Notes: generated from the letters alone by a model not told the origin. A stretch of DNA of 64,000 nt from Halorubrum persicum (GCF_002727125.1 NZ_NHOA01000009.1:1-64000), one strand, 5' to 3'; positions 1 through 64,000 are shown, numbered from the stretch's first letter. Numbers and translations are program-made.

Positions 1-304
1 CGGCGTCGAGGTCGAAGACGAGGTCGGCGGAGCGCCACCCCTTCTGCGACATCGTCGACGCACCGGGATCGTCGTAGCGGGCGGCCGAGAAGTACGCGTG
101 CCGGGGCGCGTTGTCCGCGAAGAACGTGTCCACGTCGCCCAGGTCGTACAGCGACTGGTGACGGAGCATCGTCGTTCCCGACCCGCGAGTCCACGGGATG
201 TGGCCCCACTCGCGGAGGTTCGCGTCCGGCGGGAGCGCCGGCGAGGCCCGGCGGTAGTAGTCGCCGAACCGGCCCTTGAGGTACTCGCGCGTCCGGTCGT
301 CCAT
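1..304 (-). CDS. priS: DNA primase small (catalytic) subunit PriS, N-terminal part
   Basis: This is the catalytic subunit of archaeal/eukaryotic-type primase, which makes RNA/DNA primers at the replication fork together with PriL. Only the first 101 codons are in the window; the gene runs off the left edge. The start ATG is the complement of 302-304 and the protein opens [19 protein letters not shown], followed by REWGHIPWT and HVYFSAARY-like text ([12 protein letters not shown]), all typical of haloarchaeal PriS. The last visible codons read VFDLDA, the beginning of the acidic motif that carries the catalytic aspartates. The family call is firm even though the rest of the catalytic domain is not visible. 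Confidence 0.9.
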
Positions 305-501
305 CGTCTCACCTCGTACCCGCGGTCGACGTATCAACGTATCGTTCGCGGGCGACCGACGAGGCCGGGGCCTCGGACGTTCGGCGTCGACCCGTCGAAC
401 CCGCTTCCGACCGGACGGAACCGATCGGAACCGCGTCGAGATCTCACGAAGGGCTCGCCCTCGGCCACAACACTATGCCGGCAGGGAGCGTACCCGAGCC
501 C

Positions 502-648
502 ATGCGTTCCGAAGACGAGGTTCGCGAGCAGTACGAGTTCCTCCGCGAGCAGTTGGACGACGAGGAGATGAACCACCGCGGCGTCGAGGAGCTGTTCGCC
601 CACTACAAGCGCGCGCTCGGCTGGGTGTTAGAAGAAGAACACATGTAG
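502..648 (+). CDS. 48-aa conserved acidic haloarchaeal protein of unknown function
   Basis: This small gene starts with ATG at 502 and ends with TAG. The product begins MRSEDEVREQYEFLREQLDD and is about one third acidic, with an amphipathic helical pattern and no cysteine or membrane segment. It is transcribed divergently from priS with 197 bp between the starts, and it is followed by the hairpin/T-run unit at 691-757. I recognise the style of short conserved proteins that sit next to priS-type genes in haloarchaea, but I do not know a function. Codon use and acidity match neighbouring real genes, which argues against a chance reading frame. Confidence 0.65.
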   Translation: MRSEDEVREQYEFLREQLDDEEMNHRGVEELFAHYKRALGWVLEEEHM

Positions 649-662
649 CGCGCGCTCGTTAG

Positions 663-669
663 GTTTATC
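663..669 (+). promoter_or_regulatory. TATA-box candidate for the small RNA at about 691
   Basis: GTTTATC fits the haloarchaeal TATA consensus and lies about 25 nt before the predicted RNA start. No protein start follows at the right distance, so it would drive a non-coding transcript. Confidence 0.4.
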
Positions 670-690
670 AGTCGGTACCCTGTACGTTCA

Positions 691-757
691 GGTGACGCTT
701 CGTCTGGAGGGCCGAAGCGTCAGCGGGGACCAATCGGCAGGCCTGACGCGGCTTTTT
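691..757 (+). ncRNA. candidate small structured RNA of about 65 nt
   Basis: A TATA-like box at 663-669 predicts a transcript start near 691. The predicted RNA opens with a perfect 9-bp stem (694-702 with 713-721, loop of 10 nt). It ends in GACGCGG followed by a run of six T (752-757). The T-run is itself the loop of a second inverted repeat (742-751 with about 759-769). The T-run resembles a haloarchaeal transcription stop. There is no open reading frame inside. I do not recognise the RNA family. An alternative is that these hairpins are the 3' end of the upstream 48-aa gene's transcript. Confidence 0.4.
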
Positions 758-769
758 TCCGCGTCGGGC

Positions 770-1021
770 GTGCCTCTTTCCGACGATAACACCGACGAGC
801 CGCAGCGCCGTCGGCGACGACCGTGACCGTCTCAGAACCCGAACACATAACGGAGTAGAAACGAGTGTGTGACGGCTCAGGGGCGCAATGTCGAGATGAC
901 GGTTGCTCCGCTGACAGAACGGATCCCGTGAAATCCGTCGACTACACGGGGTGACGGAGAGATAGGCGCTCCATATAACGGTATATTTATTTATTCACGA
1001 TAGGTATGTGTAGATCGTTGT
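770..1021. other. non-coding stretch before the PadR gene
   Basis: I see no gene here. The last 45 nt are AT-rich and contain GTATATTTATTTATTC (981-996), a TATA region for the regulator at 1022. The rest shows no clear repeat or hairpin. Confidence 0.5.
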
Positions 1022-1297
1022 ATGTACGACCTCACAGGTTTCCAGCGTGACCTGCTCTACGTGATCGCCGGCTTGGACGAGCCCCACGGACTCGCCATCA
1101 AGGAAGAGCTCGAGGACTACTACGAGAAGGAGATCCACCACGGTCGGCTCTATCCCAACCTCGATACGCTCGTCGAGAAGGGGCTCGTCGAAAAGGGCCA
1201 ACGCGACCGGCGCACGAACTACTACACGCTGACCCGCCGCGGCCGCCGCGAGATCGACGCGCGGACCGAGTGGGAGGCGCAGTACGTCGACCACTGA
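1022..1297 (+). CDS. PadR-family winged-helix transcriptional regulator
   Basis: This is a 91-aa DNA-binding regulator of the PadR type. The single domain runs from about residue 3 to 85. It has helices covering LTGFQRDLLYVIAGL, the GLAIKEEL segment, the recognition helix with HGRLYPNLDTLVEKGLV, and a wing containing RRTNYYTLTRRGR. The GRLYPNLDxLxExGLV text is the PadR hallmark. There is no effector domain beyond the winged helix, so dimers of the short PadR-s2 type are expected. The strong AT-rich TATA region at 981-996 gives a very short leader. The next gene downstream is 230 bp away with its own promoter, so the target is not obvious from the context. Confidence 0.85.
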   Translation: MYDLTGFQRDLLYVIAGLDEPHGLAIKEELEDYYEKEIHHGRLYPNLDTLVEKGLVEKGQRDRRTNYYTLTRRGRREIDARTEWEAQYVDH

Positions 1298-1500
1298 TCG
1301 ACCGACCCCACGGGGATCCGGCGGTCGACAACGGCTCGTCTCGCGCCTTCGCCGGCCCTCCGTGTCTCTCGTTCGTCCGCCCGTCTTCGATCTGCCGACA
1401 CGTCCGGTCGCTCGGCCGCTCCCCGCTGATCTTTTGACCGGGACCGGACGCTTTCCGCCCGGAGTTGGACGTTTCTCCAACGTCGGCCGTATCGCCTTTC

Positions 1501-1507
1501 CTTTATT
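1501..1507 (+). promoter_or_regulatory. TATA box fixing the start of the aminotransferase gene
   Basis: CTTTATT lies 24-30 nt before ATG 1531, the spacing of leaderless haloarchaeal genes. This favours 1531 over the upstream in-frame ATG at 1465. Confidence 0.6.
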
Positions 1508-1530
1508 CGCTCCGAGGGCCACACGTCGGC

Positions 1531-2871
1531 ATGGATCGCGACACCGCAGCGCCCGACGTGACCGACCTCCCGGGCGACCGCGCGCGGGAATGGGTGGAGT
1601 ACCACCACGAGTCGGCCGCGCCGAGCACGTACGTCTACGAGTTCGTCTGGGACCGCACCGCGCCCGCCGAGGGCCCGTTCTGTACCGACGTCGACGGCAA
1701 CGTTCTCATGGACTTCACCAGTCACGTCGCCGCCGCGCCCCTCGGCTACAACAACCCGCTGATCATGGAGCCGCTCGCCGAGTTCGACCTCGTCGACCCG
1801 CTGAAGATCGCGGGACAGGACTTCTACGTCGCCGGCGGCGAGTCGCCGGGCGACGGGGTCCCGGGCGCGTCCGGACTGATGGAGCGGCTCACGGAGGTCA
1901 CCGCACACTACGATATGGACACCGTCTTCCTCTCGAACTCGGGGGCGGAGGCGGTCGAGAACGCGATCAAGATCGCGTACGACGAGTCGGGCGGCGCGAA
2001 ACACGCGATCACCTTCGACGGGGCGTTCCACGGGCGGACGCTGGGCGCGCTCTCGCTCAATCGGTCCAAATCCGTGTACCGCCGCGATTTCCCGGAGATA
2101 AGCGGCGTGCACGACGTGCCGTTCTGCGACGACCGCACCTGCACCGCCGAGACCTGCTCGTGCGGCTTCTTCGCCGACGGGGTCTCGCAGCTCCGGCGGA
2201 AGCTCGACCCCGAACGTGGGCACGTCGACCCCGACGACGTGGCGTACCTGATCATGGAGCCGATACAGGGAGAGGGGGGGTACCGGTTCCCCTCGGAGGC
2301 GTTCACCGACGAGATCGCCGCGCTGGCCGACGAACACGACATCACCCTGATCGCCGACGAGATCCAGTCGGGCGTCGGTCGCACCGGCGAACGGTGGGGG
2401 TCGGACCACTACGCGCTCGAACCCGACGTGATCACCAGCGCCAAGGGGCTTCGCGTCGGCGCGACGATCTCCCGGTCGGACGTGTTCCCGGACGAGAAGA
2501 GTCGGCTCTCGTCGACGTGGGGGGCGGGAGACATCATCGCGTCGGCGCAGGGCGCGCTCACGCTCGACGCGATCCGCGAACACGACCTGATGGACAACGC
2601 CACCGTCCGGGGGCGGCAGTTCAAGGAGACGATGCGCGACGCCGACCTCCCCGGCGTCGACGACGTGCGCGGGAAGGGGCTGCTGCTCGCGCTCCAGTTC
2701 GACTCGAAGGAGCGCCGGGACGCGGTCCTGAAGCGCGCGTTCTCGCGGGGGCTGCTCACGCTGGCGTGCGGCTACGACGTGCTCCGGGTCCTTCCGCCGC
2801 TCGACGTGACCGAACGCGAGATCGCGCTCGGCTGCGACCTCCTCACCGCGGCGATCGAGGGCGCCGCGTAG
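1531..2871 (+). CDS. class III PLP-dependent aminotransferase (acetylornithine/4-aminobutyrate type)
   Basis: This 446-aa cytoplasmic enzyme transfers an amino group from an omega-amino acid such as ornithine or 4-aminobutyrate to a 2-oxo acid. The PLP-binding lysine is K305 in TSAKGLRVG, and the LIADEIQSGVGRTG stretch supplies the aspartate that contacts the cofactor. SNSGAEAVENAIKIA and FDGAFHGRTLGAL are also family signatures. The start at 1531 is chosen because a TATA box lies 24-30 nt upstream. A loop with four cysteines (C199, C204, C209, C211) is unusual for bacterial homologues. The neighbours do not reveal the substrate. Annotation as acetylornithine or GABA aminotransferase is possible, and I leave the substrate open. 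Confidence 0.85.
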   Translation: MDRDTAAPDVTDLPGDRAREWVEYHHESAAPSTYVYEFVWDRTAPAEGPFCTDVDGNVLMDFTSHVAAAPLGYNNPLIMEPLAEFDLVDPLKIAGQDFYVAGGESPGDGVPGASGLMERLTEVTAHYDMDTVFLSNSGAEAVENAIKIAYDESGGAKHAITFDGAFHGRTLGALSLNRSKSVYRRDFPEISGVHDVPFCDDRTCTAETCSCGFFADGVSQLRRKLDPERGHVDPDDVAYLIMEPIQGEGGYRFPSEAFTDEIAALADEHDITLIADEIQSGVGRTGERWGSDHYALEPDVITSAKGLRVGATISRSDVFPDEKSRLSSTWGAGDIIASAQGALTLDAIREHDLMDNATVRGRQFKETMRDADLPGVDDVRGKGLLLALQFDSKERRDAVLKRAFSRGLLTLACGYDVLRVLPPLDVTEREIALGCDLLTAAIEGAA

Positions 2872-2887
2872 CCGCGGGGCCGTCGGC

Positions 2888-3535
2888 CTACCGGTCCGCG
2901 TACCACTCCGCGAACTTCTCTAACGCGCGCCCGCGGTGTGACACCGCGTTCTTCCGGTCGGTGTCCATCTCGGCGAACGTCTCGCCGTCGTGTTCGAAGA
3001 TCGGGTCGTAGCCGAATCCGCCCTCCCCGCGCGGCGCGACGATCCGACCGGGGACGTACCCCTCGAAGAGCTTGACCGGGAGCGGGTCGGTCGGCGCATT
3101 TCCGTCCGGCTCGGTCCCGCCTCCGCTCGGCCCCGCCGCCGCGGCCGCGTCCCGGTCGCCGCGGTCGACCGGATCCGGGGTCGCGGCGAACCCCCCGCCG
3201 TCGCAGTAGCCGAGCACGCAGCGGAACGCGGCCCGGCGGTCGTCGAGGTCGGCGGCGATGTCGTGGACGCGCTCGATCCCCAGCGTCTCCTCGACGTACG
3301 AGGAGTACGGGCCGGGGAAGCCGTCGAGCCCCTCGACGAACAGCCCCGCGTCGTCGACGAGGACCGGCTCGCCGAGGTGGCGGTACGCCTCGCGGGCGCC
3401 GCGCGCGGCGATCGGCCCCAGCTCCGCGGCCTGGATCTCCGGGTAGTCGAAGTCGAGCCGCTCCACCGAACCGTCCCGGAGGTAGCGCTCCGCCTCGCGC
3501 ACCTTCCCGGGATTCGTCGTCACGTATCTGAGCAC
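2888..3535 (-). CDS. non-canonical purine NTP pyrophosphatase (ITPase/XTPase, RdgB/HAM1 family)
   Basis: This 215-aa enzyme hydrolyses dITP, ITP and XTP to monophosphates and so keeps deaminated purines out of DNA and RNA. The N-terminal MLRYVTTNPGKVREA contains the TxNxxK triphosphate motif. VDDAGLFVEGLDGFPGPYS holds the central acidic metal site, and GYDPIF and NAVSHRGRAL complete the purine pocket. An acidic, Gly/Ala-rich insertion of about 40 residues lies around residues 115-155. It is absent from the usual archaeal version of about 185 aa and looks like a surface loop. The gene is convergent with the aminotransferase, with 16 bp between the stops. Confidence 0.92.
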   Translation of the reverse strand: MLRYVTTNPGKVREAERYLRDGSVERLDFDYPEIQAAELGPIAARGAREAYRHLGEPVLVDDAGLFVEGLDGFPGPYSSYVEETLGIERVHDIAADLDDRRAAFRCVLGYCDGGGFAATPDPVDRGDRDAAAAAGPSGGGTEPDGNAPTDPLPVKLFEGYVPGRIVAPRGEGGFGYDPIFEHDGETFAEMDTDRKNAVSHRGRALEKFAEWYADR

Positions 3536-3654
3536 GGGTGGGGATGCGGGCGGCCGGAACGAATAGCCGTCGGTCGCGGGCGAGCGCGGACCCGCCGGCG
3601 CGGCCGTCGAACTGCGGCAGTACGTTTTTGTTGATTCACCGGGCTTTGTGCGAC

Positions 3655-4053
3655 ATGGCCCTCCCGACGTTCGAGAAGAAGCGGCTGATCGGACTCATCG
3701 CGATCCTCTCGTTCGGGGTCACGGCGCTGTTCGCCGTGCTCCTCCCCGAGATACTGGGACCGTTGATCCCCGCCACGTTCATCCTCGGGTTCTTCATCCT
3801 CATCCCGCTGGTGGTGCTTCTGGGGGACGACTTCCCGCTCGTCGGCGCCGAGGTGCCGGCCGAGCAGTCGATCTCGGCCGCCGAGGATGACCCGCTGGCG
3901 ACGCTCCGCGAGCGGTACGCGACCGGCGAGATCGGCGAGGAGGAGTTCGAACGGAAACTCGACCGGCTACTGGAGACCGAAGAGTTGGCGGGGCGCGTCG
4001 AAGACGGTCCCAACCGCGAGCGAGAGCGAGAGCGCGACATCGAGTTCGAGTAG
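3655..4053 (+). CDS. two-helix membrane protein with C-terminal SHOCT domain
   Basis: This is a 132-aa protein of unknown role. Two hydrophobic segments (about residues 12-31 and 37-57, rich in Leu, Ile and Phe) anchor it. The C-terminal part DPLATLRERYATGEIGEEEF is a clear SHOCT domain, a short helical module found at the ends of many prokaryotic proteins and thought to mediate oligomer contacts. A final charged tail repeats Arg-Glu. The ATG at 3655 is used because it begins directly before the first helix. The longer reading frame from 3538 overlaps the promoter of the divergent pyrophosphatase gene. Confidence 0.75.
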   Translation: MALPTFEKKRLIGLIAILSFGVTALFAVLLPEILGPLIPATFILGFFILIPLVVLLGDDFPLVGAEVPAEQSISAAEDDPLATLRERYATGEIGEEEFERKLDRLLETEELAGRVEDGPNRERERERDIEFE

Positions 4054-4141
4054 TCGGTGATCGGTGCCCGGGGACGCGCGGCCTCCGGAACCGCTCCGAA
4101 CGGACACCCTCTTACGCTCCGACCGTCAGGAACGGACGGAC

Positions 4142-5467
4142 ATGCTGATCGCCGGAACCGTCATCGCCGATCCCGAGACCGTGATCCCCGACGGCGCCGT
4201 CGTCGTCGAGGGGGAGACGATCGCCGCGGTCGGCGAGGCCGAACCCCTCCGCGAGGCGTACCCCGACCACGAGCGACGCGACCTCGACATCGTGGCGCCC
4301 GGACTGATCGGCGGCCACGTGCACTCCGTGCAGTCGCTCGGCCGCGGGATCGCCGACGACGCCGCGCTGCTCGACTGGCTGTTCGACGCCGTGCTCCCGA
4401 TGGAGGCCGCGATGGACGCCGACGCGACACGCGCCGCCGCCGAACTGGGCTACCTGGAGTGTCTGGAGTCGGGGACGACGACCGTCGTCGACCACCTCTC
4501 CGTCAACCACGCCGCGGAGGCGTTCGAGGCGGCGATCGAGACGGGGATCCGCGCGCGGCTCGGGAAGGTGCTGATGGACAAGGAGTCGCCGGACGGCCTG
4601 ATCGAAGACACCGACGCCGCGCTCGCGGAGAGCGAGTCGCTGATCCGCAAGTACCACGACGCCGCCGACGGTCGGGTGCGCTACGCGGTCACGCCGCGGT
4701 TCGCCGTCTCCTGTACGGAGGAGTGCCTGCGCGGCTGTCGCGACCTCGCGGACCGCCACGACGGCGTGACGATCCACACGCACGCGAGCGAGAACGAGGA
4801 CGAGATCGCCGCCGTCGAGAAGGAGACGGGAATGCGAAACGTCCTCTGGCTCGACGAGGTCGGGCTCACCGGCCCGGACGTGACGCTCGCGCACTGCGTC
4901 CACACCGACGAGGCCGAGCGCGAGGTCCTCGCCGACACCGACACGGTCGTCACCCACTGCCCCTCCTCGAACATGAAGCTCGCCTCGGGGATCGCCCCGG
5001 TGCAGGACTACCTCGACCGCGGGGTCACGGTCGCGATCGGCAACGACGGGCCGCCCTGCAACAACACGCTCGACCCCTTCACCGAGATGCGGCAGGCGAG
5101 CCTCCTCGGGAAGGTCGACGCCCGCGACCCGACCCGGCTTCCGGCCCCGACGGTGCTGGAGATGGCGACGGCGAGCGGCGCGCGCGCCGCCGGCTTCGAC
5201 CGTCTCGGCGCGCTGCGCGAGGGACAGCGCGCGGACGTGATCGGGATCACCACCGACCGCACCCGCGCCACCCCGCTCCACGACCCGCTCTCGCACCTGG
5301 TGTACGCCGCCCACGGCGACGACGTGGTGTTCACCATGGTCGACGGGCGAGTCCGGTACGACGACGGCGAGCACGTCGGGATCGACGCCGACGCGGTTCG
5401 CGAACGCGCCACCCGCCACGCGACACGCGTCGTCGAGGAGGCCGGCATCGAGACGACCGAACTGTAA
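4142..5467 (+). CDS. amidohydrolase-family purine deaminase-like enzyme (Atz/Trz, guanine/adenosine-type deaminase)
   Basis: This 441-aa metal-dependent hydrolase belongs to the cytosine/adenosine/guanine deaminase branch of the amidohydrolase superfamily. Metal ligands are visible as HVH in GGHVHSVQSLGRG, the second His in IHTHASEN, the third in LAHCVH, and the Asp in AIGNDGPPCNN. VTPRFAVSCTEE is a sequence shared by guanine deaminases and 5'-deoxyadenosine/S-adenosylhomocysteine deaminases. The C-terminal RADVIGI marks the return to the small beta domain. The start at 4142 opens directly with the beta-strand MLIAGTVIADP. The reaction is very likely hydrolytic deamination of a purine or purine nucleoside, but I cannot choose the substrate from sequence alone. 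Confidence 0.8.
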   Translation: MLIAGTVIADPETVIPDGAVVVEGETIAAVGEAEPLREAYPDHERRDLDIVAPGLIGGHVHSVQSLGRGIADDAALLDWLFDAVLPMEAAMDADATRAAAELGYLECLESGTTTVVDHLSVNHAAEAFEAAIETGIRARLGKVLMDKESPDGLIEDTDAALAESESLIRKYHDAADGRVRYAVTPRFAVSCTEECLRGCRDLADRHDGVTIHTHASENEDEIAAVEKETGMRNVLWLDEVGLTGPDVTLAHCVHTDEAEREVLADTDTVVTHCPSSNMKLASGIAPVQDYLDRGVTVAIGNDGPPCNNTLDPFTEMRQASLLGKVDARDPTRLPAPTVLEMATASGARAAGFDRLGALREGQRADVIGITTDRTRATPLHDPLSHLVYAAHGDDVVFTMVDGRVRYDDGEHVGIDADAVRERATRHATRVVEEAGIETTEL

Positions 5468-5490
5468 CCCCGCCGACGGGGTCGGCGGGG
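5468..5490 (+). terminator. GC-rich hairpin after the amidohydrolase gene
   Basis: A perfect 10-bp stem (5468-5477 with 5481-5490) with a 3-nt loop begins right after the stop codon. There is no T-run, so it may be a transcript-end or stability structure rather than an intrinsic terminator. Confidence 0.4.
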
Positions 5491-5553
5491 GTGAGAGCAC
5501 CGGCCTCCCCGAGACGCTCACGGAGCGCCATCTCTGCCGCCGGACCGACGCGT

Positions 5554-5565
5554 CGAACATATTCG
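5554..5565. promoter_or_regulatory. palindromic operator candidate CGAACATATTCG
   Basis: This 12-bp CGAA-N4-TTCG palindrome ends 37 bp before the ctaB start, overlapping the TATA position. The same arrangement recurs upstream of the Cu-ATPase gene (12987-12998), and related forms lie near the other promoters of the nitrogen-oxide island. Confidence 0.5.
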
Positions 5566-5602
5566 GGGGAAAGAACGCGGGGACGCGGGCCGAGTCCGAC
5601 GT

Positions 5603-6964
5603 ATGGATCGACCACGGCTCACGACGCTTCTGGTCTGGTCAGTCGTGGGGACGTATCTGCTCGTCGCGCTCGGGGCGACTGCCGCCGCGGACGCCGGTGC
5701 CGCGGTCGCCGCGATCCACCAGGTCGCCGCGGTCGCCGTCGGCGCGCTCCTCGCCGTCACGGCGCTCGTCGCCCAGCGGACGGCGGCCGCTCGCGGAATC
5801 CGCGTCGGAACGATCGCCGTCCTGATCGCCTACGCGGGACAGGCGGGCGTCGGGCTCGCGGGGCAGACCGGCGTCGCCCCGTTCGACGGCGGCCTCCACC
5901 TGTTGGGCGGGGTCGCGGTGTTCGCCGTGCTCCTCGTCACGCTCGTGCTCAGGGTCGAGGCGACCGCGACCGTCTCGAGCGCCGACGGGTCTCTGGGCGG
6001 CTCGGCCGGTCGGGCGTCGTCGAACGAACCTGACGGGACCGCCGACCCCTCGGCGCCCGGCGGCGGCGGGCTCTCGTTTCGGGACCGGGGGCGGGCGTAT
6101 CTCGAACTGACAAAACCCCGGCTGATGTGGCTGTTGTGCCTGCTCGCGCTGGCCGGGATGGGATTGGCCGCCGTGGGCGGCGCAACGCTCGACGGCGTAA
6201 CCGTCGTCGCGACCCTGGGCGGCGGCGTCCTCGCGACCGGGGCGTCCGGGGCGTTCAACCACATCTACGAGCGCGACCGCGACCGGAAGATGCGGCGGAC
6301 CGCGGACCGACCGATCGCGACCGATCGAGTCGGCGTCCGGCGCGCGGTCGGCTTCGCCGTCGCGCTGGTCCTCGCCTCGATGGCGGTCATGCTCGCCCTC
6401 GTCAACGCGCTCGCGGCCGCGCTCACCGCGGCGGCGATCGTCTACTACGCGTACGTCTACACGGTGCTGTTGAAGCCGACCACCAAGTGGAACACCGTGA
6501 TCGGCGGGGGGTCGGGCGCCCTGCCCGCCCTGATCGGGTACGCCGCGGTGACCGGGACCGTCCGCCTCCCGGCCGTCCTGCTCGCGGCCGTCGTCTGCTG
6601 TTGGACGCCGGCGCACTTCTACAACCTCGCGATCGCTCACCGCGAGGACTACGCGCGGGCCGACTACCCGATGCTCCCGGTCGTCGCGGGCGTCGGGACC
6701 GCGCGGCGACGGATACTCGCGTGGCTCGGCGTCACCCTGATCGCCGCGGTCCTGCTCGGGAGCGTCACCGGGCTCGGCGTCCTCTACGCCGTCACCACCA
6801 CGGCGCTCGGGGCGCTGTTCGTGCGAAGCGTGGTCCGCCAGTACGACGTCGACCAGCGGGACGCCGGGGAGGAGCGGGCCGCCGCGTATCGGAGCTTCCA
6901 CGCCTCGAACGCCTATCTCGGGGCCGTCCTCGCGGCGATCCTCGTGGAGACGTTCGCGATGTGA
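5603..6964 (+). CDS. ctaB: protoheme IX farnesyltransferase (heme O synthase) fused to an N-terminal CtaA-like four-helix half
   Basis: This 453-aa integral membrane enzyme attaches a farnesyl group to heme b to make heme O for heme-copper oxidoreductases. Residues about 165-453 are the UbiA-type CtaB domain: LELTKPRLMWL, the first Asp-rich motif as NHIYERDRDRKMRRT, and KPTTKWNTVIGG. The first 120 residues form four membrane helices with conserved histidines (IHQVAAVAVG and GGLHLLGG) and a Gln-Ala-Gly-Val motif. This pattern resembles half of heme A synthase CtaA. An acidic/Gly-rich linker joins the halves. The gene sits just before a heme-copper oxidase-type operon, fitting heme supply to it. 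A CGAA-N4-TTCG palindrome lies at the promoter. Confidence 0.88.
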   Translation: MDRPRLTTLLVWSVVGTYLLVALGATAAADAGAAVAAIHQVAAVAVGALLAVTALVAQRTAAARGIRVGTIAVLIAYAGQAGVGLAGQTGVAPFDGGLHLLGGVAVFAVLLVTLVLRVEATATVSSADGSLGGSAGRASSNEPDGTADPSAPGGGGLSFRDRGRAYLELTKPRLMWLLCLLALAGMGLAAVGGATLDGVTVVATLGGGVLATGASGAFNHIYERDRDRKMRRTADRPIATDRVGVRRAVGFAVALVLASMAVMLALVNALAAALTAAAIVYYAYVYTVLLKPTTKWNTVIGGGSGALPALIGYAAVTGTVRLPAVLLAAVVCCWTPAHFYNLAIAHREDYARADYPMLPVVAGVGTARRRILAWLGVTLIAAVLLGSVTGLGVLYAVTTTALGALFVRSVVRQYDVDQRDAGEERAAAYRSFHASNAYLGAVLAAILVETFAM

Positions 6965-7044
6965 GCCGGGCCGGCGCGGCGGACCGCCGCGGCGCTCGCC
7001 TCGTCCGAAGCGGGTCGTCGCCGATCCGGTTCAACACCGCCGGG

Positions 7045-7056
7045 CGAACATGTGCG
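7045..7056. promoter_or_regulatory. degenerate CGAA-N4-TTCG-type site upstream of the heme-copper operon
   Basis: CGAACATGTGCG matches the ctaB palindrome in 11 of the first-half and spacer pattern positions, with one mismatch (TGCG for TTCG) in the second half. It lies about 50 bp before the first gene of the operon at 7106. Confidence 0.35.
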
Positions 7057-7105
7057 TGATAACGCTCACCATGCGTATCTGTGTATCGGACCGTGTGAGC
7101 GACCG

Positions 7106-7261
7106 ATGAGCAACCGTACGAGATCCGACGGTGACGACGTTCCAGCGATGCAACGCCTCTATAATCGCATCTGGCTGTTGGCCGCGGCGGCGATCGTGTT
7201 CTTTCTCGTGGCCTACGTCGGGTGGGGACTGCTCGATCTCCTGTCGCTCCCAGTGAGGTGA
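7106..7261 (+). CDS. 51-aa single-helix membrane protein at the head of the heme-copper operon
   Basis: The product begins MSNRTRSDGDDVPAMQRLYN and has one hydrophobic helix (about residues 22-44, IWLLAAAAIVFFLVAY). It ends eight bases before the CuA subunit II gene, so co-transcription and co-assembly are expected. Small one-helix subunits (for example subunit IIa of Thermus ba3 oxidase) are known partners of B-type heme-copper enzymes, and this is the natural analogy. The ATG at 7106 is preferred over 7052 because it is followed by a typical acidic N-terminus. The function is inferred from position only. Confidence 0.7.
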   Translation: MSNRTRSDGDDVPAMQRLYNRIWLLAAAAIVFFLVAYVGWGLLDLLSLPVR

Positions 7262-7268
7262 CCGAGAG

Positions 7269-7811
7269 ATGAGCAACCCACTCGACGACCCCGACGACGA
7301 CTGGTGGAACACGCCGGTGCACCGCCGCGAGAGCATCTGGCTGGGGCTCGCGGGCGCGTGGTCGCTCGGCATCTTCACGTGGATGGCGGGGTTCACGCAG
7401 TTCGGCGACCAGAACCCGATCGGCACGACGTACGAGGTCGACCCCGACCAGTATCAGGAGCGCGTCGGCGAGTACAAGGAGGCCGCCGAGGAGACGGACG
7501 ACGGCCTGATCCCGCCCGGCGACGACGTGTACGTCGGCGCGATGCGGTTCAACTGGGACGGGCTCCCGGCCGTCCTCGAGGCGGGACGCGAGTACGACAT
7601 CCACCTCGGCGCCTACGACGTGCAGCACGGCTTCTCGGTCAGGCCGGAAGAGAACCTGAACAAGCAGATCAACCTTCAGGTGTTCCCGGGCTCCGAGTGG
7701 GTGATCCCGATGACCTTCGACGAGCCGGGCACCTACCACGTCGTCTGTAACGAGTTCTGCGGCCAGGGCCATCGGACGATGCACGGTCGCTTCACGGTGG
7801 TGGAGGGGTAG
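7269..7811 (+). CDS. CuA-containing subunit II of a B-type heme-copper oxidoreductase
   Basis: This 180-aa subunit receives electrons from a blue-copper or cytochrome donor and passes them to subunit I. One membrane helix lies at about residues 22-44. It is followed by a periplasmic-side cupredoxin domain. The binuclear CuA site is complete: H120 in VQHGFSV, then C160, E162, C164, H168 and M171 in CNEFCGQGHRTM. It is short, like subunit II of Thermus-type ba3 oxidases. The stop is followed one base later by the ATG of subunit I, so the two are coupled. The CuA site shows a soluble metal-protein donor rather than quinol. Confidence 0.92.
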   Translation: MSNPLDDPDDDWWNTPVHRRESIWLGLAGAWSLGIFTWMAGFTQFGDQNPIGTTYEVDPDQYQERVGEYKEAAEETDDGLIPPGDDVYVGAMRFNWDGLPAVLEAGREYDIHLGAYDVQHGFSVRPEENLNKQINLQVFPGSEWVIPMTFDEPGTYHVVCNEFCGQGHRTMHGRFTVVEG

Positions 7812-7812
7812 C

Positions 7813-9537
7813 ATGTCGGCGATCGCCTCCCTCTTCCGGAACGACTACGGGTCGGACGGCTTCCGAACCTGTTCGGTGACCGGACTCGACATCCACCGAT
7901 CCGTGGAGAACTACGTGAAGCTGTTCGGACTGACCGCGGTGATCGCGCTCGCGGTCGGCGGGAGCTTCGCGTTCTCCGTCGCGATGACGCGTTGGGAGTT
8001 CGTCGGCCTCCTCGACCCGAGCAGCTACTACACGCATCTGAGCATACACGCGTGGAACCTGCTCATCTTCTGGATGGTGTTCATGGAGATCGCCGTCCTC
8101 TACGTCGGCGGTCCGATGGTGCTCGGCCGGAAGCTCCCGCTCCGTCGGCTCGCGACCCTCGGTTGGGTCACGATGGTGGCCGGGGCGATCGGCGTGAACG
8201 CGTCCATCTGGCTGGCCGAAGCGCCCAACGAGGCGCCGCTGTTGACGGCGTACGTCCCGCTTCCCGTCACGCCGTGGTTCTACGGCACGGCGATCCTCTT
8301 CCTGCTGGGGGCCACGATCGCGGCGGTCCCGTTCTTCGCGACGATCTGGACGGCGACCCGCGACAGCAGCAGAACCCTCCCGCTCGTCGCCTTCGGCGCG
8401 TTCGTCACCGGGATCATCGCCGTGGAGGCGATCCTCGGCGGGATCGCCGCGTTCGCGTACGCGCTCGCCTGGCGGATCGACCTCATCGCCTCGGTGGACC
8501 CGGGGATCTATCGGCAGCTCTACTGGATCGTCGGCCACGGGACACAGCAGATCAACCTGCTCGCGATGATCACGGTGTGGTACTTCCTGACGCACGTGGT
8601 GGGCGGCGCGGTGGTGATCTCCGAGAAGGTCTCGCGGACCGCCTTCATCCTCTACCTCTTCTTCATCAACCTCGGGGCGGCCCACCACCTGCTCGTCGAC
8701 CCCGGTATGTCCGCGGGGTGGCGCATCTGGAACACCTCCTACGCCTTCTACGGGGCGGCCTTCGCGAGCATGATCCACGCGTTCGCGATCCCGGCGGGCA
8801 TCGAGGCCGGTCGGCGGCGGCGGGGACAGGGCGGCGGGCTCTTCGGCTGGCTCACCTCCGCGCCGTGGCGAAACCCCGTCTTCGCCTCGACGATCTTCAG
8901 CATCATCCTCTTCGGGTTCCTCGGCGGGATCACCGGCGTCGTGATGGGGCAGGTGCAGGTGAACATGACCTGGCACAACACCCTCGCGACGGTCGGTCAC
9001 TTCCACGCGACCGTCGCGCTCGGGACGACGCTCGCGTTCTTCGGGCTCGTCCTCTTCGTCATCAAGACGATGTTCCGCCGTGACTACGTCTCGGACACGC
9101 TGGCGAGCGCGATCCCGTACGCCTACGGGGCCGCGATGAGCGTCGCCACGCTGATGTTGATGTACGCCGGGATCCTCTACGGCGTGCCGCGCCGGACCGC
9201 CGAGGCCGTCAGGAACATCCCCGGCTCGGAGTTCAGCTTCTCGGCCGCGATCCCGATATTCATGATCTTCGGGGTCTTCGCGCTCCTGGCCATCCTCTCC
9301 GGCGTCCTGTTCGTCGGCGTCTCGGTCGGCTCGCTGCTGTTCGGCGGTCGGCTCCCCGCCGGCGACGACGGCGGGATGTTGCCCGAGGGCGGGCTCCACG
9401 CCGACGGCGGAGAGCCGATCCACGCGGTCGAACTCCGCGGGACCTTCGCGCTCTGTCTGATCTTCCTCGGCGTCTTCGCCGCCGTCTACGTGTTGAACTG
9501 GTACCTCCTGACCCAGCTGTGGGCGATCGGCGCGTAG
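7813..9537 (+). CDS. heme-copper oxidoreductase subunit I lacking the active-site tyrosine; candidate NO reductase
   Basis: This 574-aa protein has about 13-14 membrane helices and all six metal-ligand histidines: H79 for the low-spin heme, H242, H291 and H292 for CuB, and H396 and H398 for the two hemes. In oxygen reductases of the A and B families the first CuB histidine is followed four residues later by a tyrosine that cross-links to it (HPxVY). Here the stretch is HGTQQ (242-246), with Gln at the tyrosine position. The Glu-rich segment of classical cNOR/qNOR is also absent. Neighbouring genes encode a CuA subunit, heme O synthase and nirK. I infer a non-classical NO reductase of the CuA-linked kind (families such as sNOR, gNOR or nNOR). 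Automated annotation would call it cytochrome c oxidase subunit I. Confidence 0.85.
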   Translation: MSAIASLFRNDYGSDGFRTCSVTGLDIHRSVENYVKLFGLTAVIALAVGGSFAFSVAMTRWEFVGLLDPSSYYTHLSIHAWNLLIFWMVFMEIAVLYVGGPMVLGRKLPLRRLATLGWVTMVAGAIGVNASIWLAEAPNEAPLLTAYVPLPVTPWFYGTAILFLLGATIAAVPFFATIWTATRDSSRTLPLVAFGAFVTGIIAVEAILGGIAAFAYALAWRIDLIASVDPGIYRQLYWIVGHGTQQINLLAMITVWYFLTHVVGGAVVISEKVSRTAFILYLFFINLGAAHHLLVDPGMSAGWRIWNTSYAFYGAAFASMIHAFAIPAGIEAGRRRRGQGGGLFGWLTSAPWRNPVFASTIFSIILFGFLGGITGVVMGQVQVNMTWHNTLATVGHFHATVALGTTLAFFGLVLFVIKTMFRRDYVSDTLASAIPYAYGAAMSVATLMLMYAGILYGVPRRTAEAVRNIPGSEFSFSAAIPIFMIFGVFALLAILSGVLFVGVSVGSLLFGGRLPAGDDGGMLPEGGLHADGGEPIHAVELRGTFALCLIFLGVFAAVYVLNWYLLTQLWAIGA

Positions 9538-9622
9538 GCGCCGACCGTCCGGACCACCGTCTGCTCTCACGCCCGAACGACCGACCCGATCGCCGCCCGA
9601 CCGACAACGAGACATCCCACGA

Positions 9623-10312
9623 ATGACCGACGCTTCCCGACCGACGACCCGGACGCGACTCGGCGGTATCGTACGCCAGGCGTGGCGCGACTTCCTGAGC
9701 GTGTACTACGCGAACACGCCCGTCTGGCGCTGGCTCAAGAGCGGCGCGCTCGTCTTCCTCGGGTTCTTCCTGTGGATGGGCGGGAACGTCCTGACGGCGT
9801 ACTGGACCGAGGCGATCGCGCTCCGGTACGCGATCGCGTACGGCTTCGTCCTGATCGGGTGGGGGCCGCTCACGCACCTGCTCGTCGTGCCGGCGGTGAT
9901 CCGACTGCGCCGCACCGCGGAGAACCCCACCGTCAGGCGGATCGCCCGCAACGGGTCGACGATCAACTTCACGACGTTCCTCGTGATCGTCGCGCTCGTG
10001 GGAACCCTCGCGCCGGGCGTGATGCTGCTCGACTTCTCGTCCGGCTTCGGCGCCGACGGCGGCGACGTGACGGCGGACCTCGTCTGCGAGACGGGCGGCG
10101 ACCCGATCACCTGCGAACTCGAGACCGCCGAGGGGGTCGACCACGTGGTGCTCCTCTCGGGGGGCGAGGAGATCGACCGCAGCGGCGAGCCGCCGTACGC
10201 GGTCTCGGCGCCCCGCGAGTCGCTCTCCGACGGCCCCTCCGGGGCGCAGTTCGTGGTCGAGCTCCGGGGCCTGAACGGCGAGACCCTCCGTCGGTTCGTT
10301 CGGACGGTCTGA
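9623..10312 (+). CDS. three-helix membrane protein with exported C-terminal domain, companion of the heme-copper operon
   Basis: I do not recognise this 229-aa protein. It has hydrophobic helices at about 39-57, 66-90 and 112-134 and a C-terminal domain of about 90 residues expected outside the cell. That domain has two cysteines eleven residues apart (VCETGGDPITCEL) that could form a disulfide. It follows the subunit I gene by 85 bp in the same direction, and it ends before the convergent Cu-ATPase gene. An accessory subunit or assembly factor of the preceding enzyme is the simplest reading, but there is no motif proof. Confidence 0.65.
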   Translation: MTDASRPTTRTRLGGIVRQAWRDFLSVYYANTPVWRWLKSGALVFLGFFLWMGGNVLTAYWTEAIALRYAIAYGFVLIGWGPLTHLLVVPAVIRLRRTAENPTVRRIARNGSTINFTTFLVIVALVGTLAPGVMLLDFSSGFGADGGDVTADLVCETGGDPITCELETAEGVDHVVLLSGGEEIDRSGEPPYAVSAPRESLSDGPSGAQFVVELRGLNGETLRRFVRTV

Positions 10313-10328
10313 GGGGGCGTCGGACTGC

Positions 10329-10343
10329 CCACCGCTCCGGTGG
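10329..10343. terminator. short hairpin between convergent genes
   Basis: A perfect 6-bp stem (10329-10334 with 10338-10343, loop CTC) lies in the 53-bp gap between the stops of the membrane-protein gene and the convergent Cu-ATPase gene. It could serve both transcripts. Confidence 0.3.
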
Positions 10344-10365
10344 TGCGGGGCCGACCCCTCGCGTC

Positions 10366-12948
10366 TCACTCCCGGAGCACCGACCGCGTCGAGTTCGTCA
10401 CGACGATCCCGCTGCTGGCGGCCATCGCCAGGGCGGCGAAGAAGGGGTTGAGCGCTCCCGCGACCGCGAGCGGGATCGCCACCGCGTTGTAACACAGCGC
10501 CCACGCCACGTTCTCTCGGATGCGCCGCCGCGTCCCCGCCGCGAGGTCGAACACGGTCTCGACCGCCCGGAGGTCCTCACCGGCGATCACGACATCCGCG
10601 GCCTCGACGGCGCGAGCCGTCCCGTCGCCCATCGCGATGCCGAGGTCGGCCGCCGCGAGCGCCGGCGCGTCGTTGGTGCCGTCGCCCACCATCACGGTGG
10701 GCCCGGCGGCGGCGAACCCGCGGATCGCCTCGAGCTTCCCGTCCGGCGGCACGCCGGCGAAGACCTCGTCCACCGCGGGGTGGTGCCGGAACCGGTCGGC
10801 CCGCGGGCCTTCGTCGCCGGTCAGGACTGCCACCTCCCGGTCGGCGAACGCTTCGAGGGCCGCCGTCCAGCCGGCTCGGTCGCGGTCCTCGACGGCGATC
10901 ACGCCGCGGGCGGCGCCGTTCCATCCCACCACGACCGGCAGGGCGCCCCGATCGGCGACGGTATCGACGCGCTCCCGCAGATCCTCGGGGAGCGGATCGC
11001 ACTCGCGTTCGACGAGATCGGCGGTCCCGACGACGACGCGCGAACCGGGGGGCCGGGAATCGGACTCCCCGCCGTCGCCGGCGGCGAGCGTCCCGGAGAT
11101 GCCGGCGCCGGGATGGCGGGTGAACGACTCCACCCGCGTCTCTCGTGGGCGATCGTCGATCGGAGGGCGATCGTCGGTCGGTGGGCGGTCGTCTGTCACC
11201 ACCTGATCGCCCGCCGCAGCCTCCCGGATCGCGTCCGCGACGGGGTGGTCGGCGCGGCGTTCGACCGCGGCGGCGCGCCGAAGCGTCCGGTCGTCGCCGT
11301 ACGTGGCGCTGACGCGCATCTCCCCCGCGGTGAGCGTCCCGGTCTTGTCGAACACGACCGTCTCGGCGTCCCGAGCCACCTCGAACACCGAGGCGTCCGT
11401 GACGACAACGCCGCGATCGAGCGCGTCGCGGAGCCCGCCGGAGACGGCGAGCGGGGTCGCGAGCCCCATCGCGCACGGACAGGAGACAACGAGGACGGTC
11501 AGTCCGGCGAGCATCGCGCCGGCGATCGGTCCGCCGGTCACGAGCCGCCAGCCGGCGACGAGCAGCCCGATCGTCAACACGACCGGCACGAACACCGTGG
11601 CGAGCGCGTCGACGAACCGCTGGATACCGGGGGTCGCGGTCTGGACCTCCCAGAGGGCGGCGGCGAGGCGGTCCGCGGTGCTCTCGGCGTCCTCCCCGAC
11701 CGCCATCACGATCGCGCCGGCCGACTCGTCCGCTCCGCCGTCGGCCGCCCGGACATCGCCGAGGAGCGTCGCGCCGCCGATGACGGTCTCGCCGGGCTCC
11801 TTTCGCACCGGCAGCGACTCGCCGGTGAGCACGGACTCGTCGACGTCGGCGGTCCCCTCGATCACGGTGCCGTCGATCGGCACGCGTTCGCCGGGCGTGA
11901 CCCGGACTCGGTCGCCCGGCTCGAGGTCCGCGATCGGGACGGTTTCGGCGCCGGCGTCGGTCACGCGCGTCGCCGACTCGACGCGAGCGGCCGTGGCGGT
12001 TTCGAGGAGGTCGTTCGCCCGCGCGCGGACTCGGCCCTCGTAGTACCGCCCGAGCGAGACGACCATCACGACCGCGACCGTGACGTCGTAGTACAGGTGC
12101 GTGCTGCCGGTCGCGAGCGCGAGGGTGCTGTACGCGTACGCGGACAGCGCGGCCACCGCGACGAGCAGGTCCATGTTCGGCCGACGCGCCCGGACGCTCA
12201 CGTACGCGCCGCGGAGGAGCGGCGCCCCCGTGTACGCCAGCAGGACGGTCGTCAGGAGGGCGATGAACGCCAGCGGCAGATACCGCCCCGCGGCGGTGGT
12301 CGTGTCGATCGCGAGGACGTTGGTCTCGACGCCGAGGTAGCTCGGGTACAGCGACAGGACGTACCACGGCATGATCAACACCGCGAGGAAGCCGCCGACC
12401 GCGAGCCGCTCGACCGTTCGGTCTGCCGGGCTCGCCTCACCCTGGCCGGCGTCTGTACCCGCATCGCGACCGCTCTCCGTCGCCGACCCGTCCCGAAACC
12501 GGAGCGTGTAGCCGTATCCGGAGAGCGCCGTCGGGAGCGCCGCGCGCGCGATCTCCTCCGGATCGTAGACGACCCGAGCGGTCTCGGTCCCGTAGTTGGC
12601 ATCGACCGCGTGCACGCCCGCCCGATCGTCGCCGCGCAGGTCGAGGAACGCCTCGCAGGTGGTACAGTGCATCCCGTCGACCGCCAGATAGGCCTCGGCC
12701 GCGTCCGACGGGGGCGCCGACTCGGGCGCCGCGTGGTCGTCTCCGGCCGGCGCACGGTCTTCTCCGGCCACCGCTCCTTCGGTCCGGCTCCCCTCCGTCT
12801 CGTCGTCGTTCGCCGCGTCGCCGCCGTCCGCCTCGTCGAGTCGGCGAGCCACCTCCAGACAGCCGCGACAGCAGAACTCGCCGTCGACGCCGGGCGTCGT
12901 GACGGGCGGGTCCGGGGTCGGGAGATCACAGAGCCGACAGTCGGCCAT
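10366..12948 (-). CDS. copper-type P1B ATPase with CcoI/FixI-like Cys-rich N-terminus
   Basis: This 860-aa heavy-metal pump couples ATP hydrolysis to copper movement across the membrane. Domains in order are: a Cys-rich zinc/copper-binding head (CRLCDLP and FCCRGCLEV); an HMA-like domain with GMHCTTC; membrane helices with the metal-selectivity motif SCPCAMGLATPLA; the phosphorylation motif VFDKTGTLT; the nucleotide-domain HP in RRADHPVADAI; and VGDGTNDAPALA in the hinge. The Cys-rich head plus HMA is the layout of CcoI/FixI/CtpA pumps that load copper into heme-copper enzymes. That fits the adjacent CuA/CuB enzyme and nirK. The ATG at 12948 (MADCRLCDL) is preferred to the one seven codons upstream. 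A CGAACGTGTTCG palindrome lies 39 bp before it. Confidence 0.9.
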   Translation of the reverse strand: MADCRLCDLPTPDPPVTTPGVDGEFCCRGCLEVARRLDEADGGDAANDDETEGSRTEGAVAGEDRAPAGDDHAAPESAPPSDAAEAYLAVDGMHCTTCEAFLDLRGDDRAGVHAVDANYGTETARVVYDPEEIARAALPTALSGYGYTLRFRDGSATESGRDAGTDAGQGEASPADRTVERLAVGGFLAVLIMPWYVLSLYPSYLGVETNVLAIDTTTAAGRYLPLAFIALLTTVLLAYTGAPLLRGAYVSVRARRPNMDLLVAVAALSAYAYSTLALATGSTHLYYDVTVAVVMVVSLGRYYEGRVRARANDLLETATAARVESATRVTDAGAETVPIADLEPGDRVRVTPGERVPIDGTVIEGTADVDESVLTGESLPVRKEPGETVIGGATLLGDVRAADGGADESAGAIVMAVGEDAESTADRLAAALWEVQTATPGIQRFVDALATVFVPVVLTIGLLVAGWRLVTGGPIAGAMLAGLTVLVVSCPCAMGLATPLAVSGGLRDALDRGVVVTDASVFEVARDAETVVFDKTGTLTAGEMRVSATYGDDRTLRRAAAVERRADHPVADAIREAAAGDQVVTDDRPPTDDRPPIDDRPRETRVESFTRHPGAGISGTLAAGDGGESDSRPPGSRVVVGTADLVERECDPLPEDLRERVDTVADRGALPVVVGWNGAARGVIAVEDRDRAGWTAALEAFADREVAVLTGDEGPRADRFRHHPAVDEVFAGVPPDGKLEAIRGFAAAGPTVMVGDGTNDAPALAAADLGIAMGDGTARAVEAADVVIAGEDLRAVETVFDLAAGTRRRIRENVAWALCYNAVAIPLAVAGALNPFFAALAMAASSGIVVTNSTRSVLRE

Positions 12949-12986
12949 CAGTCGTGATCGGTCGGCCACCCACGAGACCCTATTCG

Positions 12987-12998
12987 CGAACGTGTTCG
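12987..12998. promoter_or_regulatory. palindromic operator candidate CGAACGTGTTCG
   Basis: This CGAA-N4-TTCG palindrome lies 39-50 bp upstream of the Cu-ATPase start on the minus strand, just beyond the TATA position. It has the same two half-sites and spacing as the ctaB site at 5554-5565. Confidence 0.5.
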
Positions 12999-13112
12999 GG
13001 CCTTCGCCGACGATCGGCGACGCGGCCGGGTGGGGATCGGTCGGCGCCGCGACCCGTCGGGCCCGGAAGCGGCGGGCCCCGTTCCGTGCTGAGACGGGTA
13101 TAAGCCCGCCTC

Positions 13113-13125
13113 CCGAATAGTTCGG
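13113..13125. promoter_or_regulatory. palindrome CCGAATAGTTCGG
   Basis: This perfect 5+3+5 palindrome carries the same CGAA/TTCG half-sites but with a 3-bp spacer. It lies between the Cu-ATPase and regulator genes, close to a TATA-like element at 13097-13104, and may be an autoregulatory site. Confidence 0.35.
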
Positions 13126-13316
13126 CTGGTCGCGTCAGCGGGCGGGAACGTCCGGTGTCACCTTCCAATCTCGGACCCCACGTGAGATCGTCCGACGATG
13201 GTTGAACACGCCCTCGACCGACGACGCGTCACGCTCACGACCCGGCGGTCGGGGAGGGGACGCCCGCTCCCGCGACCGCGGTCCGAACCAGCGCCGGCTG
13301 CCGGCGGAGGAGACCG

Positions 13317-13976
13317 ATGACACAGGCACGCCTCGTCGTCGAGCTTCCGGACGGCCCGTGGGCGGCCGACGTGTCCCGCGAGTTCCCGGAGGCGACGTTT
13401 CGGGTGATCGCGGGGCTCCCCGGGGACGGCCCGGGGTTCGCGCTCGTGTGGATAACCGCCCCGGAGGTCGAAGCGGTGCTCGAGGCGATGGAGTCGCACC
13501 CGTCCGTCACCGAGACCTCGGTCGTGGGGCGGGCCGACCGTGAGGTTACGGTGCAGTTCGAAACCTCGGCGCCGCTGCTGCTCCTCGCGGCGAAGCGATC
13601 CGGCGTCCCCTTCGAGATGCCCGTCGAGATCAGCGACGGCGACGCGATCATCGACGTCACCGGCGCCCACGACCGGATCTCGGAGCTGGGCCGGCAGTTC
13701 GACGACCTCGGCCTGGAGTTCCGCGTCAAGCACGTCCAGGAGCGGCTGCAGGCGAGCCAGCTCCTGACCGAGACCGAACAGGAGCTGCTCCTCAGCGCGA
13801 TCGAGGAGGGGTACTACGACACGCCGCGAACCTGCTCGCTCACCGACCTGGCCGACTGCGCCGGATTCGCGAAGTCCACCTGCAGCGAGGCGCTCCACCG
13901 CGCGGAAGAGGTCGCCGTCAAGCGGTTCGCCGAGGACCTTCCGCCGCAGGCCGACGCCGACGAAGCGACCGAGTGA
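13317..13976 (+). CDS. HTH-10 (Bat-type) transcriptional regulator, NarO-like candidate for denitrification control
   Basis: This 219-aa haloarchaeal regulator has an N-terminal sensory domain of about 150 residues. The C-terminal HTH-10 domain (about 155-210) begins LTETEQELLLSAIEEGYYD and contains LADCAGFAKSTCSEALHRAEE. Three cysteines fall in or beside the helix-turn-helix (TCSLTDLADC and STC), which could sense redox state or bind metal. In Haloferax volcanii, NarO, a regulator of this class, controls nitrate respiration. The position of this gene between a copper pump and nirK makes an equivalent role plausible. The sensory domain does not name a ligand. The CGAA/TTCG palindromes around it are the natural candidate targets. 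Confidence 0.78.
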   Translation: MTQARLVVELPDGPWAADVSREFPEATFRVIAGLPGDGPGFALVWITAPEVEAVLEAMESHPSVTETSVVGRADREVTVQFETSAPLLLLAAKRSGVPFEMPVEISDGDAIIDVTGAHDRISELGRQFDDLGLEFRVKHVQERLQASQLLTETEQELLLSAIEEGYYDTPRTCSLTDLADCAGFAKSTCSEALHRAEEVAVKRFAEDLPPQADADEATE

Positions 13977-14057
13977 CGCCCGCCCCCGCGCCGAACCCGC
14001 GATCGCACCGGGACTCCCCGGGGAGCGAGCGGGTTCGGCCGCCGTCCGCTCGCCCCC

Positions 14058-14092
14058 GAACATCCTTTAAGTAAAATCGGGCGATGATGTTC
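14058..14092. promoter_or_regulatory. inverted repeat GAACATC...GATGTTC upstream of nirK
   Basis: Seven-base arms (14058-14064 and 14086-14092) flank a TATA-like TTTAAGTAAAA (about 14066-14076). The left arm is part of CGAACAT, the half-site also present before ctaB and the heme-copper operon. A second AT-rich TATA candidate (ATTATA, about 14127) lies nearer the gene, which has a GGAGG ribosome-binding site. Confidence 0.4.
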
Positions 14093-14171
14093 AGGAATTC
14101 GCCCACAAAATGAGAATAATTGTGCAATTATACAGAGTATAACTGTCTATCCACAACCGGAGGCAGAGACA

Positions 14172-15272
14172 ATGACGCTACTCCCCAACATCGAACGGCG
14201 CTCGTTCCTGAAAGCCGCGGGCCTCGGCGGGGTCGCCGCGCTCGCCGGCTGTGCCGAGGACAGTACGGACGCCGCGGCGTCGACCACGTCGGCCCAAACG
14301 TCGGACTCGTCCGGCGCCGCGTCGGTCGACGTGGACAGGATCGCCGCGGATCCGACTGACGTGCCGGACCCGGTCGACTGGAGCCAGCCGCGCACGCACG
14401 ACGTGACCCTCGAGACGCAGGAGCTGACCGCCGAGATCGAGCCCGGCGTCACCTTCGACTACATGACCTTCGAGGGTCGGGTTCCGGGGCCGATGGTCCG
14501 CGTCCGCCGGGGCGACACGGTGAACCTCACGCTGCGGAACCCCGAGAGCAGCAAGATGCCGCACAACATCGACTTCCACGCCGTCTACGGGCCCGGCGGC
14601 GGGGCCGACGCGACGACGATCGCGCCGGGCGAGGAGGCCACGATCGAGTTCAAGGCCACCTACCCCGGCGTCCACATCTACCACTGTGCGGTCCCGAACA
14701 TGGACCACCACATCAGCGCGGGCATGTTCGGTGCCATCCTCGTCGAGCCGAAAGGAGGGCTTCCGGAGGTCGACCGCGAGCTCTACCTCGGCCAGCACGA
14801 GATCTACACGGACAAGGCGGCGGGCAAGGAGGGCCACCACAAGTTCAGCCTCGAGGCCGCCAAATCCGAGGACCCGACCTACGTGACCTACAACGGCGAG
14901 GCGTACGCCTTCACCGAGTCGGGGTACGGTCGGATCCAGGTCGAGCAGGACGAGCGGATCCGGGTCTTCATGTCCAACGGCGGCCCGAACCTCAGCAGCT
15001 CGTGGCACGCGATCGGCAACGTCTGGGACAAGCTCTACCGGGACGGCGACCTCGTCTCGGACCCCGCCCGGTTCGTGGAGACGACGCCGGTCAGGCCCGG
15101 CACCGTCACCGCCGCCGAGATCAAGACGCCGGTGCCCGGTCCGATCAAGCTCGTCGATCACTCGCTGACTCGGGTCGTCCGCAAGGGGGTTCTCGGTGTC
15201 CTCGACGTGCAGGGCGAGCAGAGACCGGACATCTACGACCCCAATCCCAACGGCGATTCCGGCGGCGAGTGA
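14172..15272 (+). CDS. nirK: copper-containing nitrite reductase (NO-forming)
   Basis: This 366-aa exported two-domain cupredoxin reduces nitrite to NO. A twin-arginine signal (ERRSFLKAAG) is followed by a lipobox-like LAGC, so it is probably lipid-anchored outside the cell. Type 1 copper ligands are H131, C172, H180 and M185. Type 2 ligands are H136, H171 and H330, and the catalytic pair is D134 and H279. All are present, so the enzyme should be active. It follows the HTH-10 regulator and shares the region with a candidate NO reductase, which would remove its toxic product. A GGAGG sequence 9 nt before the ATG indicates a leadered transcript. Confidence 0.95.
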   Translation: MTLLPNIERRSFLKAAGLGGVAALAGCAEDSTDAAASTTSAQTSDSSGAASVDVDRIAADPTDVPDPVDWSQPRTHDVTLETQELTAEIEPGVTFDYMTFEGRVPGPMVRVRRGDTVNLTLRNPESSKMPHNIDFHAVYGPGGGADATTIAPGEEATIEFKATYPGVHIYHCAVPNMDHHISAGMFGAILVEPKGGLPEVDRELYLGQHEIYTDKAAGKEGHHKFSLEAAKSEDPTYVTYNGEAYAFTESGYGRIQVEQDERIRVFMSNGGPNLSSSWHAIGNVWDKLYRDGDLVSDPARFVETTPVRPGTVTAAEIKTPVPGPIKLVDHSLTRVVRKGVLGVLDVQGEQRPDIYDPNPNGDSGGE

Positions 15273-15380
15273 TCGCCGCTGGACGGCTCACCGCCCACGA
15301 TAAGAACCCCCCCCACGGCCCGACCGAGGTCACCGACCGCTCGTGAGCCGCGTGGTCCACACGAGACTGTTCGGCGTGCA

Positions 15381-15391
15381 CGAAACATTCG
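15381..15391. promoter_or_regulatory. palindrome CGAAACATTCG downstream of nirK
   Basis: The half-sites CGAA and TTCG are separated by 3 bp, like the site at 13113-13125. It lies 150 bp before the DUF4382 gene, whose own TATA (ATTATA, about 15507) is closer to its start, so a direct role is uncertain. Confidence 0.3.
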
Positions 15392-15540
15392 AAAGTACAA
15401 CATTTCACCGTTTCCTCGCGGGAAAAGCGTTCAACGGTGCCGAAAAAAGGGATGTGCGTGGTGAAACCGAGTTGATCGGCGCTGATTCGGACGGAGTATC
15501 TTCCCATTATACCCCGTCGGGACGCGTTCGATGAATCAGT

Positions 15541-16524
15541 ATGACGGACCAATCGCGGACGACAGACGGGGATCACTCTCAGGGCGATCGCAGCGACGGC
15601 GTCGGTCGACGAAAGTTCGTGGCGCTCGGCGCGGGCGCGAGCGCGGCGATGCTCGCCGGCTGTGCCGGGGACGGGGGACTGGCGCCGTCTGATGGCTCGG
15701 ACGGAACCGACGACTCGGACGGCTCGGATGGGGCCGAAACGCTCACCGGTAACTTCCGGCTCCTCATCAGCGACGCGCCGGCCGACATCGGCGACTTCGA
15801 CCGGTTGGACGTCACCCTCGGCGAAGCTCGGATCTTCGAGGCGACCGAGGGAGGGGACGGCGAAGACGACGAGCGCGAACAGACCGGCAACGAGACCGAA
15901 GGCGACGACCCCGCGAACGGGACCGCGGAGGTTGAAGACGGAGGTGACGCGGACGATGAAGGAGACGAAGAGGGCGGCGAGGAACCGGACGACGACGAGG
16001 ACGACGACGGGTCCGACCGCGGCTTCACCGTCGTCGACCTCGACGGCGCGACCGTCGATCTGACGCAGGTGATCGAGGAGGACGCGATGGCCGTGTTCGA
16101 CGGCGAGATCCCGGCTGGGGAATACGAGAAGATCGAACACTCGGTTACGGCGATCGAGGGGATCGTCGGCGGCGAGGAAGTCGACGTGAAGCTCCCGAGC
16201 GAGAAGCTCCAGATCACGAGCGGCTTCGCGGTCGCGCCCGACGAGTCCGTCAGCTTCGTCTTTGACATCAACGTCGTCAAACGAGGGCGGAACAACGGGT
16301 ACATCCTCAAACCCGTGATCTCGGGGAGCGGTGTGGCGGGGCGCGACGTGGAAGTGAACGAGGTCGGTAAGGACGACGAGGACGACGGCGGTGAGAACGG
16401 AGAGACCGAGACGGACGGCAGCGAAGACGGCGAGGACGACGGATCGACGAGCGACGGAACCGAGACCGACGACGAGCCGAGCGACGCCGAGGACGGAACG
16501 ACCGCGAACGGGACCGACAACTGA
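15541..16524 (+). CDS. exported DUF4382-domain lipoprotein
   Basis: This 327-aa surface protein has a twin-arginine motif (GRRKFVALG) and a lipobox (LAGC) by residue 41. The DUF4382 domain follows (about 70-270), recognisable from NFRLLISDAPADIGDFD at its start and VSFVFDINVV and GYILKPVISG near its end. It is interrupted by an acidic insertion of about 60 residues rich in Asp, Glu and Gly. The C-terminal 50 residues are again acidic and low-complexity and probably tether the domain off the membrane. DUF4382 proteins have no known reaction. An ATTATA box 30 nt before the start supports an independent promoter. Confidence 0.82.
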   Translation: MTDQSRTTDGDHSQGDRSDGVGRRKFVALGAGASAAMLAGCAGDGGLAPSDGSDGTDDSDGSDGAETLTGNFRLLISDAPADIGDFDRLDVTLGEARIFEATEGGDGEDDEREQTGNETEGDDPANGTAEVEDGGDADDEGDEEGGEEPDDDEDDDGSDRGFTVVDLDGATVDLTQVIEEDAMAVFDGEIPAGEYEKIEHSVTAIEGIVGGEEVDVKLPSEKLQITSGFAVAPDESVSFVFDINVVKRGRNNGYILKPVISGSGVAGRDVEVNEVGKDDEDDGGENGETETDGSEDGEDDGSTSDGTETDDEPSDAEDGTTANGTDN

Positions 16525-16620
16525 ACGGGACTCGCTCCGGACGACCCGGAGCCGGAACCGAACGCGCGACGGACGCCGATCATGCGGGCGCTTTTTGCCG
16601 AGGCGGCCCCGACGGCGAGT

Positions 16621-16944
16621 ATGACCATCGACCCGGCGGACATCGCCGAGCTCATCGAGGAGGGAATCCCGGACGCCGTCGCCCGCGTGACGACCCCCCG
16701 CGTCCACGACGACGAGGACGAGGACGCTCACTTCGCGGCGTGGGTCGTCTCGCCCGCCTTCGACGGGGAGTCGCTCGTCGACCAGCACCAGCGCGTGTAC
16801 GACGCCGTCGGCGACCACATGACCCGGTCGGTTCACGCCTTGGAGATCAAGACGTACACCCCCGAAGCGTACGCGGAACACGGGGACGGGAGCCTCGACG
16901 AGGCGCTCCGAGAGGCCGGGCTGTTTCCGGTCGACAAGACGTAG
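16621..16944 (+). CDS. BolA-family protein
   Basis: This 107-aa protein has the BolA fold. The start MTIDPADIAELIEEGIPDA matches the first helix, FAAWVVSPAFDGESLVDQHQRVYDAVGD holds the conserved nucleic-acid-like KH surface and the invariant HQ motif, and HALEIKTYTPEAY ends the domain. BolA proteins work with monothiol glutaredoxins in Fe-S cluster handling or act as DNA-binding regulators, but no glutaredoxin gene is adjacent here. The ATG at 16621 is used; a start at 16582 would add 13 residues not seen in the family. The next gene is fumarase, an unrelated enzyme with its own TATA box. Confidence 0.88.
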   Translation: MTIDPADIAELIEEGIPDAVARVTTPRVHDDEDEDAHFAAWVVSPAFDGESLVDQHQRVYDAVGDHMTRSVHALEIKTYTPEAYAEHGDGSLDEALREAGLFPVDKT

Positions 16945-17144
16945 GGGCCTGCGATCGTTTCCCGCCGACCACCCCGTCGACCCGTGTGATACGCCCCCGT
17001 CGTGCCCTCGGAGGAATCCGTTCGGGGGCCGCCGCGCTGGCGGTCTCGTTCGAGTTGGGGCCGGCGCGGGACCCGGCTTCCCGCGCGGCGAGAACGCCGG
17101 CCGCTTCCAGTAGCTTTTACCCGGTCTCCCGGGAACGCGCACGC

Positions 17145-18554
17145 ATGGGTGAGGATTACCGCACGGAGGAGGACAGCCTTGGAGAGATGCAGGTGCCGGC
17201 GGACGCCTACTGGGGCGCACAGACCCAGCGCGCCGTCGAGAACTTCCCCATCTCGGGGATCCCGATGAGCCGCCGGTTCATCCGCGCGCTCGGCGTCGTG
17301 AAGAAGGCCGCCGCGCAGGCCAACCGCGATCTGGACCTCATCGACGACGACACCGCCGACGCGATCGTCGCCGCCGCCGACGAGGTCATCGCCGGCGAGC
17401 ACGACGACCAGTTCCCGGTCGACGTGTTCCAGACCGGCTCCGGCACCTCCTCGAACATGAACGCCAACGAGGTCATCGCCAACCGCGCCGCCGAGATCGC
17501 CGGCGCGGAGATCGGCGACCGCGTCGTCCACCCGAACGACCACGTCAACTACGGGCAGTCGAGCAACGACGTGATCCCGACGGCGATGCACGTCGCCTCC
17601 CTCGAAGCGGTCGAGAAGGACCTCGTGCCCGCGCTCGAAACGCTCCACGCCGAGCTCGAGGCCAAGGAGACCGAGTTCGACGGCGTCGTCAAGACCGGTC
17701 GGACGCACCTGCAGGACGCCACCCCGATCCGGCTCGGGCAGGAGTTCGGCGGCTATCGGACGCAGGTCGCGAAGGGTATCGAGCGCGCCGAGAGCGTCCA
17801 GTCGAACCTCCGCGAACTCGCGCTGGGCGGCACCGCGGTCGGCACCGGGCTCAACACCCACCCCGACTTCCCCGAACTCGCCGCCGAGTACATCTCCGAC
17901 GAGACCGGGACGGAGTTCCGCGAGGCCGACAACCACTTCGAGGCGCAGGCCGCCCACGACGCGATGGCCGAGGCTCACGGCGCGCTCCGCACGATCGCGG
18001 GCAGCATGAACAAGATGGCCAACGACCTCCGCCTGCTCGCGTCGGGGCCGCGCAACGGGCTCGGCGAGGTCGAGCAGCCCGAGAACCAGCCCGGGTCGTC
18101 GATCATGCCGGGGAAGATCAACCCGGTCGTCGCCGAGTCGGTCAATCAGGTCCACAAGCAGGTCGTCGGCAACGACGCCGCGATCTCGGCCGGCGCCGCG
18201 CGCGGCGAGATCGACCTGAACCTCTACAAGCCCGTCCTCGCGCACAACTTCCTCGAGTCCGCGGAGCTGCTCTCGAACGCCGCGGCGACGTTCGGCGAGC
18301 GCTTCGTCGCGAAGCTGGAGGCCAACGAGGAGTACTGCGAGACGCGCGTCGAGCAGTCGATGGCGCTCGCGACCGCGCTCAACCCCGCGATCGGCTACGA
18401 CAAGGCGTCGAAAGTGGCCAAGAAGGCGCTCGCGGACGGAAAGAGCGTCCGCGAGGTCGCCGTGAGCGAGGGGTACCTCACCGAGGCGGAGGCCGACGAC
18501 GTGCTCGACCCCGAAGCCATGACCCACCGCGTCATCCTCGGCGACGACGACTGA
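17145..18554 (+). CDS. fumC: class II fumarate hydratase
   Basis: This 469-aa TCA-cycle enzyme interconverts fumarate and malate and is a homotetramer without Fe-S cluster. The family signature GSSIMPGKINPV is complete. TGSGTSSNMNANEV and GRTHLQDATPI supply the other active-site segments contributed by different subunits. The length is standard for FumC. TATA-like GCTTTTAC lies about 30 nt before ATG 17145. The next genes encode succinyl-CoA ligase, so consecutive TCA steps cluster here. The stop codon lies in a 14-bp tandem repeat (18548-18589). Confidence 0.96.
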   Translation: MGEDYRTEEDSLGEMQVPADAYWGAQTQRAVENFPISGIPMSRRFIRALGVVKKAAAQANRDLDLIDDDTADAIVAAADEVIAGEHDDQFPVDVFQTGSGTSSNMNANEVIANRAAEIAGAEIGDRVVHPNDHVNYGQSSNDVIPTAMHVASLEAVEKDLVPALETLHAELEAKETEFDGVVKTGRTHLQDATPIRLGQEFGGYRTQVAKGIERAESVQSNLRELALGGTAVGTGLNTHPDFPELAAEYISDETGTEFREADNHFEAQAAHDAMAEAHGALRTIAGSMNKMANDLRLLASGPRNGLGEVEQPENQPGSSIMPGKINPVVAESVNQVHKQVVGNDAAISAGAARGEIDLNLYKPVLAHNFLESAELLSNAAATFGERFVAKLEANEEYCETRVEQSMALATALNPAIGYDKASKVAKKALADGKSVREVAVSEGYLTEAEADDVLDPEAMTHRVILGDDD

Positions 18555-18589
18555 CCGTCGGCGACTGACTGTGGGTGACTGATCGCCGG
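18548..18589 (+). repeat. 14-bp imperfect tandem repeat, three copies, across the fumC stop
   Basis: Units start at 18548, 18562 and 18576 and share GACTGA followed by a GC-rich half. The first copy contains the fumC stop codon. It looks like slippage-derived duplication. Confidence 0.5.
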
Positions 18590-18697
18590 TAACGATCGAG
18601 ACCGCCGGGTCCTCCGGCGTCGCTTGCCGGCGCCGGGAGGAGTCATTCGCGCCGGATCGGCACAATTTAAGCCGGAGTCTCCCGCCCTTCGAAATGG

Positions 18698-19843
18698 ATG
18701 AAACTACACGAACATCAAGCGAAGAGTATCTTCGCCGACGCCGGGATTCCCGTACCGGACTCCCGGCTCGCGACGACCGTCGACGAAGCGCTCGACGCGG
18801 TCGACGAGATCGGCTACCCGGCCGCGATCAAGGCGCAGGTCCACGTGGGGGGCCGCGGCAAGGCCGGCGGGATCAAGATCGCGACCGACCGCGACGAGGC
18901 CGAGCAGTACGCCGAGGAGATCCTCGGGATGGACCTCAAGGGGTACACCGTCGATCAGGTCCTCGTCGAGGCCGGCGTCGACTTCGTCGACGAGCTGTAC
19001 GTCGGCGTCACCATGGACCGCGGCGAGGGGAAGCCGGTCCTGATGGTCTCGACCGAGGGCGGCGTCGACATCGAGGAGGTCGCCGAGGAGAACCCCGACG
19101 CGATCGCCCGCGAGCACGTCGACCCCGCGTTCGGGCTCCACCCGTATCAGGCCCGTAAGGTCGTCTACGAGGCGGGCGTCGACGCCGACGTGGCGCTCGA
19201 CGTGGCCTCGATCCTCTCGACGCTGTACGACCTCTACGAGGAGAACGACGCCTCCGAGATCGAGGTCAACCCCGTCATGATCACGGACGACCGCGACGTG
19301 GTCGCCGCGGACGCCGTGATGAACATCGACGAGGACGCGCTGTTCCGCCAGCCCGACCTCGCCGAGATGGCCGAGGAGTCCTACGAGGACGACCTCGAAC
19401 GGAAGGCCGGCGAGTACGGCTTCGACTACGTCCGCCTCTCGGGGAACGTCGGCATCATCGGCAACGGCGCCGGTCTCGTGATGACGACGCTCGACCTGGT
19501 CGACTACTACGGCGGCGCGCCCGCCAACTTCCTCGACATCGGCGGCGGCGCGAAGGCCGAACGCGTCACGCAGGCGCTCGACATGGTGTTCTCCGACGAG
19601 AACGTCGACGCCGTCGTGTTCAACATCTTCGGCGGGATCACCCGCGGCGACGAGGTCGCGAAGGGGATCAACGAGGCCTTAGAGCAGTTCGACGAGATCC
19701 CCAAGAAGGTGGTCGTCCGGCTCGCCGGCACGAACGCCGAGGAGGGGATGGAGATCCTGAACACGGACCTCGTGGAGGTCGAGAAGACGCTGGAGGACGC
19801 GGTCCAGCGTGCGGTGCAGAACGCCGAGGAGGTGACCCAATGA
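18698..19843 (+). CDS. sucC: succinyl-CoA ligase (ADP/GDP-forming) beta subunit
   Basis: This 381-aa subunit has an N-terminal ATP-grasp domain ([32 protein letters not shown]) and a C-terminal CoA-ligase domain ([25 protein letters not shown]). With SucD it converts succinyl-CoA to succinate while making a nucleoside triphosphate. The TATA box ATTTAAG (18663-18669) is about 30 nt before ATG 18698, which favours this start over the out-of-frame ATG four bases earlier. The final TGA overlaps the ATG of sucD by 4 bp, showing translational coupling. Confidence 0.97.
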
Positions 19844-20709
19844 GCATTTTCGTCGACGACGACACGCGCGTCGTGGTACAGGGTATCACTGGCGGGGAAG
19901 GGAAGTTCCACGCCGGCCAGATGATCGAGTACGGCACCAACGTCGTCGCCGGCGCGGTGCCCGGCAAGGGCGGCCAGGAGGTCGACGGCGTCCCCGTCTA
20001 CGACACCGTCGACGAGGCCGTCGAAGCGGAGAACGCGGACGCCTCCGTCATCTTCGTGCCGCCGGCGTTCGCCGCCGACGCGATCTTCGAGTCGCTCGAC
20101 ACGGACCTCGATCTGGCGGTCGCGATCACCGAGGGGATCCCGACCCAGGACATGGCGAAGGTGAACAAGCGCCTGAGCGAGACCGACACGCGGCTCCTCG
20201 GCCCCAACTGCCCGGGAATCATCACGCCCGGCGAGTCGAAACTCGGCATCCTCCCCGGCAACATCTTCTCCGAGGGGAACGTCGGGCTCGTCTCCCGCTC
20301 CGGCACGCTCACCTACCAGGTGGTCGACAACCTCACCGAGCGCGGGCTCGGCCAGTCGACCGCCATCGGCATCGGCGGGGACCCGATCATCGGGACCTCC
20401 TTCATCGACGCCCTCGAGGCGTTCGAGGCCGACCCCGACACCGACGCGGTCGTGATGTGCGGCGAGATCGGCGGCGAGGACGAGGAGCAGGCCGCCCGCT
20501 TCATCGGCGAACACATGGACACGCCGGTCGCCGGCTTCATCGCCGGTCGCACCGCGCCGCCGGGCAAGCGCATGGGCCACGCGGGCGCCATCGTCTCCGG
20601 CTCCGGCACGGGCACGGCGCAGTCGAAGATCGACGCGCTCAACGAGGCCGGCGTTCCCGTCGGCGACACCCCTGAGGAAGTCGCCGACCACGTCGAAGAG
20701 TTCCTGTAG
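19840..20709 (+). CDS. sucD: succinyl-CoA ligase alpha subunit
   Basis: This 289-aa CoA-binding and phosphohistidine subunit starts inside the last codons of sucC. The N-terminal [17 protein letters not shown] is the CoA-binding Rossmann segment. The catalytic histidine that carries phosphate is in [10 protein letters not shown], and [11 protein letters not shown] and [10 protein letters not shown] are further signatures. The length and order are normal for the archaeal and bacterial enzyme. Confidence 0.97.
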
Positions 20710-20822
20710 CGCCGTTCCGCGCGCCGCACGGAGCAGCCGCTCCGTCACACCCGTTTTCGCGCCGTTCTCAGCTTCGGTCGCCGGAACGAAAGGTAAAATT
20801 ACTCGTAGCGTGAGGTGTGGGT

Positions 20823-23369
20823 ATGGATACCGATCCCACGGTCAACCGGGGCGGGCCGGAGGTCGACGCCTTCCGGGGATCGGAGCCGGCCGGGGGCGGG
20901 CCCCGGCGGGTGCTTCTCGTCGACGACGAGCCGGGCGCGGCCGACCTCGCCGCCACGCACGTCGAGCGCCTCCTCGACGGGGTGGAGACGGTGACGCGGA
21001 CCTCGCCGACCGAGGCGCTCGACGTCGTCCGCGAGGAGCGGGTCGACTGCGTCGTCAGCGACTACAACATGCCCGGGACTCACGGGCTCGAACTGCTTGA
21101 ACAGGCCCGGGCGATCGACCCCGGACTCCCGTTCGTGCTGTTCACCGGACGGGGGAGCGAGGAGATCGCGAGCGAGGCGATTTCGGCGGGCGTCACCGAC
21201 TACCTCCAGAAAGGGGTGAGCCGCGACCGGTACGAGATGCTCGCGAACAGCGTCGAAAACGCCCTCAGCCGCCGCCGGGCCGAGCGCGACCTCCGGGAGG
21301 TGAACGCGAAGGTCACCGCGATCCACGAGTTCGCGACCGACGTGTCGGCGGCCGAGAACGCCGCCGAGGTGTTCGAGCGCGTCGTCGACGCCGCCGAGGG
21401 GATCTTGGATTTCAACCGCTGCGTCACGCTGCACCGCCGCGGCGACCAACTCGTCCCCGCGGCGCGCTCGGCGAGCGTCGGCGAGGACGAAGTCAGGACG
21501 TTCGCCGTCGGCGAGGGGGTCGTCGGAGCCACCGCCGCCGACGAGCGGACGATCGTCGTCGACAGTCTCAGCGTCGACCCCGCGGATCCGGACGCCCTCG
21601 AAGATCCGGAGAGTCCGGGACGGAGCGGCGGCAGGGCGGAGTCCGACTCGGCGACCGGCGATCCGGACGCCCGCGCCGGTGCGGAGGAACTGGCCGAACC
21701 GGTGGCGGACGACATCCGCTCCGCGATCAGCGTTCCGATCGGAGCGTACGGGGTGTTTCAGGCCGTCTCGGACGGGTACGCCGCGTTCGACGGCGGCGAC
21801 GTGGAGTTCGCCGAGCTGCTGGCCGCCCACGCCGCCGACGCGCTCGAACAGCTCGAGACGGAGCACGCACTCAGGGCGGAGCGCGACAGGCTCTCCGCGC
21901 TGTTCGAGGACCTGCCGCTGCCGGTCGCCAGGACGGCGGGCGGGGACGGAAGCGAGCGCCGGCTCGATGCCACCAACAGGGCGTTCGAGGAGACGTTCGG
22001 CTTCTCCGAGGCGGGGAACGACTACGAGACGATCCGCGAGGAGGTCGTTCCGGACGACGAACCGAACATCGACCCCGCGGCGGTGATCGCCGCCGACGAG
22101 CCGCTTCGCCGGGAGGTGCGCCGGAAGACGGCCGACGGGCTCCGCGATTTCATCCTCAACGTCATTCCCGTCGAGCGGCCGGACGAGACGATCATCTACA
22201 ACGTCTACGCCGACATCGGCGAGCAGAAGCGGATCGAGCGCACCCTCCGGCGGCTCCACGAGACGACCCGCGAGATGTTCCGCGGCGGGGACCGCGAGGA
22301 GATCGCGGCGCTGGCGGCGCGGGCCGCGGTCGACATCTTGGGGTTCCCGAGCAGCGGCGTCCGACTGTACGACCCCGACGCGGAGGCGCTGCTGCCGACC
22401 GCGCTCAGCGAGGAAGCGACCGAGGCGCTCGGCGAGCGACCCGCGTTCGGTCCCGGCGACGGACGGCTGTGGGACGCGTTCGAGACCGGGGAGTCGATCG
22501 TCGTCGACGACCTGAACGCGGTCGACACCGCCATCGGCTACGGCGAACACCGAAGCCTGCTCGTCGTTCCGCTCGGGGACCATGGCGTGATGCCGCTCGG
22601 CTCCCGGGAGCCGGGGTTCTTCGACGACACCGCGATACAGCTGGCCCGGGTGCTCGGCGCGAACGTCACCGTCGCGCTCGACGACGCCCGTCGCACGGCC
22701 CAGCTCCGCGACCGCGACGCGGAGCTGCAGCGGGAGATAGATCGGTTGGAGAAGTTCGCGGGACTCGTCTCCCACGACCTCCGGAATCCCCTCAACGTCG
22801 CCGCCGGGCGGCTGGATATCGCCCGGACGAAAATCGACGACGACGACGCGCTCGACGAACTCGCACGGATCGCGGCCGCGCACGACCGGATGGAGGAGCT
22901 CATCGACGACCTGCTCGCGCTGGCGCGACAGGGGCGGACCGTCGACGAACTGGAGTCCGTCTCGCTCGCCGACGCGGCCGCGCGGGCGTGGCGGAGCGTC
23001 GACACCGCGGACGCGACGCTGGAGCTGCCCGAGCGGACGCTCGCCGTCGAGGCCGACCCGGAGCGCCTGCGGACCCTGCTGGAGAACCTGTTCACGAACA
23101 GCGTGGAACACGGGGTCACCGAGTCGGCGGCCGACGCAGGGAGCGTCGCGGTCAGCGTCGGGGCGCTCGCGGACGGCTTCTACGTCGCCGACGACGGGGG
23201 CGGCTTCGAGATCGATCCCGAGGAAGCGATCGAGTACGGAACGTCGAACGACCCGCGCGGGACGGGGTTCGGGCTCGCGATCGTTCGCGAGATCGCGGCC
23301 GCCCACGGGTGGTCGATGGACGTGATCGACGAAGACGGCGCGCGGTTCGAGTTCCGGACCGACCGCTGA
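20823..23369 (+). CDS. soluble hybrid histidine kinase (receiver-GAF-PAS-GAF-HisKA-HATPase)
   Basis: This 848-aa sensor kinase has no membrane helix. A receiver domain comes first (VLLVDDEPG, phospho-acceptor Asp in CVVSDYNMPG, FTGRGSEEIA). A GAF-like domain follows (about 160-350, with a Gly/Ser/Glu-rich insertion). Then come a PAS region (about 370-470), a second GAF domain (about 480-630), HisKA with the H-box LVSHDLRNPLNV, and a HATPase with N-box LENLFTNSVEHG and GTGFGLAIVREIAAAHG. This is a common haloarchaeal layout for cytoplasmic redox or ligand sensing. No output regulator is adjacent. ATG 20823 is preferred to the GTG two codons earlier because AGGTAAAATTA lies about 28 nt upstream. 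Confidence 0.88.
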   Translation: MDTDPTVNRGGPEVDAFRGSEPAGGGPRRVLLVDDEPGAADLAATHVERLLDGVETVTRTSPTEALDVVREERVDCVVSDYNMPGTHGLELLEQARAIDPGLPFVLFTGRGSEEIASEAISAGVTDYLQKGVSRDRYEMLANSVENALSRRRAERDLREVNAKVTAIHEFATDVSAAENAAEVFERVVDAAEGILDFNRCVTLHRRGDQLVPAARSASVGEDEVRTFAVGEGVVGATAADERTIVVDSLSVDPADPDALEDPESPGRSGGRAESDSATGDPDARAGAEELAEPVADDIRSAISVPIGAYGVFQAVSDGYAAFDGGDVEFAELLAAHAADALEQLETEHALRAERDRLSALFEDLPLPVARTAGGDGSERRLDATNRAFEETFGFSEAGNDYETIREEVVPDDEPNIDPAAVIAADEPLRREVRRKTADGLRDFILNVIPVERPDETIIYNVYADIGEQKRIERTLRRLHETTREMFRGGDREEIAALAARAAVDILGFPSSGVRLYDPDAEALLPTALSEEATEALGERPAFGPGDGRLWDAFETGESIVVDDLNAVDTAIGYGEHRSLLVVPLGDHGVMPLGSREPGFFDDTAIQLARVLGANVTVALDDARRTAQLRDRDAELQREIDRLEKFAGLVSHDLRNPLNVAAGRLDIARTKIDDDDALDELARIAAAHDRMEELIDDLLALARQGRTVDELESVSLADAAARAWRSVDTADATLELPERTLAVEADPERLRTLLENLFTNSVEHGVTESAADAGSVAVSVGALADGFYVADDGGGFEIDPEEAIEYGTSNDPRGTGFGLAIVREIAAAHGWSMDVIDEDGARFEFRTDR

Positions 23370-23395
23370 CAGTGGGACGCGCTGCGACCGACGGT

Positions 23396-23405
23396 GTATA
23401 TAAAA
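23396..23405 (+). promoter_or_regulatory. strong TATA box GTATATAAAA
   Basis: This is the best-matching TATA element in the neighbourhood. It would start transcription near 23430, giving a leader of about 45 nt before the HTH gene at 23477. Confidence 0.5.
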
Positions 23406-23476
23406 CGGTCGTGGACGTGCGAGATCTGCGCACACCCGGGTCACGGTTATGCCCGACTCGACCGTGCGTATTGGGT

Positions 23477-23794
23477 ATGGACGAAGGCACCCGCGAGCTG
23501 CTCGAGCCGCTCCCGCCGAGCGCCAAACTGGTCTACTACGTCCTCGACGAGGAGGGCCGGTTCGACCAGACCGGGCTCGCCGAGGAGACGCGTCTCTCGA
23601 CTCGGACCGTTCGGTTCGCCGTCGAGAAGCTCACCGAGGTCGGGCTCGTCGAGGAGGGGCTCTGTCCCAAAGACGCCCGGCGGTCCGTCTACGCCACCGT
23701 CCCCGAGTCGGAGCGGTCGACCGGCTCGGATCCCGAGGCGGCCTCCGACCCCGACGCGGAAGCGCCGACGGCGACCGCGGTCGCCGAGGACTGA
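23477..23794 (+). CDS. MarR/ArsR-like winged-helix protein
   Basis: This 105-aa DNA-binding protein has a winged helix over residues 5-75. PPSAKLVYYVLDEEG forms the first helix, LAEETRLSTRTVRFAVEKL the helix-turn-helix, and VGLVEEGLCPKDARRSVY the wing. The last 30 residues are acidic and Pro/Ala-rich. Haloarchaea have many such one-domain regulators and I cannot name a ligand or target. Its strong TATA box at 23396-23405 leaves a leader, unlike its mostly leaderless neighbours. Confidence 0.8.
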   Translation: MDEGTRELLEPLPPSAKLVYYVLDEEGRFDQTGLAEETRLSTRTVRFAVEKLTEVGLVEEGLCPKDARRSVYATVPESERSTGSDPEAASDPDAEAPTATAVAED

Positions 23795-23906
23795 CGCCGA
23801 CCGCGTTTCGCTTCCCGGTCCGTTTTCGCCCGATCCCCTTCCCTCGATCTCCCGTTCCCCCGATCCGTCGCGTTTTTGCCCGCGCGACCGGTAGTGAGCC
23901 CACTCG

Positions 23907-25217
23907 ATGGCGACGTATCACATCGAAACGTACGGCTGTAGTTCCAACCGGGGCGAGAGCCGGGAGATAGAGCGGGCGCTGCGCGACGGCGGCCACCGCC
24001 CGGCAGACGGTCCCGAAGACGCGGATGTCGCCATCCTCAACACCTGTACGGTCGTCGAGAAGACGGAGCGGAACATGCTCCGGCGCGCCGAGGAGCTGGA
24101 AGAGGTAACCGCGGAGCTCGTCGTCACCGGCTGTATGGCGCTCGCGCAGGGCGAGGCGTTCGAGGAGGCCGACGTCGACGCCGAGATCCTCCACTGGGAC
24201 GAGGTCCCCTCGTACGTGCTCAACGGCGAGTGCCCGACGGTCACGCCCGACGCCGAGCCCGTCGTCGACGGCGTCGTCGGCATCCTCCCCATCGCGCGGG
24301 GCTGCATGAGCAACTGCTCGTACTGCATCACGAAGTTCGCGACCGGGCGGGTGGACTCCCCGTCGGTCGAGGAGAACGTCGAGAAAGCCCGCGCGCTGGT
24401 CCACGCGGGCGCCAAGGAGATCCGAGTGACCGGCCAGGACACCGGCGTGTACGGCTGGGACGACGGCGACCGGAAGCTCCCGGAGCTGCTCGACCGGATC
24501 TGCGACATCGACGGCGACTTTCGCGTCCGGCTCGGGATGGCCAACCCCGGCGGGATCCACGGCATCCACGACGAGCTGGCCGACGTGTTCGCCGACAACG
24601 AGGAGCTGTACGACTTCATCCACGCGCCGGTCCAGTCGGGCTCCGACGAGGTGCTCGAGGAGATGCGCCGTCAACACCGCGTCGAGAAGTTCCGGGAGAT
24701 CGTCGAGACGTTCGACGACCGGCTCGACCACTGGACGCTCTCGACCGACTTCATCGTCGGCTTCCCGACCGAGACCGAGGCCGACCACGAGCGGTCGATG
24801 GACCTCCTCGCCGAGGTCCGCCCGGAGAAGATCAACGTCACTCGCTTCTCGAAGCGCCCCGGCACCGACGCCGCCGACATGAAGGGGCTCGGCGGGACCG
24901 TGAAGAAAGAGCGCTCGAAGGCGATGTCGGAGCTGAAGATGGAGGTCGTCGGCGAGGCGTACGAGTCGATGGTCGGCGAGCGCTTCGAGGTGCTCGTCGT
25001 CGAGGAGGGGACCGGCGACTCCGTGAAGTGCCGCGACGGCGCCTACCGCCAGATCATCGTCCAGAACGCGACCGAACGCGGCGTCGCGGTGGGCGACTTC
25101 GTGGAGGTGGAGGTGACCGGTCACAACACGGTGTACGCGTTCGGCGACCCGGTCGACGAAACGGCCTCGGACGCCGCGGGCGCCGACGACGCCGGTCGGG
25201 TCCCGGGCGACGACTGA
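23907..25217 (+). CDS. tRNA t6A37 methylthiotransferase, archaeal CDKAL1/MtaB type
   Basis: This 436-aa radical-SAM enzyme adds a methylthio group to N6-threonylcarbamoyladenosine at position 37 of tRNA. Three N-terminal cysteines (YGCSSNRGES, NTCTVVEKTE, TGCMA) hold the auxiliary Fe-S cluster. The radical-SAM cluster is bound by RGCMSNCSYC. The TRAM domain (about 370-430, beginning GERFEVLVVEEG) binds RNA. The N-terminus MATYHIETYGCSSNRGE is typical of the archaeal MiaB-like group. The stop is 48 bp from the convergent acyl-CoA synthetase gene. Confidence 0.93.
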   Translation: MATYHIETYGCSSNRGESREIERALRDGGHRPADGPEDADVAILNTCTVVEKTERNMLRRAEELEEVTAELVVTGCMALAQGEAFEEADVDAEILHWDEVPSYVLNGECPTVTPDAEPVVDGVVGILPIARGCMSNCSYCITKFATGRVDSPSVEENVEKARALVHAGAKEIRVTGQDTGVYGWDDGDRKLPELLDRICDIDGDFRVRLGMANPGGIHGIHDELADVFADNEELYDFIHAPVQSGSDEVLEEMRRQHRVEKFREIVETFDDRLDHWTLSTDFIVGFPTETEADHERSMDLLAEVRPEKINVTRFSKRPGTDAADMKGLGGTVKKERSKAMSELKMEVVGEAYESMVGERFEVLVVEEGTGDSVKCRDGAYRQIIVQNATERGVAVGDFVEVEVTGHNTVYAFGDPVDETASDAAGADDAGRVPGDD

Positions 25218-25226
25218 CGGGACGCG

Positions 25227-25280
25227 CCGTGAGGTCTCCTCGTACGCGCAGACCTCCTCGTACGCTCAGGCCTCCTCGTA
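25227..25280 (-). repeat. 18-bp tandem repeat, three copies, at the 3' end of the acyl-CoA synthetase gene
   Basis: Units are 25227-25244, 25245-25262 and 25263-25280. Read on the minus strand all three are in the same reading phase as the gene. The first copy (TACGAGGAGGCCTGAGCG) contains its TGA stop where the second has TGC. The stop therefore appears to lie inside a duplicated coding segment. Confidence 0.6.
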
Positions 25281-27335
25281 GATCATCTCGACCTCGTCGG
25301 CGAAGCGGTCCAAGATGTTGCGCCGCTTCTTCTTCATCGTCGGCGTGAGGAGGTCGTTCTCCTCGGTGAACTCCTCGTCGACGAGACGGAACTGCTTGAT
25401 CCGCTCGTACCGCTCGAACTCCTCGTTGACGCGGTCGATCTCCTCCTGGATCCGATCGCGCACGCGGTCGTCGCTGCAGATTCCCCTGTGGTCGTCGGGG
25501 AGATCGACGCCGCGCGTGTCCGCCCACGCGGCCACCTTCTCGAAGTTCGGGACGATCAGCGCGGAGACGAACTTCCGACCGTCCCCGAGCACGACGCACT
25601 GCTCGACGAACTCGTTCGCCGCGAACCGGTCTTCGATCGGGCCGGGGGCGACGTTCTTCCCGGTGGAGAGCACGAGCAGCCGCTTCGCGCGCTCGCGGAA
25701 GGCGACGTAGCCGTCGGGGCGGAGCTGGACGATGTCGCCCGTGCGGAACCACGGCTCGTCGGGGTCGCCCTCGCGCTCGGCGGGGGGCGTCCCGGCGAGA
25801 ACGGCGTCCTCCGGGAGCCGATCCGGCTCGGTGAAGGCCTCCGCGGTCGCGTCCGGGCGGTTCCAGTAGCCGTCGGTCACCTGCGGACCCCGGACGAGCA
25901 GCTCGCCCACGTCGCCCGCGAGGTCCGCGACCTCCTCGCCGACGACCGTGTCGTCGATCGCGATCTCGGTGTCGACCACCGGCGGGCCGATGGTGCCGAC
26001 CTTCGGCTCCTCTGGCGGGTTGACGCTGATGACGGGAGAAGTCTCAGTCAGTCCGTACCCCTCCAGAATGGGCAGGTCCATCGCGTGGTACAGCGCGCAC
26101 AGCTCCGCCGACAGCGACCCGCCGCCGGAGATGAAGAAGTCGATGTTGCCGCCGATCGCCTCGCGGACCGACGAGAAGACGAGCCGGTCGGCGATCGCGC
26201 GCTTCGCGTCGAGCAGGGCGCCCGGGTCGTCGGCCTCGTGGTGAGCCTGTCCCACGCCGACCGCCCACTCGAAGATGCGCTCTTTCACCGGCGACTCGCC
26301 CGCCTGCTCGCGGATCGCGTCGTACAGCTTCTCGTAGACGCGCGGAACGCTCGTGGTCGTCGTCGGCCGGACGAGCCCGAAGTCCTCGCGCAGGGTGTCC
26401 GGGCTCTCGGCGTAGCCGACGGTCGCGCCCGCCGCGAACATCATGTAGTGGCCGGCGAGCCGCTCGAAGACGTGCGCGAGCGGGAGGAACGAGAGCGTCG
26501 TCGACGCGGCGCTGATCCCCGGTACGTCGGGGTCGCGGTCCGGGCGGTTCGCGAACCGCCGGTAACACTGGTTGACGTTCTCCCGGAAGTTGGCGTGGGT
26601 GAGCCGGACGCCCTTCGGCTTGCCCGTCGTGCCGGAGGTGTAGATGAGGCTCGCGAGGTCGTCGGCGTCGACCGCGTCGATCCACGACTGGTAGTCGTCC
26701 TCGTCGAACGCGTCGTCGCCGAGGGCGTGGACCTCGCCGAGGCTGTACACGTCGTCGGCGGAGAGGCCGGCGTCGGCGTCGGCACCCGCGCCGCCGAGCT
26801 CCGCGTCGAGATCGGTCGCGTCCACGTCGTCGAACGAGACGATCGCGTCGAGATCGTGTTCGAGGTCGGCGGCGACCGCGAGCACCTCGTCGAGCAGCTC
26901 GCGGTCCTCCACCACGACGACGGTCGCCTCCGGGTCCTCGATCAGGTAGCGGACCTGAGCCGGCGAGGAGGAAGCGTACACGGTCGTGACGGTCGCGCCA
27001 GCGGCGAGCGCCGCGAAGTCGGTCTGGGCCCACTCCATCCGGGTCTGCGCGTACAGCGCCACGCGGGTGTCGCCGTCGACGCCGAGCTCGCGGAAGCCGG
27101 CCGCGAGCCGCCGGACGATCGCGCGCATCTCGGCGTAGGTCACGTCGGCGTACTCGCCCGCGGAGGCTGGCGGAAGCACCCCGGCGGAGACCAACGACCG
27201 GTCGTAGATCCCGCCCTTGTACCGCTGGGCGAGCCGGTCCGCGTTGCGCTCTGCGGCGCGTTCGAACATGCGCGGGAGCGTCTCTCGGGCGACCACGTCG
27301 TCCGCGAACTCCCGCTCCGCCTCTCGCCAGTTCAT
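25266..27335 (-). CDS. long-chain acyl-CoA synthetase (AMP-forming)
   Basis: This 689-aa adenylate-forming enzyme activates fatty acids with ATP and CoA. The P-loop-like motif YTSGTTGKPKGVRLTH, the EGYGLTETSP motif and FRTGDIVQLRPDGY are complete, and the C-terminal lysine region includes TPTMKKKRRNI. The N-terminus with TYAEMRAIVRRLAAGF and the large size match eukaryotic/bacterial FAA1/FadD15-type synthetases. It is divergent from the helicase gene, with a TATA box (GTTTATACT on the minus strand, about 27356-27364) just upstream. The last residues YEEA are followed by further in-frame copies of the same sequence after the stop. Confidence 0.92.
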   Translation of the reverse strand: MNWREAEREFADDVVARETLPRMFERAAERNADRLAQRYKGGIYDRSLVSAGVLPPASAGEYADVTYAEMRAIVRRLAAGFRELGVDGDTRVALYAQTRMEWAQTDFAALAAGATVTTVYASSSPAQVRYLIEDPEATVVVVEDRELLDEVLAVAADLEHDLDAIVSFDDVDATDLDAELGGAGADADAGLSADDVYSLGEVHALGDDAFDEDDYQSWIDAVDADDLASLIYTSGTTGKPKGVRLTHANFRENVNQCYRRFANRPDRDPDVPGISAASTTLSFLPLAHVFERLAGHYMMFAAGATVGYAESPDTLREDFGLVRPTTTTSVPRVYEKLYDAIREQAGESPVKERIFEWAVGVGQAHHEADDPGALLDAKRAIADRLVFSSVREAIGGNIDFFISGGGSLSAELCALYHAMDLPILEGYGLTETSPVISVNPPEEPKVGTIGPPVVDTEIAIDDTVVGEEVADLAGDVGELLVRGPQVTDGYWNRPDATAEAFTEPDRLPEDAVLAGTPPAEREGDPDEPWFRTGDIVQLRPDGYVAFRERAKRLLVLSTGKNVAPGPIEDRFAANEFVEQCVVLGDGRKFVSALIVPNFEKVAAWADTRGVDLPDDHRGICSDDRVRDRIQEEIDRVNEEFERYERIKQFRLVDEEFTEENDLLTPTMKKKRRNILDRFADEVEMIYEEA

Positions 27336-27409
27336 ACCACGAACTCCCGCCCAAACAGTATAAACGATTGGGTAGTTTCGAGTTCATTCGGGGGGCGGAA
27401 CGCGAGGGT

Positions 27410-27416
27410 TTAATCC
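27410..27416 (+). promoter_or_regulatory. TATA box supporting a leaderless GTG start
   Basis: GTTTAAT lies 23-29 nt before GTG 27439, so transcription should begin at or just before that codon. This decides the start of the helicase gene. Confidence 0.55.
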
Positions 27417-27438
27417 CGAGAGAGGGCGAGGGACCTCT

Positions 27439-29352
27439 GTGGACCCCGATCGGATCCCCGCCGAGTTCCCCGCCCCGAGCTTTCGGGGGGCACAGGAGCG
27501 GGCGCTCGCGGACATCCGCGACGCGTTCGCGGCCGGCAACGATGTCGTCCTGGTGCGCGCGCCGACCGGCAGCGGCAAGTCCCTCCTCGCGCGGGCGATC
27601 ATGGGCGCGTCGGCGACCGTCGAGGAGACGGCCCCGAGCGAGGCGACCGGCGCCTACTACACCACTCCGCAGGTGTCGCAGATCGACGACGTGGAGGCGG
27701 ACGGCCTGCTCGACGATCTGGCGGTCATCCGGGGGAAATCGAACTACGACTGCATCCTCCCCGGCGAACACGACACGCCGGTCAACCGCGCCCCCTGCGT
27801 CCGCCAGCAGGGGTTCGACTGCTCCGTGAAACACCGGTGTCCGTACTTCTCCGACCGCGCCATCGCCTCCGGGAACCGCTACGCCGCAATGACGTTGGCG
27901 TACTTCATGCGGACCGCCGGCTCGGAGGTGTTCCGCAAGCGCGACACCGTCGTGATCGACGAGGCCCACGGGCTCGCGGAGTGGGCGGAGATGTACGCGA
28001 CGATCGAGCTCTCGCCCGACCGCGTCCCGGTGTGGGACGAGGTCGGAGTCCCCGACGTGGCGGCCGACGCCGGCCCCGAGGAGGACGCGCTCGACCGCAC
28101 CGCGCGGTTCGCCGCGTCGCTCCGGGACACCGCCAAGCGGGCGAAAGACGAGCTGACCGGTCGCCCCGAGCTCGACCGCGAGGAGGTCGCGCGTCGGGAC
28201 CGCCTGCAGGAGCTGATCAGCGAGCTCGGCTGGTTCCTGGAGGACTACCGCGACCCGGAGTCGCCGACGACGTGGGTCGTCGACCAGCCCGACGGCGAGG
28301 GGTCGGCGCTCGCGATCAAACCCCTCGATCCGGCCCGCTACCTCCGGCACACCGTGTGGGACCGCGGGAACACGTTCGCGCTGCTGTCCGCGACCATCCT
28401 CTCGAAGGAGGCGTTCTGCCGGGGGGTCGGCCTCGACCCCGCGAACGTCGCCCTCGTCGACGTCGAGCACACGTTCCCGCTCGCGCACCGCCCCCTGTAC
28501 GACGTGACGCAGGGGCAGATGACCTACGAGCACCGCGACGAGACGGTGCCGAAGATCGCCCGGCTCATCGTCCGACTGATGGCGGAACACCCCGACGAGA
28601 AGGGGTTGATCCACGCGCACTCGTACGATATCGCCGGTCGACTCACGGAGCTGCTCGGGGAGTTCGGCGTCGCCGCGCGGGTCCGCCGACACGACCGCGC
28701 GAACCGCGACGCGGAGTTGGCGGCGTGGAAGGCGAGCGACGACCCGGAGGTGTTCGTCTCGGTGAAGATGGAGGAGGCGCTCGACCTGAAAGGCGACCTC
28801 TGTCGCTGGCAGGTGGTGTGTAAGGCGCCGTACCGCAACACCAACGACTCTCGGGTCGCCCGCCGGCTCGCCGACGACCAGTGGGCGTGGTATCACCGGA
28901 CCGCGCTCCGGACCGTCATTCAGGCGTGCGGACGCGTCGTGCGCGCACCCGACGACCACGGGGCGACGTACCTCGCCGACGACTCGCTGTTGGACCTCTT
29001 CGACCGCGCGGAGGCCGACACGCCGCCGTGGTTCCGCGACCAGATCGACGCGATGACGACGCCGACGCTGCCCGACTTCGATCCCGACGCGGCGCTGGCC
29101 GGCATCGACGCCGCGCCGTCCGGGCCGTCCCGGGCGGCCCGCGAGCGCGGGAGGACCCTCGGGAACGAATCGGGTGGGCGCGGGAGCCACGGCGGCGGCT
29201 CCCGTACGAACGGTTCGAGCGCGTCCGGCGGGACGGAGTCGGAGTCGACCGCCGGGAGCGGCGAGGGGGACGGAGCGACGCGAACGCGCTCGGAAGCGGA
29301 CGCTGAGCGCCGGAAGGACCACCCGCTCTCAGACGTCTGGGGCGACGGCTAG
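27439..29352 (+). CDS. XPD/Rad3-like Fe-S superfamily 2 DNA helicase
   Basis: This 637-aa ATP-dependent helicase has Walker A APTGSGKSLLARA and the DEAH box VVIDEAHG. Four cysteines (C105, C120, C128, C134) lie between motifs I and II at the position of the XPD 4Fe-4S cluster. The C-terminal motor has VSVKMEEALDLKG and motif VI as IQACGRVVRAPDD. The catalytic core ends near residue 545. It is followed by about 90 residues of Gly/Ser-rich, disordered-looking tail. The GTG start is supported by the TATA box 23-29 nt upstream. A role in repair or R-loop processing, as for XPD/DinG, is likely. Confidence 0.9.
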   Translation: MDPDRIPAEFPAPSFRGAQERALADIRDAFAAGNDVVLVRAPTGSGKSLLARAIMGASATVEETAPSEATGAYYTTPQVSQIDDVEADGLLDDLAVIRGKSNYDCILPGEHDTPVNRAPCVRQQGFDCSVKHRCPYFSDRAIASGNRYAAMTLAYFMRTAGSEVFRKRDTVVIDEAHGLAEWAEMYATIELSPDRVPVWDEVGVPDVAADAGPEEDALDRTARFAASLRDTAKRAKDELTGRPELDREEVARRDRLQELISELGWFLEDYRDPESPTTWVVDQPDGEGSALAIKPLDPARYLRHTVWDRGNTFALLSATILSKEAFCRGVGLDPANVALVDVEHTFPLAHRPLYDVTQGQMTYEHRDETVPKIARLIVRLMAEHPDEKGLIHAHSYDIAGRLTELLGEFGVAARVRRHDRANRDAELAAWKASDDPEVFVSVKMEEALDLKGDLCRWQVVCKAPYRNTNDSRVARRLADDQWAWYHRTALRTVIQACGRVVRAPDDHGATYLADDSLLDLFDRAEADTPPWFRDQIDAMTTPTLPDFDPDAALAGIDAAPSGPSRAARERGRTLGNESGGRGSHGGGSRTNGSSASGGTESESTAGSGEGDGATRTRSEADAERRKDHPLSDVWGDG

Positions 29353-29432
29353 GAGACACCGGTGAGGGAGGGTGTCGCGGACACCGATCAGCGACGGGGA
29401 TCGGGGGATGCCGGACCGGTTCCGTTCGGCGC

Positions 29433-29516
29433 TTACAGGAGCGTGACGCCCCACGCGGCCATGGAGCTGACCATGAGGAACGCGAAGAACAGCGCGAACA
29501 GCTGTTGTCTGTCCAT
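29433..29516 (-). CDS. 27-aa hydrophobic microprotein
   Basis: The frame from ATG (complement of 29514-29516) to TAA encodes MDRQQLFALFFAFLMVSSMA followed by seven residues. A short polar head is followed by a single membrane helix. A TTATCA element on the minus strand about 30 nt upstream could be its TATA box. Microproteins of this kind (MDRQQL plus one helix) occur in haloarchaeal genomes and are often missed. The function is unknown; it may be an accessory peptide of a membrane complex. It is convergent with the helicase gene. Confidence 0.55.
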   Translation of the reverse strand: MDRQQLFALFFAFLMVSSMAAWGVTLL

Positions 29517-29720
29517 ACACCGGATACGACCGCAGAGCGTGATAACTCCTGCGGGCGCGGGTCAGCGGCCGAAGCGGCGCCGGTCTCCCCTCGCCAACTG
29601 AATGAGGGGCCGTTCAGTATGCATTATACACCCACGGATTGATCAACCGTCAATATATATCGTATAAGGTGTATCAGGAACCTCAATCGATTAGTAACCT
29701 TCATAAACCATCACGCCGGT

Positions 29721-29921
29721 ATGGTAGATATGGCAACAAAGGGTCTGTCGACCGCGCTGACGCTGTACGGTGCACGTACACTGACACTGTCTCAGGCGGC
29801 CGCACAGGCCGGTCTCAGCGAGGCAGAGTTCATCGACCAGCTGGAGCGTCGCGGGATCGAAGTGACCGAGTCGGAGCGCGCCGCCGCGCTCGGTAACGAG
29901 CAGCCGGCCCACGCCGACTGA
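29721..29921 (+). CDS. UPF0175-like small helix-turn-helix protein
   Basis: This protein of 63-66 aa contains LYGARTLTLSQAAAQAGLSE followed by EFIDQLERRGIEV, which matches the short UPF0175 helix-turn-helix core. Such proteins are often antitoxins or local regulators, but no toxin gene is adjacent. Two starts are possible, ATG 29721 and ATG 29730. A CATAAA box at 29702-29707 is about 25 nt before 29730 and slightly favours the shorter form. The 200 bp upstream are unusually AT-rich, with ATATATATCGTATAAGG (about 29651-29667). Confidence 0.7.
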   Translation: MVDMATKGLSTALTLYGARTLTLSQAAAQAGLSEAEFIDQLERRGIEVTESERAAALGNEQPAHAD

Positions 29922-30011
29922 CCGACGGCGACACGCGGGACGACGGATTTCTTCTCTTTCGCAGCGACGACGGGCAGCGGCGCCCAGACGGGGCTCTTCC
30001 GCCCGCGCCGT

Positions 30012-31118
30012 CTACGCCTCGGGGACGAGGTGAACCTCGCCGCCGTGTTCGAACGCGAGCACGGAGTCCTCGTCGCCGTCGACGAAGGCGGGGTTCGGGA
30101 CCGTCTTCGCCTCGTACGTGACCGGGTCGAGCACCTGGATCGCGTTCTCGTCTTCCACCGTCACCACCGTCGTCTCCGTCGCGTCGTCTCGGCGGCCGAG
30201 TCGGGTCGCGTCCGGGGCCGCCGCGTCCTCGAACTCCGAGGTGTACTCCTCGCCCGTAGCGAGGCGGACGCCGCGGAGCCGACCGGCGACGCTGGTGACG
30301 AGCACGGGGCCGTCGCCGTCCTCCGGGTCGAGTATTTCGCCCTCGGCGTAGCGCGGGAGGCGGACCGCGAACGTCACCCGGTACACCTCGTTGCCGTCGC
30401 CGTCCTCGGTGACGAGCGTCGGGTACGACTCGAAGCTCCCGCCGAGCGACTCCGTGATCCGCGTCGCGACGTTCTGCGCGAGCCGGTTCGACGAGAGCTT
30501 GATGTCCGGCCCGTCGTCGGTCTCGTTGACCTCCGTGATGAACGCCTCGCGGTCGCCGTCGGCCTCCTGATCGGCGACGTACGACTCGGCGATGTCGAGC
30601 GCCTCGGCGCGCTCGGCCGACATCAGATCGCGCTCGTCCGCGCGCACCTGCACGACCCCGGCGTAGTAGCCGCCGGCGATGCGGCCACACCGGTCGCAGG
30701 TCCCCCGCGAGATCTTCACGGGGACCGTCACTTCCGCCGAACGGAGCGTCCCGCGGACGACCCCCGAGAAGCGGCAGTGCATCCGGACGTTGTTCTCATC
30801 GACCTGCTCGGGTTCGACGCCCCACTCGACGTCTTCGGCGGCGACGTGGACCCCGAGGGCCTCCGCGACTTCGTCGACGGCAACGTCGGTGTAGTCGCGC
30901 GCGCCCACGTCGCGCCACGACTCGCCGCGACGGACGGCCCCGCAGCCCGAACAGACCAACACCTCGATCCGGTCGGGCGCGTCGACCAGCTCGAAGTCCT
31001 CGAAGTAACAGTCGTCACACAGCAGCGCGTCCCGCCCTCGGGGGTCGCCGGGAAGCGGCTCGCGCCGCTCCGGGACGGCGTCGCCACACCGGGGACAGAA
31101 CTCCCGCGACTCGCTCAT
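30012..31118 (-). CDS. NMD3-family ribosome-associated protein
   Basis: This 368-aa archaeal homologue of the eukaryotic 60S export adaptor NMD3 probably acts in late large-subunit maturation. Zinc-binding pairs are FCPRCGDAV, LCDDCYFED, LVCSGCGAVRRG and GTCDRCGRI. They are followed by the eIF5A-like and OB-like region with LVTSVAGRLRGVRL. The C-terminal part has VTVEDENAIQVLDP and ends in a beta-rich module. The order and length fit archaeal NMD3. It is divergent from PDCD5, and its TATA box is the complement of GTTTAAGC at 31144-31151. Confidence 0.88.
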   Translation of the reverse strand: MSESREFCPRCGDAVPERREPLPGDPRGRDALLCDDCYFEDFELVDAPDRIEVLVCSGCGAVRRGESWRDVGARDYTDVAVDEVAEALGVHVAAEDVEWGVEPEQVDENNVRMHCRFSGVVRGTLRSAEVTVPVKISRGTCDRCGRIAGGYYAGVVQVRADERDLMSAERAEALDIAESYVADQEADGDREAFITEVNETDDGPDIKLSSNRLAQNVATRITESLGGSFESYPTLVTEDGDGNEVYRVTFAVRLPRYAEGEILDPEDGDGPVLVTSVAGRLRGVRLATGEEYTSEFEDAAAPDATRLGRRDDATETTVVTVEDENAIQVLDPVTYEAKTVPNPAFVDGDEDSVLAFEHGGEVHLVPEA

Positions 31119-31241
31119 TACCGGCGGCTACGCCGAGGAGGCGTTTAAGCGGCGCGGACCGCCCCGCTCGGGGGCGCCGGAGCCACCGCGAGACCCGATC
31201 CCTCCGAAATCGTTTTTCGCACGGACCGAGAACGGGTGCGT

Positions 31242-31595
31242 ATGAGCGGAAACCCCGACGACGAACGGCTCGAAGAGCTGCGAGAGAAGAAGATGCAGGA
31301 GCTCCGCGAGCGCGAGCAGGGCGGCGGCGCCGACGCGGAGGCCCAACAGCAGGCACAGGAGCGCGCCGAGGCCCAACAGGAGGCCGTGCTCAAACAGTAC
31401 CTCACGGACGGCGCGCGGCAGCGGCTCAACGCGGTCGCGATGTCCAAGCCGGAGTTCGGCGACAAGGTGAAACAGCAGGTCGCGGCGCTCGCGCAGAGCG
31501 GCCGGGTTCAGGGACAGATCGACGAGGACCAGATGCGCGACCTCCTGAAAGAACTCCAGCCCGACCAGCAGAGCTTCGACATCCAGCGGCGATAG
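31242..31595 (+). CDS. PDCD5-family DNA-binding protein
   Basis: This 117-aa archaeal homologue of human PDCD5 (TFAR19) is a small helical bundle. The N-terminal half is charged and Gln/Ala-rich ([13 protein letters not shown]). The conserved core runs [25 protein letters not shown] and ends with [12 protein letters not shown]. Archaeal members bind DNA or ribosomal partners, and their role is not settled. The ATG at 31242 is used rather than the GTG two codons upstream. The TAG stop is directly followed by the ATG of the PP-loop gene, so the two are co-translated. Confidence 0.92.
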
Positions 31596-32189
31596 ATGGA
31601 GCTCGCGCTGCTGTACAGCGGGGGGAAAGACTCCTCGCTCGCCGCTCACCTGCTCGACCGGTTCTACGACGTGCGCTGCGTCACCGGGAGCTTCGGGCTC
31701 ACGGAGGACTGGAAGCACGCCGAGCGCGCGGCCACGGAGCTGGGGTTCCCCTTCGAGCGCGTCGACCTCGACCGAGCGGTCGCCGAGGAGGCGGCCCGGA
31801 CGATGATCGACGACGGCTACCCGCGGAACGGGATCCAGCGCGTTCACGAGCACGCCTTGGAGGCGATCGCGAGCCGCGACGTCGACGCGATCGCCGACGG
31901 CACGCGCCGTGACGACCGAGTCCCCACGGTGTCGCGGGCCCAGGCGCAGAGCCTGGAGGACCGCCACGGGATCGACTACATCTCCCCGCTCTCCGGGTTC
32001 GGCCGCCACGCGGTCGACCGGCTCGTCGAGGAGACGTTCGACGTCCAACAGGGGCCGAGCGAAGAGGTCCCGAAGGCGGATTACGAGGACGAGCTGCGAA
32101 CGCTCATCGCCGGCGAACACGGCGAGGAGACCGTCGCCGAAGTGTTCCCGGACCACGACCAGACGTACGTGCACGGCCGGAACGACTGA
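31596..32189 (+). CDS. PP-loop (N-type ATP pyrophosphatase) enzyme of unknown substrate
   Basis: This 197-aa enzyme starts immediately with the PP-loop MELALLYSGGKDSSLAAHLL, which binds ATP and adenylates a substrate with release of pyrophosphate. Further conserved spots are DGTRRDDRVP and SPLSGFGRHAVDRL. It lacks the cysteine motifs of thiouridylases and the extra domains of TilS or asparagine synthetase. The gene abuts PDCD5 with no intergenic base. The pairing suggests linked roles in translation or RNA modification. I do not know its substrate. Confidence 0.8.
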   Translation: MELALLYSGGKDSSLAAHLLDRFYDVRCVTGSFGLTEDWKHAERAATELGFPFERVDLDRAVAEEAARTMIDDGYPRNGIQRVHEHALEAIASRDVDAIADGTRRDDRVPTVSRAQAQSLEDRHGIDYISPLSGFGRHAVDRLVEETFDVQQGPSEEVPKADYEDELRTLIAGEHGEETVAEVFPDHDQTYVHGRND

Positions 32190-32293
32190 CCGGCGTGTGC
32201 GCCCGGCGCGCGTCGCTCCGGGCGGGACCGCCGAGTTCTCGCCGAGCCGGGATCGCCGGAACGACTTTTGACCCCGCGCTCGTTGCTTCGCGT

Positions 32294-32749
32294 ATGTCAT
32301 CCGAACGAGTCGTCGAGCTTCTTCGAGAGGCCTACGCCGACGAGATCGAGACCGTGATGAACTATCAGACGAACGCCATCGTCCTCGACGGCGTCCGCGC
32401 CGAGGAGATCAAAGAGAGCCTCCAGCAGGACATCCAGGAGGAGCTCGGCCACGCCGAGCAGCTCGGGCAGCGGCTCAAACAGCTCGACGCGCGCCCACCG
32501 GGGTCGGCGGAGTTCACGGCCAAGCAGGACTCCTTACAGCCGCCCGCGGACTCGACCGACGTGTTGTCGGTGATCAACGGTGTCCTCGACGCCGAGGAGG
32601 GCGCGATCGCGACCTACCGCAGCCTGATCGACGCCGCGGAGGACGCGGACGATCCGGTCACCGAGGATCTCGCCGTGACGCTCCTCTCCGACGAGGAGGC
32701 CCACCGGACCGAGTTCCGCGGGTTCCAGAAGGAGTACCAGCGCGACTAG
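32294..32749 (+). CDS. ferritin-like diiron four-helix protein
   Basis: This 151-aa helical protein has the metal-ligand pattern of ferritin-like or rubrerythrin domains: an early Glu in YADEIETVMNYQTNA, ExxH in QEELGHAEQLGQRL, Glu in DAEEGAIATYRSLID and ExxH in LSDEEAHRTEF. It lacks the rubredoxin-type cysteines of true rubrerythrin. It may store iron or act against oxidants. The start at 32294 has a TATA-like GACTTTTGA about 30 nt upstream. It lies between the PP-loop gene and hisS without overlap. Confidence 0.8.
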   Translation: MSSERVVELLREAYADEIETVMNYQTNAIVLDGVRAEEIKESLQQDIQEELGHAEQLGQRLKQLDARPPGSAEFTAKQDSLQPPADSTDVLSVINGVLDAEEGAIATYRSLIDAAEDADDPVTEDLAVTLLSDEEAHRTEFRGFQKEYQRD

Positions 32750-32835
32750 GCGGGACGGGCGGCGCTCGGGAGCCGGCCGGTGCGATCCCGCACCGAAAGG
32801 ATGCTTTCAAGCGGACGCTCGTCGAACCGACGTGC

Positions 32836-34158
32836 ATGTACGACGGCCTCAAGGGATTCCGCGACTTCTACCCCGGCGAGCAGTCGGCTCGTCGCGAGGT
32901 GACGGACGCGATCGAGGACGCCGCGAGCCGGTACGGCTTCCGCGAGATCGCCACGCCCGCGTTGGAGCGGACGGAGATGTACGTCGACAAGTCGGGCGAG
33001 GAGATCGTCGAGGAGCTGTACGCCTTCGACGACAAGGGCGGGCGCGGCGTCTCGATGACGCCGGAGCTCACCCCCACGGTCGCCCGGATGGTCGTCGCGA
33101 AGGGCCAGGAGCTCTCGAAGCCGATCAAGTGGGTCTCCACCCGCCCGTTCTGGCGCTACGAGCAGGTCCAGCAGGGGCGCTTCCGTGAGTTCTACCAGAC
33201 GAACATCGACGTGTTCGGCTCCTCGGCGCCCGAGGCCGACGCCGAGGTGCTCGCGGTCGCCGCCGACGCGCTCACGAGTCTGGGGCTCACCGGCGACGAC
33301 TTCGAGTTCCGGGTCTCGCACCGCGACATCCTCGGCGGGCTCGTCCGGGCGCTCGCCGACGACCCCGACGCGGTCGACACCGCGGCCGCCATCCGCGCGG
33401 TCGACAAGCGCGCGAAGGTCGGCGACGGGGAGTACCTCGGACTCCTCTCTGACGCCGGGCTCGACCGCGCGACCGCCCGCGAGTTCGACGCCCTCATCGC
33501 GGACGTGGAAACCGCCGACGACCTCGACGCCGTGGCCGAGGCCGGCGGCGACGAGGTCGAGGCGGCGGTCGAGAACCTCCGGAACGTGCTCGCCGCCGCC
33601 GACGACTTCGGCGCCGGGGAGTTCTGCGAGGTGTCGCTGACGACCGCCCGCGGGTTGGACTACTACACCGGCGTCGTCTTCGAGTGTTTCGACTCGACCG
33701 GCGAGGTGTCCCGCTCCGTCTTCGGCGGCGGTCGTTACGACGACCTCATCGAGAGCTTCGGGGGCCAGCCCACGCCCGCGGTCGGCGTCGCGCCCGGTCA
33801 CGCCACCCTCAAACTCCTCTGTCAGCGCGCCGGCGTCTGGCCCGACGAGGAGCTTTCGACCGACTACTACGTGCTGAGCGTGGGCGACACGCGCGGCGAG
33901 GCCGCCGCGCTCGCCCGCGACCTCCGCGCGCTCGGCGACGACGTGGTCGTCGAACAGGACGTCTCCGACCGCTCGTTCGGCGCCCAGCTCGGCTACGCCG
34001 ACTCGATCAACGCCGAGACGGTCGTGGTCGTCGGCGAGCGCGACCTAGAGAACGGCGAGTACACGGTGAAGGATATGGACAGCGGCGACGAGACGACCGT
34101 GCCGGTCGAGGAGTTCCCGCCTGAAGAGGGGCTGCCGACGTACGAGGACTACGAGTAA
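32836..34158 (+). CDS. hisS: histidyl-tRNA synthetase
   Basis: This 440-aa class II aminoacyl-tRNA synthetase has motif 1 around REIATPALERTEMYVDKSG, motif 2 as RPFWRYEQVQQGRFREFYQ, the histidine-specific TTARGLDYYTGVVFE and motif 3 as GVAPGHATLKLL. The C-terminal anticodon-binding domain begins near YYVLSVGD. The Arg-Gly-Leu-Asp-Tyr-Tyr box contacts the substrate histidine. The start at 32836 matches the family start (MYDGLKGFRDFYPGE). Confidence 0.96.
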   Translation: MYDGLKGFRDFYPGEQSARREVTDAIEDAASRYGFREIATPALERTEMYVDKSGEEIVEELYAFDDKGGRGVSMTPELTPTVARMVVAKGQELSKPIKWVSTRPFWRYEQVQQGRFREFYQTNIDVFGSSAPEADAEVLAVAADALTSLGLTGDDFEFRVSHRDILGGLVRALADDPDAVDTAAAIRAVDKRAKVGDGEYLGLLSDAGLDRATAREFDALIADVETADDLDAVAEAGGDEVEAAVENLRNVLAAADDFGAGEFCEVSLTTARGLDYYTGVVFECFDSTGEVSRSVFGGGRYDDLIESFGGQPTPAVGVAPGHATLKLLCQRAGVWPDEELSTDYYVLSVGDTRGEAAALARDLRALGDDVVVEQDVSDRSFGAQLGYADSINAETVVVVGERDLENGEYTVKDMDSGDETTVPVEEFPPEEGLPTYEDYE

Positions 34159-34246
34159 CCCCCCGGCGCGTCCCGCCGCGTCGCCGACCGCCGTCAGCCG
34201 ACTCCCCCCTCAACGCTTTTCAAGCGCGCGCCGGGACCTGAAGACG

Positions 34247-35323
34247 ATGACCCCGCTGTCGACGGCGATGCCTCCGGGCGAGGTCGGCCTCCGCGTGGCG
34301 GCAGGCGTCGCCCTCATCCTGATCAACGCGTACTTCGTGGCGATCGAGTTCGGCCTGACGCGCCTCAGACAGTACCCCGAGTCGGAGATGGACACCCCCG
34401 GACTGCAGCGCGCGTGGGAGATGACGGACGATCTGGAGTTCTACCTGACGACCTGTCAGGTGTGGATCTCCGGGACGAGCATCGCGCTCGGTATCGTCGC
34501 GGAGCCGGGGCTCGCCGCGCTGTTCGCGCCGCTGTTCGAGAACACGGCGTTCGCGTCCGCCGGCGCGGGGTCGCTGCTCGGCTTTTTCATCATCAACATG
34601 GTCCACCTCACCCACGGCGAACAGACCCCGACGTACCTCGGCGTCGAGCGCTCGAAGCAGGTCGCGGAGTACGGCGCGCGGCCGCTGTACTGGTTCGCGT
34701 GGCTCATCTCCCCGGTGATCAAGGTCGGCGACTGGGTCGCGAAAGCCACCCTCAGGCTGTTCGGCGTCGAGATGACGGGGTCGTGGACGGAGGCCGAAAG
34801 CGAGGTGTTGGAGACGCGCGCGGAGCTCCGCAAGCGCCTCGGGTCGATGATGGAGGAGGTCGAACTCCCCGAGGAGCGGCGCCAGGAAGTGCTCAACGCC
34901 CTCGCCGTCGACGAGGTCGACGTGACCGAGATCATGACGCCAGTCGGCGAGATCGTCTCGCTGTCGACGGCCGCGTCGCCGGCCGAGAACTTCGACCGGA
35001 TCCGGGACACGCCGCACAGCCGCTTCCCGCTCGTGGGCGAGTCGCCGGAGGAGTTCGAGGGGATCGTGTACGCCCCCTCGATCGTCTCCAACTTCGAGGC
35101 CCTCCAGCGGGGGGACGTGACGTTCGCCGAGATCGCGGCGCCGCCGATGACGGTTTCGGCCGACGCCAACGCGAGCGACGCGTACGACCGGTTCCAAGCG
35201 GAGAACCAGGAGATCGCGCTCGTGCTCGGGGACGGCGAGACCGTCGGGCTCCTCACCGCGACCGACGCGCTGGAAGCGGTGATGGGACAGCTCGAGGACC
35301 CGCTCGACGCCGACGAGCTGTAG
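34247..35323 (+). CDS. CNNM/CorC-type membrane protein with CBS domains
   Basis: This 358-aa protein has a CNNM (DUF21) membrane domain of three to four helices (about 15-175, with EFGLTRLRQYPESE and NMVHLTHGEQTPTYLG). A pair of CBS domains follows (about 225-345, starting VDVTEIMTPVGEIVSLS). Related proteins export magnesium or other divalent cations, with the CBS pair sensing adenine nucleotides. The C-terminal CorC/HlyC domain of many bacterial members is absent. The gene stands alone between hisS and a convergent DoxX-type gene. Confidence 0.85.
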   Translation: MTPLSTAMPPGEVGLRVAAGVALILINAYFVAIEFGLTRLRQYPESEMDTPGLQRAWEMTDDLEFYLTTCQVWISGTSIALGIVAEPGLAALFAPLFENTAFASAGAGSLLGFFIINMVHLTHGEQTPTYLGVERSKQVAEYGARPLYWFAWLISPVIKVGDWVAKATLRLFGVEMTGSWTEAESEVLETRAELRKRLGSMMEEVELPEERRQEVLNALAVDEVDVTEIMTPVGEIVSLSTAASPAENFDRIRDTPHSRFPLVGESPEEFEGIVYAPSIVSNFEALQRGDVTFAEIAAPPMTVSADANASDAYDRFQAENQEIALVLGDGETVGLLTATDALEAVMGQLEDPLDADEL

Positions 35324-35343
35324 CGGCCCGCGCTCTGCGGGCC

Positions 35344-35757
35344 TCAGTTGAACGCCTCGCGCAGGAACACCAGCGCCCCGCCGAGCATCGCGAGGTTGCC
35401 GAAGAAGGCGAGCCGCTCGCCGCTCTTGTCGTCCTCGTCGGCGTTCCAGAAGTCGTGCATCGTCGCCGTCACCACCGTCAGGAAGGCGACGGCCGCGCCG
35501 GTCGCGATCCGCGGGAGCCGCCAGAGCGCGATCCCGACGCCCGCGGCCACCATCATCCCGGACGCGAACGGGGCGGCGAGATCGGGCGCCGGCACTCCCG
35601 CCGACTCGGCGTACTCGATCGTGTCGTCCATGTCGCGGAAGTCCTCGGAGGCCTGCGCGGCGAGGCCGACCCCGAGCAGGACGCGGCCGAGCCGCGAGGG
35701 CGCGTCTCCGGCGTCGGCTGGCGGTTCCGTCGGCTGTGTCGGGTCGTCGTCGGTCAT
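35344..35757 (-). CDS. DoxX-family small membrane protein
   Basis: This 137-aa protein has an acidic, Pro/Thr-rich N-terminus and four hydrophobic helices from about residue 25, with LGRVLLGVGLAAQASEDF, ASGMMVAAGVGIALW, FLTVVTATMHDFWN and FFGNLAMLGGALVFL. The last two segments, with MHDFW and GNLAMLGG, are the DoxX signature. The family is linked to quinone, sulfur or oxidative-stress chemistry, but no substrate can be read here. The ATG at 35757 follows a TATA box (ATTTATGT on the minus strand, about 35781-35788). The four-copy repeat at 35792-35843 lies just upstream of that box. Confidence 0.78.
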   Translation of the reverse strand: MTDDDPTQPTEPPADAGDAPSRLGRVLLGVGLAAQASEDFRDMDDTIEYAESAGVPAPDLAAPFASGMMVAAGVGIALWRLPRIATGAAVAFLTVVTATMHDFWNADEDDKSGERLAFFGNLAMLGGALVFLREAFN

Positions 35758-35791
35758 ACGTATACACACGGTAGCATGACACATAAATCGA

Positions 35792-35843
35792 CGTGCGAAG
35801 CCGGCGTGTGAAACCGGCGTGCGAAACCGGCGTGCAGAACCGG
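35792..35843. repeat. 13-bp tandem repeat, four copies, upstream of the DoxX promoter
   Basis: Units start at 35792, 35805, 35818 and 35831, each of the form CGTGNGAARCCGG with one or two changes (the last copy reads CGTGCAGAACCGG). They begin a few bases upstream of the TATA box of the minus-strand DoxX gene, in the region where activators or TFB contact DNA. Confidence 0.65.
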
Positions 35844-35882
35844 CGCGCGCGACGGCGTCGGGGGAGGGAGAAGCGAGACCGG

Positions 35883-36662
35883 CTATCCCCAGTTCCACCG
35901 GGCGTGGAGCCGGCGGACGGAGAGGTCGAGCCAGAAGCCGATGAAGCCGATCACCAGCATGATCGCCGGGATCTCCGCGTAAGAGAACCGGTCGCGGGCG
36001 TCGAGGATGAGGTAGCCCAACCCGGTGTTGACCCCGAGCATCTCCGCGGGGACGAGGATGATCCAGAGGATCCCGATCGAGAGGCGGATCCCGGTGAGCA
36101 TGTCCGGGATCACCGCGGGGACGACGACCCGGCGGAGCAGCGCGCGCGTGTCACCGCCGAGCGACTCGCCGACCGTGATCCAGTCGTCGTCGATGGTCCC
36201 GATCCCGTGAGCGGTGTTCAACACGATCGGCCAGAGGCCGGCCATGAACATGACGAACACCGCCGACCGGGTCCCCACGCCGAAGACGATGATGGCGATG
36301 GGGAACCACGCCAGCGGCGAGATCATCCGCATGAACTGGAACAGCACGGTCGTGGCGCGCTCGGCCGCCGCGAAGTAGCCGACGACGACCCCCACCGGGA
36401 GCCCGACCGCCAGACAGAGGCCGAGCGCGACCGCGAACCGGTAGAGGCTGACGAACACGTGGTCGTAGAACTCGGGCGACACCACCAGCTCCGCGAGGAC
36501 GGCGAACGTCGCCGCCGGCGCGAAGTTGGTGATGATGCCGCTGCCGAGCGCCGTCACCGTCCACCAGACGGCGAGGCCGACGAGGAGGCCGACCGCCGGC
36601 AGCAGGCGGTCGGTCTCCCCGAGCAGCTCAGAACCGTATCGTCTCTTGTCTCTCGTAGCCAT
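35883..36662 (-). CDS. ABC transporter permease, NitT/TauT (SsuC-like) type
   Basis: This 259-aa permease has six membrane helices. The coupling-helix (EAA) motif that contacts the ATPase is visible as GESLGGDTRALLRRVVVPAVIPDMLTG in the second half; the family usually reads EAAxxxGA here. The closest general type is SsuC/TauC for sulfonates, taurine or nitrate. It is the last gene of a four-gene operon, and its ATG lies 35 bp inside the end of the preceding binding-protein gene. Confidence 0.9.
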   Translation of the reverse strand: MATRDKRRYGSELLGETDRLLPAVGLLVGLAVWWTVTALGSGIITNFAPAATFAVLAELVVSPEFYDHVFVSLYRFAVALGLCLAVGLPVGVVVGYFAAAERATTVLFQFMRMISPLAWFPIAIIVFGVGTRSAVFVMFMAGLWPIVLNTAHGIGTIDDDWITVGESLGGDTRALLRRVVVPAVIPDMLTGIRLSIGILWIILVPAEMLGVNTGLGYLILDARDRFSYAEIPAIMLVIGFIGFWLDLSVRRLHARWNWG

Positions 36663-37944
36663 CTTCTTCAGGTACGTCGAACGCCGGCGGTCCGCCGGTG
36701 CCTTCCAGCGCTGTGCGAACGGGGTCGTACGCGACGAGGTCGTCGGCGACGGTCGCGGGGTCGAGCTCGTCGAGGAAGGCGTCCTCGCCCTCCACGCGCG
36801 TCTCGCTCATGCGGCGGATCAGCTCCTCCGTGTACGACGGGTACGGGTACGGGTAGAAGCCGATGCGGTCGATGTCCCAGTCGGCGTTCCGGATCGCGCC
36901 CGACTCGAGGTACGGCTCGTGCTCGTCGTAGTGCGTGAGCGCGCGGTCGATCGGCTCCGGCCCCTGCGGGAGCAGGCCGCTCCCCTCAGAGGAGAGCAGC
37001 CGCGCCGCCGCCGACCGGTTCTCGCGGAGGTACTGTTGGGCGTCGACGAGCCCGCCCATCACGTCGGTCGTCCACTCGGGCTGCGACTGCACCAGCTCCT
37101 CGCGCATCACGACGACGCAGCAGGCGTGCTCGCGCCAGACGTCGCCGGTGAACCGCAGTATCTTGCCGCCGGCGTCGAGCTCGCCGATCGCGTTGAACGG
37201 CTCGGCGACGATGTACCCCTCGATGGAGCCGTTTTCGAGCGCCGCGGGCATGTCCGGCGGGGGCGTCACGACGAGGTTCACCTCGTCGTCCGCCACGGCG
37301 TCCGCCGAGGAGTCGGTCCGGGGCGTGAGCCCGTGCTCGCGGAGACCCATCTGGAGGATCACGTTGTGGATCGAGTACCAGAACGGGACGGCGACGGTGC
37401 CGCCGCCGAGGTCCGACCACTCGTCGATCTCCTGCTGGACGGTGAGCGCGGAGCCGTCCGTGTGGTCCCACGCGACGACCTGCACGTTCGCGTCCAGCTC
37501 GTCGCCGTAGCGCATCCACACCGTCATCGGCATGAGGAAGTGCGCGACGTTCACCTCGCCGGAGAGGAACGCCTCCGCGAGGTCCGACCAGCCGCGGAAC
37601 AGGGTTGGCTCCGCGGCGTCGACGCCGTGGTCGGCGAAGTGGTCGTTGGCGTACCCCGTCAGGAGGGGCGCCGCGTCCGTGATCGGGAGGTAGCCGATCT
37701 CCGCGGTCGGCGGGCCGTCGCCGCCGCCGCTCCCGCCGCCGAGACAGCCGGCGGTCGAGCCGACGCCGGCCGCCGCGAGCGACGCCAGCCCGGAGTCCTT
37801 CATGAACTCGCGCCGCGAGAGCCCGCTCGTGCGGGCCTTCTCCGACGGGTTCCGCCAGCCGGCGCCGCCGACGAGTTCGCGCGCGCTCGCCGCGACGTCG
37901 GGGTCGACGCTGTCGTCGCGGTTTGCGGAGTGTTCGTGCGTCAT
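36628..37944 (-). CDS. exported substrate-binding lipoprotein of a NitT/TauT ABC transporter
   Basis: This 438-aa binding protein has a twin-arginine signal (LSRREFMKDSGL) at about residues 43-54 and a lipobox (TAGCLGG). It is preceded by an unusually long charged N-terminal extension. The mature part is of the NrtA/SsuA type: EIGYLPITDAAPLL, VNVAHFLMPMTVW, WYSIHNVILQMGL and EPFNAIGELDAGG. The NrtA-like IHN and EPFNA text suggests a nitrate-, bicarbonate- or sulfonate-like anion. The start ATG overlaps the stop of the ATPase gene by 4 bp. A Gly/Ser-rich linker follows the lipid-anchor cysteine. Confidence 0.9.
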   Translation of the reverse strand: MTHEHSANRDDSVDPDVAASARELVGGAGWRNPSEKARTSGLSRREFMKDSGLASLAAAGVGSTAGCLGGGSGGGDGPPTAEIGYLPITDAAPLLTGYANDHFADHGVDAAEPTLFRGWSDLAEAFLSGEVNVAHFLMPMTVWMRYGDELDANVQVVAWDHTDGSALTVQQEIDEWSDLGGGTVAVPFWYSIHNVILQMGLREHGLTPRTDSSADAVADDEVNLVVTPPPDMPAALENGSIEGYIVAEPFNAIGELDAGGKILRFTGDVWREHACCVVVMREELVQSQPEWTTDVMGGLVDAQQYLRENRSAAARLLSSEGSGLLPQGPEPIDRALTHYDEHEPYLESGAIRNADWDIDRIGFYPYPYPSYTEELIRRMSETRVEGEDAFLDELDPATVADDLVAYDPVRTALEGTGGPPAFDVPEEDGYERQETIRF

Positions 37945-38804
37945 TCGAGCCCCACCGCCTCCAGGCGTTCGAAGGTCGCCGCGCGCTCCGCGAGGAACGC
38001 CTCGTCGTCGCGCGAGCGCGTCTCGCTGTCGATCCGCTCGACGTGTTCGATGCCGGCGGGGACCGGCCCCATGATCGCGACGCGGTCGCCGAGGTACACC
38101 GCCTCGTCGATGTCGTGGGTGACGAAGACGGCGGTGACGCCGAGCTCGTCGACGATCCGGAGCAGCTCGTCCTGCAGCTCCATCTTCGTCAGCTGGTCGA
38201 GCGCGGAGAACGGCTCGTCCAGCAGCAGCACGTCGGGGTCGTTCGCGAGGGTCCGCGCGAGCGACGCGCGCTGCGCCATCCCGCCGGACAGGTCGGACGT
38301 GTCGGCGTCGGCGACGCCGTCGAGTCCGACCAGTTCGAGCAGCTCGTCGACGTGGTCGGCGTCGGGCGTCTCGCCGCGGAGGCGCGGGCCGATCTCGACG
38401 TTCTCGCGCACCGAGAGCCACGGGTAGAGGAGCGGGTCCTGAAAGACGACGCCCCACCGGTAGTCGGGGCCCGTCACCGCCTCGCCGTCGATCTCGACGC
38501 GGCCGTCGGTCGGCTCTTCGAGTCCCGCGAGCAGGTGCAGCAGCGTCGTCTTGCCGCAGCCGGACGGGCCGAGCAGACAGCAGACCTCGCCGGGCGCGAC
38601 CCGGAGGTCGAGCCCGTCGAAGACGAGGGTGTCGTCGTACCGCTTCGTGAGGTCGCCGGCGACGATCGGCGCCGCGTCGGCGGCGTGACGACCGACCGTC
38701 TCGGCACCGTCGGCGGCGGCGCCGACCGGGGACGCGGCGTCGGACCGGCCACCGGACCCGTCAGCGTCATCGTCGGCCGCCGCCGGACGGGACTCGAGGG
38801 ACAT
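37941..38804 (-). CDS. ABC transporter ATPase of the NitT/TauT operon
   Basis: This 287-aa ATPase has Walker A LLGPSGCGKTTLL, Q-loop GVVFQDPLLYPW, signature DLSGGMAQRASLARTL, Walker B VLLLDEPFSALD and H-loop VFVTHDIDEA, all intact. The first 45 residues form an acidic/Ala-rich extension not needed for the fold. The order and spacing (3 bp after the first gene, 4-bp overlap with the next) show one transcript. It energises import through the permease at 35883-36662. Confidence 0.94.
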   Translation of the reverse strand: MSLESRPAAADDDADGSGGRSDAASPVGAAADGAETVGRHAADAAPIVAGDLTKRYDDTLVFDGLDLRVAPGEVCCLLGPSGCGKTTLLHLLAGLEEPTDGRVEIDGEAVTGPDYRWGVVFQDPLLYPWLSVRENVEIGPRLRGETPDADHVDELLELVGLDGVADADTSDLSGGMAQRASLARTLANDPDVLLLDEPFSALDQLTKMELQDELLRIVDELGVTAVFVTHDIDEAVYLGDRVAIMGPVPAGIEHVERIDSETRSRDDEAFLAERAATFERLEAVGLE

Positions 38805-38807
38805 CGG

Positions 38808-39761
38808 TTAGTCCGCCGTCGCCTCGGGCTCGTCTTCCTCGGACTCGGCCTCGTCGTCCGGGATGACGCCCTCGTTATCGAGCTCCTCTGCGGTGCCGAT
38901 GTCGGCGTCGTCCGGGACGAATCCCTTCTCGCGCATCCACTCCGTCGTCGCGCCGATCCGGTCCTCGTCGGGGGCGCGCACGGGGAGGAACTCGCGGAGC
39001 TCGAACTCCTCGCGGAGCCGCTCGAAGTTCACGTCGTCGAAGGCCGCCTTGTCGGCCGCCTCGTCCTCGAGGAGCGCGACGTAGCGGTCGGTGTACCCGT
39101 CGAGGTCGTCGTTGATGTCGGCGACCGCGCGGTTCAGCGCCGCGAGGAACCCCTCCAGCTTCTCCGGGTCGGGCTGCTCGCGCGTCGTGATGGCGGCGCG
39201 GCACGGGCCGTCGAACACCTCCTTCAGCTCCTCGTCGTAGCGGCCGAGGGTGACGAACGGCTCCAGCACCGCGATGGAGTCGACCTCGCCGTCCTTCACC
39301 GCGTCGAAGCGGTCCTCGGCCTCGCCAACGTGTTCGAGGACGATCTCGTCGTCCTCGAACCCCTCGTTCTCCAGCATCTCCCGCATCGAGTAGAACGAGG
39401 TGGCGTACTTGTTGATCCCGACGGAGCGGCCGCGCAGGTCGTCGATCGTCTCCGCGTCGTCGGCGGCGTCGACGAAGACGACGCGGTCCCACTCGCTGTA
39501 GGAGCCGACGATGTCGCGGTCGGTCTCGGAGACCTCCTGCACCGCGTTCCACTCGCAGACGCCGTGGGTGCCGCCGTCCTCGTCCATGTCGTCCCACCAG
39601 TCGGCGTCGAAGGCGTTCTCGCCCTCGAACTCCTGCGTCCCCGGCGCGAAGTACGAGAGGTCGGCGTCGACGCCCTCGTCCTCGAAGTACCCGTTCTCCT
39701 CCGCCACGTCCTGCACGAGTCTCCACGTGAAGTATTCGTGGGAGACATTGAGATCTGACAT
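38808..39761 (-). CDS. NMT1/THI5-like binding protein without signal peptide, first gene of the ABC operon
   Basis: This 317-aa protein has the periplasmic-binding-protein fold of the NMT1/SsuA group: VAEENGYFEDEGVDADL, DLRGRSVGINKYAT, VGEAEDRFDAVKDGEVDS and VLEPFVTLGRY. It begins MSDLNVSHEYFTWRLVQD, with no Sec or Tat signal and no lipobox, so it should stay in the cytoplasm. It is very acidic, especially in its last 25 residues. The cysteine cluster of yeast-type THI5 pyrimidine synthases is missing. It may sense or bind the imported solute inside the cell, or be an enzyme derived from a binding protein. A TATA-like element (ACAATAAAACC on the minus strand) lies 10-25 bp upstream. Confidence 0.75.
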   Translation of the reverse strand: MSDLNVSHEYFTWRLVQDVAEENGYFEDEGVDADLSYFAPGTQEFEGENAFDADWWDDMDEDGGTHGVCEWNAVQEVSETDRDIVGSYSEWDRVVFVDAADDAETIDDLRGRSVGINKYATSFYSMREMLENEGFEDDEIVLEHVGEAEDRFDAVKDGEVDSIAVLEPFVTLGRYDEELKEVFDGPCRAAITTREQPDPEKLEGFLAALNRAVADINDDLDGYTDRYVALLEDEAADKAAFDDVNFERLREEFELREFLPVRAPDEDRIGATTEWMREKGFVPDDADIGTAEELDNEGVIPDDEAESEEDEPEATAD

Positions 39762-40007
39762 CGAATGTCTCTTGGTTTTATTGTAAGGTATAGCTCCGGA
39801 AACCGACAAGCATGAGCGGTGAAACCGTCTTCGCGCAAATGTTGCGACGGCCGACGAGCCTCGTTCATTGACGCTTCGACAGAATCACCGTAACGTCCCG
39901 CTACGTCCCGAGACACGCCCGTTCTGCGGCAGCGACCGTGAGCCGTTCGCACTCGGGAAATCGGCAACATTTATCTCATCCTGCGTCGCTGGAGAGAAGT
40001 CGGCCAC
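39762..40007. other. promoter region of the ABC operon
   Basis: This 246-bp gap lies upstream of the first ABC gene and downstream of the Nmad3-like gene. Apart from the operon's TATA element near 39775-39785 I see no gene and no strong repeat. Confidence 0.4.
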
Positions 40008-40796
40008 TCAGCCCTTCTCAATGCGATTCAGCAGGGTTTCGGTCGCGTCGGCGTCGAACGACATGGGTCGTCGCCACCACGGCCCCTTCCCGGAGTCGCT
40101 GGAGAGCGCCGTGACGAGGCGGTTCGCGTCCGCGCCAGCCTCGGGCGTGCTCAGCGGGACGACGCGCTCGAAGAGCCCGGAGGCCGTCGGGTCGCCGGCG
40201 ACGACGACCCGCGCGTCGAACGGGTCGCGCTTCAGGTGGGCGTTGGTCGGCGCGAGCGCGGCCGCCGCGTCGCGGTCGACGGCGCGGTCGCCGTCACCGA
40301 CCGCGAGCACCCGCTCGACGCGGATCCCGGCGAAGAGGTACGCGCCCCAGTCGGGCGCGATGTCGTCGTCGGGATCGAGGCCGCCGGCGTCCGCGTCGCG
40401 ACCGCCGGTCTCGCCCGGTCCGACCCACCCGTGGGGGCGCAGCGACAGCGTCGCGTAGAAGAACAGCCAGTCGCCCGGTTCGAGGCCGGCGATCCGACCG
40501 GCCTTCACGCCGTGGGGGTCGCCGTAGGTCGCGCGGTCGCGGCCGTGGACGCCGGGGAATTCCGGATCCATGTGGACCGGGGTCTCGCGCAGGTCGGCGG
40601 GCACCGCGAAGGGGAGATCGAGGTCGCCGTAGGTCGGGAGGGGTTCGTCCACCGGGAACCGCTCGCGCGGGAGCGTCGCCGCCGACTCCGGGATCGGCAC
40701 GTACGCGAACGACCCGTCGGGGTAGACGGGGCCGCGGAAGCCGGGTTGGTTCGTGTTGGCGGCGACGTTGACGGCGACGGCGCGGGGGTCGGTCAC
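40008..40796 (-). CDS. Nmad3-like (nucleotide-modification-associated domain) protein
   Basis: This 262-aa protein begins with AVNVAANTNQPGFRGPVYPD followed by FAYVPIPE, text typical of the Nmad3 domain. A second conserved stretch is HVKAGRI-like (DPHGVKAGRIAGLEPGDWLFFYATL). Nmad domains were defined by their occurrence near DNA-modification genes in phages and bacteria, and no reaction has been shown. No methyltransferase or modification gene lies nearby here. It is 22 bp downstream of the DJ-1/PfpI gene on the same strand, so the two may be co-transcribed. Confidence 0.7.
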   Translation of the reverse strand: MTDPRAVAVNVAANTNQPGFRGPVYPDGSFAYVPIPESAATLPRERFPVDEPLPTYGDLDLPFAVPADLRETPVHMDPEFPGVHGRDRATYGDPHGVKAGRIAGLEPGDWLFFYATLSLRPHGWVGPGETGGRDADAGGLDPDDDIAPDWGAYLFAGIRVERVLAVGDGDRAVDRDAAAALAPTNAHLKRDPFDARVVVAGDPTASGLFERVVPLSTPEAGADANRLVTALSSDSGKGPWWRRPMSFDADATETLLNRIEKG

Positions 40797-40818
40797 GAAA
40801 AGCGGGGATCCGGGCGCG

Positions 40819-41412
40819 TCAGTCCACCGCGGGGGCGGGCGTGCCGTGTTCGATCTCGGTGCCGAGCAGGTCGAGGAACTGCGCGATCCACTCGGGGTGG
40901 TCGGGCCACGCCTGCCCCGTGACGAGGTTCCCGTCGGTCGTCACGCCGTCGACCCACGAGCAGCCGGCGGCCTCGACCTCGGGCCTGACCGCGGGGTAGG
41001 CGGTGAGCTCGTAGCCGTCGAGCACGCCCGCGGCCGCGAGGATCTGCGGACCGTGACAGATCGACGCGACCGGCTTGTCGGCCTCGAAGAAGTGCCGCAC
41101 CGCGTCGAGCACCTCCTCGTACCCCCGCAGGTACTCGGGCGCGCGCCCGCCGGGGACCACCAGCGCGTCGTACTCCGTCGGGTCGATCTCGTCGAATCCG
41201 TGGGTGAGTTCGAAGTCGTGACCGCGGGTCTCCAAGTACGTCTGGTCGCCCCGGAAGTCGTGGATCGCGGTCTTGACCGTCTCTCCGTCCGCCTTCTCCG
41301 GACAGACGGCGTGGATCTCGTGGCCGACCGCCTGCAGCGCCTGGAACGGAACCATGATCTCGTAGTCTTCGCCGAAGTCCCCGACGATCATCAGTATCTG
41401 TTGTCCCGTCAT
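40819..41412 (-). CDS. DJ-1/PfpI-family protein
   Basis: This 197-aa protein has the class I glutamine-amidotransferase-like fold. The nucleophile-elbow cysteine is in [15 protein letters not shown], with the preceding Glu in [15 protein letters not shown] and the [15 protein letters not shown] strand. This Cys-His pair is that of PfpI-type proteases, deglycases and glyoxalase III-like enzymes. The start [18 protein letters not shown] is standard. It is probably co-transcribed with the Nmad3-like gene downstream. The exact activity is uncertain within the family. Confidence 0.88.
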
Positions 41413-41555
41413 ATGTACAACACCACCGCCACCTACGTCCCGATCGGTCATAACGGTACTGGCAGGTGGTGGCACGGCTCGAGGCAAACGATATCACGAC
41501 GCAGCCGCTCGATCGACGCGCGTCCGAGGAGGTGCGGACGCTTTCGCGCCGTCGT

Positions 41556-42464
41556 TCAGACGCCGCGGCCCTGCAGCTGCTCCTCTTCGCTCATGTCCTC
41601 GTTCGACTGACCCTTCATCCCCTTGCCGATGCCGGAGGCGATGTCGGCGAGTTCGTCGGGGTCGTCCCAGTTGTTGACGGCCTCGACGATCGCGTTCCCC
41701 ATCTCGACCGGGTCCTCCGCGCCGAAGATACCGGAGCCGACGAAGATGCCGTCACACCCGTGGTGCATCATCAGGGCGGCGTCGGCGGGCGTCGCGATGC
41801 CGCCGGCCGCGAAGTTGACGACCGGGAGTCGACCGGCCTCGGCGGTCTCGTGGACCAGATCGCGGGGGGCGCCGTGTTCGCGGGCCCACTTCTCTCGCTC
41901 CTCGTGGTTGAGCCCGGTGAGCGTCCGGATCTGGTTTTTGATCGTGCGCTGGTGTTGGACGGCCTGATTCACGTCGCCGGTGCCGGCCTCGCCCTTCGTT
42001 CGGATCATCGCCGCGCCCTCGCGGATGCGGCGGAGCGCCTCGGGGAGGTTCCGGGCGCCGCAGACGAACGGCGACGCGAACTCCCGCTTGTCGATGTGGT
42101 ACTCGTCGTCGGCGGGCGTGAGCACCTCCGACTCGTCGATCATGTCGACGCCGAGCGACTCGAGAATATCCGCCTCCTTGCGGTGGCCGATCCGGGATTT
42201 CCCCATCACCGGGATCGACACCTCCTCGATGATCTCGGTGACGTTCTGCGGGTCGGGCATCCGCGCGACGCCGCCGCGCTTGCGGATGTCGGCCGGGACC
42301 GCTTCGAGCGCCATCACCGCGACAGCGCCGGCGTCCTCCGCGATCCGCGCCTGCTCGCGGGTGACGACGTCCATGATCACGCCGCCCTTCTGCATCCGCG
42401 CGAAGCCGCGCTTGACTAGGTCGGTCCCCCGCTTCAGCTCCTCCAGATCCGTGGCCTCTGCCAT
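41556..42464 (-). CDS. pdxS: pyridoxal 5'-phosphate synthase lyase subunit
   Basis: This 302-aa TIM-barrel enzyme makes PLP from ribose 5-phosphate, glyceraldehyde 3-phosphate and ammonia supplied by PdxT. Highly conserved text includes [63 protein letters not shown] and [14 protein letters not shown]. Both active-site lysines lie in these blocks. The family is among the most conserved known, so the call is secure. pdxT is not in the window. The TATA box GTTAAGT (minus strand, about 42487-42493) fits a start at 42464. Confidence 0.97.
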
Positions 42465-42609
42465 GTCCGATCGGTGGGCCGCCGGCCACTTAACGGGTCG
42501 CTTTACCCGGAGTTGGAGGGGTATCGTCGGGTCGGTCCCGGAGCGTCGGCGCCGACCGGATTCCCGAGCGATCGCAACCGCGAAGGCCCTCGGGGGCGAG
42601 ACGCGAGCC

Positions 42610-43299
42610 GTGACGACCGGAGCCATCCTCGCCGGGGGGCGCTCGACGCGCTTCGGCGACCGCGATAAGGCGACCACCCCGCTCGCGGGCGTCCCCATGG
42701 TCCGCCGCGTCGCGGACCGGCTCGCCGGCGACGCCGACCCGGTTCCGCCGGGTGCCGACCGCGCCGCCGGCGGCGACCCGATCGTCGACGAGCTCGTGAT
42801 CAGCTGTCGCCCCGATCAGCGGGAGGCGATCGCCAGCGCGCTCGGGGGGCTCTCGCTCCCGCTCCGCTGGGCGATCGACGACGAGGCGGGTCTGGGGCCG
42901 GTCGCGGGGATCCAGAACGCCTGCCGGACCGCCGCCGCCGAGTACGTCGCCGTCGTCGCCTGCGACATGCCGTTCGTCGACCCGTCGTTTCTCGCGGGGC
43001 TCACCGACGACGCCGCGGGACGCGACGCCGCGATCCCCCGGCTCGACGACGGCTGGCTCCAGACGACGCAGGCGGTGTACCGCGCGGAGCCGATGGCGGC
43101 CGCCTGCGAGCGCGCCCTGGCCCGGGGCGACCGAAAAGTGCTGGCGCCGATCGACGGGCTCGACCGCGTCGTGGTTGGCGACGCCGCGATCCGCGAGCGC
43201 ACCGCGGAGCGGACGTTCACCAACGTCAACACGCGGACGGAGCTCGCGGAGGCGGAGGCCGTGGTCTCGGAGGCCCTCACCGACACCGACGCCCGGTGA
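42610..43299 (+). CDS. mobA: molybdenum cofactor guanylyltransferase
   Basis: This 229-aa nucleotidyltransferase joins GMP to molybdopterin to form the guanine dinucleotide cofactor used by DMSO-reductase-family enzymes such as nitrate reductase. The Gly-rich nucleotide loop [17 protein letters not shown] starts at residue 5. The metal-binding Asp is in [10 protein letters not shown], and NVNTRTEL is a typical C-terminal motif. The GTG at 42610 is chosen because it puts the nucleotide loop at the N-terminus, and no ATG is available without overlapping pdxS. A 30-residue insertion follows the first helix. It would support molybdoenzymes of anaerobic respiration, in line with the nirK island elsewhere in the window. 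Confidence 0.85.
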
Positions 43300-43326
43300 T
43301 CGAACGGGGGTGTCGAACGCCCGCCG

Positions 43327-43890
43327 TCACTCCCGTAACAGCTCGTACGCCTCGTTCAGCTCCTTGAACGCCGCCTCGTCGCCCGCCTCCCCGTCCGGGT
43401 GGAGCCGCTTCGCCCGCTCCCGGTAGGCGGACCGAATCGTCTCGCTGTCGGCGGTCCGGTCGACCCCGAGCGTCGCGTACGCCTCGCGCTCGGACATCCC
43501 GCTCGCCGACGGAGCGCGGTCGCGGGGGTCGCGACCGTCGGCGCCGCCGGCTCCGGATCGAGCTCCGCGACCGCCGGTGCCGCCCGCCGCTCCGCGACCG
43601 AACCCGCCGTCCGTCGCGCCGGCCGAGCGGTACGCGGATCGACGGTGTTCGGCGGCCCGTGCGCGCTGTCGGGCCCGTGCGCGCTCTCCGGGCCCCACCT
43701 GCGCGGCCTCGCGTTGGACGCGGTCGCGGAGCCGGCCGCTGGCGTGGTACCAGAGGAAGTACGAGACGACGGCGAACGGAACGGCGACCGCCAACAGGAC
43801 GGGGGAGACGACGACTCCGGCGACGAGCAGGAGGGCCGTCAGGCCGATGAACGTCGCTGCCATGCCGACGACGATCGCGCGGTTCGTCAC
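43327..43890 (-). CDS. membrane-anchored J-domain protein
   Basis: This protein of about 187 aa has two N-terminal hydrophobic helices (AATFIGLTALLLVAGVVV and LLAVAVPFAVVSYFLWY). A basic and then Gly/Ala/Arg-rich linker follows. The C-terminal J-domain reads YATLGVDRTADSETIRSAY and contains the HPD tripeptide (KRLHPDGE) needed to stimulate Hsp70. No DnaK gene is adjacent. The GTG at 43890 is proposed because it puts about eight residues before the first helix and has a TATA-like element (GCTTACAACG on the minus strand) about 25 bp upstream. The ATG at 43863 is the alternative. Confidence 0.78.
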   Translation of the reverse strand: MTNRAIVVGMAATFIGLTALLLVAGVVVSPVLLAVAVPFAVVSYFLWYHASGRLRDRVQREAAQVGPGERARARQRARAAEHRRSAYRSAGATDGGFGRGAAGGTGGRGARSGAGGADGRDPRDRAPSASGMSEREAYATLGVDRTADSETIRSAYRERAKRLHPDGEAGDEAAFKELNEAYELLRE

Positions 43891-43991
43891 GGTCTCCCTC
43901 AGGGCTCCATCGTTGTAAGCGCTCGGGCGGAAGGCGAGCGCTCCGGGCGGATATCGGGCAACGGCGTGTTCGATCGCACGGGGGCGATCGC

Positions 43992-44717
43992 TCAGGCGAG
44001 GGTGTCGCTCCCGCCGAGGCCGTCCACGGAGTGGCGGACGTACTGGACCGCGATCCCGGCGACGAACAGCGCCGCGAACGCGGGGTTCGAGAGCGTCGCC
44101 TGCTCGACGAACGCCACGGGCTCGCCGGCGGCGACGGCTCGCCAGACGGGGACGGTCGTCGCCACGAGCCCGGCGCCCAACGCGACGAGCGACAGCGTGA
44201 TGATTGAGTCGTAGTACCGTAGCGCGAGGAGTCCGGCGACCGCACCGACGACCACCGCGATCAGGAGGAACCGCTGAAACGCGGGCTGTGAGAGCAGCGA
44301 CGACTCGATCGCCGCGTCCACCGCGACCGCGTCGGCCCCGGACGCTCCGGGGCGGTAGAACTGCCGGAGGAGCGATTCGCCGGCGGTCAACACCAGCACG
44401 GCGAGGGTCGCGAAGACGAACGCCGCGATCGACACCGCAAACCGCGCCGCCAGCGGGATCAGCACTCGACCGAGCACGGTGCCGATCAGCACGGCCGCCC
44501 CGGCGAGGAGCAGCCGTTCCCCGCCGGCCGGCGGGGCCGCCGTGAGCTCGGGGACCACCACCCAGCCGACGAACCCGCCGACGATCGCGCCGCCGAGCCA
44601 GCTGATCCATCCGAGCACGTGGTCCTTGAGGCCGTACGCGCTGACGACCAACACGGCTCCGACGAGGGTGTTCACCGCGAGCACCGCCAGCGCGAACGGC
44701 TCCGACGAAAGTGACAT
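43992..44717 (-). CDS. polytopic membrane protein, TM7S3/TM198-like
   Basis: This 241-aa protein has about seven hydrophobic helices, Gly/Ala/Val-rich with few charges, and a periplasmic or cytoplasmic loop near residues 120-140. Gly motifs between helices (GGAIVGGFVGWVVVP, VLIGTVLGRVLIPLAA) and the repeated half structure recall DUF4203/TM7S3-TM198 domains. No catalytic or ligand residue can be pointed out. It precedes the J-domain gene on the same strand by about 100 bp. The function is unknown. Confidence 0.7.
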   Translation of the reverse strand: MSLSSEPFALAVLAVNTLVGAVLVVSAYGLKDHVLGWISWLGGAIVGGFVGWVVVPELTAAPPAGGERLLLAGAAVLIGTVLGRVLIPLAARFAVSIAAFVFATLAVLVLTAGESLLRQFYRPGASGADAVAVDAAIESSLLSQPAFQRFLLIAVVVGAVAGLLALRYYDSIITLSLVALGAGLVATTVPVWRAVAAGEPVAFVEQATLSNPAFAALFVAGIAVQYVRHSVDGLGGSDTLA

Positions 44718-44811
44718 GCGTTGACACTATTCAGCGATCGACTTAGTTGTCCGGGCGACACCGCCGCCCGGCTCCGCACCGCTTATGCCCGCGGGCGACC
44801 GGACTCGTGGT

Positions 44812-47667
44812 ATGCCGACTGCGGACCGCGAGACGGTGACCGGGCTCCCGCCGGGGATCGCCGACGCCCGCGAGGAGCTGACGCCGATGCTCTCGCAGTA
44901 CGCCGACCTGTGTGCGGCCCACGAGGACGCCCTCGTGCTGTTCCAGGTCGGCGACTTCTACGAGGCGTTCTGCGAGGCTGCCGAGGCGGTCGCCCGCGTC
45001 TGCGAGGTGACGCTGACGGAGCGCTCCGACTCGACGGGCGACTACCCGATGGCGGGCGTGCCCATCGACAACGCCGCCCCCTATCTCGAATCGCTGCTCG
45101 ACGCGGGGTACCGCGTCGCCCTCGGCGACCAGGTCGAGGACGCCGAGCAGGCGTCGGGGCTCGTCGACCGGGCCGTCACCGAGGTGATCACGCCCGGCAC
45201 CGTCGTCGAGGACGAGCTGCTGGACGCCGGGACGACGAACTACGTGGCGGCGGTGGCGGCCGGGGAGGGTGACGGCGGGACCGGCGCCGAGCCGGACGCC
45301 GTCGGCCTCGCCGCCGTCGACGTCTCCACCGGCGAGTGCCTCGTCACGTCGGGCGACCGCGACGCGGTCGCGGAGGAGCTCGACCGGGTCGCCCCCGCGG
45401 AGCTGATCGCCGGGCCGGACGCCCCCGCCTTCGAGCCGGCCGACGCCGAGCGGGGGTGGACGACCCACGCGTACGACGACGCCGTCTTCGAGCGGCGGGC
45501 CGCGATCGAGCGGCTGGAGCCGTACCTCCCCGCCCCCGACCGCCGGTTCGAGGGGAACGCCGAGCTCCGCGCCGCCGGCGCCGTCCTCGCGTACGCCGAG
45601 TACACGCAGGGCGACGACGGCCCGCTCTCGTACGTCACCCGGATCCGGCGGTACGACCCGCGCGACCGCCTCCGGCTCGACGCGGCCGCCCAGCGCAGCC
45701 TCGAACTGTTCGAGAACCGGGGGTTGGGCGCCAGCGACACCCTCTTCGACGCGCTCGACGAGACCAGCTGCGCGCTCGGCCGCCGGTGCCTCGAACGGTG
45801 GCTCCGGCGCCCGCTCGTGGACGCCGACGCGATCCGGAGCCGCCACGACGCCGTCGGCGAGCTGGCCGACCGCACGCTCGTTCGCGAGGGACTCGCCGAC
45901 GCGCTCGGGGCGGCCTACGACCTCGAACGCCTCGTCGGGCGGATCTCCCGAGGGCGCGCCGACGCGCGCGACCTGCGCTCGCTGCACGCGACGCTGGCGG
46001 TCGTGCCGGCGCTGAAGGCGACGCTGGCGGGGGCGGATGGCGACGCCGACGCGGACGCCGACCGCCCCCGCACCGACCACCTCCGCGACCTCCGCGACCG
46101 GCTCGACGAACTGACTGAGGTCCGCGAGCTGATAGACGAGGCGATCGCCGCGAACCCCCCGCCGGAGATCACCGAGGGCGGCGTCGTCCGCGAGGGGTTC
46201 GACGACGACCTCGACGACCTCCGGGCCACCGAGCGCGAGGGGCGCGAGTGGGTCGCGGAGCTCGAGGCGAGCGAGCGCGAGCGCACCGGCATCGACTCGC
46301 TGTCGGTCGGCCACAATCAGGTCCACGGCTACTACATCGAGGTGACCGACGCCAACCTCGATCGCGTCCCCGACGACTACCGCCGCCGGCAGACGCTGAA
46401 GAACAGCGAGCGCTACTACACCCCCGAGCTGAAGGAGCGCGAGGAGGAGATCGTCGGCGCCGCGGAGCGCGCGGACGCCCTCGAGTACGAGCTGTTCGTC
46501 GACGTGCGCGAGCGCGTCGCGAGCGAGACGGAGCGGATACAGGGGCTCGCGGACGCCATCGCCGAGATCGACGCGCTCCGCTCGCTGGCGAGCGTCGCCG
46601 TCGAGCACGACTACGTCCGCCCGACGATCGTCGGCGACCCCGACGCGGGGGTCGAGATCGAGGGGGGGCGCCACCCGGTCGTCGAGCGCGCCGAGGAGTC
46701 GTTCGTCCCGAACGACGCGGACCTCCCGCGCGGGTCGATCGGGGTGATCACGGGGCCGAACATGAGCGGGAAGTCGACGTACATGCGGTCGGTGGCGCTC
46801 GCGGTCGTGCTCGCGCAGACCGGCTCGTTCGTCCCCGCGCAGGCGGCCTCGCTCCCCGTCTTCGACCGACTGTTCACCCGCGTCGGCGCCTCCGACGACA
46901 TCGCCGGCGGCCAGTCGACGTTCATGCGCGAGATGAGCGAGCTGACGGAGATCCTCCACGACGCCGGCCCGGACTCGCTCGTCCTCCTCGACGAGGTTGG
47001 CCGCGGCACCGCCACGACCGACGGGCGGGCCATCGCCCGCGCCGCCGCCGAGTTCATCCACGACGAACTCGGCGCGACCGCCCTGTTCGCCACCCACTAC
47101 CACGACCTGACCGACCTCGCGGCGGAGCGGGAGCGCGCCTTCAATCTCCACTTCACGGCGACCCGCGAGGGCGGCGACGTGACGTTCCTCCACCGGGTCG
47201 TCCCCGGCGCCTCCTCCTCCTCGTACGGCGTGGAGGTCGCCGAGCTCGCCGGCGTTCCGACTCCGGTCGTGAATCGCTCCCGCGATCTCGTGAGCGCGGA
47301 GACCGGGGAGGCAGCCGACGCCGAGGGGTCGACCGACCCCGGTGGGTCGACCGACACCGAGGACTCGGCCGACATCGGAAACTGGGACGACACCGAGGAC
47401 TCGTCCGACGACGAGGAGGGCGACGCCTCGCTCCGGGAGTTCCTCGCGGAGGACGAGGGCGACGACGCCGCGGACGGGGGCGGCGACACCGGAACCGCCG
47501 CCGGCGACGCGGACCCCGGACGGAAGGGCGGTTCGGAACCGTCGTCAGCCGAGTCCGACCCCGATCTGGCCGCCGCTCTCCGCGACCTCGACCTCGCCCG
47601 GATGACGCCGATCGAGGCGCTGAACGCCCTCCACGACCTCCAGTCGCGAGTCGACGATGACGGGTGA
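44812..47667 (+). CDS. mutS: DNA mismatch repair ATPase MutS
   Basis: This 951-aa protein recognises mismatches and uses ATP to become a sliding clamp. The mismatch-binding domain has QVGDFYEAF (the FxE motif in the form DFYEAF). The core and connector domains follow, and the C-terminal ATPase has Walker [15 protein letters not shown], signature [12 protein letters not shown] and Walker [17 protein letters not shown]. Between the ATPase and the last helices there is an acidic insertion of about 100 residues with repeated Thr-Asp/Ser-Asp runs, typical of haloarchaeal surface adaptation. The ATG at 44812 is preferred over 44785 because a TATA-like GCTTATGC lies 24-31 nt upstream. The gene overlaps mutL by 11 bp. 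Confidence 0.96.
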
Positions 47668-49357
47668 GGACCGCGTCCGTCGGCTCGACCCCGCCACCGT
47701 CGACCGGATCGCCGCCGGGGAGGTAGTTACCCGCCCCGCTCGGGTCGTCGGCGAACTGATCGACAACGCGCTCGACGCCGGCGCGTCGCGGGTCGAGATC
47801 GCGGTGGAGAGCGACGGCACCGACCGCGTCCGGGTGGCCGACGACGGCCGGGGAATGAGCCGCGAGGACGCCCGGCTCGCGGTCGATCGCCACGCGACGA
47901 GCAAGCTCGCGCCCGGCGGCGACCCGGTCGGCGTCGGCTCGCTCGGCTTCCGCGGCGAGGCGCTGGCCGCGATCGCCGAGGCGGCGCGGCTCGAACTCGT
48001 CACGAGCGACGGCGACGCGGTCGGAACGCGGGTGGTCGTCGACGGAACGGAGAGCGACGACGGTGCCGCGGATCCGACCGTCGCCGACGCCGGGCGCGCT
48101 CGCGGCACGACCGTCGTGGTCGAGGACCTGTTCGCGACCCGGCCCGCGCGCCGGGAGTCGCTCGCGGGACCGGCGGCCGAGTTCGCGCGGGTCTCATCGC
48201 TGGTCGCCGACTACGCGCTGGCGAACCCTACGGTGGCGTTCACGCTCGACCACGGTGGGTCGCGGACCCTCTCGACCCCCGGATCCGGCATCACGGAGGC
48301 GTTGCTCGGCGTGTACGACCGCGAGACCGCGAGCCGCTCGACGGAGATCGCGGCGAGCGTCGAGGACGCGGCGGGGGGAGACGAATCCGGCTCGATCGAG
48401 GTCGGCGGCGCCCTCGCGTACCCCTCGGTGACCCGTTCCTCGCGCGATCACGTCCGGATCTCGGTGAACGGGCGCCCCGTCCGGAACGACCGGCTCGCGG
48501 CCGCGGTCCGGGCCGGGTACGGCCGGCTGATCCCGGACGGCCGCGAGCCGGTGGCCGCCGTGGACGTCTCGCTGTCGCCGGCCCGCGTGGACCCGAACGT
48601 TCACCCGGCGAAGCGGGAGGTCGGGCTCCGAGACGCCGACGCGGTCGCGGACGCCGTCAAGTCGGTCGTCGCCGACGCGCTCACGGGCGCCGACCTCCGG
48701 CGGAAGGCAGAGGTGGACACCGGACTCGACGGGGCGCTGGAGCCCGGCGGCGGCGACGAGGGGGAGCGCCCGGCGGCCTTCGCGGACGCGACGCCGATCG
48801 GGACGTTCCGCGACCTGTACCTCCTCGCCGAGGCCGGCGACGAGCTGCTCGTCATCGACGGCCACGCCGCCCACGAGCGCGTGAACTACGAGCGGCTCGC
48901 CCGGGCGTTCGACGGCGAGGCGGTGCCGACCGCCGCCCTCGACCCGGCGGCGACCGTGTCGCTGTCGGCCGACGAGGCGGCGGCCGCGGAGGCGCACGCC
49001 GACGCCCTCTCCGCGCTCGGGTTCGAGACGGAGCCGTTCGGCGGCGGGACCGTCCGGCTCCGGACCGTCCCGGCGCCGTTCGGGAGAGCGGCCGACGCGG
49101 CCGCGTTCCGGGACGCGCTCGCGACGCTCTCGGACGGGGAGCCGCCGCGAGACGCGCGGGACGCGCTGCTCGCCGACCTCGCGTGTCACCCGTCGCTGAA
49201 GCGGGGAGAGATCGGCGCGCTCGACGCGGGGGAACTGCGGTCGCTGCTCGACCGGCTCGGCGAGTGCGACCGCCCGTACGCGTGTCCGCACGGGCGGCCG
49301 ACCGTCCTCTCGGTGACCGAGTCGACGTTCGCGGCGGGGTTCGGTCGGGACCGGTGA
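47657..49357 (+). CDS. mutL: DNA mismatch repair protein MutL (endonuclease type)
   Basis: This 566-aa partner of MutS has an N-terminal GHKL ATPase: [44 protein letters not shown] and the NVHPAKREV loop. The C-terminal domain carries the metal-binding nuclease motif as [12 protein letters not shown] (from D401), with Gly in place of the usual Gln, plus CHPSLKRGE and the zinc motif CPHGRP. MutL with nuclease motif fits an organism without MutH. The ATG lies inside mutS, so the pair is translationally coupled. Bacterial-type MutS-MutL is thought to have entered haloarchaea by gene transfer. Confidence 0.95.
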
Positions 49358-49379
49358 GGGGTCGCTGTCCCCGTCCGCG

Positions 49380-50591
49380 CTAGGTGGGGCGGTCGCTCGG
49401 GTGCCCGTCGTTGCGGCGAGCCGCGCGCTCGACGGTCTCGCCCGTCTCCGGCGTTCCCGGCGGGTACGACACGGTCCGCTGCGGGTACGGGATGGAGATC
49501 CCGGCGTCCGCGAAGCGGTCCTGTATCAGCCCGACGGCCGTCGCCTTCGAGCGCCAGCGCGCCTGCGGCGTCGGCGGCTCGATCCAGAACCGGAGGTCGA
49601 GGAGGATCGCGGAGTCGCCGAACCCGGAGGGGATCACGTACGGTTTCGGGTTGTTGGCGATGGTCTCGATCTCGGTCAGCACCTCCTCGGCGATCTCGCT
49701 GGCTTCGTCGGGGTCGTCGTCGTAGCCGATCCCGACCTCCATGTGGATCCGGAGGCGCCCCTCGCGGCTCCGGTTCGTGATCGCCTGGTTGGTGACGAGG
49801 TCGTTGGGCACGACGACGTACTCGCCGTCGAAGTTCCCCATGTGCGTGTTCATGATCGTGATCTCGGTGACGAACCCCTCCTCGTCGCCGATCTCCACCC
49901 AGTCGCCGATCTCGAAGGGGCGCGCGAACATCAGCACGAAGCCCGCGATCAGCGACCCGAGGGTCTGGCGGGCCGCCATCCCGAGCACGATCCCGAGGAA
50001 CCCGGCGCCGACGAGGAGGCCGCCGAGGTTCACGCCCCAGATGCCGAGGACGGTTACCCCGGCGATCACCAGCACGCCGACCTGCATGATCCGGCTGAGC
50101 AGCTGCTCCTGGTGAGCGGTGATGCGGTCGCTGTCGGCCGAGAGGTCCTCGACGTACTCGTCTAACACGTCGCTCGCGACGTAGGCGGTGCCGAGGAGCA
50201 TCGCGGAGAGGAACGCCCGCGCGCCGATCGTCAAGGCGTTCTCCGCGACCGGGAGCACCGCGACGACGACCGCGAACTGGCCCCACAGCGCCAGAATCGC
50301 GACGGCCGCGAGCGCGAACAGCGCGAGCTGGAAGAGGCCGACGAGCAGGCGCAGCGCGAACGACGTCGGGAGCGCCTCCCGCATCGTCTCGAGCGAACTC
50401 TCGCCGCGCCCGTCGAGGAACCGCTCCAGCCAGCGCGTCGTCACTCGTTCGCCGGTCCGAACGGCCCGAGGGAGGAGCAGCCAGCCGACGGCGAGCGTCG
50501 CAAGCAGAATCCCGGCGGTCACGGCGACGCGAGCCTCCGTGCTCGCGACGCTCCCCAACAGCGCGTCGAGTCGCGTCAGTTGTGCGGTCAC
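49380..50591 (-). CDS. MscS-family mechanosensitive channel
   Basis: This 403-aa channel relieves osmotic pressure. Five membrane helices are predicted (about 20-40, 75-100, 108-130, 160-180, 185-205). The pore helix and following beta domain contain LVGAGFLGIVLGMAARQTLG, FARPFEIGDWVEIGDEEGFV and PNDLVTNQAITNRS, the MscS core. The last 120 residues form the cytoplasmic vestibule. It stands alone, convergent with mutL by 22 bp. It is longer at the N-terminus than E. coli MscS by two helices. Confidence 0.92.
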   Translation of the reverse strand: MTAQLTRLDALLGSVASTEARVAVTAGILLATLAVGWLLLPRAVRTGERVTTRWLERFLDGRGESSLETMREALPTSFALRLLVGLFQLALFALAAVAILALWGQFAVVVAVLPVAENALTIGARAFLSAMLLGTAYVASDVLDEYVEDLSADSDRITAHQEQLLSRIMQVGVLVIAGVTVLGIWGVNLGGLLVGAGFLGIVLGMAARQTLGSLIAGFVLMFARPFEIGDWVEIGDEEGFVTEITIMNTHMGNFDGEYVVVPNDLVTNQAITNRSREGRLRIHMEVGIGYDDDPDEASEIAEEVLTEIETIANNPKPYVIPSGFGDSAILLDLRFWIEPPTPQARWRSKATAVGLIQDRFADAGISIPYPQRTVSYPPGTPETGETVERAARRNDGHPSDRPT

Positions 50592-50675
50592 TGTCCGACG
50601 GTTTCCCTTCGCGGTTAAAAATTGTCTCCGACAGCTATCGATCGAGAGAACTGGGCGCAGGCGCCGGCGTCAGCG

Positions 50676-52052
50676 TCAGCGACCGCGGCGGAGCTCCTCG
50701 ATGAGCTGTTCGATGAGCGCGGACTGCCTGTCGAGGCGCTCGGACTGCTGTTCGACGGTGTGACGCAGCTCGGCCACCTCCGTCGCGAGGTCCTCACCCT
50801 CGACGCCGGCGCTCTCGAACGGTGAGCCGTCGAAGGCGTCTGCCTCGGTCGTCTCGGCCGTCTCGGGCGTGTCCCCCGTTTCGACGGTGTCGGTCGCCGC
50901 GATCTCCTCCGCGGTGGCCTCCCCCGCGGCGTCGCTCGCGAAGCCGGCCTCTGACCGCGCCGCCGGGTCGGCGTCGACGACCGGCTCCGGCTCGGAATCC
51001 GCGATCGGGTCGTCGGCGAGCGGATCGTCGCCGAGCGGGTCCGAGTCGACGGCGTGGCCGGCGACCGGCTCCTCGACCGACTCCGCGCTCGGCGCATCCG
51101 CGGGGTCCTCGACGGGCGAGGACGAACGCTCACTGCGCCTCGACGCCTCGCCCCGCGCCGGCTCCCCGTCGCGCGTCCGGGCCTCGCCGGCCGCCGTCTC
51201 GCTTCCGGCGACGGGCTCCGGCTCGGAGCGTGTCGTCGCGTCGGGCTCGGCCTCCGAAACGGGGCTCGGATCCGACGGGGCCTCGGTCCCCGGTTCCGCT
51301 TCCGCCTCCGCGTCGGCGACCGGCGACGCCGACAGCGGATCGGGGCCCTCGCCGAAGTCGGTGGTGCTGCCGCTGTCTCCCGCGGCGTCCGCGGCCGCGC
51401 CGTCGTCGTCCTCGTCGGCGACGGTCACGCGGAACTCCTCCAGGCTGTCGACGCCGTAGTACGAGCAGAGGGCGTCGACGAGCGTCTCGCGGACCGCGCG
51501 AGCCGACTCGTTGGGCGCTTTGAACCGCTCGGAACGCCCGCCGTGCGTCAACACGACCGCGGTGGCGACCGTTCCCTCCTCGAAGTCGAGGTCGGTGATG
51601 TCGTCGTAGGCGAACTCCTCGAACTCCTCGTCCCAGACGGCGGAGCCGACGTGTTTGACCAGCCGGTTGCTGGTGACGACGAGGGTAAGCTCGGAGAAGC
51701 GGAAGGTGCGGACGACGGACTCGCCGGGGTCGGTGACGCCCGTGGCGGAGAGGACGCCGGCGAGGATCGGGTGGAGCACGTCGTCGGCGCGCTTGGCCGG
51801 CACCGAGATGGTCTCGTCGCCGTCGAGGCCGTAGCCGAGGGTGAGTTTCGCCTTGCGGCGACCCGTCGAGACCGCGATTCGCTCGACGTCGTGGGAGTAC
51901 TCCGAGACCGACTCGTCCGACAGCAGCCCGTCGCCGCGATAGACGAGCGTCCGCGTCGGCGTGACCGCGAGCCGGTCGGCTCCCCCGAGCGGGACCTCGG
52001 CCACGACCTCCTCGTCGCCGACGGTCCCCGCGAGCAGTTCGGGAAGGCTCAT
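50676..52052 (-). CDS. haloarchaeal protein of unknown function with PH-like N-terminal domain and long acidic low-complexity tail
   Basis: This 458-aa cytoplasmic protein has residues 1-205 folded: GDEEVVAEVPLGGADRLAVT, RTLVYRGDGLLSDESV and RFKAPNESARAVRETL resemble repeated PH-like or bPH modules that often sit near membranes. Residues 210-410 are Asp/Glu/Ala/Pro/Ser-rich and probably unstructured. The final 40 residues form a coiled coil (TEVAELRHTVEQQSERLDRQ). The family appears limited to haloarchaea. The ATG at 52052 has a TATA box (ATTTATGG on the minus strand, about 52077-52084) 25 nt upstream. No function is known to me. Confidence 0.75.
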   Translation of the reverse strand: MSLPELLAGTVGDEEVVAEVPLGGADRLAVTPTRTLVYRGDGLLSDESVSEYSHDVERIAVSTGRRKAKLTLGYGLDGDETISVPAKRADDVLHPILAGVLSATGVTDPGESVVRTFRFSELTLVVTSNRLVKHVGSAVWDEEFEEFAYDDITDLDFEEGTVATAVVLTHGGRSERFKAPNESARAVRETLVDALCSYYGVDSLEEFRVTVADEDDDGAAADAAGDSGSTTDFGEGPDPLSASPVADAEAEAEPGTEAPSDPSPVSEAEPDATTRSEPEPVAGSETAAGEARTRDGEPARGEASRRSERSSSPVEDPADAPSAESVEEPVAGHAVDSDPLGDDPLADDPIADSEPEPVVDADPAARSEAGFASDAAGEATAEEIAATDTVETGDTPETAETTEADAFDGSPFESAGVEGEDLATEVAELRHTVEQQSERLDRQSALIEQLIEELRRGR

Positions 52053-52212
52053 ATCCCGGAGATACGACCCGCCGGCCATAAATCCGCGGGGTCCGCGTCG
52101 GCAACGGTTACGGGGGTGGTTGCGGATGGGATGGACGGGACCGTCGCGGTCGGGTTTCGCCGCCGACCTCGCAGACTCTGTCACCGGTTCGCAACCTTCC
52201 GACGGATGGGAA

Positions 52213-52220
52213 GGTTAAAG
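52213..52220 (+). promoter_or_regulatory. TATA box of the tRNA-Met gene
   Basis: GGTTAAAG lies 27-34 nt before the first tRNA base, the usual archaeal spacing. Confidence 0.55.
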
Positions 52221-52246
52221 GGTTTCATCGCGGTACGGAGAGGTGA

Positions 52247-52400
52247 GGCCGGGTGGCTTAGCTGGACATAGCGCCGCACTCATAGGGTTCGGAGATTCGG
52301 TGCGGTGACGCCTTGGAAGCGTCCGCGTCCTTCCCGTGGCTCCGCCGAGCCTCGGACCTGGGACATGCGGAGATCGTGGGTTCGGAGCCCACCCCGGCCA
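52247..52400 (+). tRNA. elongator tRNA-Met (CAU) with an 80-nt intron
   Basis: Exon 1 is 52247-52284 and exon 2 is 52365-52400. The 7-bp acceptor stem GGCCGGG/CCCGGCC is perfect. The D-arm (GCTTAGCTGGACATAGC) and the anticodon arm (CCGCA and TGCGG around CTCATAA) close correctly once the 80-nt intron at 37/38 is removed. The anticodon is CAT (52281-52283). The T-arm stem is GTGGG/CCCAC with loop TTCGGAG, so position 58 is G instead of the near-universal A. An intron in the elongator tRNA-Met is a known haloarchaeal trait, and the splicing endonuclease would cut a bulge-helix-bulge. CCA is not encoded. Confidence 0.88.
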
Positions 52401-52534
52401 CTCAGTTTTCTGTCTCGTCGTCCCGCCGAGCCGCGCCGTTCGTCGAGGACTGTCGAGTTCGTCGTCCGACTTCGTCTCCGAACGGCGCGGGCGTGGTCGA
52501 AACGCCTACCCATGAGCGACGCGACGGCGACCGT

Positions 52535-53029
52535 ATGCAAGCGCGTGACCTGATGGAGACAGATGTCAAGACGGTCGCCCCGGACGACGACGTGGCGGAC
52601 GTGTTCAAGAAGTTCGCTCGGTTCGACTTCAGCGGGTTCCCGGTCGTCGACGACGAGGGGGGGCTGGTCGGCGTCGTCACCGAATCCGACCTCGTCGACC
52701 TCTTCGAGCCGGACGACGAGACGCTGTGGATCCCGATCGGCCTCCCGCCGTTCGTCGACACGCTCACGTATCAGGTGAAGGCGCCGTGGGGCGATCTCGA
52801 TCTCGGCGTCGACATGGTCCGGAACGCCGACCGCCCGATCTCGGACGTGATGAGCATCGACGTGGCGACCGTCTCGCCCGACACCGACGTGAACGAGGTG
52901 CTCGACCTGCTCGCCGGCGACGACCCGAACATCAACCGCGTGCCGGTCGTCGACGATGACGGAGCGATCGTCGGCATCATCGCCCGACAGGACGTGATCC
53001 GGGCGTTCCGCGACAAGCGCCTGACGTAA
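52535..53029 (+). CDS. stand-alone CBS-domain pair protein
   Basis: This 164-aa protein consists of two CBS motifs. The first runs from MQARDLMETDVKTVAPDDDV to GVVTESDLVDLF and the second from PISDVMSIDVATVSPDTDV to GIIARQDVIRAF, with a linker of about 35 residues between them. CBS pairs bind AMP, ATP or S-adenosylmethionine and usually regulate another protein, but no partner domain is fused or obviously adjacent. ATG 52535 is the first reasonable start after the tRNA gene. Haloarchaea carry many such proteins. Confidence 0.88.
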   Translation: MQARDLMETDVKTVAPDDDVADVFKKFARFDFSGFPVVDDEGGLVGVVTESDLVDLFEPDDETLWIPIGLPPFVDTLTYQVKAPWGDLDLGVDMVRNADRPISDVMSIDVATVSPDTDVNEVLDLLAGDDPNINRVPVVDDDGAIVGIIARQDVIRAFRDKRLT

Positions 53030-53042
53030 CGCCGCCGCCCGT

Positions 53043-54179
53043 TCAGGGATCGACCCGGGACAGCCACGCCGCGGGGTCGTCGAGCTCGTCGCCGGTCGGG
53101 AGGTTCTCCGGGCGCTCCCAGACCGCGCTCGCCGCCTCGATCCCGCGGACGTCGGCGACCGCGCGGAAGAAGGCGGCGCCCCGCTCGTACTGCCGGTGCT
53201 TCAGGCCCAGCCCGAGGAGCCGGCGCGCGAGTCGCTGAACCGGGCCGCCCCCGCCCCGGCGCTCGTCGAGCTTCCGACGGAGGTCGGCGTACTCGCCGTC
53301 GAACGCGCGGTCCATCAACACCTCGGCGTACCCCTCGACCGCCGTCATCGCCGCCTGTAGCTCCGCGAACGGCCCGGTGTCGAGCGCGTCGACCGGCAGG
53401 CCGCCCGCGGTCAGCCCGTCACTGCCGGCGACTCCCTCCTCACCGCCGGCGAACCCCTCGATCCCGCGCTCGACCCGCGATTCGAGGTACTCGGGGAGCC
53501 ACGGCGCCGCGCCGAACTCCGCCGCGTGCGTCACCTCGTGGAAGGCGATCCAGCGCCGGAACCGCGGGAAATCGACGTCGAGCGACGCCGCGACCGCGAC
53601 GATGTTCGGGTGGACGAAGTAGAGCCCGTGGTCGGCGTCGGGCTCGTCGGCCAACAGGAGCGGGTCGTACTGGCCGAGCACGTTCCGCGCTAAGAACCCG
53701 AGCGTGAACGCCATGGACCCGGTGTTGGCGATCCGCGAGAGGTCCCGGGCGAACCCGCGCGTGAGGTCGCCGCCCGGCACCCCTGCGGGTCCTCCGGTCG
53801 GCTCGACGATCCCGCCGGTCGACTCGGAGATACCACCGGTCGGCGAAGTCGGTGAGCCGACCGACGCGTCGTCGCGCCCGGTCGCGGCCGCCTCGATCGG
53901 CGCCATCACGTTCCGAAACGTGTCGACGCTGGCGTCGATCCAGTGGTGCCGGTGCTGCACCTCGATCATGTCGGGCACGTCGAACTCGATCCCGGCGACC
54001 TCGCGAAGCCGGGAGCGCGCGTCGCATACGTCGGTCGCGTACCCCGCGCGATCCGCGTCGGTGAGCGCGAGCGAGCCCGGATCGGTGCTCGCCTTCGCGG
54101 CCGCCGCGGCCCGCTCCCAGTCGACGACGCCCGGCCCGCTGGCCTCGGAGACGGTCCGGAGGCTTCGGAGGATGTCCAT
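53043..54179 (-). CDS. zincin-like metallopeptidase of the DUF2342 / F420-associated family
   Basis: This 378-aa protein contains the zinc-protease motif HEVTHAAEFGAAPWLPEYL, with a downstream Glu in VEGYAEVLMDRAF as the likely third ligand. This arrangement is that of DUF2342 proteins, annotated in actinobacteria as coenzyme F420 biosynthesis-associated. A Gly/Pro/Ser/Thr-rich insertion around residues 100-135 has repeated TGGI/PTGG text and looks like a flexible loop. There is no signal peptide. The stop is 13 bp from that of the convergent CBS gene. The substrate is unknown. Confidence 0.8.
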   Translation of the reverse strand: MDILRSLRTVSEASGPGVVDWERAAAAAKASTDPGSLALTDADRAGYATDVCDARSRLREVAGIEFDVPDMIEVQHRHHWIDASVDTFRNVMAPIEAAATGRDDASVGSPTSPTGGISESTGGIVEPTGGPAGVPGGDLTRGFARDLSRIANTGSMAFTLGFLARNVLGQYDPLLLADEPDADHGLYFVHPNIVAVAASLDVDFPRFRRWIAFHEVTHAAEFGAAPWLPEYLESRVERGIEGFAGGEEGVAGSDGLTAGGLPVDALDTGPFAELQAAMTAVEGYAEVLMDRAFDGEYADLRRKLDERRGGGGPVQRLARRLLGLGLKHRQYERGAAFFRAVADVRGIEAASAVWERPENLPTGDELDDPAAWLSRVDP

Positions 54180-54293
54180 ACGGACCGGAGGGGGGCGCGC
54201 CTCAAGTCCCTTGTGTCGGTTGCGAGGGGAGAGCGAGCCCGTCGCGCTGCCCGGTATCGGCGGTTTCTTGCGACTCCCCGGATCAGCGAGCGT

Positions 54294-55358
54294 ATGCGCG
54301 ACGCACACAGAGCGTTCCTCGACGATCTGCTCGCGACCGCCAGCCCGTCCGGCTTCGAGACGCCGAGCCAGCGAGTCTGGACCGACTACGTCCGCGGGTT
54401 CGCCGACGAGGTCTCCGTCGACGCCTACGGCAACGCCGTCGCCGTCCACGAGGGCGATCCCGACGCGCCCACCATCGCGCTGACGGGTCACGCCGACGAG
54501 ATCGGCTTCATCGTCCGCGACGTGCTCGACGACGGCTTCCTCCGGATCGCCCGGATCGGCGGCTCCGACCGCACCGTCTCGAAGGGCCAGCACGTCACCG
54601 TCCACGCCGACGAGCCCGTCCAGGGCGTGATCGGGCAGACCGCGATCCACCTGCGCGACCGCTCGGAGGACGAATACGAGGAGATCGCCGAGCAGTTCGT
54701 CGACATCGGCGCGGCCGACGCCGAGGCGGCCCGCGAACACGTCGAGATCGGGGACCCCGTCACCTTCTCGACCGAGGTTCAAGAGCTCGTCGGCGACCGG
54801 ATCGCCGCCCGCGGGATCGACAACCGAACCGGCACGTGGGCGGCCGCGGAGGGGCTCCGGCGGGCGGCGGAGCGCGACGCCGAGGCGACCGTCTACGCCG
54901 TCTCCACGGTGCAAGAAGAGGTCGGACTGAGAGGGGCCCAGATGGTCGGCGTCGACCTCGACGCGGTGGACGCGTTCGTCGCCGTCGACGTCACCCACGC
55001 CACCGACAATCCAGACGTCGACAGCGAACACCGGGGGCCGGTCGAACTCGGCGCCGGCCCCGTGATCGGTCGCGGGAGCGCGAATCACCCGGTCCTCGTC
55101 GATCTCGCGCGCGACGCCGCCGGCGCCGACGGCATCGACGTTCAGCTACAGGCGGCCGGGTCGCGGACCGGCACCGACGCCGACGCCTTCTACACCGCCC
55201 GCGGGGGGGTCCCGTCGCTCAACATCTCGATCCCGAACCGGTACATGCACACGCCGGTGGAGGTGATCGACACGAGCGACCTCGACGCCGTGGCCGATCT
55301 CCTCGCCGCGATCGCCGACGGTGCCGTCGACGCCGCCCCCTTCGCAGTGGACGTGTGA
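54294..55358 (+). CDS. M42-family metal aminopeptidase (TET-type)
   Basis: This 354-aa peptidase probably forms the tetrahedral dodecamer that trims peptides from the N-terminus. The metal ligands are visible as H in ALTGHADEIGFIV, D in GIDNRTGTWAAAE, the Glu pair in VQEEVGLRGAQ, D in FVAVDVTHATD and the late H in RYMHTPVEVI. The start MRDAHRAFLDDLLATASPSG followed by FE is typical of the family. Two genes nearby (this and the zincin) act on proteins, but they are divergent with separate promoters. Confidence 0.92.
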   Translation: MRDAHRAFLDDLLATASPSGFETPSQRVWTDYVRGFADEVSVDAYGNAVAVHEGDPDAPTIALTGHADEIGFIVRDVLDDGFLRIARIGGSDRTVSKGQHVTVHADEPVQGVIGQTAIHLRDRSEDEYEEIAEQFVDIGAADAEAAREHVEIGDPVTFSTEVQELVGDRIAARGIDNRTGTWAAAEGLRRAAERDAEATVYAVSTVQEEVGLRGAQMVGVDLDAVDAFVAVDVTHATDNPDVDSEHRGPVELGAGPVIGRGSANHPVLVDLARDAAGADGIDVQLQAAGSRTGTDADAFYTARGGVPSLNISIPNRYMHTPVEVIDTSDLDAVADLLAAIADGAVDAAPFAVDV

Positions 55359-55479
55359 GCGACGCGTCACGCCGGCGGCAGCGAGACAACTGGGCACGGT
55401 AAACCGGGGCACGGCGGGGTTGAAACGGAACTGTTTTACAATATCCTGCCATACCGGTAATTGCGTCGAACGGACGCGC

Positions 55480-55554
55480 GCTCTGGTGGTGTAGTCCGGC
55501 CAATCATATCACCCTCTCACGGTGATGACCTGGGTTCGAATCCCAGCCGGAGCA
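55480..55554 (+). tRNA. tRNA-Glu (CUC)
   Basis: This is a 75-nt gene without intron. The acceptor stem GCTCTGG/CCGGAGC has one T-G pair. The anticodon stem TCACC/GGTGA encloses the loop CTCTCAC with anticodon CTC. The T-arm is CTGGG TTCGAAT CCCAG, and the discriminator base is A. A TATA-like TTTTACAATAT lies at 55434-55444, and a short T-run (55558-55561) follows as a stop signal. Confidence 0.95.
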
Positions 55555-55740
55555 TCCTTTTGCCGTCGTCGTTCTGTGCGTGTGAACTGATACCGCGATC
55601 ACCGACGCCGCTTGCCGGAGGTCGATGCGAGTTGGAGCGTCGGTAACCCGCGTGATCCGAGGGACCGCACGGCGGCCGCCCGTCTCTGTTGTCGATCCGA
55701 GCGGTATATACCCACAATAGGTTTCAAATATACCGGAGGG

Positions 55741-56358
55741 TGAGACGCCCGGTGTCCCGAGCGGCAAAGGGGATCTCAAGCGCCTCTCGACGGCGGCCTT
55801 CGGAGCGGAGGTGACGGGAACAACGACGACTTCCCGGAGGTCGGGATCCCCGACACCCAAGCGAAACAGCGCCGGGTTCGGTCCAAGGCCGGCGACTACG
55901 AGACCCTCGTTCGGGGGCGCGAGCCGATCGACGGCGGCGAGGAGCTGCTCGGCGTCGCGCAGACCCCGGACGGCACCGACATCAACCAGGACGACTTCGC
56001 GGGGACGCAGTACGGCGCCGCGGCGACGAACCCCGACTGTAACCGGTTCGTCGCGACGGACGAGGAGGGAACCGAGGAGTACCTGTTCACCAACTGGGTG
56101 AACAGTCCCGGCTGCATCTCGCGGGTCTTCATCAGCCAGGACGCGGACGACGGGAGCGCCTTCACCCCCGCCACGCAGCCGGGCACGGTGACGGTCGCCG
56201 AAAGCGGCGCCGGAAGCGACGCCGACCAGTCGACCGGTGGCTCCGCGGCGGACGGGGCCGGCGCCGAGTCCACGGCGAACGACGTGCCGCGCTCGCCGGT
56301 CCTGCCCCTGATCGCCACCGGAATCGTAGCAGCCGCCGGCGCCCAGCGACGAGACTGA
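55741..56358 (+). pseudogene. decayed PhoX/DUF839-like surface protein gene, start missing and frameshifted
   Basis: Two pieces of good haloarchaeal coding sequence lie in different frames without a usable start. The first (about 55742-55815) reads ETPGVPSGKGDLKRLSTAAF then GAEVTG. The second, open from 55744 to 56358, reads NNDDFPEVGIPDTQAKQRRV and later GREPIDGGEELLGVAQTPDG, AAATNPDCNRFV and YLFTNWVNSPG. It ends with an acidic Ser/Gly linker and a membrane helix with basic end (SPVLPLIATGIVAAAGAQRRD). These blocks recall DUF839 (PhoX-type) proteins, with the segment between them deleted. The second frame has no ATG and no early GTG. The gene lies right after tRNA-Glu, a common recombination point. 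Confidence 0.6.
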
Positions 56359-56722
56359 CGGGAACAGACGCAGGTCGCGACCGGCGGTTCGCCGTGGCGG
56401 AGCGGCGATCCGTCGGGACGCGGCTCCGACGACCCGTCCGACGCGTCACCGGCCCACCATCACCGTTCCACTCCATGAGTTGGACAGTTCGACTCCCGAG
56501 AGCAATTCGGATACGGAAGATGGATCGCGATGCGCGGCGTGACCCGACGCGGTCGATCTCGAACGACGGTTCACCTGGCGGGGCAGGGGGAGTCGACGGC
56601 TGCGGTGCGCGGTTCGATGCCACCTTCTGTGGCGATACCTATAAGATTTATATACTATATGTGAAGATGATAGCTTGACGCAGTCAGCGCCGAACTCCCG
56701 ATCCGGCGAACCGATCGCCGAC
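56359..56722. other. non-coding remnant region with an AT-rich core
   Basis: This is 364 bp between the pseudogene and rdfA. No convincing gene is present on either strand. The last part (about 56635-56675) is very AT-rich (CCTATAAGATTTATATACTA) and contains TATA-like elements in both directions but no gene at the right distance, consistent with debris of the same deletion or insertion event. Confidence 0.45.
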
Positions 56723-57349
56723 TCACTCGTCGCCGTCGCCCTCGGACGCAGCCGTACAGCCGCAGCCGCCCCGTCGGATCAGCTCCCCGACCGGGGCGTC
56801 GGCCCCGCAGTTCGGGCAGACGGCGCGCACGTCGACGAGCACGTCGTAACCGTCCCGGTCCAGCTCGCCCGCGTTCGCGAGCGACGAGACGGCGGATTCG
56901 GCGACCGCCGAGACCCGGCCCTGGAGCTTCTCGATGGTCTCGACCTTCCGATCCGCCATATTTTCATCTGCCGCCGGGAGGCTCGCCTCGCGCTCCTGCG
57001 TGAGGTACGTGTGGATCGCTTGGTGGGTGACGAAGTCTCCGGTGAGCTCGTCGACGTCAACCCCCTCGCGCTCGAGACGGCGACGCGCCCGCGTCGACGA
57101 CGATCCGGATTCCCCGCGGAGAGCGTCGTAGGTGGCCGACACGTCGACGCTGAGCGACGAGACGCCGACCTCGCGGAGAGCCGCCTCCAACACCGCCTGG
57201 TTGAACTCGTCGGCGAGGTCTCGCAGGCTCGTCCGCTCGCCCGCCTCGCCGGTCCACGCGGCCTCCAAGTTCGCGCCCATGTCGTCGAGACCGTACTCGC
57301 GGATCACCCGCGCGACCTTCGTGTTCGCGCCACTCGCTTCGGTGGTCAT
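56723..57349 (-). CDS. rdfA: RdfA-family (rod-determining factor) protein with C-terminal zinc ribbon
   Basis: This 208-aa protein matches the haloarchaeal family named after the rod-determining factor of Haloferax volcanii. The N-terminal VARVIREYGLDDMGANLEAA followed by WTGEAGERTSLRDLADEFN, the middle RRRLEREGVDVDELTGDFVTH and AIHTYLTQ are diagnostic. The C-terminus has CPNCGADAPVGELIRRGGCGC, a four-cysteine zinc ribbon. Family members influence whether cells are rods or discs, and a particular paralogue may have another role. The gene is divergent from pckA, with 250 bp of AT-rich DNA between them, and an SMC-related gene lies just beyond. Confidence 0.78.
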   Translation of the reverse strand: MTTEASGANTKVARVIREYGLDDMGANLEAAWTGEAGERTSLRDLADEFNQAVLEAALREVGVSSLSVDVSATYDALRGESGSSSTRARRRLEREGVDVDELTGDFVTHQAIHTYLTQEREASLPAADENMADRKVETIEKLQGRVSAVAESAVSSLANAGELDRDGYDVLVDVRAVCPNCGADAPVGELIRRGGCGCTAASEGDGDE

Positions 57350-57570
57350 ACCCGGGTTTCGGCCCCGAGCGTGACAAAATCATCGGTGTCCGGGCTCTCG
57401 ACGGGACGAGAGATCTCCGATCGTGGTTGGATTATATTACATATTTCGTATGTTTTTGCGCATTAGACACTCTACGTAAGTGAGCGCCCGGGAGTTCACA
57501 CGTCCTCTGACCCCACCCGACGGCACCGTTCGAGCGGCGGGAGTCGGAGAGTGTTCTCCCGTTCAGTACC

Positions 57571-57580
57571 CTTATTATAC
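57571..57580 (+). promoter_or_regulatory. TATA box of pckA
   Basis: CTTATTATAC lies 21-30 nt before ATG 57601, giving a leaderless message. This favours 57601 (MASHKPVPEP) over the ATG at 57592. Confidence 0.5.
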
Positions 57581-57600
57581 TCTCGCTCGCAATGCTGTAC

Positions 57601-59115
57601 ATGGCCTCTCATAAACCAGTCCCGGAGCCCACACAGTATCCGGATCCGGCGACGACAGACCACATCACGTACAACCCCTCGTTCGCGGAGCTGCGCGAGC
57701 TATCGGCGGACGAGGAGGTGACGACGGAGCACGGGTCGCCGTCGTACGTGAGCGACTACCGGTCGCGGAGCGCCGATGCGACGGCGAACACCGTCGACGA
57801 CGACTTCGACGACGCCGATTTCGACGTGTTCGCGCGCGGGGTCGAGTGGGTCAACGATCCGGACAACGACGTGGTGTGCGTCGATCGGGTCGTCGGTCGA
57901 CACGAAGAGGCCTCGTACGTGTGCCGGCTGTTCCTTCCCGCGGAGTACAGCCGGATCGCGCTCTCGTGGGCGAAGCTCCTCGAACCGGCACAGGGCCGAC
58001 CGGCGGAGTTCGTCACGGTGCAGTTACCCGACGCGACGGACGATCCGAAGATCCGCGTCGATCCCGAAGCGGGCGTCACGACGGTCCTGGGAAGCGATTA
58101 CACGGGCGAGGCCAAGAAGTCGTTCCTCCGGCTGTTCATGCGCCGTGCCAAACAGCAGGGCGGACTGGGCCTCCACGCGGGGAGCAAGCGCGTCACGCTC
58201 GCCGACGGCGACGACACCCGGACGGTCGGGCAGGTGTTCCTCGGACTCTCCGGCACGGGGAAGTCGACGCTGACCAGCCACGGGCTCTGGCTCGACGAGC
58301 CGGAGGGCGTCGAGATGATCCAAGACGACGTCTGCGCGCTCCTGCCGTCGGGGACGGTCGCCGGGAGCGAGGGCGGCGGCCTCTACGTGAAGACGATCGG
58401 GCTCGACGCGTCGGAACAGCCGGAGCTGCACAGCGCCGCGACCGACGAGAGCGCGGTCTTGGAGAACGTCGCGGTCGACGACGACGGCACGGTTCACTTC
58501 GACGAACCGCGGTACGGCCGCAACGCGCGGGCGACCATCCGCCGAGACCGGCTGGAGAGCTCGGCCGACGACATCGACTTGAATCGCGTCGATCAGGTGT
58601 TCTTCATCACCCGGAACCCCCTCATGCCACCGATCGCGCGCCTGGACCACGAACAGGCCGCGGTCGCGTTCATGCTCGGTGAGTCGGTCGAGACGAGCGC
58701 TGGCGACCCCTCGCGAGTGGGCGAGCCGATCCGGGTCGTCGGGACCAACCCGTTCATCGTCGGCTCCGAGGGCGGGGAGGGGAACCGATTCCGCGACCTC
58801 ATCGCCGACCTCGACATCGAGAGCTACGTCATCAACACGGGCGCGGTGGGGACCGACGATCCGATCGACGTCGGCGTCGAGGAGACCGTCGCCGTCCTGG
58901 AGGGAGCCGCCCGGAACCGCATCGAGTGGGAGCGCGACGAGGACCTCGGGCTGACCGTCCCGAGCAGCGTTCCGGGGATCGACATCGGCCGGTTCGCCGT
59001 CGCCGATCGCGTCGACGACTTCGAGGCCGCTCGGGACGCGCTCCGCGAGGACCGCCGGGAGTACCTCGCCGGGTTCGAGGACCTCGACGACGAGATCCGC
59101 GACGCGCTGTACTAG
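57601..59115 (+). CDS. pckA: phosphoenolpyruvate carboxykinase (ATP)
   Basis: This 504-aa gluconeogenic enzyme converts oxaloacetate and ATP to phosphoenolpyruvate, CO2 and ADP. The P-loop GLSGTGKSTLTSHG (about 218-231), the following MIQDDVCALLPSG acidic motif and the GLYVKTIGLD stretch are typical of ATP-dependent PEPCK. The arginine-rich substrate site includes RYGRNARATI. The C-terminal part has IVGSEGGEGNRF. The gene sits between rdfA and the SMC-related gene, with which it has no obvious functional link. Confidence 0.93.
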   Translation: MASHKPVPEPTQYPDPATTDHITYNPSFAELRELSADEEVTTEHGSPSYVSDYRSRSADATANTVDDDFDDADFDVFARGVEWVNDPDNDVVCVDRVVGRHEEASYVCRLFLPAEYSRIALSWAKLLEPAQGRPAEFVTVQLPDATDDPKIRVDPEAGVTTVLGSDYTGEAKKSFLRLFMRRAKQQGGLGLHAGSKRVTLADGDDTRTVGQVFLGLSGTGKSTLTSHGLWLDEPEGVEMIQDDVCALLPSGTVAGSEGGGLYVKTIGLDASEQPELHSAATDESAVLENVAVDDDGTVHFDEPRYGRNARATIRRDRLESSADDIDLNRVDQVFFITRNPLMPPIARLDHEQAAVAFMLGESVETSAGDPSRVGEPIRVVGTNPFIVGSEGGEGNRFRDLIADLDIESYVINTGAVGTDDPIDVGVEETVAVLEGAARNRIEWERDEDLGLTVPSSVPGIDIGRFAVADRVDDFEAARDALREDRREYLAGFEDLDDEIRDALY

Positions 59116-59185
59116 CGGGCGCACCGGAACGCCCGAATCGGACGACTGCGGCGGGAGCGGTGAGCCGGGGGCTATGAGGGTTCAT

Positions 59186-59209
59186 CATTACGCCCTTAGT
59201 TTTGTAATG
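59186..59209. terminator. inverted repeat with T-run between convergent genes
   Basis: CATTAC (59186-59191) pairs with GTAATG (59204-59209) around a loop containing CTTAGTTTT. It lies between the stops of pckA and the convergent SMC-related gene, a position suited to termination. Confidence 0.35.
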
Positions 59210-59274
59210 TATCGACGCCGATGCGGCGGAGTCGTGAGAAGCGAACGGCGAGTCGCTCCGCGCGAGACGGAGGG

Positions 59275-61203
59275 TCAGTCGATGCTCTCGACGTAGGTGT
59301 ACTCCTCGGAGAGGGCGGCGGCGTCCTCGGGCAGGAGCGCGGCGAGGAGGTAGTCGGCGTGCGTCCGGAAGTAGTCGACGACGCGCGCGATTCGGTCCGA
59401 GTCGATCGCCTCGAGCGAGTCGAGCAGGACGAACGGAACCGTCTCGTGGACGTCGTGGACGAGGTACCCCGCGAGCGCGAACACGAGCCCCGTCACCTCC
59501 CGCTCGCTCTCCGAGAGGTGGTCGACCGTGTCCTCGTAGGCGGTCCCGTCAGGCGACGAGCGGACGATGTGGAGGTCGAACCGAGTCCGGGTGACCTTCC
59601 GGCGCCCCTTGCGGACCTCCGTCTCCCGGCGCTCGATCCAGATCCGGTCGAGATTCTCGTACTCCAAGATGTCGAGGACCGTCGCCATATGCTTGTTGAA
59701 CTCCTCGACGGCGTTCTCCTCGATCCGATCGACGCGCGTCCGCAGCTCCGTCAGTCGGTCGGCGAGCGCCTCGCGCTCCGCCTTCAGCTCCTCGCGCCGC
59801 TCGATCGCGGCCTCGCGCTCGTCGATCTCGTCGTCGATCTCCTCGATCTCGTCCTCGAGCCGCTCGATCCGGAGCTCGATCCCGTTCGCCTCGCGGTGGA
59901 GCTCCAGCGCCTCGTCGTAGCCGTCGACGTCGATCGACTCGGCCGCCGCCTCCAGCTCCTCGATCTCCGCCTGTTTCGACTCGATCTGCGCTTCTAACTC
60001 CTCGATTCGCGACTCGGTCGACTCGATCTCCGTCTCGACGGTGTCGAGCCGCTCCTCGGCGCGCTCGATCTCGCGTTGCGCCTCGCGGATCGACGACTGC
60101 TTGTCGGTGAGCTCCTGGATCTCCGCTCGGATCTCGTTACGCTCGTCGAGCTTGTCGGAGCGGAGCTCCCGAAGCCGGTCGAGGGTCGCTTCGATCTGGT
60201 CGGTTTCGACCTCGGACCCGCAGGTCCAACAGACCGTCTGGTCGCCCGCGGTCAGCGCGTCGGTCGGGTCGTCGCCGGGCGTCCCGTCGTCGATGTCGAT
60301 CCCCGAGCCGTCCACCATGTCCTCGTTGAAGCCGATGACGCTCCCGAGCTCGTTGATGTCGTCGTCGAGCGAGCGCTTCCGGCGGCGCAGCTCGTCGATC
60401 CGGCCCGCGAGACGGTCCGGGTTCTCCTCGGGGGCGTCCGCCTCCTCGACCGTCTCTTGAAGCGTCTCGCGCTCCGATTGCAGCTCTGTAAGCGTCGAGC
60501 GCTCCGTTTCCAAGTCGAACTCGAGGTCGTCGAGGGCCGACCGAGCGTCGCGGACTCGCTGGAACGCCTCCTCCATCTCCTCCTTGCGCGTCCGGCTCTC
60601 CTCGACGCCGGCGTCGAGGTCGTCGAGCTCCTCGCGGACCGATTCGAGCTCGGCTCGTGCCGCCTCCAACTCCTCGATCTTCTCGCGGCGGTCCGCTTCG
60701 AGGTCGGGCAGGTCGCGTTCGAGGCTGTCGAGCGTCTCGATCTCGGACACCAGGTCGTCGCGTTCCCGCTTGCACTCGCGGATCTCCGCGTCGATCGCGT
60801 CGGTGTCGATCGGACGCATGATGATCTCGCGGAGGTCGTCGCCCCGCGCCACCGCCCGGCGCGCCTCGTTGTTCTCGAGCAGGAACGCGAACAGGTCGGC
60901 CAGTTCCGGGTCGTCGAGGTACGGGTCGCCGCCGAACGCGATGGAGTCACCGCGGCGCTGCAGCGTTCGGGTGTACGTCTCGTCGCCGAGTTCCAGGGTC
61001 ACTTCGCCCTCCTCGGCGTCACCCTTCAGGGAGCTCTGCCGGCTTCCGAGTCCGGCCATCAGCGCCTGCAGGAAGGAGGTCCGGTTCGTCGCGTTTCGTC
61101 CGGTCAAGATCGACACGCCGTCCGGGAGCGTCACCGACGCCTCGTCGATGCCACCGATGTTCCGAACATCGACGCGGACGGCGGATTTCGAAATCTGAGA
61201 CAT
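59275..61203 (-). CDS. archaea-specific SMC-related (Rad50/SMC-like) coiled-coil ATPase
   Basis: This 642-aa protein has SMC/Rad50 architecture. The N-terminal half-ATPase has an unusual P-loop GRNATNRTS (35-43) with Arg where ATPases have Lys. A long heptad coiled coil (about 130-310 and 335-510) is interrupted by a hinge with CWTC (C325, C328). A single Cys-x-x-Cys suggests a Rad50-like zinc hook formed by two molecules. The C-terminal half has the signature LSESEREVTGLVFALAG and the Walker B-like VPFVLLDSLEAID. It should act as a dimer on DNA or chromatin. I recognise the family as archaea-specific SMC-related proteins. The TATA box (GATTTAAC on the minus strand, about 61233-61240) gives a leader of a few bases. 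Confidence 0.85.
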   Translation of the reverse strand: MSQISKSAVRVDVRNIGGIDEASVTLPDGVSILTGRNATNRTSFLQALMAGLGSRQSSLKGDAEEGEVTLELGDETYTRTLQRRGDSIAFGGDPYLDDPELADLFAFLLENNEARRAVARGDDLREIIMRPIDTDAIDAEIRECKRERDDLVSEIETLDSLERDLPDLEADRREKIEELEAARAELESVREELDDLDAGVEESRTRKEEMEEAFQRVRDARSALDDLEFDLETERSTLTELQSERETLQETVEEADAPEENPDRLAGRIDELRRRKRSLDDDINELGSVIGFNEDMVDGSGIDIDDGTPGDDPTDALTAGDQTVCWTCGSEVETDQIEATLDRLRELRSDKLDERNEIRAEIQELTDKQSSIREAQREIERAEERLDTVETEIESTESRIEELEAQIESKQAEIEELEAAAESIDVDGYDEALELHREANGIELRIERLEDEIEEIDDEIDEREAAIERREELKAEREALADRLTELRTRVDRIEENAVEEFNKHMATVLDILEYENLDRIWIERRETEVRKGRRKVTRTRFDLHIVRSSPDGTAYEDTVDHLSESEREVTGLVFALAGYLVHDVHETVPFVLLDSLEAIDSDRIARVVDYFRTHADYLLAALLPEDAAALSEEYTYVESID

Positions 61204-61916
61204 CGATATGCGTTCAGAACGACGGTCGCGATGTTAAATCTATGCTTCGCGTGACGACCCGCGCGGCTTCGTGCAGCGACCCACGGCGCCTCGGCGACCG
61301 GGAGCCTCTCGTCGCTCCAGCGGTGGTTGCGGCCCGCCGAGACTGCCGGGGAGACGTTTCTGTGATCGAATAGTTCTAGGATATGTTAAGAGCCGAGAAA
61401 CGTCGGCGACCCGCGGCCGGCGACATCGATCCGAACGGCGGAGCGAGTCGATCCGCGCCGAACGCCGCCGCGATCGTCTGTCTCGTCGGTGAAAAGGGCC
61501 GAAATCATAGGGATAATCGCACAGCCTACCATAATTAACTAACATGTGGAAAATACAACCGCAATTAAATTGCAAAGAAATAACGTGGCGTCACGGAGCA
61601 ACGACAGATCGGCTTCCTCAGAGAATCGCCCGAAATGGGCGATCTGGCGAACAGCCATCGGGAGGGGTCCGGCTTTTGAGGAAAAAGTGTCAGAAGTAAA
61701 AATAATAACCTGAATTTATCATTCCGGAGTCAGACCGTCGCTCGGGCGATCGGATACTCCGACGGACCCTCCGATTTTCCCGCGAACCGCGTGGAGCCGA
61801 CGGAGGGCCCCCGGCCCGAGCACGGAACGCCGCGGCGGTGCGGGGTTCGGGTCGGGTCGGGACGCCGGCCATCGTGTTCGCAAGGTTTAGTATGAGAGCC
61901 TGTCACGCATGTGGTA
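61204..61916. other. 713-bp AT-rich intergenic region between divergent genes
   Basis: No gene is accepted here. Notable parts are an AT-rich core (about 61500-61725) with the perfect 13-bp palindrome GCAATTAAATTGC (61561-61573), a hairpin TCGCCC...GGGCGA (61625-61641) and a second AT-rich block with AAAAATAATAACC. TATA-like elements serve the outer genes: about 61233-61240 for the SMC-related gene and GGTTTAGTATG (61884-61894) for the gene at 61917. The base composition differs sharply from the flanks. Confidence 0.5.
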
Positions 61917-63017
61917 ATGACGATTCTGCCGGTGGATACGGACGTCCTCGAGGACGTCTGTCGAGATATCGCCCAAGACAACTACGGGTTCGTGTACGTC
62001 GCGGACCAGAAGTCGGAGATCAAGGCCGGCTACGAGAACGCGGACGTCGGAACCCTCAACGCCGGATCGCTCGCCGCAAGCGACATGCGAAAGGCGCTCT
62101 CGGAGATGTCGGGTGACGAGTTCGTCGACCTCGAACAGCTCCGAGACGGGGTGTACTACGTCGACCCCTTCGGCGTGAAGGGGAACATGAACATCACTCG
62201 GGAGCTGACGAACCTGTTCGGCCAACGGCTGGTCGTCACCGGGGAGACGCTCCGCTCGCGGTTCTCGCTGGCGATCGACGACCTCGACTTCTTCGTCGAC
62301 GAGCTCACCAACCGCGACTACCTCCGCCGCATCACGGCGGGCAAGCGCGACTACTACACGATCGGTCCGAAGCTCAAGGAGCACGCCGACGACGTGGGGC
62401 TGGACGCGCGGCTGGAACGCGAGGCGTCGAACGGGAAGATCGCCCACAGCGACCTCGAGAGCGTCATCGACGTGAACGCCACTTCCGACGTGATCAGGTA
62501 CCTCGACCGGGAGGGGTACATCGTCGACCTCGACGGCGAGTACCTCGTCGAGGAGGCGATAGACGAGTACGCGGAGTTCCTCGCGGACGAGATCGAGGAG
62601 ACGGTCGGCGAGGAGTTCGAGGGGTCGCACCACGCGCTGCGCGTCGGAGAGTTCGAACAGGTGGTCGAGAACGCGATCGACTCCCGGTTCGACGTGCTGT
62701 CGGCGGCGCGGAGCGTCCGGCCGGAGATACTCAGGGAGACGCGGTCGACGCTCGTCGACCGGCTGGGGCTCGCCGAGGGCCCGGAGATCGTCACGGTGGA
62801 GGAGCCCTTCGACCGGCTCGTCGACGAGCGGGCCCGCCGGATTCTCGGTGAGGTGAAGGGGAAGTACGACGTGTTCGCCTCTCCGTCGGAGTTCACCGAG
62901 CGCGCCGAAGAGCAGTTCGACGAACTCCGGGTCGCCCGCGACGACCGCGTCAATGAGCACGTCCGCGAGGCGGTGATCGACCGGTACGAGACCGTCGTCG
63001 CCGACGAAGAGTTCTGA
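61917..63017 (+). CDS. uncharacterised tandem winged-helix protein
   Basis: I do not recognise a named family for this 366-aa cytoplasmic protein. The N-terminal 80 residues (MTILPVDTDVLEDVCRDIAQ and onward) are alpha/beta. Two consecutive winged-helix-like units follow. One is about 100-160 (TGETLRSRFSLAIDDLDFFV, then a wing ending RDYYTIGPKLKEH). The other is about 170-225 (IAHSDLESVIDVNATSDVIR, wing GYIVDLDGEYLVEEA). The rest is helical and strongly acidic. This layout is broadly like multi-winged-helix scaffold proteins, but I claim no homology. The ATG at 61917 has a TATA-like element about 25-30 nt upstream. The gene ends 54 bp before the coiled-coil gene in the same direction. Confidence 0.75.
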   Translation: MTILPVDTDVLEDVCRDIAQDNYGFVYVADQKSEIKAGYENADVGTLNAGSLAASDMRKALSEMSGDEFVDLEQLRDGVYYVDPFGVKGNMNITRELTNLFGQRLVVTGETLRSRFSLAIDDLDFFVDELTNRDYLRRITAGKRDYYTIGPKLKEHADDVGLDARLEREASNGKIAHSDLESVIDVNATSDVIRYLDREGYIVDLDGEYLVEEAIDEYAEFLADEIEETVGEEFEGSHHALRVGEFEQVVENAIDSRFDVLSAARSVRPEILRETRSTLVDRLGLAEGPEIVTVEEPFDRLVDERARRILGEVKGKYDVFASPSEFTERAEEQFDELRVARDDRVNEHVREAVIDRYETVVADEEF

Positions 63018-63071
63018 AAGCCGATGGAATAATGTGGATTGACTGATTTATACAGACTCAACGACTACCGA

Positions 63072-64000
63072 ATGACTCGCAAATATTCCTTCGAAACCAA
63101 GACGATCAACGGTCAGCAGTTTGTCATCGCGGACGGACGTGGTCAGTCCTCCGAACCGATCCGCGTCCGAGCCGACTGGATCGAGAGCGACGACATGGAG
63201 GGGAAGTGGGAGGATCTGATCAAACAGATCGTCCAGCCGGAGAACATCGACCAGATCGACATCGACGAGGGGCACGGCGGGATCAACCGTCGGGAAGCCG
63301 TCGAGGCGCTCGCCGGGGCGACCGCCGACGGAGAGACGATCGTGTCGAGCGAGCAGCAGGCCGACGTGCTCGTCGAGTACCTCGCGGAGGAGGACATCGT
63401 CGAGATCGAGGGCGAAGAGCTCGTGCTGTTCCGGGACCCCGACGAGGAGAGCCTCAACAGCGCGGCGCTGATGAACTGGGCGGCGCTGATGTCGGCGGTG
63501 ATCGAGAGCATCGACGAACACCTCGAACGGGTCGAAGACGCGAAAGAGCGGTTCCAAGAGACCGTCGACACGCTCGAAGTCGAACAGCAAGACTCCGAAG
63601 AGCGCCTCTCGAAGACCGCACAGCGGATCCAGAACCTCGGTCCCGGACAGGGCGTCCCCGACCCGGACACGCTGAGCGACGAGGAACGCCAGGAGTACAC
63701 CCAGCTCAAGGAGCACTACCTGTACCTCCAAGACATCGAGAAGGCGAAGTCGGAGAACTTCGTCGAGAACGTGAGCGCCGGCGTCGATCAGATCGGGATG
63801 GCCATCGAACGGCTCGAGGCCGCCCGCGAGGCGTACGACATGTTCCACAACAACACCCGGAAGGCGGCGCTGAAGAGCTCCGTGTTCCCGGAGGAAGCGC
63901 TGGAGTTCGTCGACAACGCCGGGAGCCTGATCAACGAGCTCGCCGGGCAGGAGGAGAGTCAGGCGGACGACGTCGCTGACGAGGACTTCGCCGAGATGAT
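63072..64000 (+). CDS. uncharacterised coiled-coil protein, truncated by the window end
   Basis: The first 309 codons are visible; no stop occurs before 64000. The product begins MTRKYSFETKTINGQQFVIA. It has an alpha/beta N-terminal part (1-70), a helical part with GINRREAVEALAGAT (about 76-90), and long heptad helices (about 135-195 and 205-265, for example SAVIESIDEHLERVEDAKER). No membrane segment or catalytic motif is seen in the visible part. It is probably co-transcribed with the winged-helix gene at 61917. The rest of the operon lies beyond the window, and I cannot assign a family. Confidence 0.72.
   Translation, partial: MTRKYSFETKTINGQQFVIADGRGQSSEPIRVRADWIESDDMEGKWEDLIKQIVQPENIDQIDIDEGHGGINRREAVEALAGATADGETIVSSEQQADVLVEYLAEEDIVEIEGEELVLFRDPDEESLNSAALMNWAALMSAVIESIDEHLERVEDAKERFQETVDTLEVEQQDSEERLSKTAQRIQNLGPGQGVPDPDTLSDEERQEYTQLKEHYLYLQDIEKAKSENFVENVSAGVDQIGMAIERLEAAREAYDMFHNNTRKAALKSSVFPEEALEFVDNAGSLINELAGQEESQADDVADEDFAEM

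Follow-up and report, generated by a model that had tools for sequence, protein, structure and literature searches.

A probable eNOR-type NO reductase operon near nirK in Halorubrum persicum, with a candidate clade-specific membrane subunit

Some heme-copper oxidases of the B family have a side activity with NO, and several enzymes related to this family are described as NO reductases. Among them, the eNOR family was reportedly treated by Hemp & Gennis in 2008 and by Murali et al. in PNAS in 2024, and its biochemically studied member is reported to be the enzyme of Rhodothermus marinus. The family is defined by Gln at the position of the oxidase Tyr together with a cupredoxin subunit II, is predicted to have a single K-type proton channel, and has been reported as a gene cluster in Natronomonas and "throughout other Halobacteria" (PMC8756737). 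A second source counts it among the biochemically characterised enzymes, gives it as B-related, and describes it as reducing NO under micro-oxic conditions (PMC11388526). A broad survey of haloarchaea, on the other hand, names NorZ (qNOR) as the only NO reductase class in these organisms (PMC8400030), a statement that is contradicted at the sequence level by the present data and by PMC8756737.

Here we analyse a window of 64,000 nucleotides from Halorubrum persicum (NZ_NHOA01000009.1:1-64000), in which four plus-strand genes fill positions 7106-10312, boundaries that fit an operon. The operon and its surroundings contain the following features, in order of position:

5554..5565, no strand: operator-like site CGAACATATTCG ahead of ctaB, 49 bp upstream of the gene
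5603..6964, plus strand: heme o synthase CtaB/CyoE, 453 aa (NF003349 and TIGR01473 above cut-off)
7045..7056, no strand: near-palindrome CGAACATGTGCG, a match to the haloarchaeal denitrification operator CGAAYATDKTYG / CGAACATGTTCG that lies 61 bp ahead of the operon start
7106..7261, plus strand: 51-aa single-helix protein, operon gene 1, with likeness to the ba3 small subunit IIa
7269..7811, plus strand: subunit II, 180 aa, N-terminal helix and CuA cupredoxin domain (PDB match to ba3 subunit II, E 1e-14)
7813..9537, plus strand: subunit I, 574 aa, probable eNOR-type heme-copper catalytic subunit (PF00115, E 1e-50), with Gln245-Gln246 in the active site
8536..8550, plus strand: HGTQQ, residues 242-246 of subunit I (CuB ligand His242; Gln246 at the oxidase Tyr position), from the ba3 alignment
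9623..10312, plus strand: third protein, of 229 aa, with three membrane helices and an Ig/Fn3-like domain at its C-terminus
10366..12969, minus strand: copper-type P-type ATPase, 867 aa, with HMA domain (TIGR01525 above cut-off, TIGR01511 slightly below)
12987..12998, no strand: operator-like site CGAACGTGTTCG ahead of the copper ATPase gene
13317..13976, plus strand: HTH_10/BAT-type regulator (PF04967, E 2e-13; PF15915), found near eNOR in several relatives
14172..15272, plus strand: copper nitrite reductase NirK (TIGR02376, 389.9 bits against a cut-off of 296.3)

The small first gene keeps the same position in most eNOR loci, and P13, Q16, and W40 of its product are invariant in 57 relatives. 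The copper ATPase gene adjoins eNOR in most haloarchaeal eNOR loci, and its product is likely to supply copper for the metal sites. The HTH_10/BAT-type regulator is a candidate activator of the cluster. The nirK gene, which had originally been placed 5 kb downstream, lies 4.6 kb from the stop of subunit I, and NirK is likely the source of NO.

The closest PDB relative of subunit I is the ba3 oxidase of Thermus (phmmer, E 1e-34), whose GHPIVYFWLL aligns with GHGTQQINLL, so that CuB is bound by His242, and Gln246 occupies the place of the cross-linked Tyr237. The Tyr four residues past the CuB His, a feature of B-type oxygen reductases, is thereby absent. All six histidines that bind the hemes and CuB are present (79, 242, 291, 292, 396, and 398). 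Among the 85 relatives compared, which come from archaea and from a number of bacterial phyla, five of these are invariant and position 398 is His in 83, the exception being Lys in two Thermus sequences; GHxxQQ(I/V)N is kept in all 85. Both the six metal-binding histidines and the HGTQQ of the CuB helix, as originally read from the sequence, were thus borne out. Further invariant positions in the 85 eNORs are E92, Q245, Q246, N248, Y281, N307, Y310, and H322. In 11 B-type oxidases, positions 245, 246, and 248 are V, Y, and W, position 322 is T, position 281 is F (10 of the 11), and the residues at 92, 307, and 310 vary. The Glu-rich FeB/CuB helix of cNOR/qNOR (HxWVEG...E) is missing from subunit I, again as originally read: where subunit I has HGTQQINLL, the genome's qNOR reads HMWVEGAFEFF. 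An AlphaFold2 model of subunit I has the heme-copper oxidase fold (pLDDT 82.8; below 50 at residues 383-393). With this model, Foldseek put ba3 at the top of its list, and in a second structural comparison ba3 and aa3 were level (Z ~35). The annotation as cytochrome c oxidase (TIGR02891) was rejected, since it scored 45 bits where the cut-off is 671.

The gene of the cupredoxin (CuA) subunit II stands directly upstream of that of subunit I, as in the family definition. Its CuA site, which was said to be complete, does contain all six ligands (H120, C160, E162, C164, H168, and M171); five are invariant in the 85 relatives, and position 162 is E in 83 and D in 2. Given this site and the nine halocyanin-like cupredoxin matches in the same genome, a soluble copper protein, not quinol, is a plausible electron donor. 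E21 of subunit II, which is found in 84 of the 85 relatives, belongs to a putative proton path. In the residue numbers and channel assignments that we take to hold for the ba3 structure, E15(II), Y248, and S309 of ba3 are E21(II), Y257, and S319 here, T312 becomes the invariant His322, and Y244 is lost. The kept channel residues would fit the single proton channel predicted for eNOR, and the invariant Y281 and Y310 may serve as substitutes for the lost Tyr.

To place subunit I, a tree was built without the columns of the active-site helix and without the remote qNOR/cNOR outgroups. In it, the 40 Gln sequences group together in a single clade (100/99), and so do 12 Tyr-bearing B-type oxidases (100/99), which are the sister group. 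The Gln clade was recovered in 100% of 200 bootstrap trees; placement within the B-type oxygen reductases is ruled out by this separation. An earlier tree, which held remote qNOR/cNOR outgroups and one faulty row (L042), gave weak support for the Gln branch. The window sequence falls within a haloarchaeal subclade that includes sequences from Rhodothermus and Salinivenus. It shares 60-62% identity with the Rhodothermota proteins and 96% with its closest named relatives, which are Halorubrum species. At least 517 relatives were matched in one genome scan, so the finding is not a product of chance. Since the Gln, the CuA subunit, and the tree all agree, the complex is an eNOR by testable features, and we are highly confident that the operon encodes a haloarchaeal eNOR, that is, an NO reductase with its origin in the B-type branch of the heme-copper oxidases. 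The NO reductase activity of the complex is inferred. The original prediction of a non-classical NO reductase thus holds in so far as NO reduction by a CuA-type enzyme other than cNOR or qNOR is best supported, but the enzyme is not an unplaced one: the eNOR family is already published, and the locus adds a member to it, not a new enzyme class.

Two oxidases, of types aa3 and ba3 and each carrying the usual Tyr motif, are also encoded in the genome of H. persicum (3.58 Mb, 158 contigs), along with a qNOR (C1:81746-84031). With two ordinary O2 reductases and a qNOR present, eNOR would be the second NO reductase of this organism; the search for a qNOR elsewhere in the genome, which had been proposed as a check, shows that it is not the sole one. 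In haloarchaea at large, eNOR-like proteins with 60-96% identity occur in 53 of 292 genomes, with a clean gap to ordinary B-type oxidases at 33% or less. nirK is found in 50 of these 53 genomes vs. 108 of the 239 others (odds ratio 20, P 4e-12), in a statistic that ignores kinship, save for the test within a genus: in Halorubrum alone, 5 of 5 genomes with eNOR have nirK vs. 6 of 30 without (P 0.0014). The control, ordinary ba3 vs. nirK among eNOR-free genomes, gave an odds ratio of 2.4. A nirK match is absent in three genomes with eNOR, and the two genes are spaced 3-12 kb apart in at least 16. Both eNOR and qNOR are encoded in 35 of the 53 genomes. Of the 37 genomes in which nirK occurs without qNOR, 17 carry eNOR instead and therefore need not emit NO. 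Outside the archaea, the Thermus eNOR relatives adjoin a NirK-like protein, an Rrf2 regulator, and DUF542, and a Defluviimonas relative adjoins a hemerythrin.

A link to denitrification is also suggested by operator sites. In Haloferax mediterranei, the semi-palindrome CGAAYATDKTYG is located upstream of nirK, nor, and nosZ, and its mutation lowers the activity of the nor and nosZ promoters (PMC10062603). The window holds five sites with at most one mismatch to CGAACATGTTCG, against 0.17 expected. Of the five, one precedes the eNOR operon by 61 bp, one precedes ctaB by 49 bp, and one stands directly before the copper ATPase gene (~29 bp upstream, counted from a homology-based start); operator-like matches within coding sequence, at 7864 and 62209, were set aside. 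The match at nirK of the window is poor, with three mismatches. In haloarchaeal and Rhodothermota relatives, which are not independent of one another, a site with at most two mismatches precedes the eNOR operon in 15 of 27 cases and the copper ATPase gene in 17 of 21, compared with ~4.5% for stretches drawn at random from these loci. In the genome of H. persicum itself, a perfect site is found upstream of qNOR, and none in the stretches searched ahead of the genes for the ba3 and aa3 oxidases. It seems that qNOR, the eNOR operon, ctaB, and the copper ATPase gene have the denitrification operator in common, and they would be regulated through it.

Could the complex nevertheless be an oxygen reductase with its Tyr supplied by a different helix, as in cbb3 oxidases? 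Its fold does match ba3 and aa3 oxidases, and Y281 (helix VII) and Y310, both invariant in the 85 eNORs, are Phe/Leu and Asn/Leu in most B-type oxidases. However, in each of the three cbb3 sequences from which its position was taken, the C-family Tyr of helix VII is found six residues ahead of the HH pair; the equivalent position 285 is Ile or Leu in 85 of 85 eNORs, and Y281 stands ten residues before HH, not six. Two Tyr-bearing oxidases are already in the genome, and neither the linkage to nirK nor the denitrification operator would be expected of an oxidase. A relocated Tyr is thus very improbable. Having named this outcome, or a place among the B-type oxidases, as what would speak against it, the original prediction withstands both, with a separate clade in the tree and Ile/Leu at the C-family position. 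The probability that the gene is a misassembled or decayed oxidase that lost its Tyr through drift is close to nil, since the frame is intact, the operon is conserved, and Q245, Q246, and N248 do not vary, whether in archaea or in the several bacterial phyla represented.

A different question is what the NO reduction is for. The enzyme might mainly detoxify NO or work under micro-oxic conditions, perhaps with some activity on O2, in a protective and not a respiratory role, which is compatible with its identity as an eNOR. This would agree with the micro-oxic activity ascribed to the family (PMC11388526), with the many genomes that carry eNOR besides qNOR, and with the NO-stress genes that adjoin bacterial relatives. 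The co-localised nirK, the denitrification operator, the copper-supply gene, and the heme synthase fit a respiratory unit instead, and the K-channel positions are conserved; we regard a mainly protective role as rather unlikely. Because the genome has a qNOR and the two enzymes frequently coexist, a specialised or different role of the complex is possible. The side activity of some B-family oxidases with NO, the three eNOR genomes without a nirK match, and the poor operator match at nirK of the window likewise weigh against the NO reductase reading.

The preferred reading, a haloarchaeal eNOR tied to denitrification, gains a further component from the last gene of the operon. The 229-aa protein has no match in Pfam or NCBIfam. 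It is predicted to have three membrane helices and a C-terminal beta-sandwich, Ig/Fn3-like (model pLDDT 82.8; best structural match Z 8.4 over 70 residues), with two invariant cysteines in this domain. In a profile search, the full-length protein was found in 52 of the 53 haloarchaeal genomes with eNOR; the sole exception, by elimination, is G034, in which the eNOR match is incomplete (5-528 of 574). The 239 eNOR-free haloarchaeal genomes gave two fragmentary matches only, none of full length. Two genomes encode a pair of eNORs and also a pair of these proteins. A single copy is found in each of the Rhodothermus and Salinivenus genomes, and none in the remaining bacterial eNOR genomes that were checked or in one plasmid record. 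The 229-aa protein is an obligate partner of haloarchaeal eNOR, and this one-to-one pattern indicates a subunit or a dedicated assembly factor of the subclade; it is probably a clade-specific subunit. No earlier description was found in the literature searched, a search outside which Murali et al. 2024 falls. Taking these observations together, we lean slightly towards the view that the haloarchaeal and Rhodothermota eNORs are a four-component variant with an obligate, undescribed Ig-like membrane subunit, regulated with denitrification, conserving energy, and acting beside or instead of qNOR.

In the mechanism that we propose, NirK would form NO from nitrite outside the membrane, as is established for its family. 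A small copper protein, e.g. halocyanin, would pass electrons into the CuA site of subunit II, from which they would flow to the low-spin heme (His79, His398) and then to the high-spin heme (His396) and CuB (His242, His291, His292), where 2 NO would be converted to N2O and water. As Gln246 replaces the Tyr that gives oxidases the fourth electron for O2 splitting, the site would suit the two-electron chemistry of NO. Protons would probably enter via a remodelled K-type channel, through E21(II) and then Y257, S319, and H322, with the eNOR-specific Y281 and Y310, and with such a channel turnover may conserve energy. In this scheme, the 229-aa protein would be either a subunit specific to the clade or an assembly factor dedicated to the complex. 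The genome has no nosZ above cut-off and no clear nitrate reductase, so N2O is the expected end product.

eNOR genes are carried in databases under a cytochrome oxidase annotation, and the enzyme would be a second haloarchaeal route from NO to N2O, a greenhouse gas, that surveys have overlooked. If eNOR pumps protons, as the channel residues suggest, NO reduction could yield energy for haloarchaea. The third protein offers a simple marker of the haloarchaeal/Rhodothermota eNOR subclade and is a candidate new subunit.

How does this locus compare with known systems? With the eNOR family it shares Gln at the Tyr position, the relation to the B family, the cupredoxin subunit II, and the small helix protein upstream; the third protein is extra in the haloarchaeal/Rhodothermota subclade and is missing from the other bacterial eNOR genomes checked. 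The Thermus ba3 oxidase (1EHK) is alike in fold, metal ligands, CuA subunit II, and most proton-channel positions, but from ba3 to the window Tyr237 and V236 change to Gln, W239 to Asn, and T312 to His, and Y244 is lost. The qNOR/NorZ of the same genome has the same predicted reaction, 2 NO to N2O, but is only distantly homologous and is a single fused chain with a Glu-rich FeB helix and no CuA. Finally, sNOR, gNOR, and bNOR (CuANOR) are likewise B-related heme-copper NO reductases (PMC11388526), but their listed active-site residues at the Tyr position are Asn, Asp, and Asn, respectively (PMC8756737, Table A4), none of which occurs in subunit I, where this residue is Gln.

A candidate regulator of the eNOR-associated denitrification-operator regulon is encoded in the window:
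13317-13976, HTH_10/BAT regulator, adjoining nirK
Because a denitrification-type site is found upstream of its homologues near eNOR in some relatives, this protein may be the missing regulator of the regulon.

In the tree, the eNORs of Rhodothermus and Salinivenus (L067, L070) are nested among those of haloarchaea, which suggests that eNOR was transferred between haloarchaea and salt-lake bacteria. Some haloarchaea have two eNOR copies, namely Halorubrum amylolyticum (L047 and L049), G208 and G299, and the third protein, the membrane partner of haloarchaeal eNOR, is present twice in H. amylolyticum (G302) and G299, with two matches in G208. Two genomes that lack eNOR carry partial copies of the third protein (G036:C2:672398-672878 and G280:C1:2742450-2742845), apparently what is left of an eNOR locus that has been lost.

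Several bacterial eNOR genes are adjoined by a second, strongly diverged heme-copper protein, which has the motif GGGHALQF or GGGHVLQ and lacks the HH pair:
L124:11106-12614, diverged heme-copper protein near eNOR
L084:13620-15095, the same
L099:13306-14979, the same, followed by a CuA-like subunit of its own
G301:C17:14559, a further case

At position 398 of subunit I, the His that provides the low-spin heme with its second axial ligand is replaced by Lys in L039 and L041 from Thermus thermophilus plasmids (HFKGTV and HFKATV). Judged from this replacement, heme ligation is possibly altered in these two proteins, which are otherwise typical eNORs.
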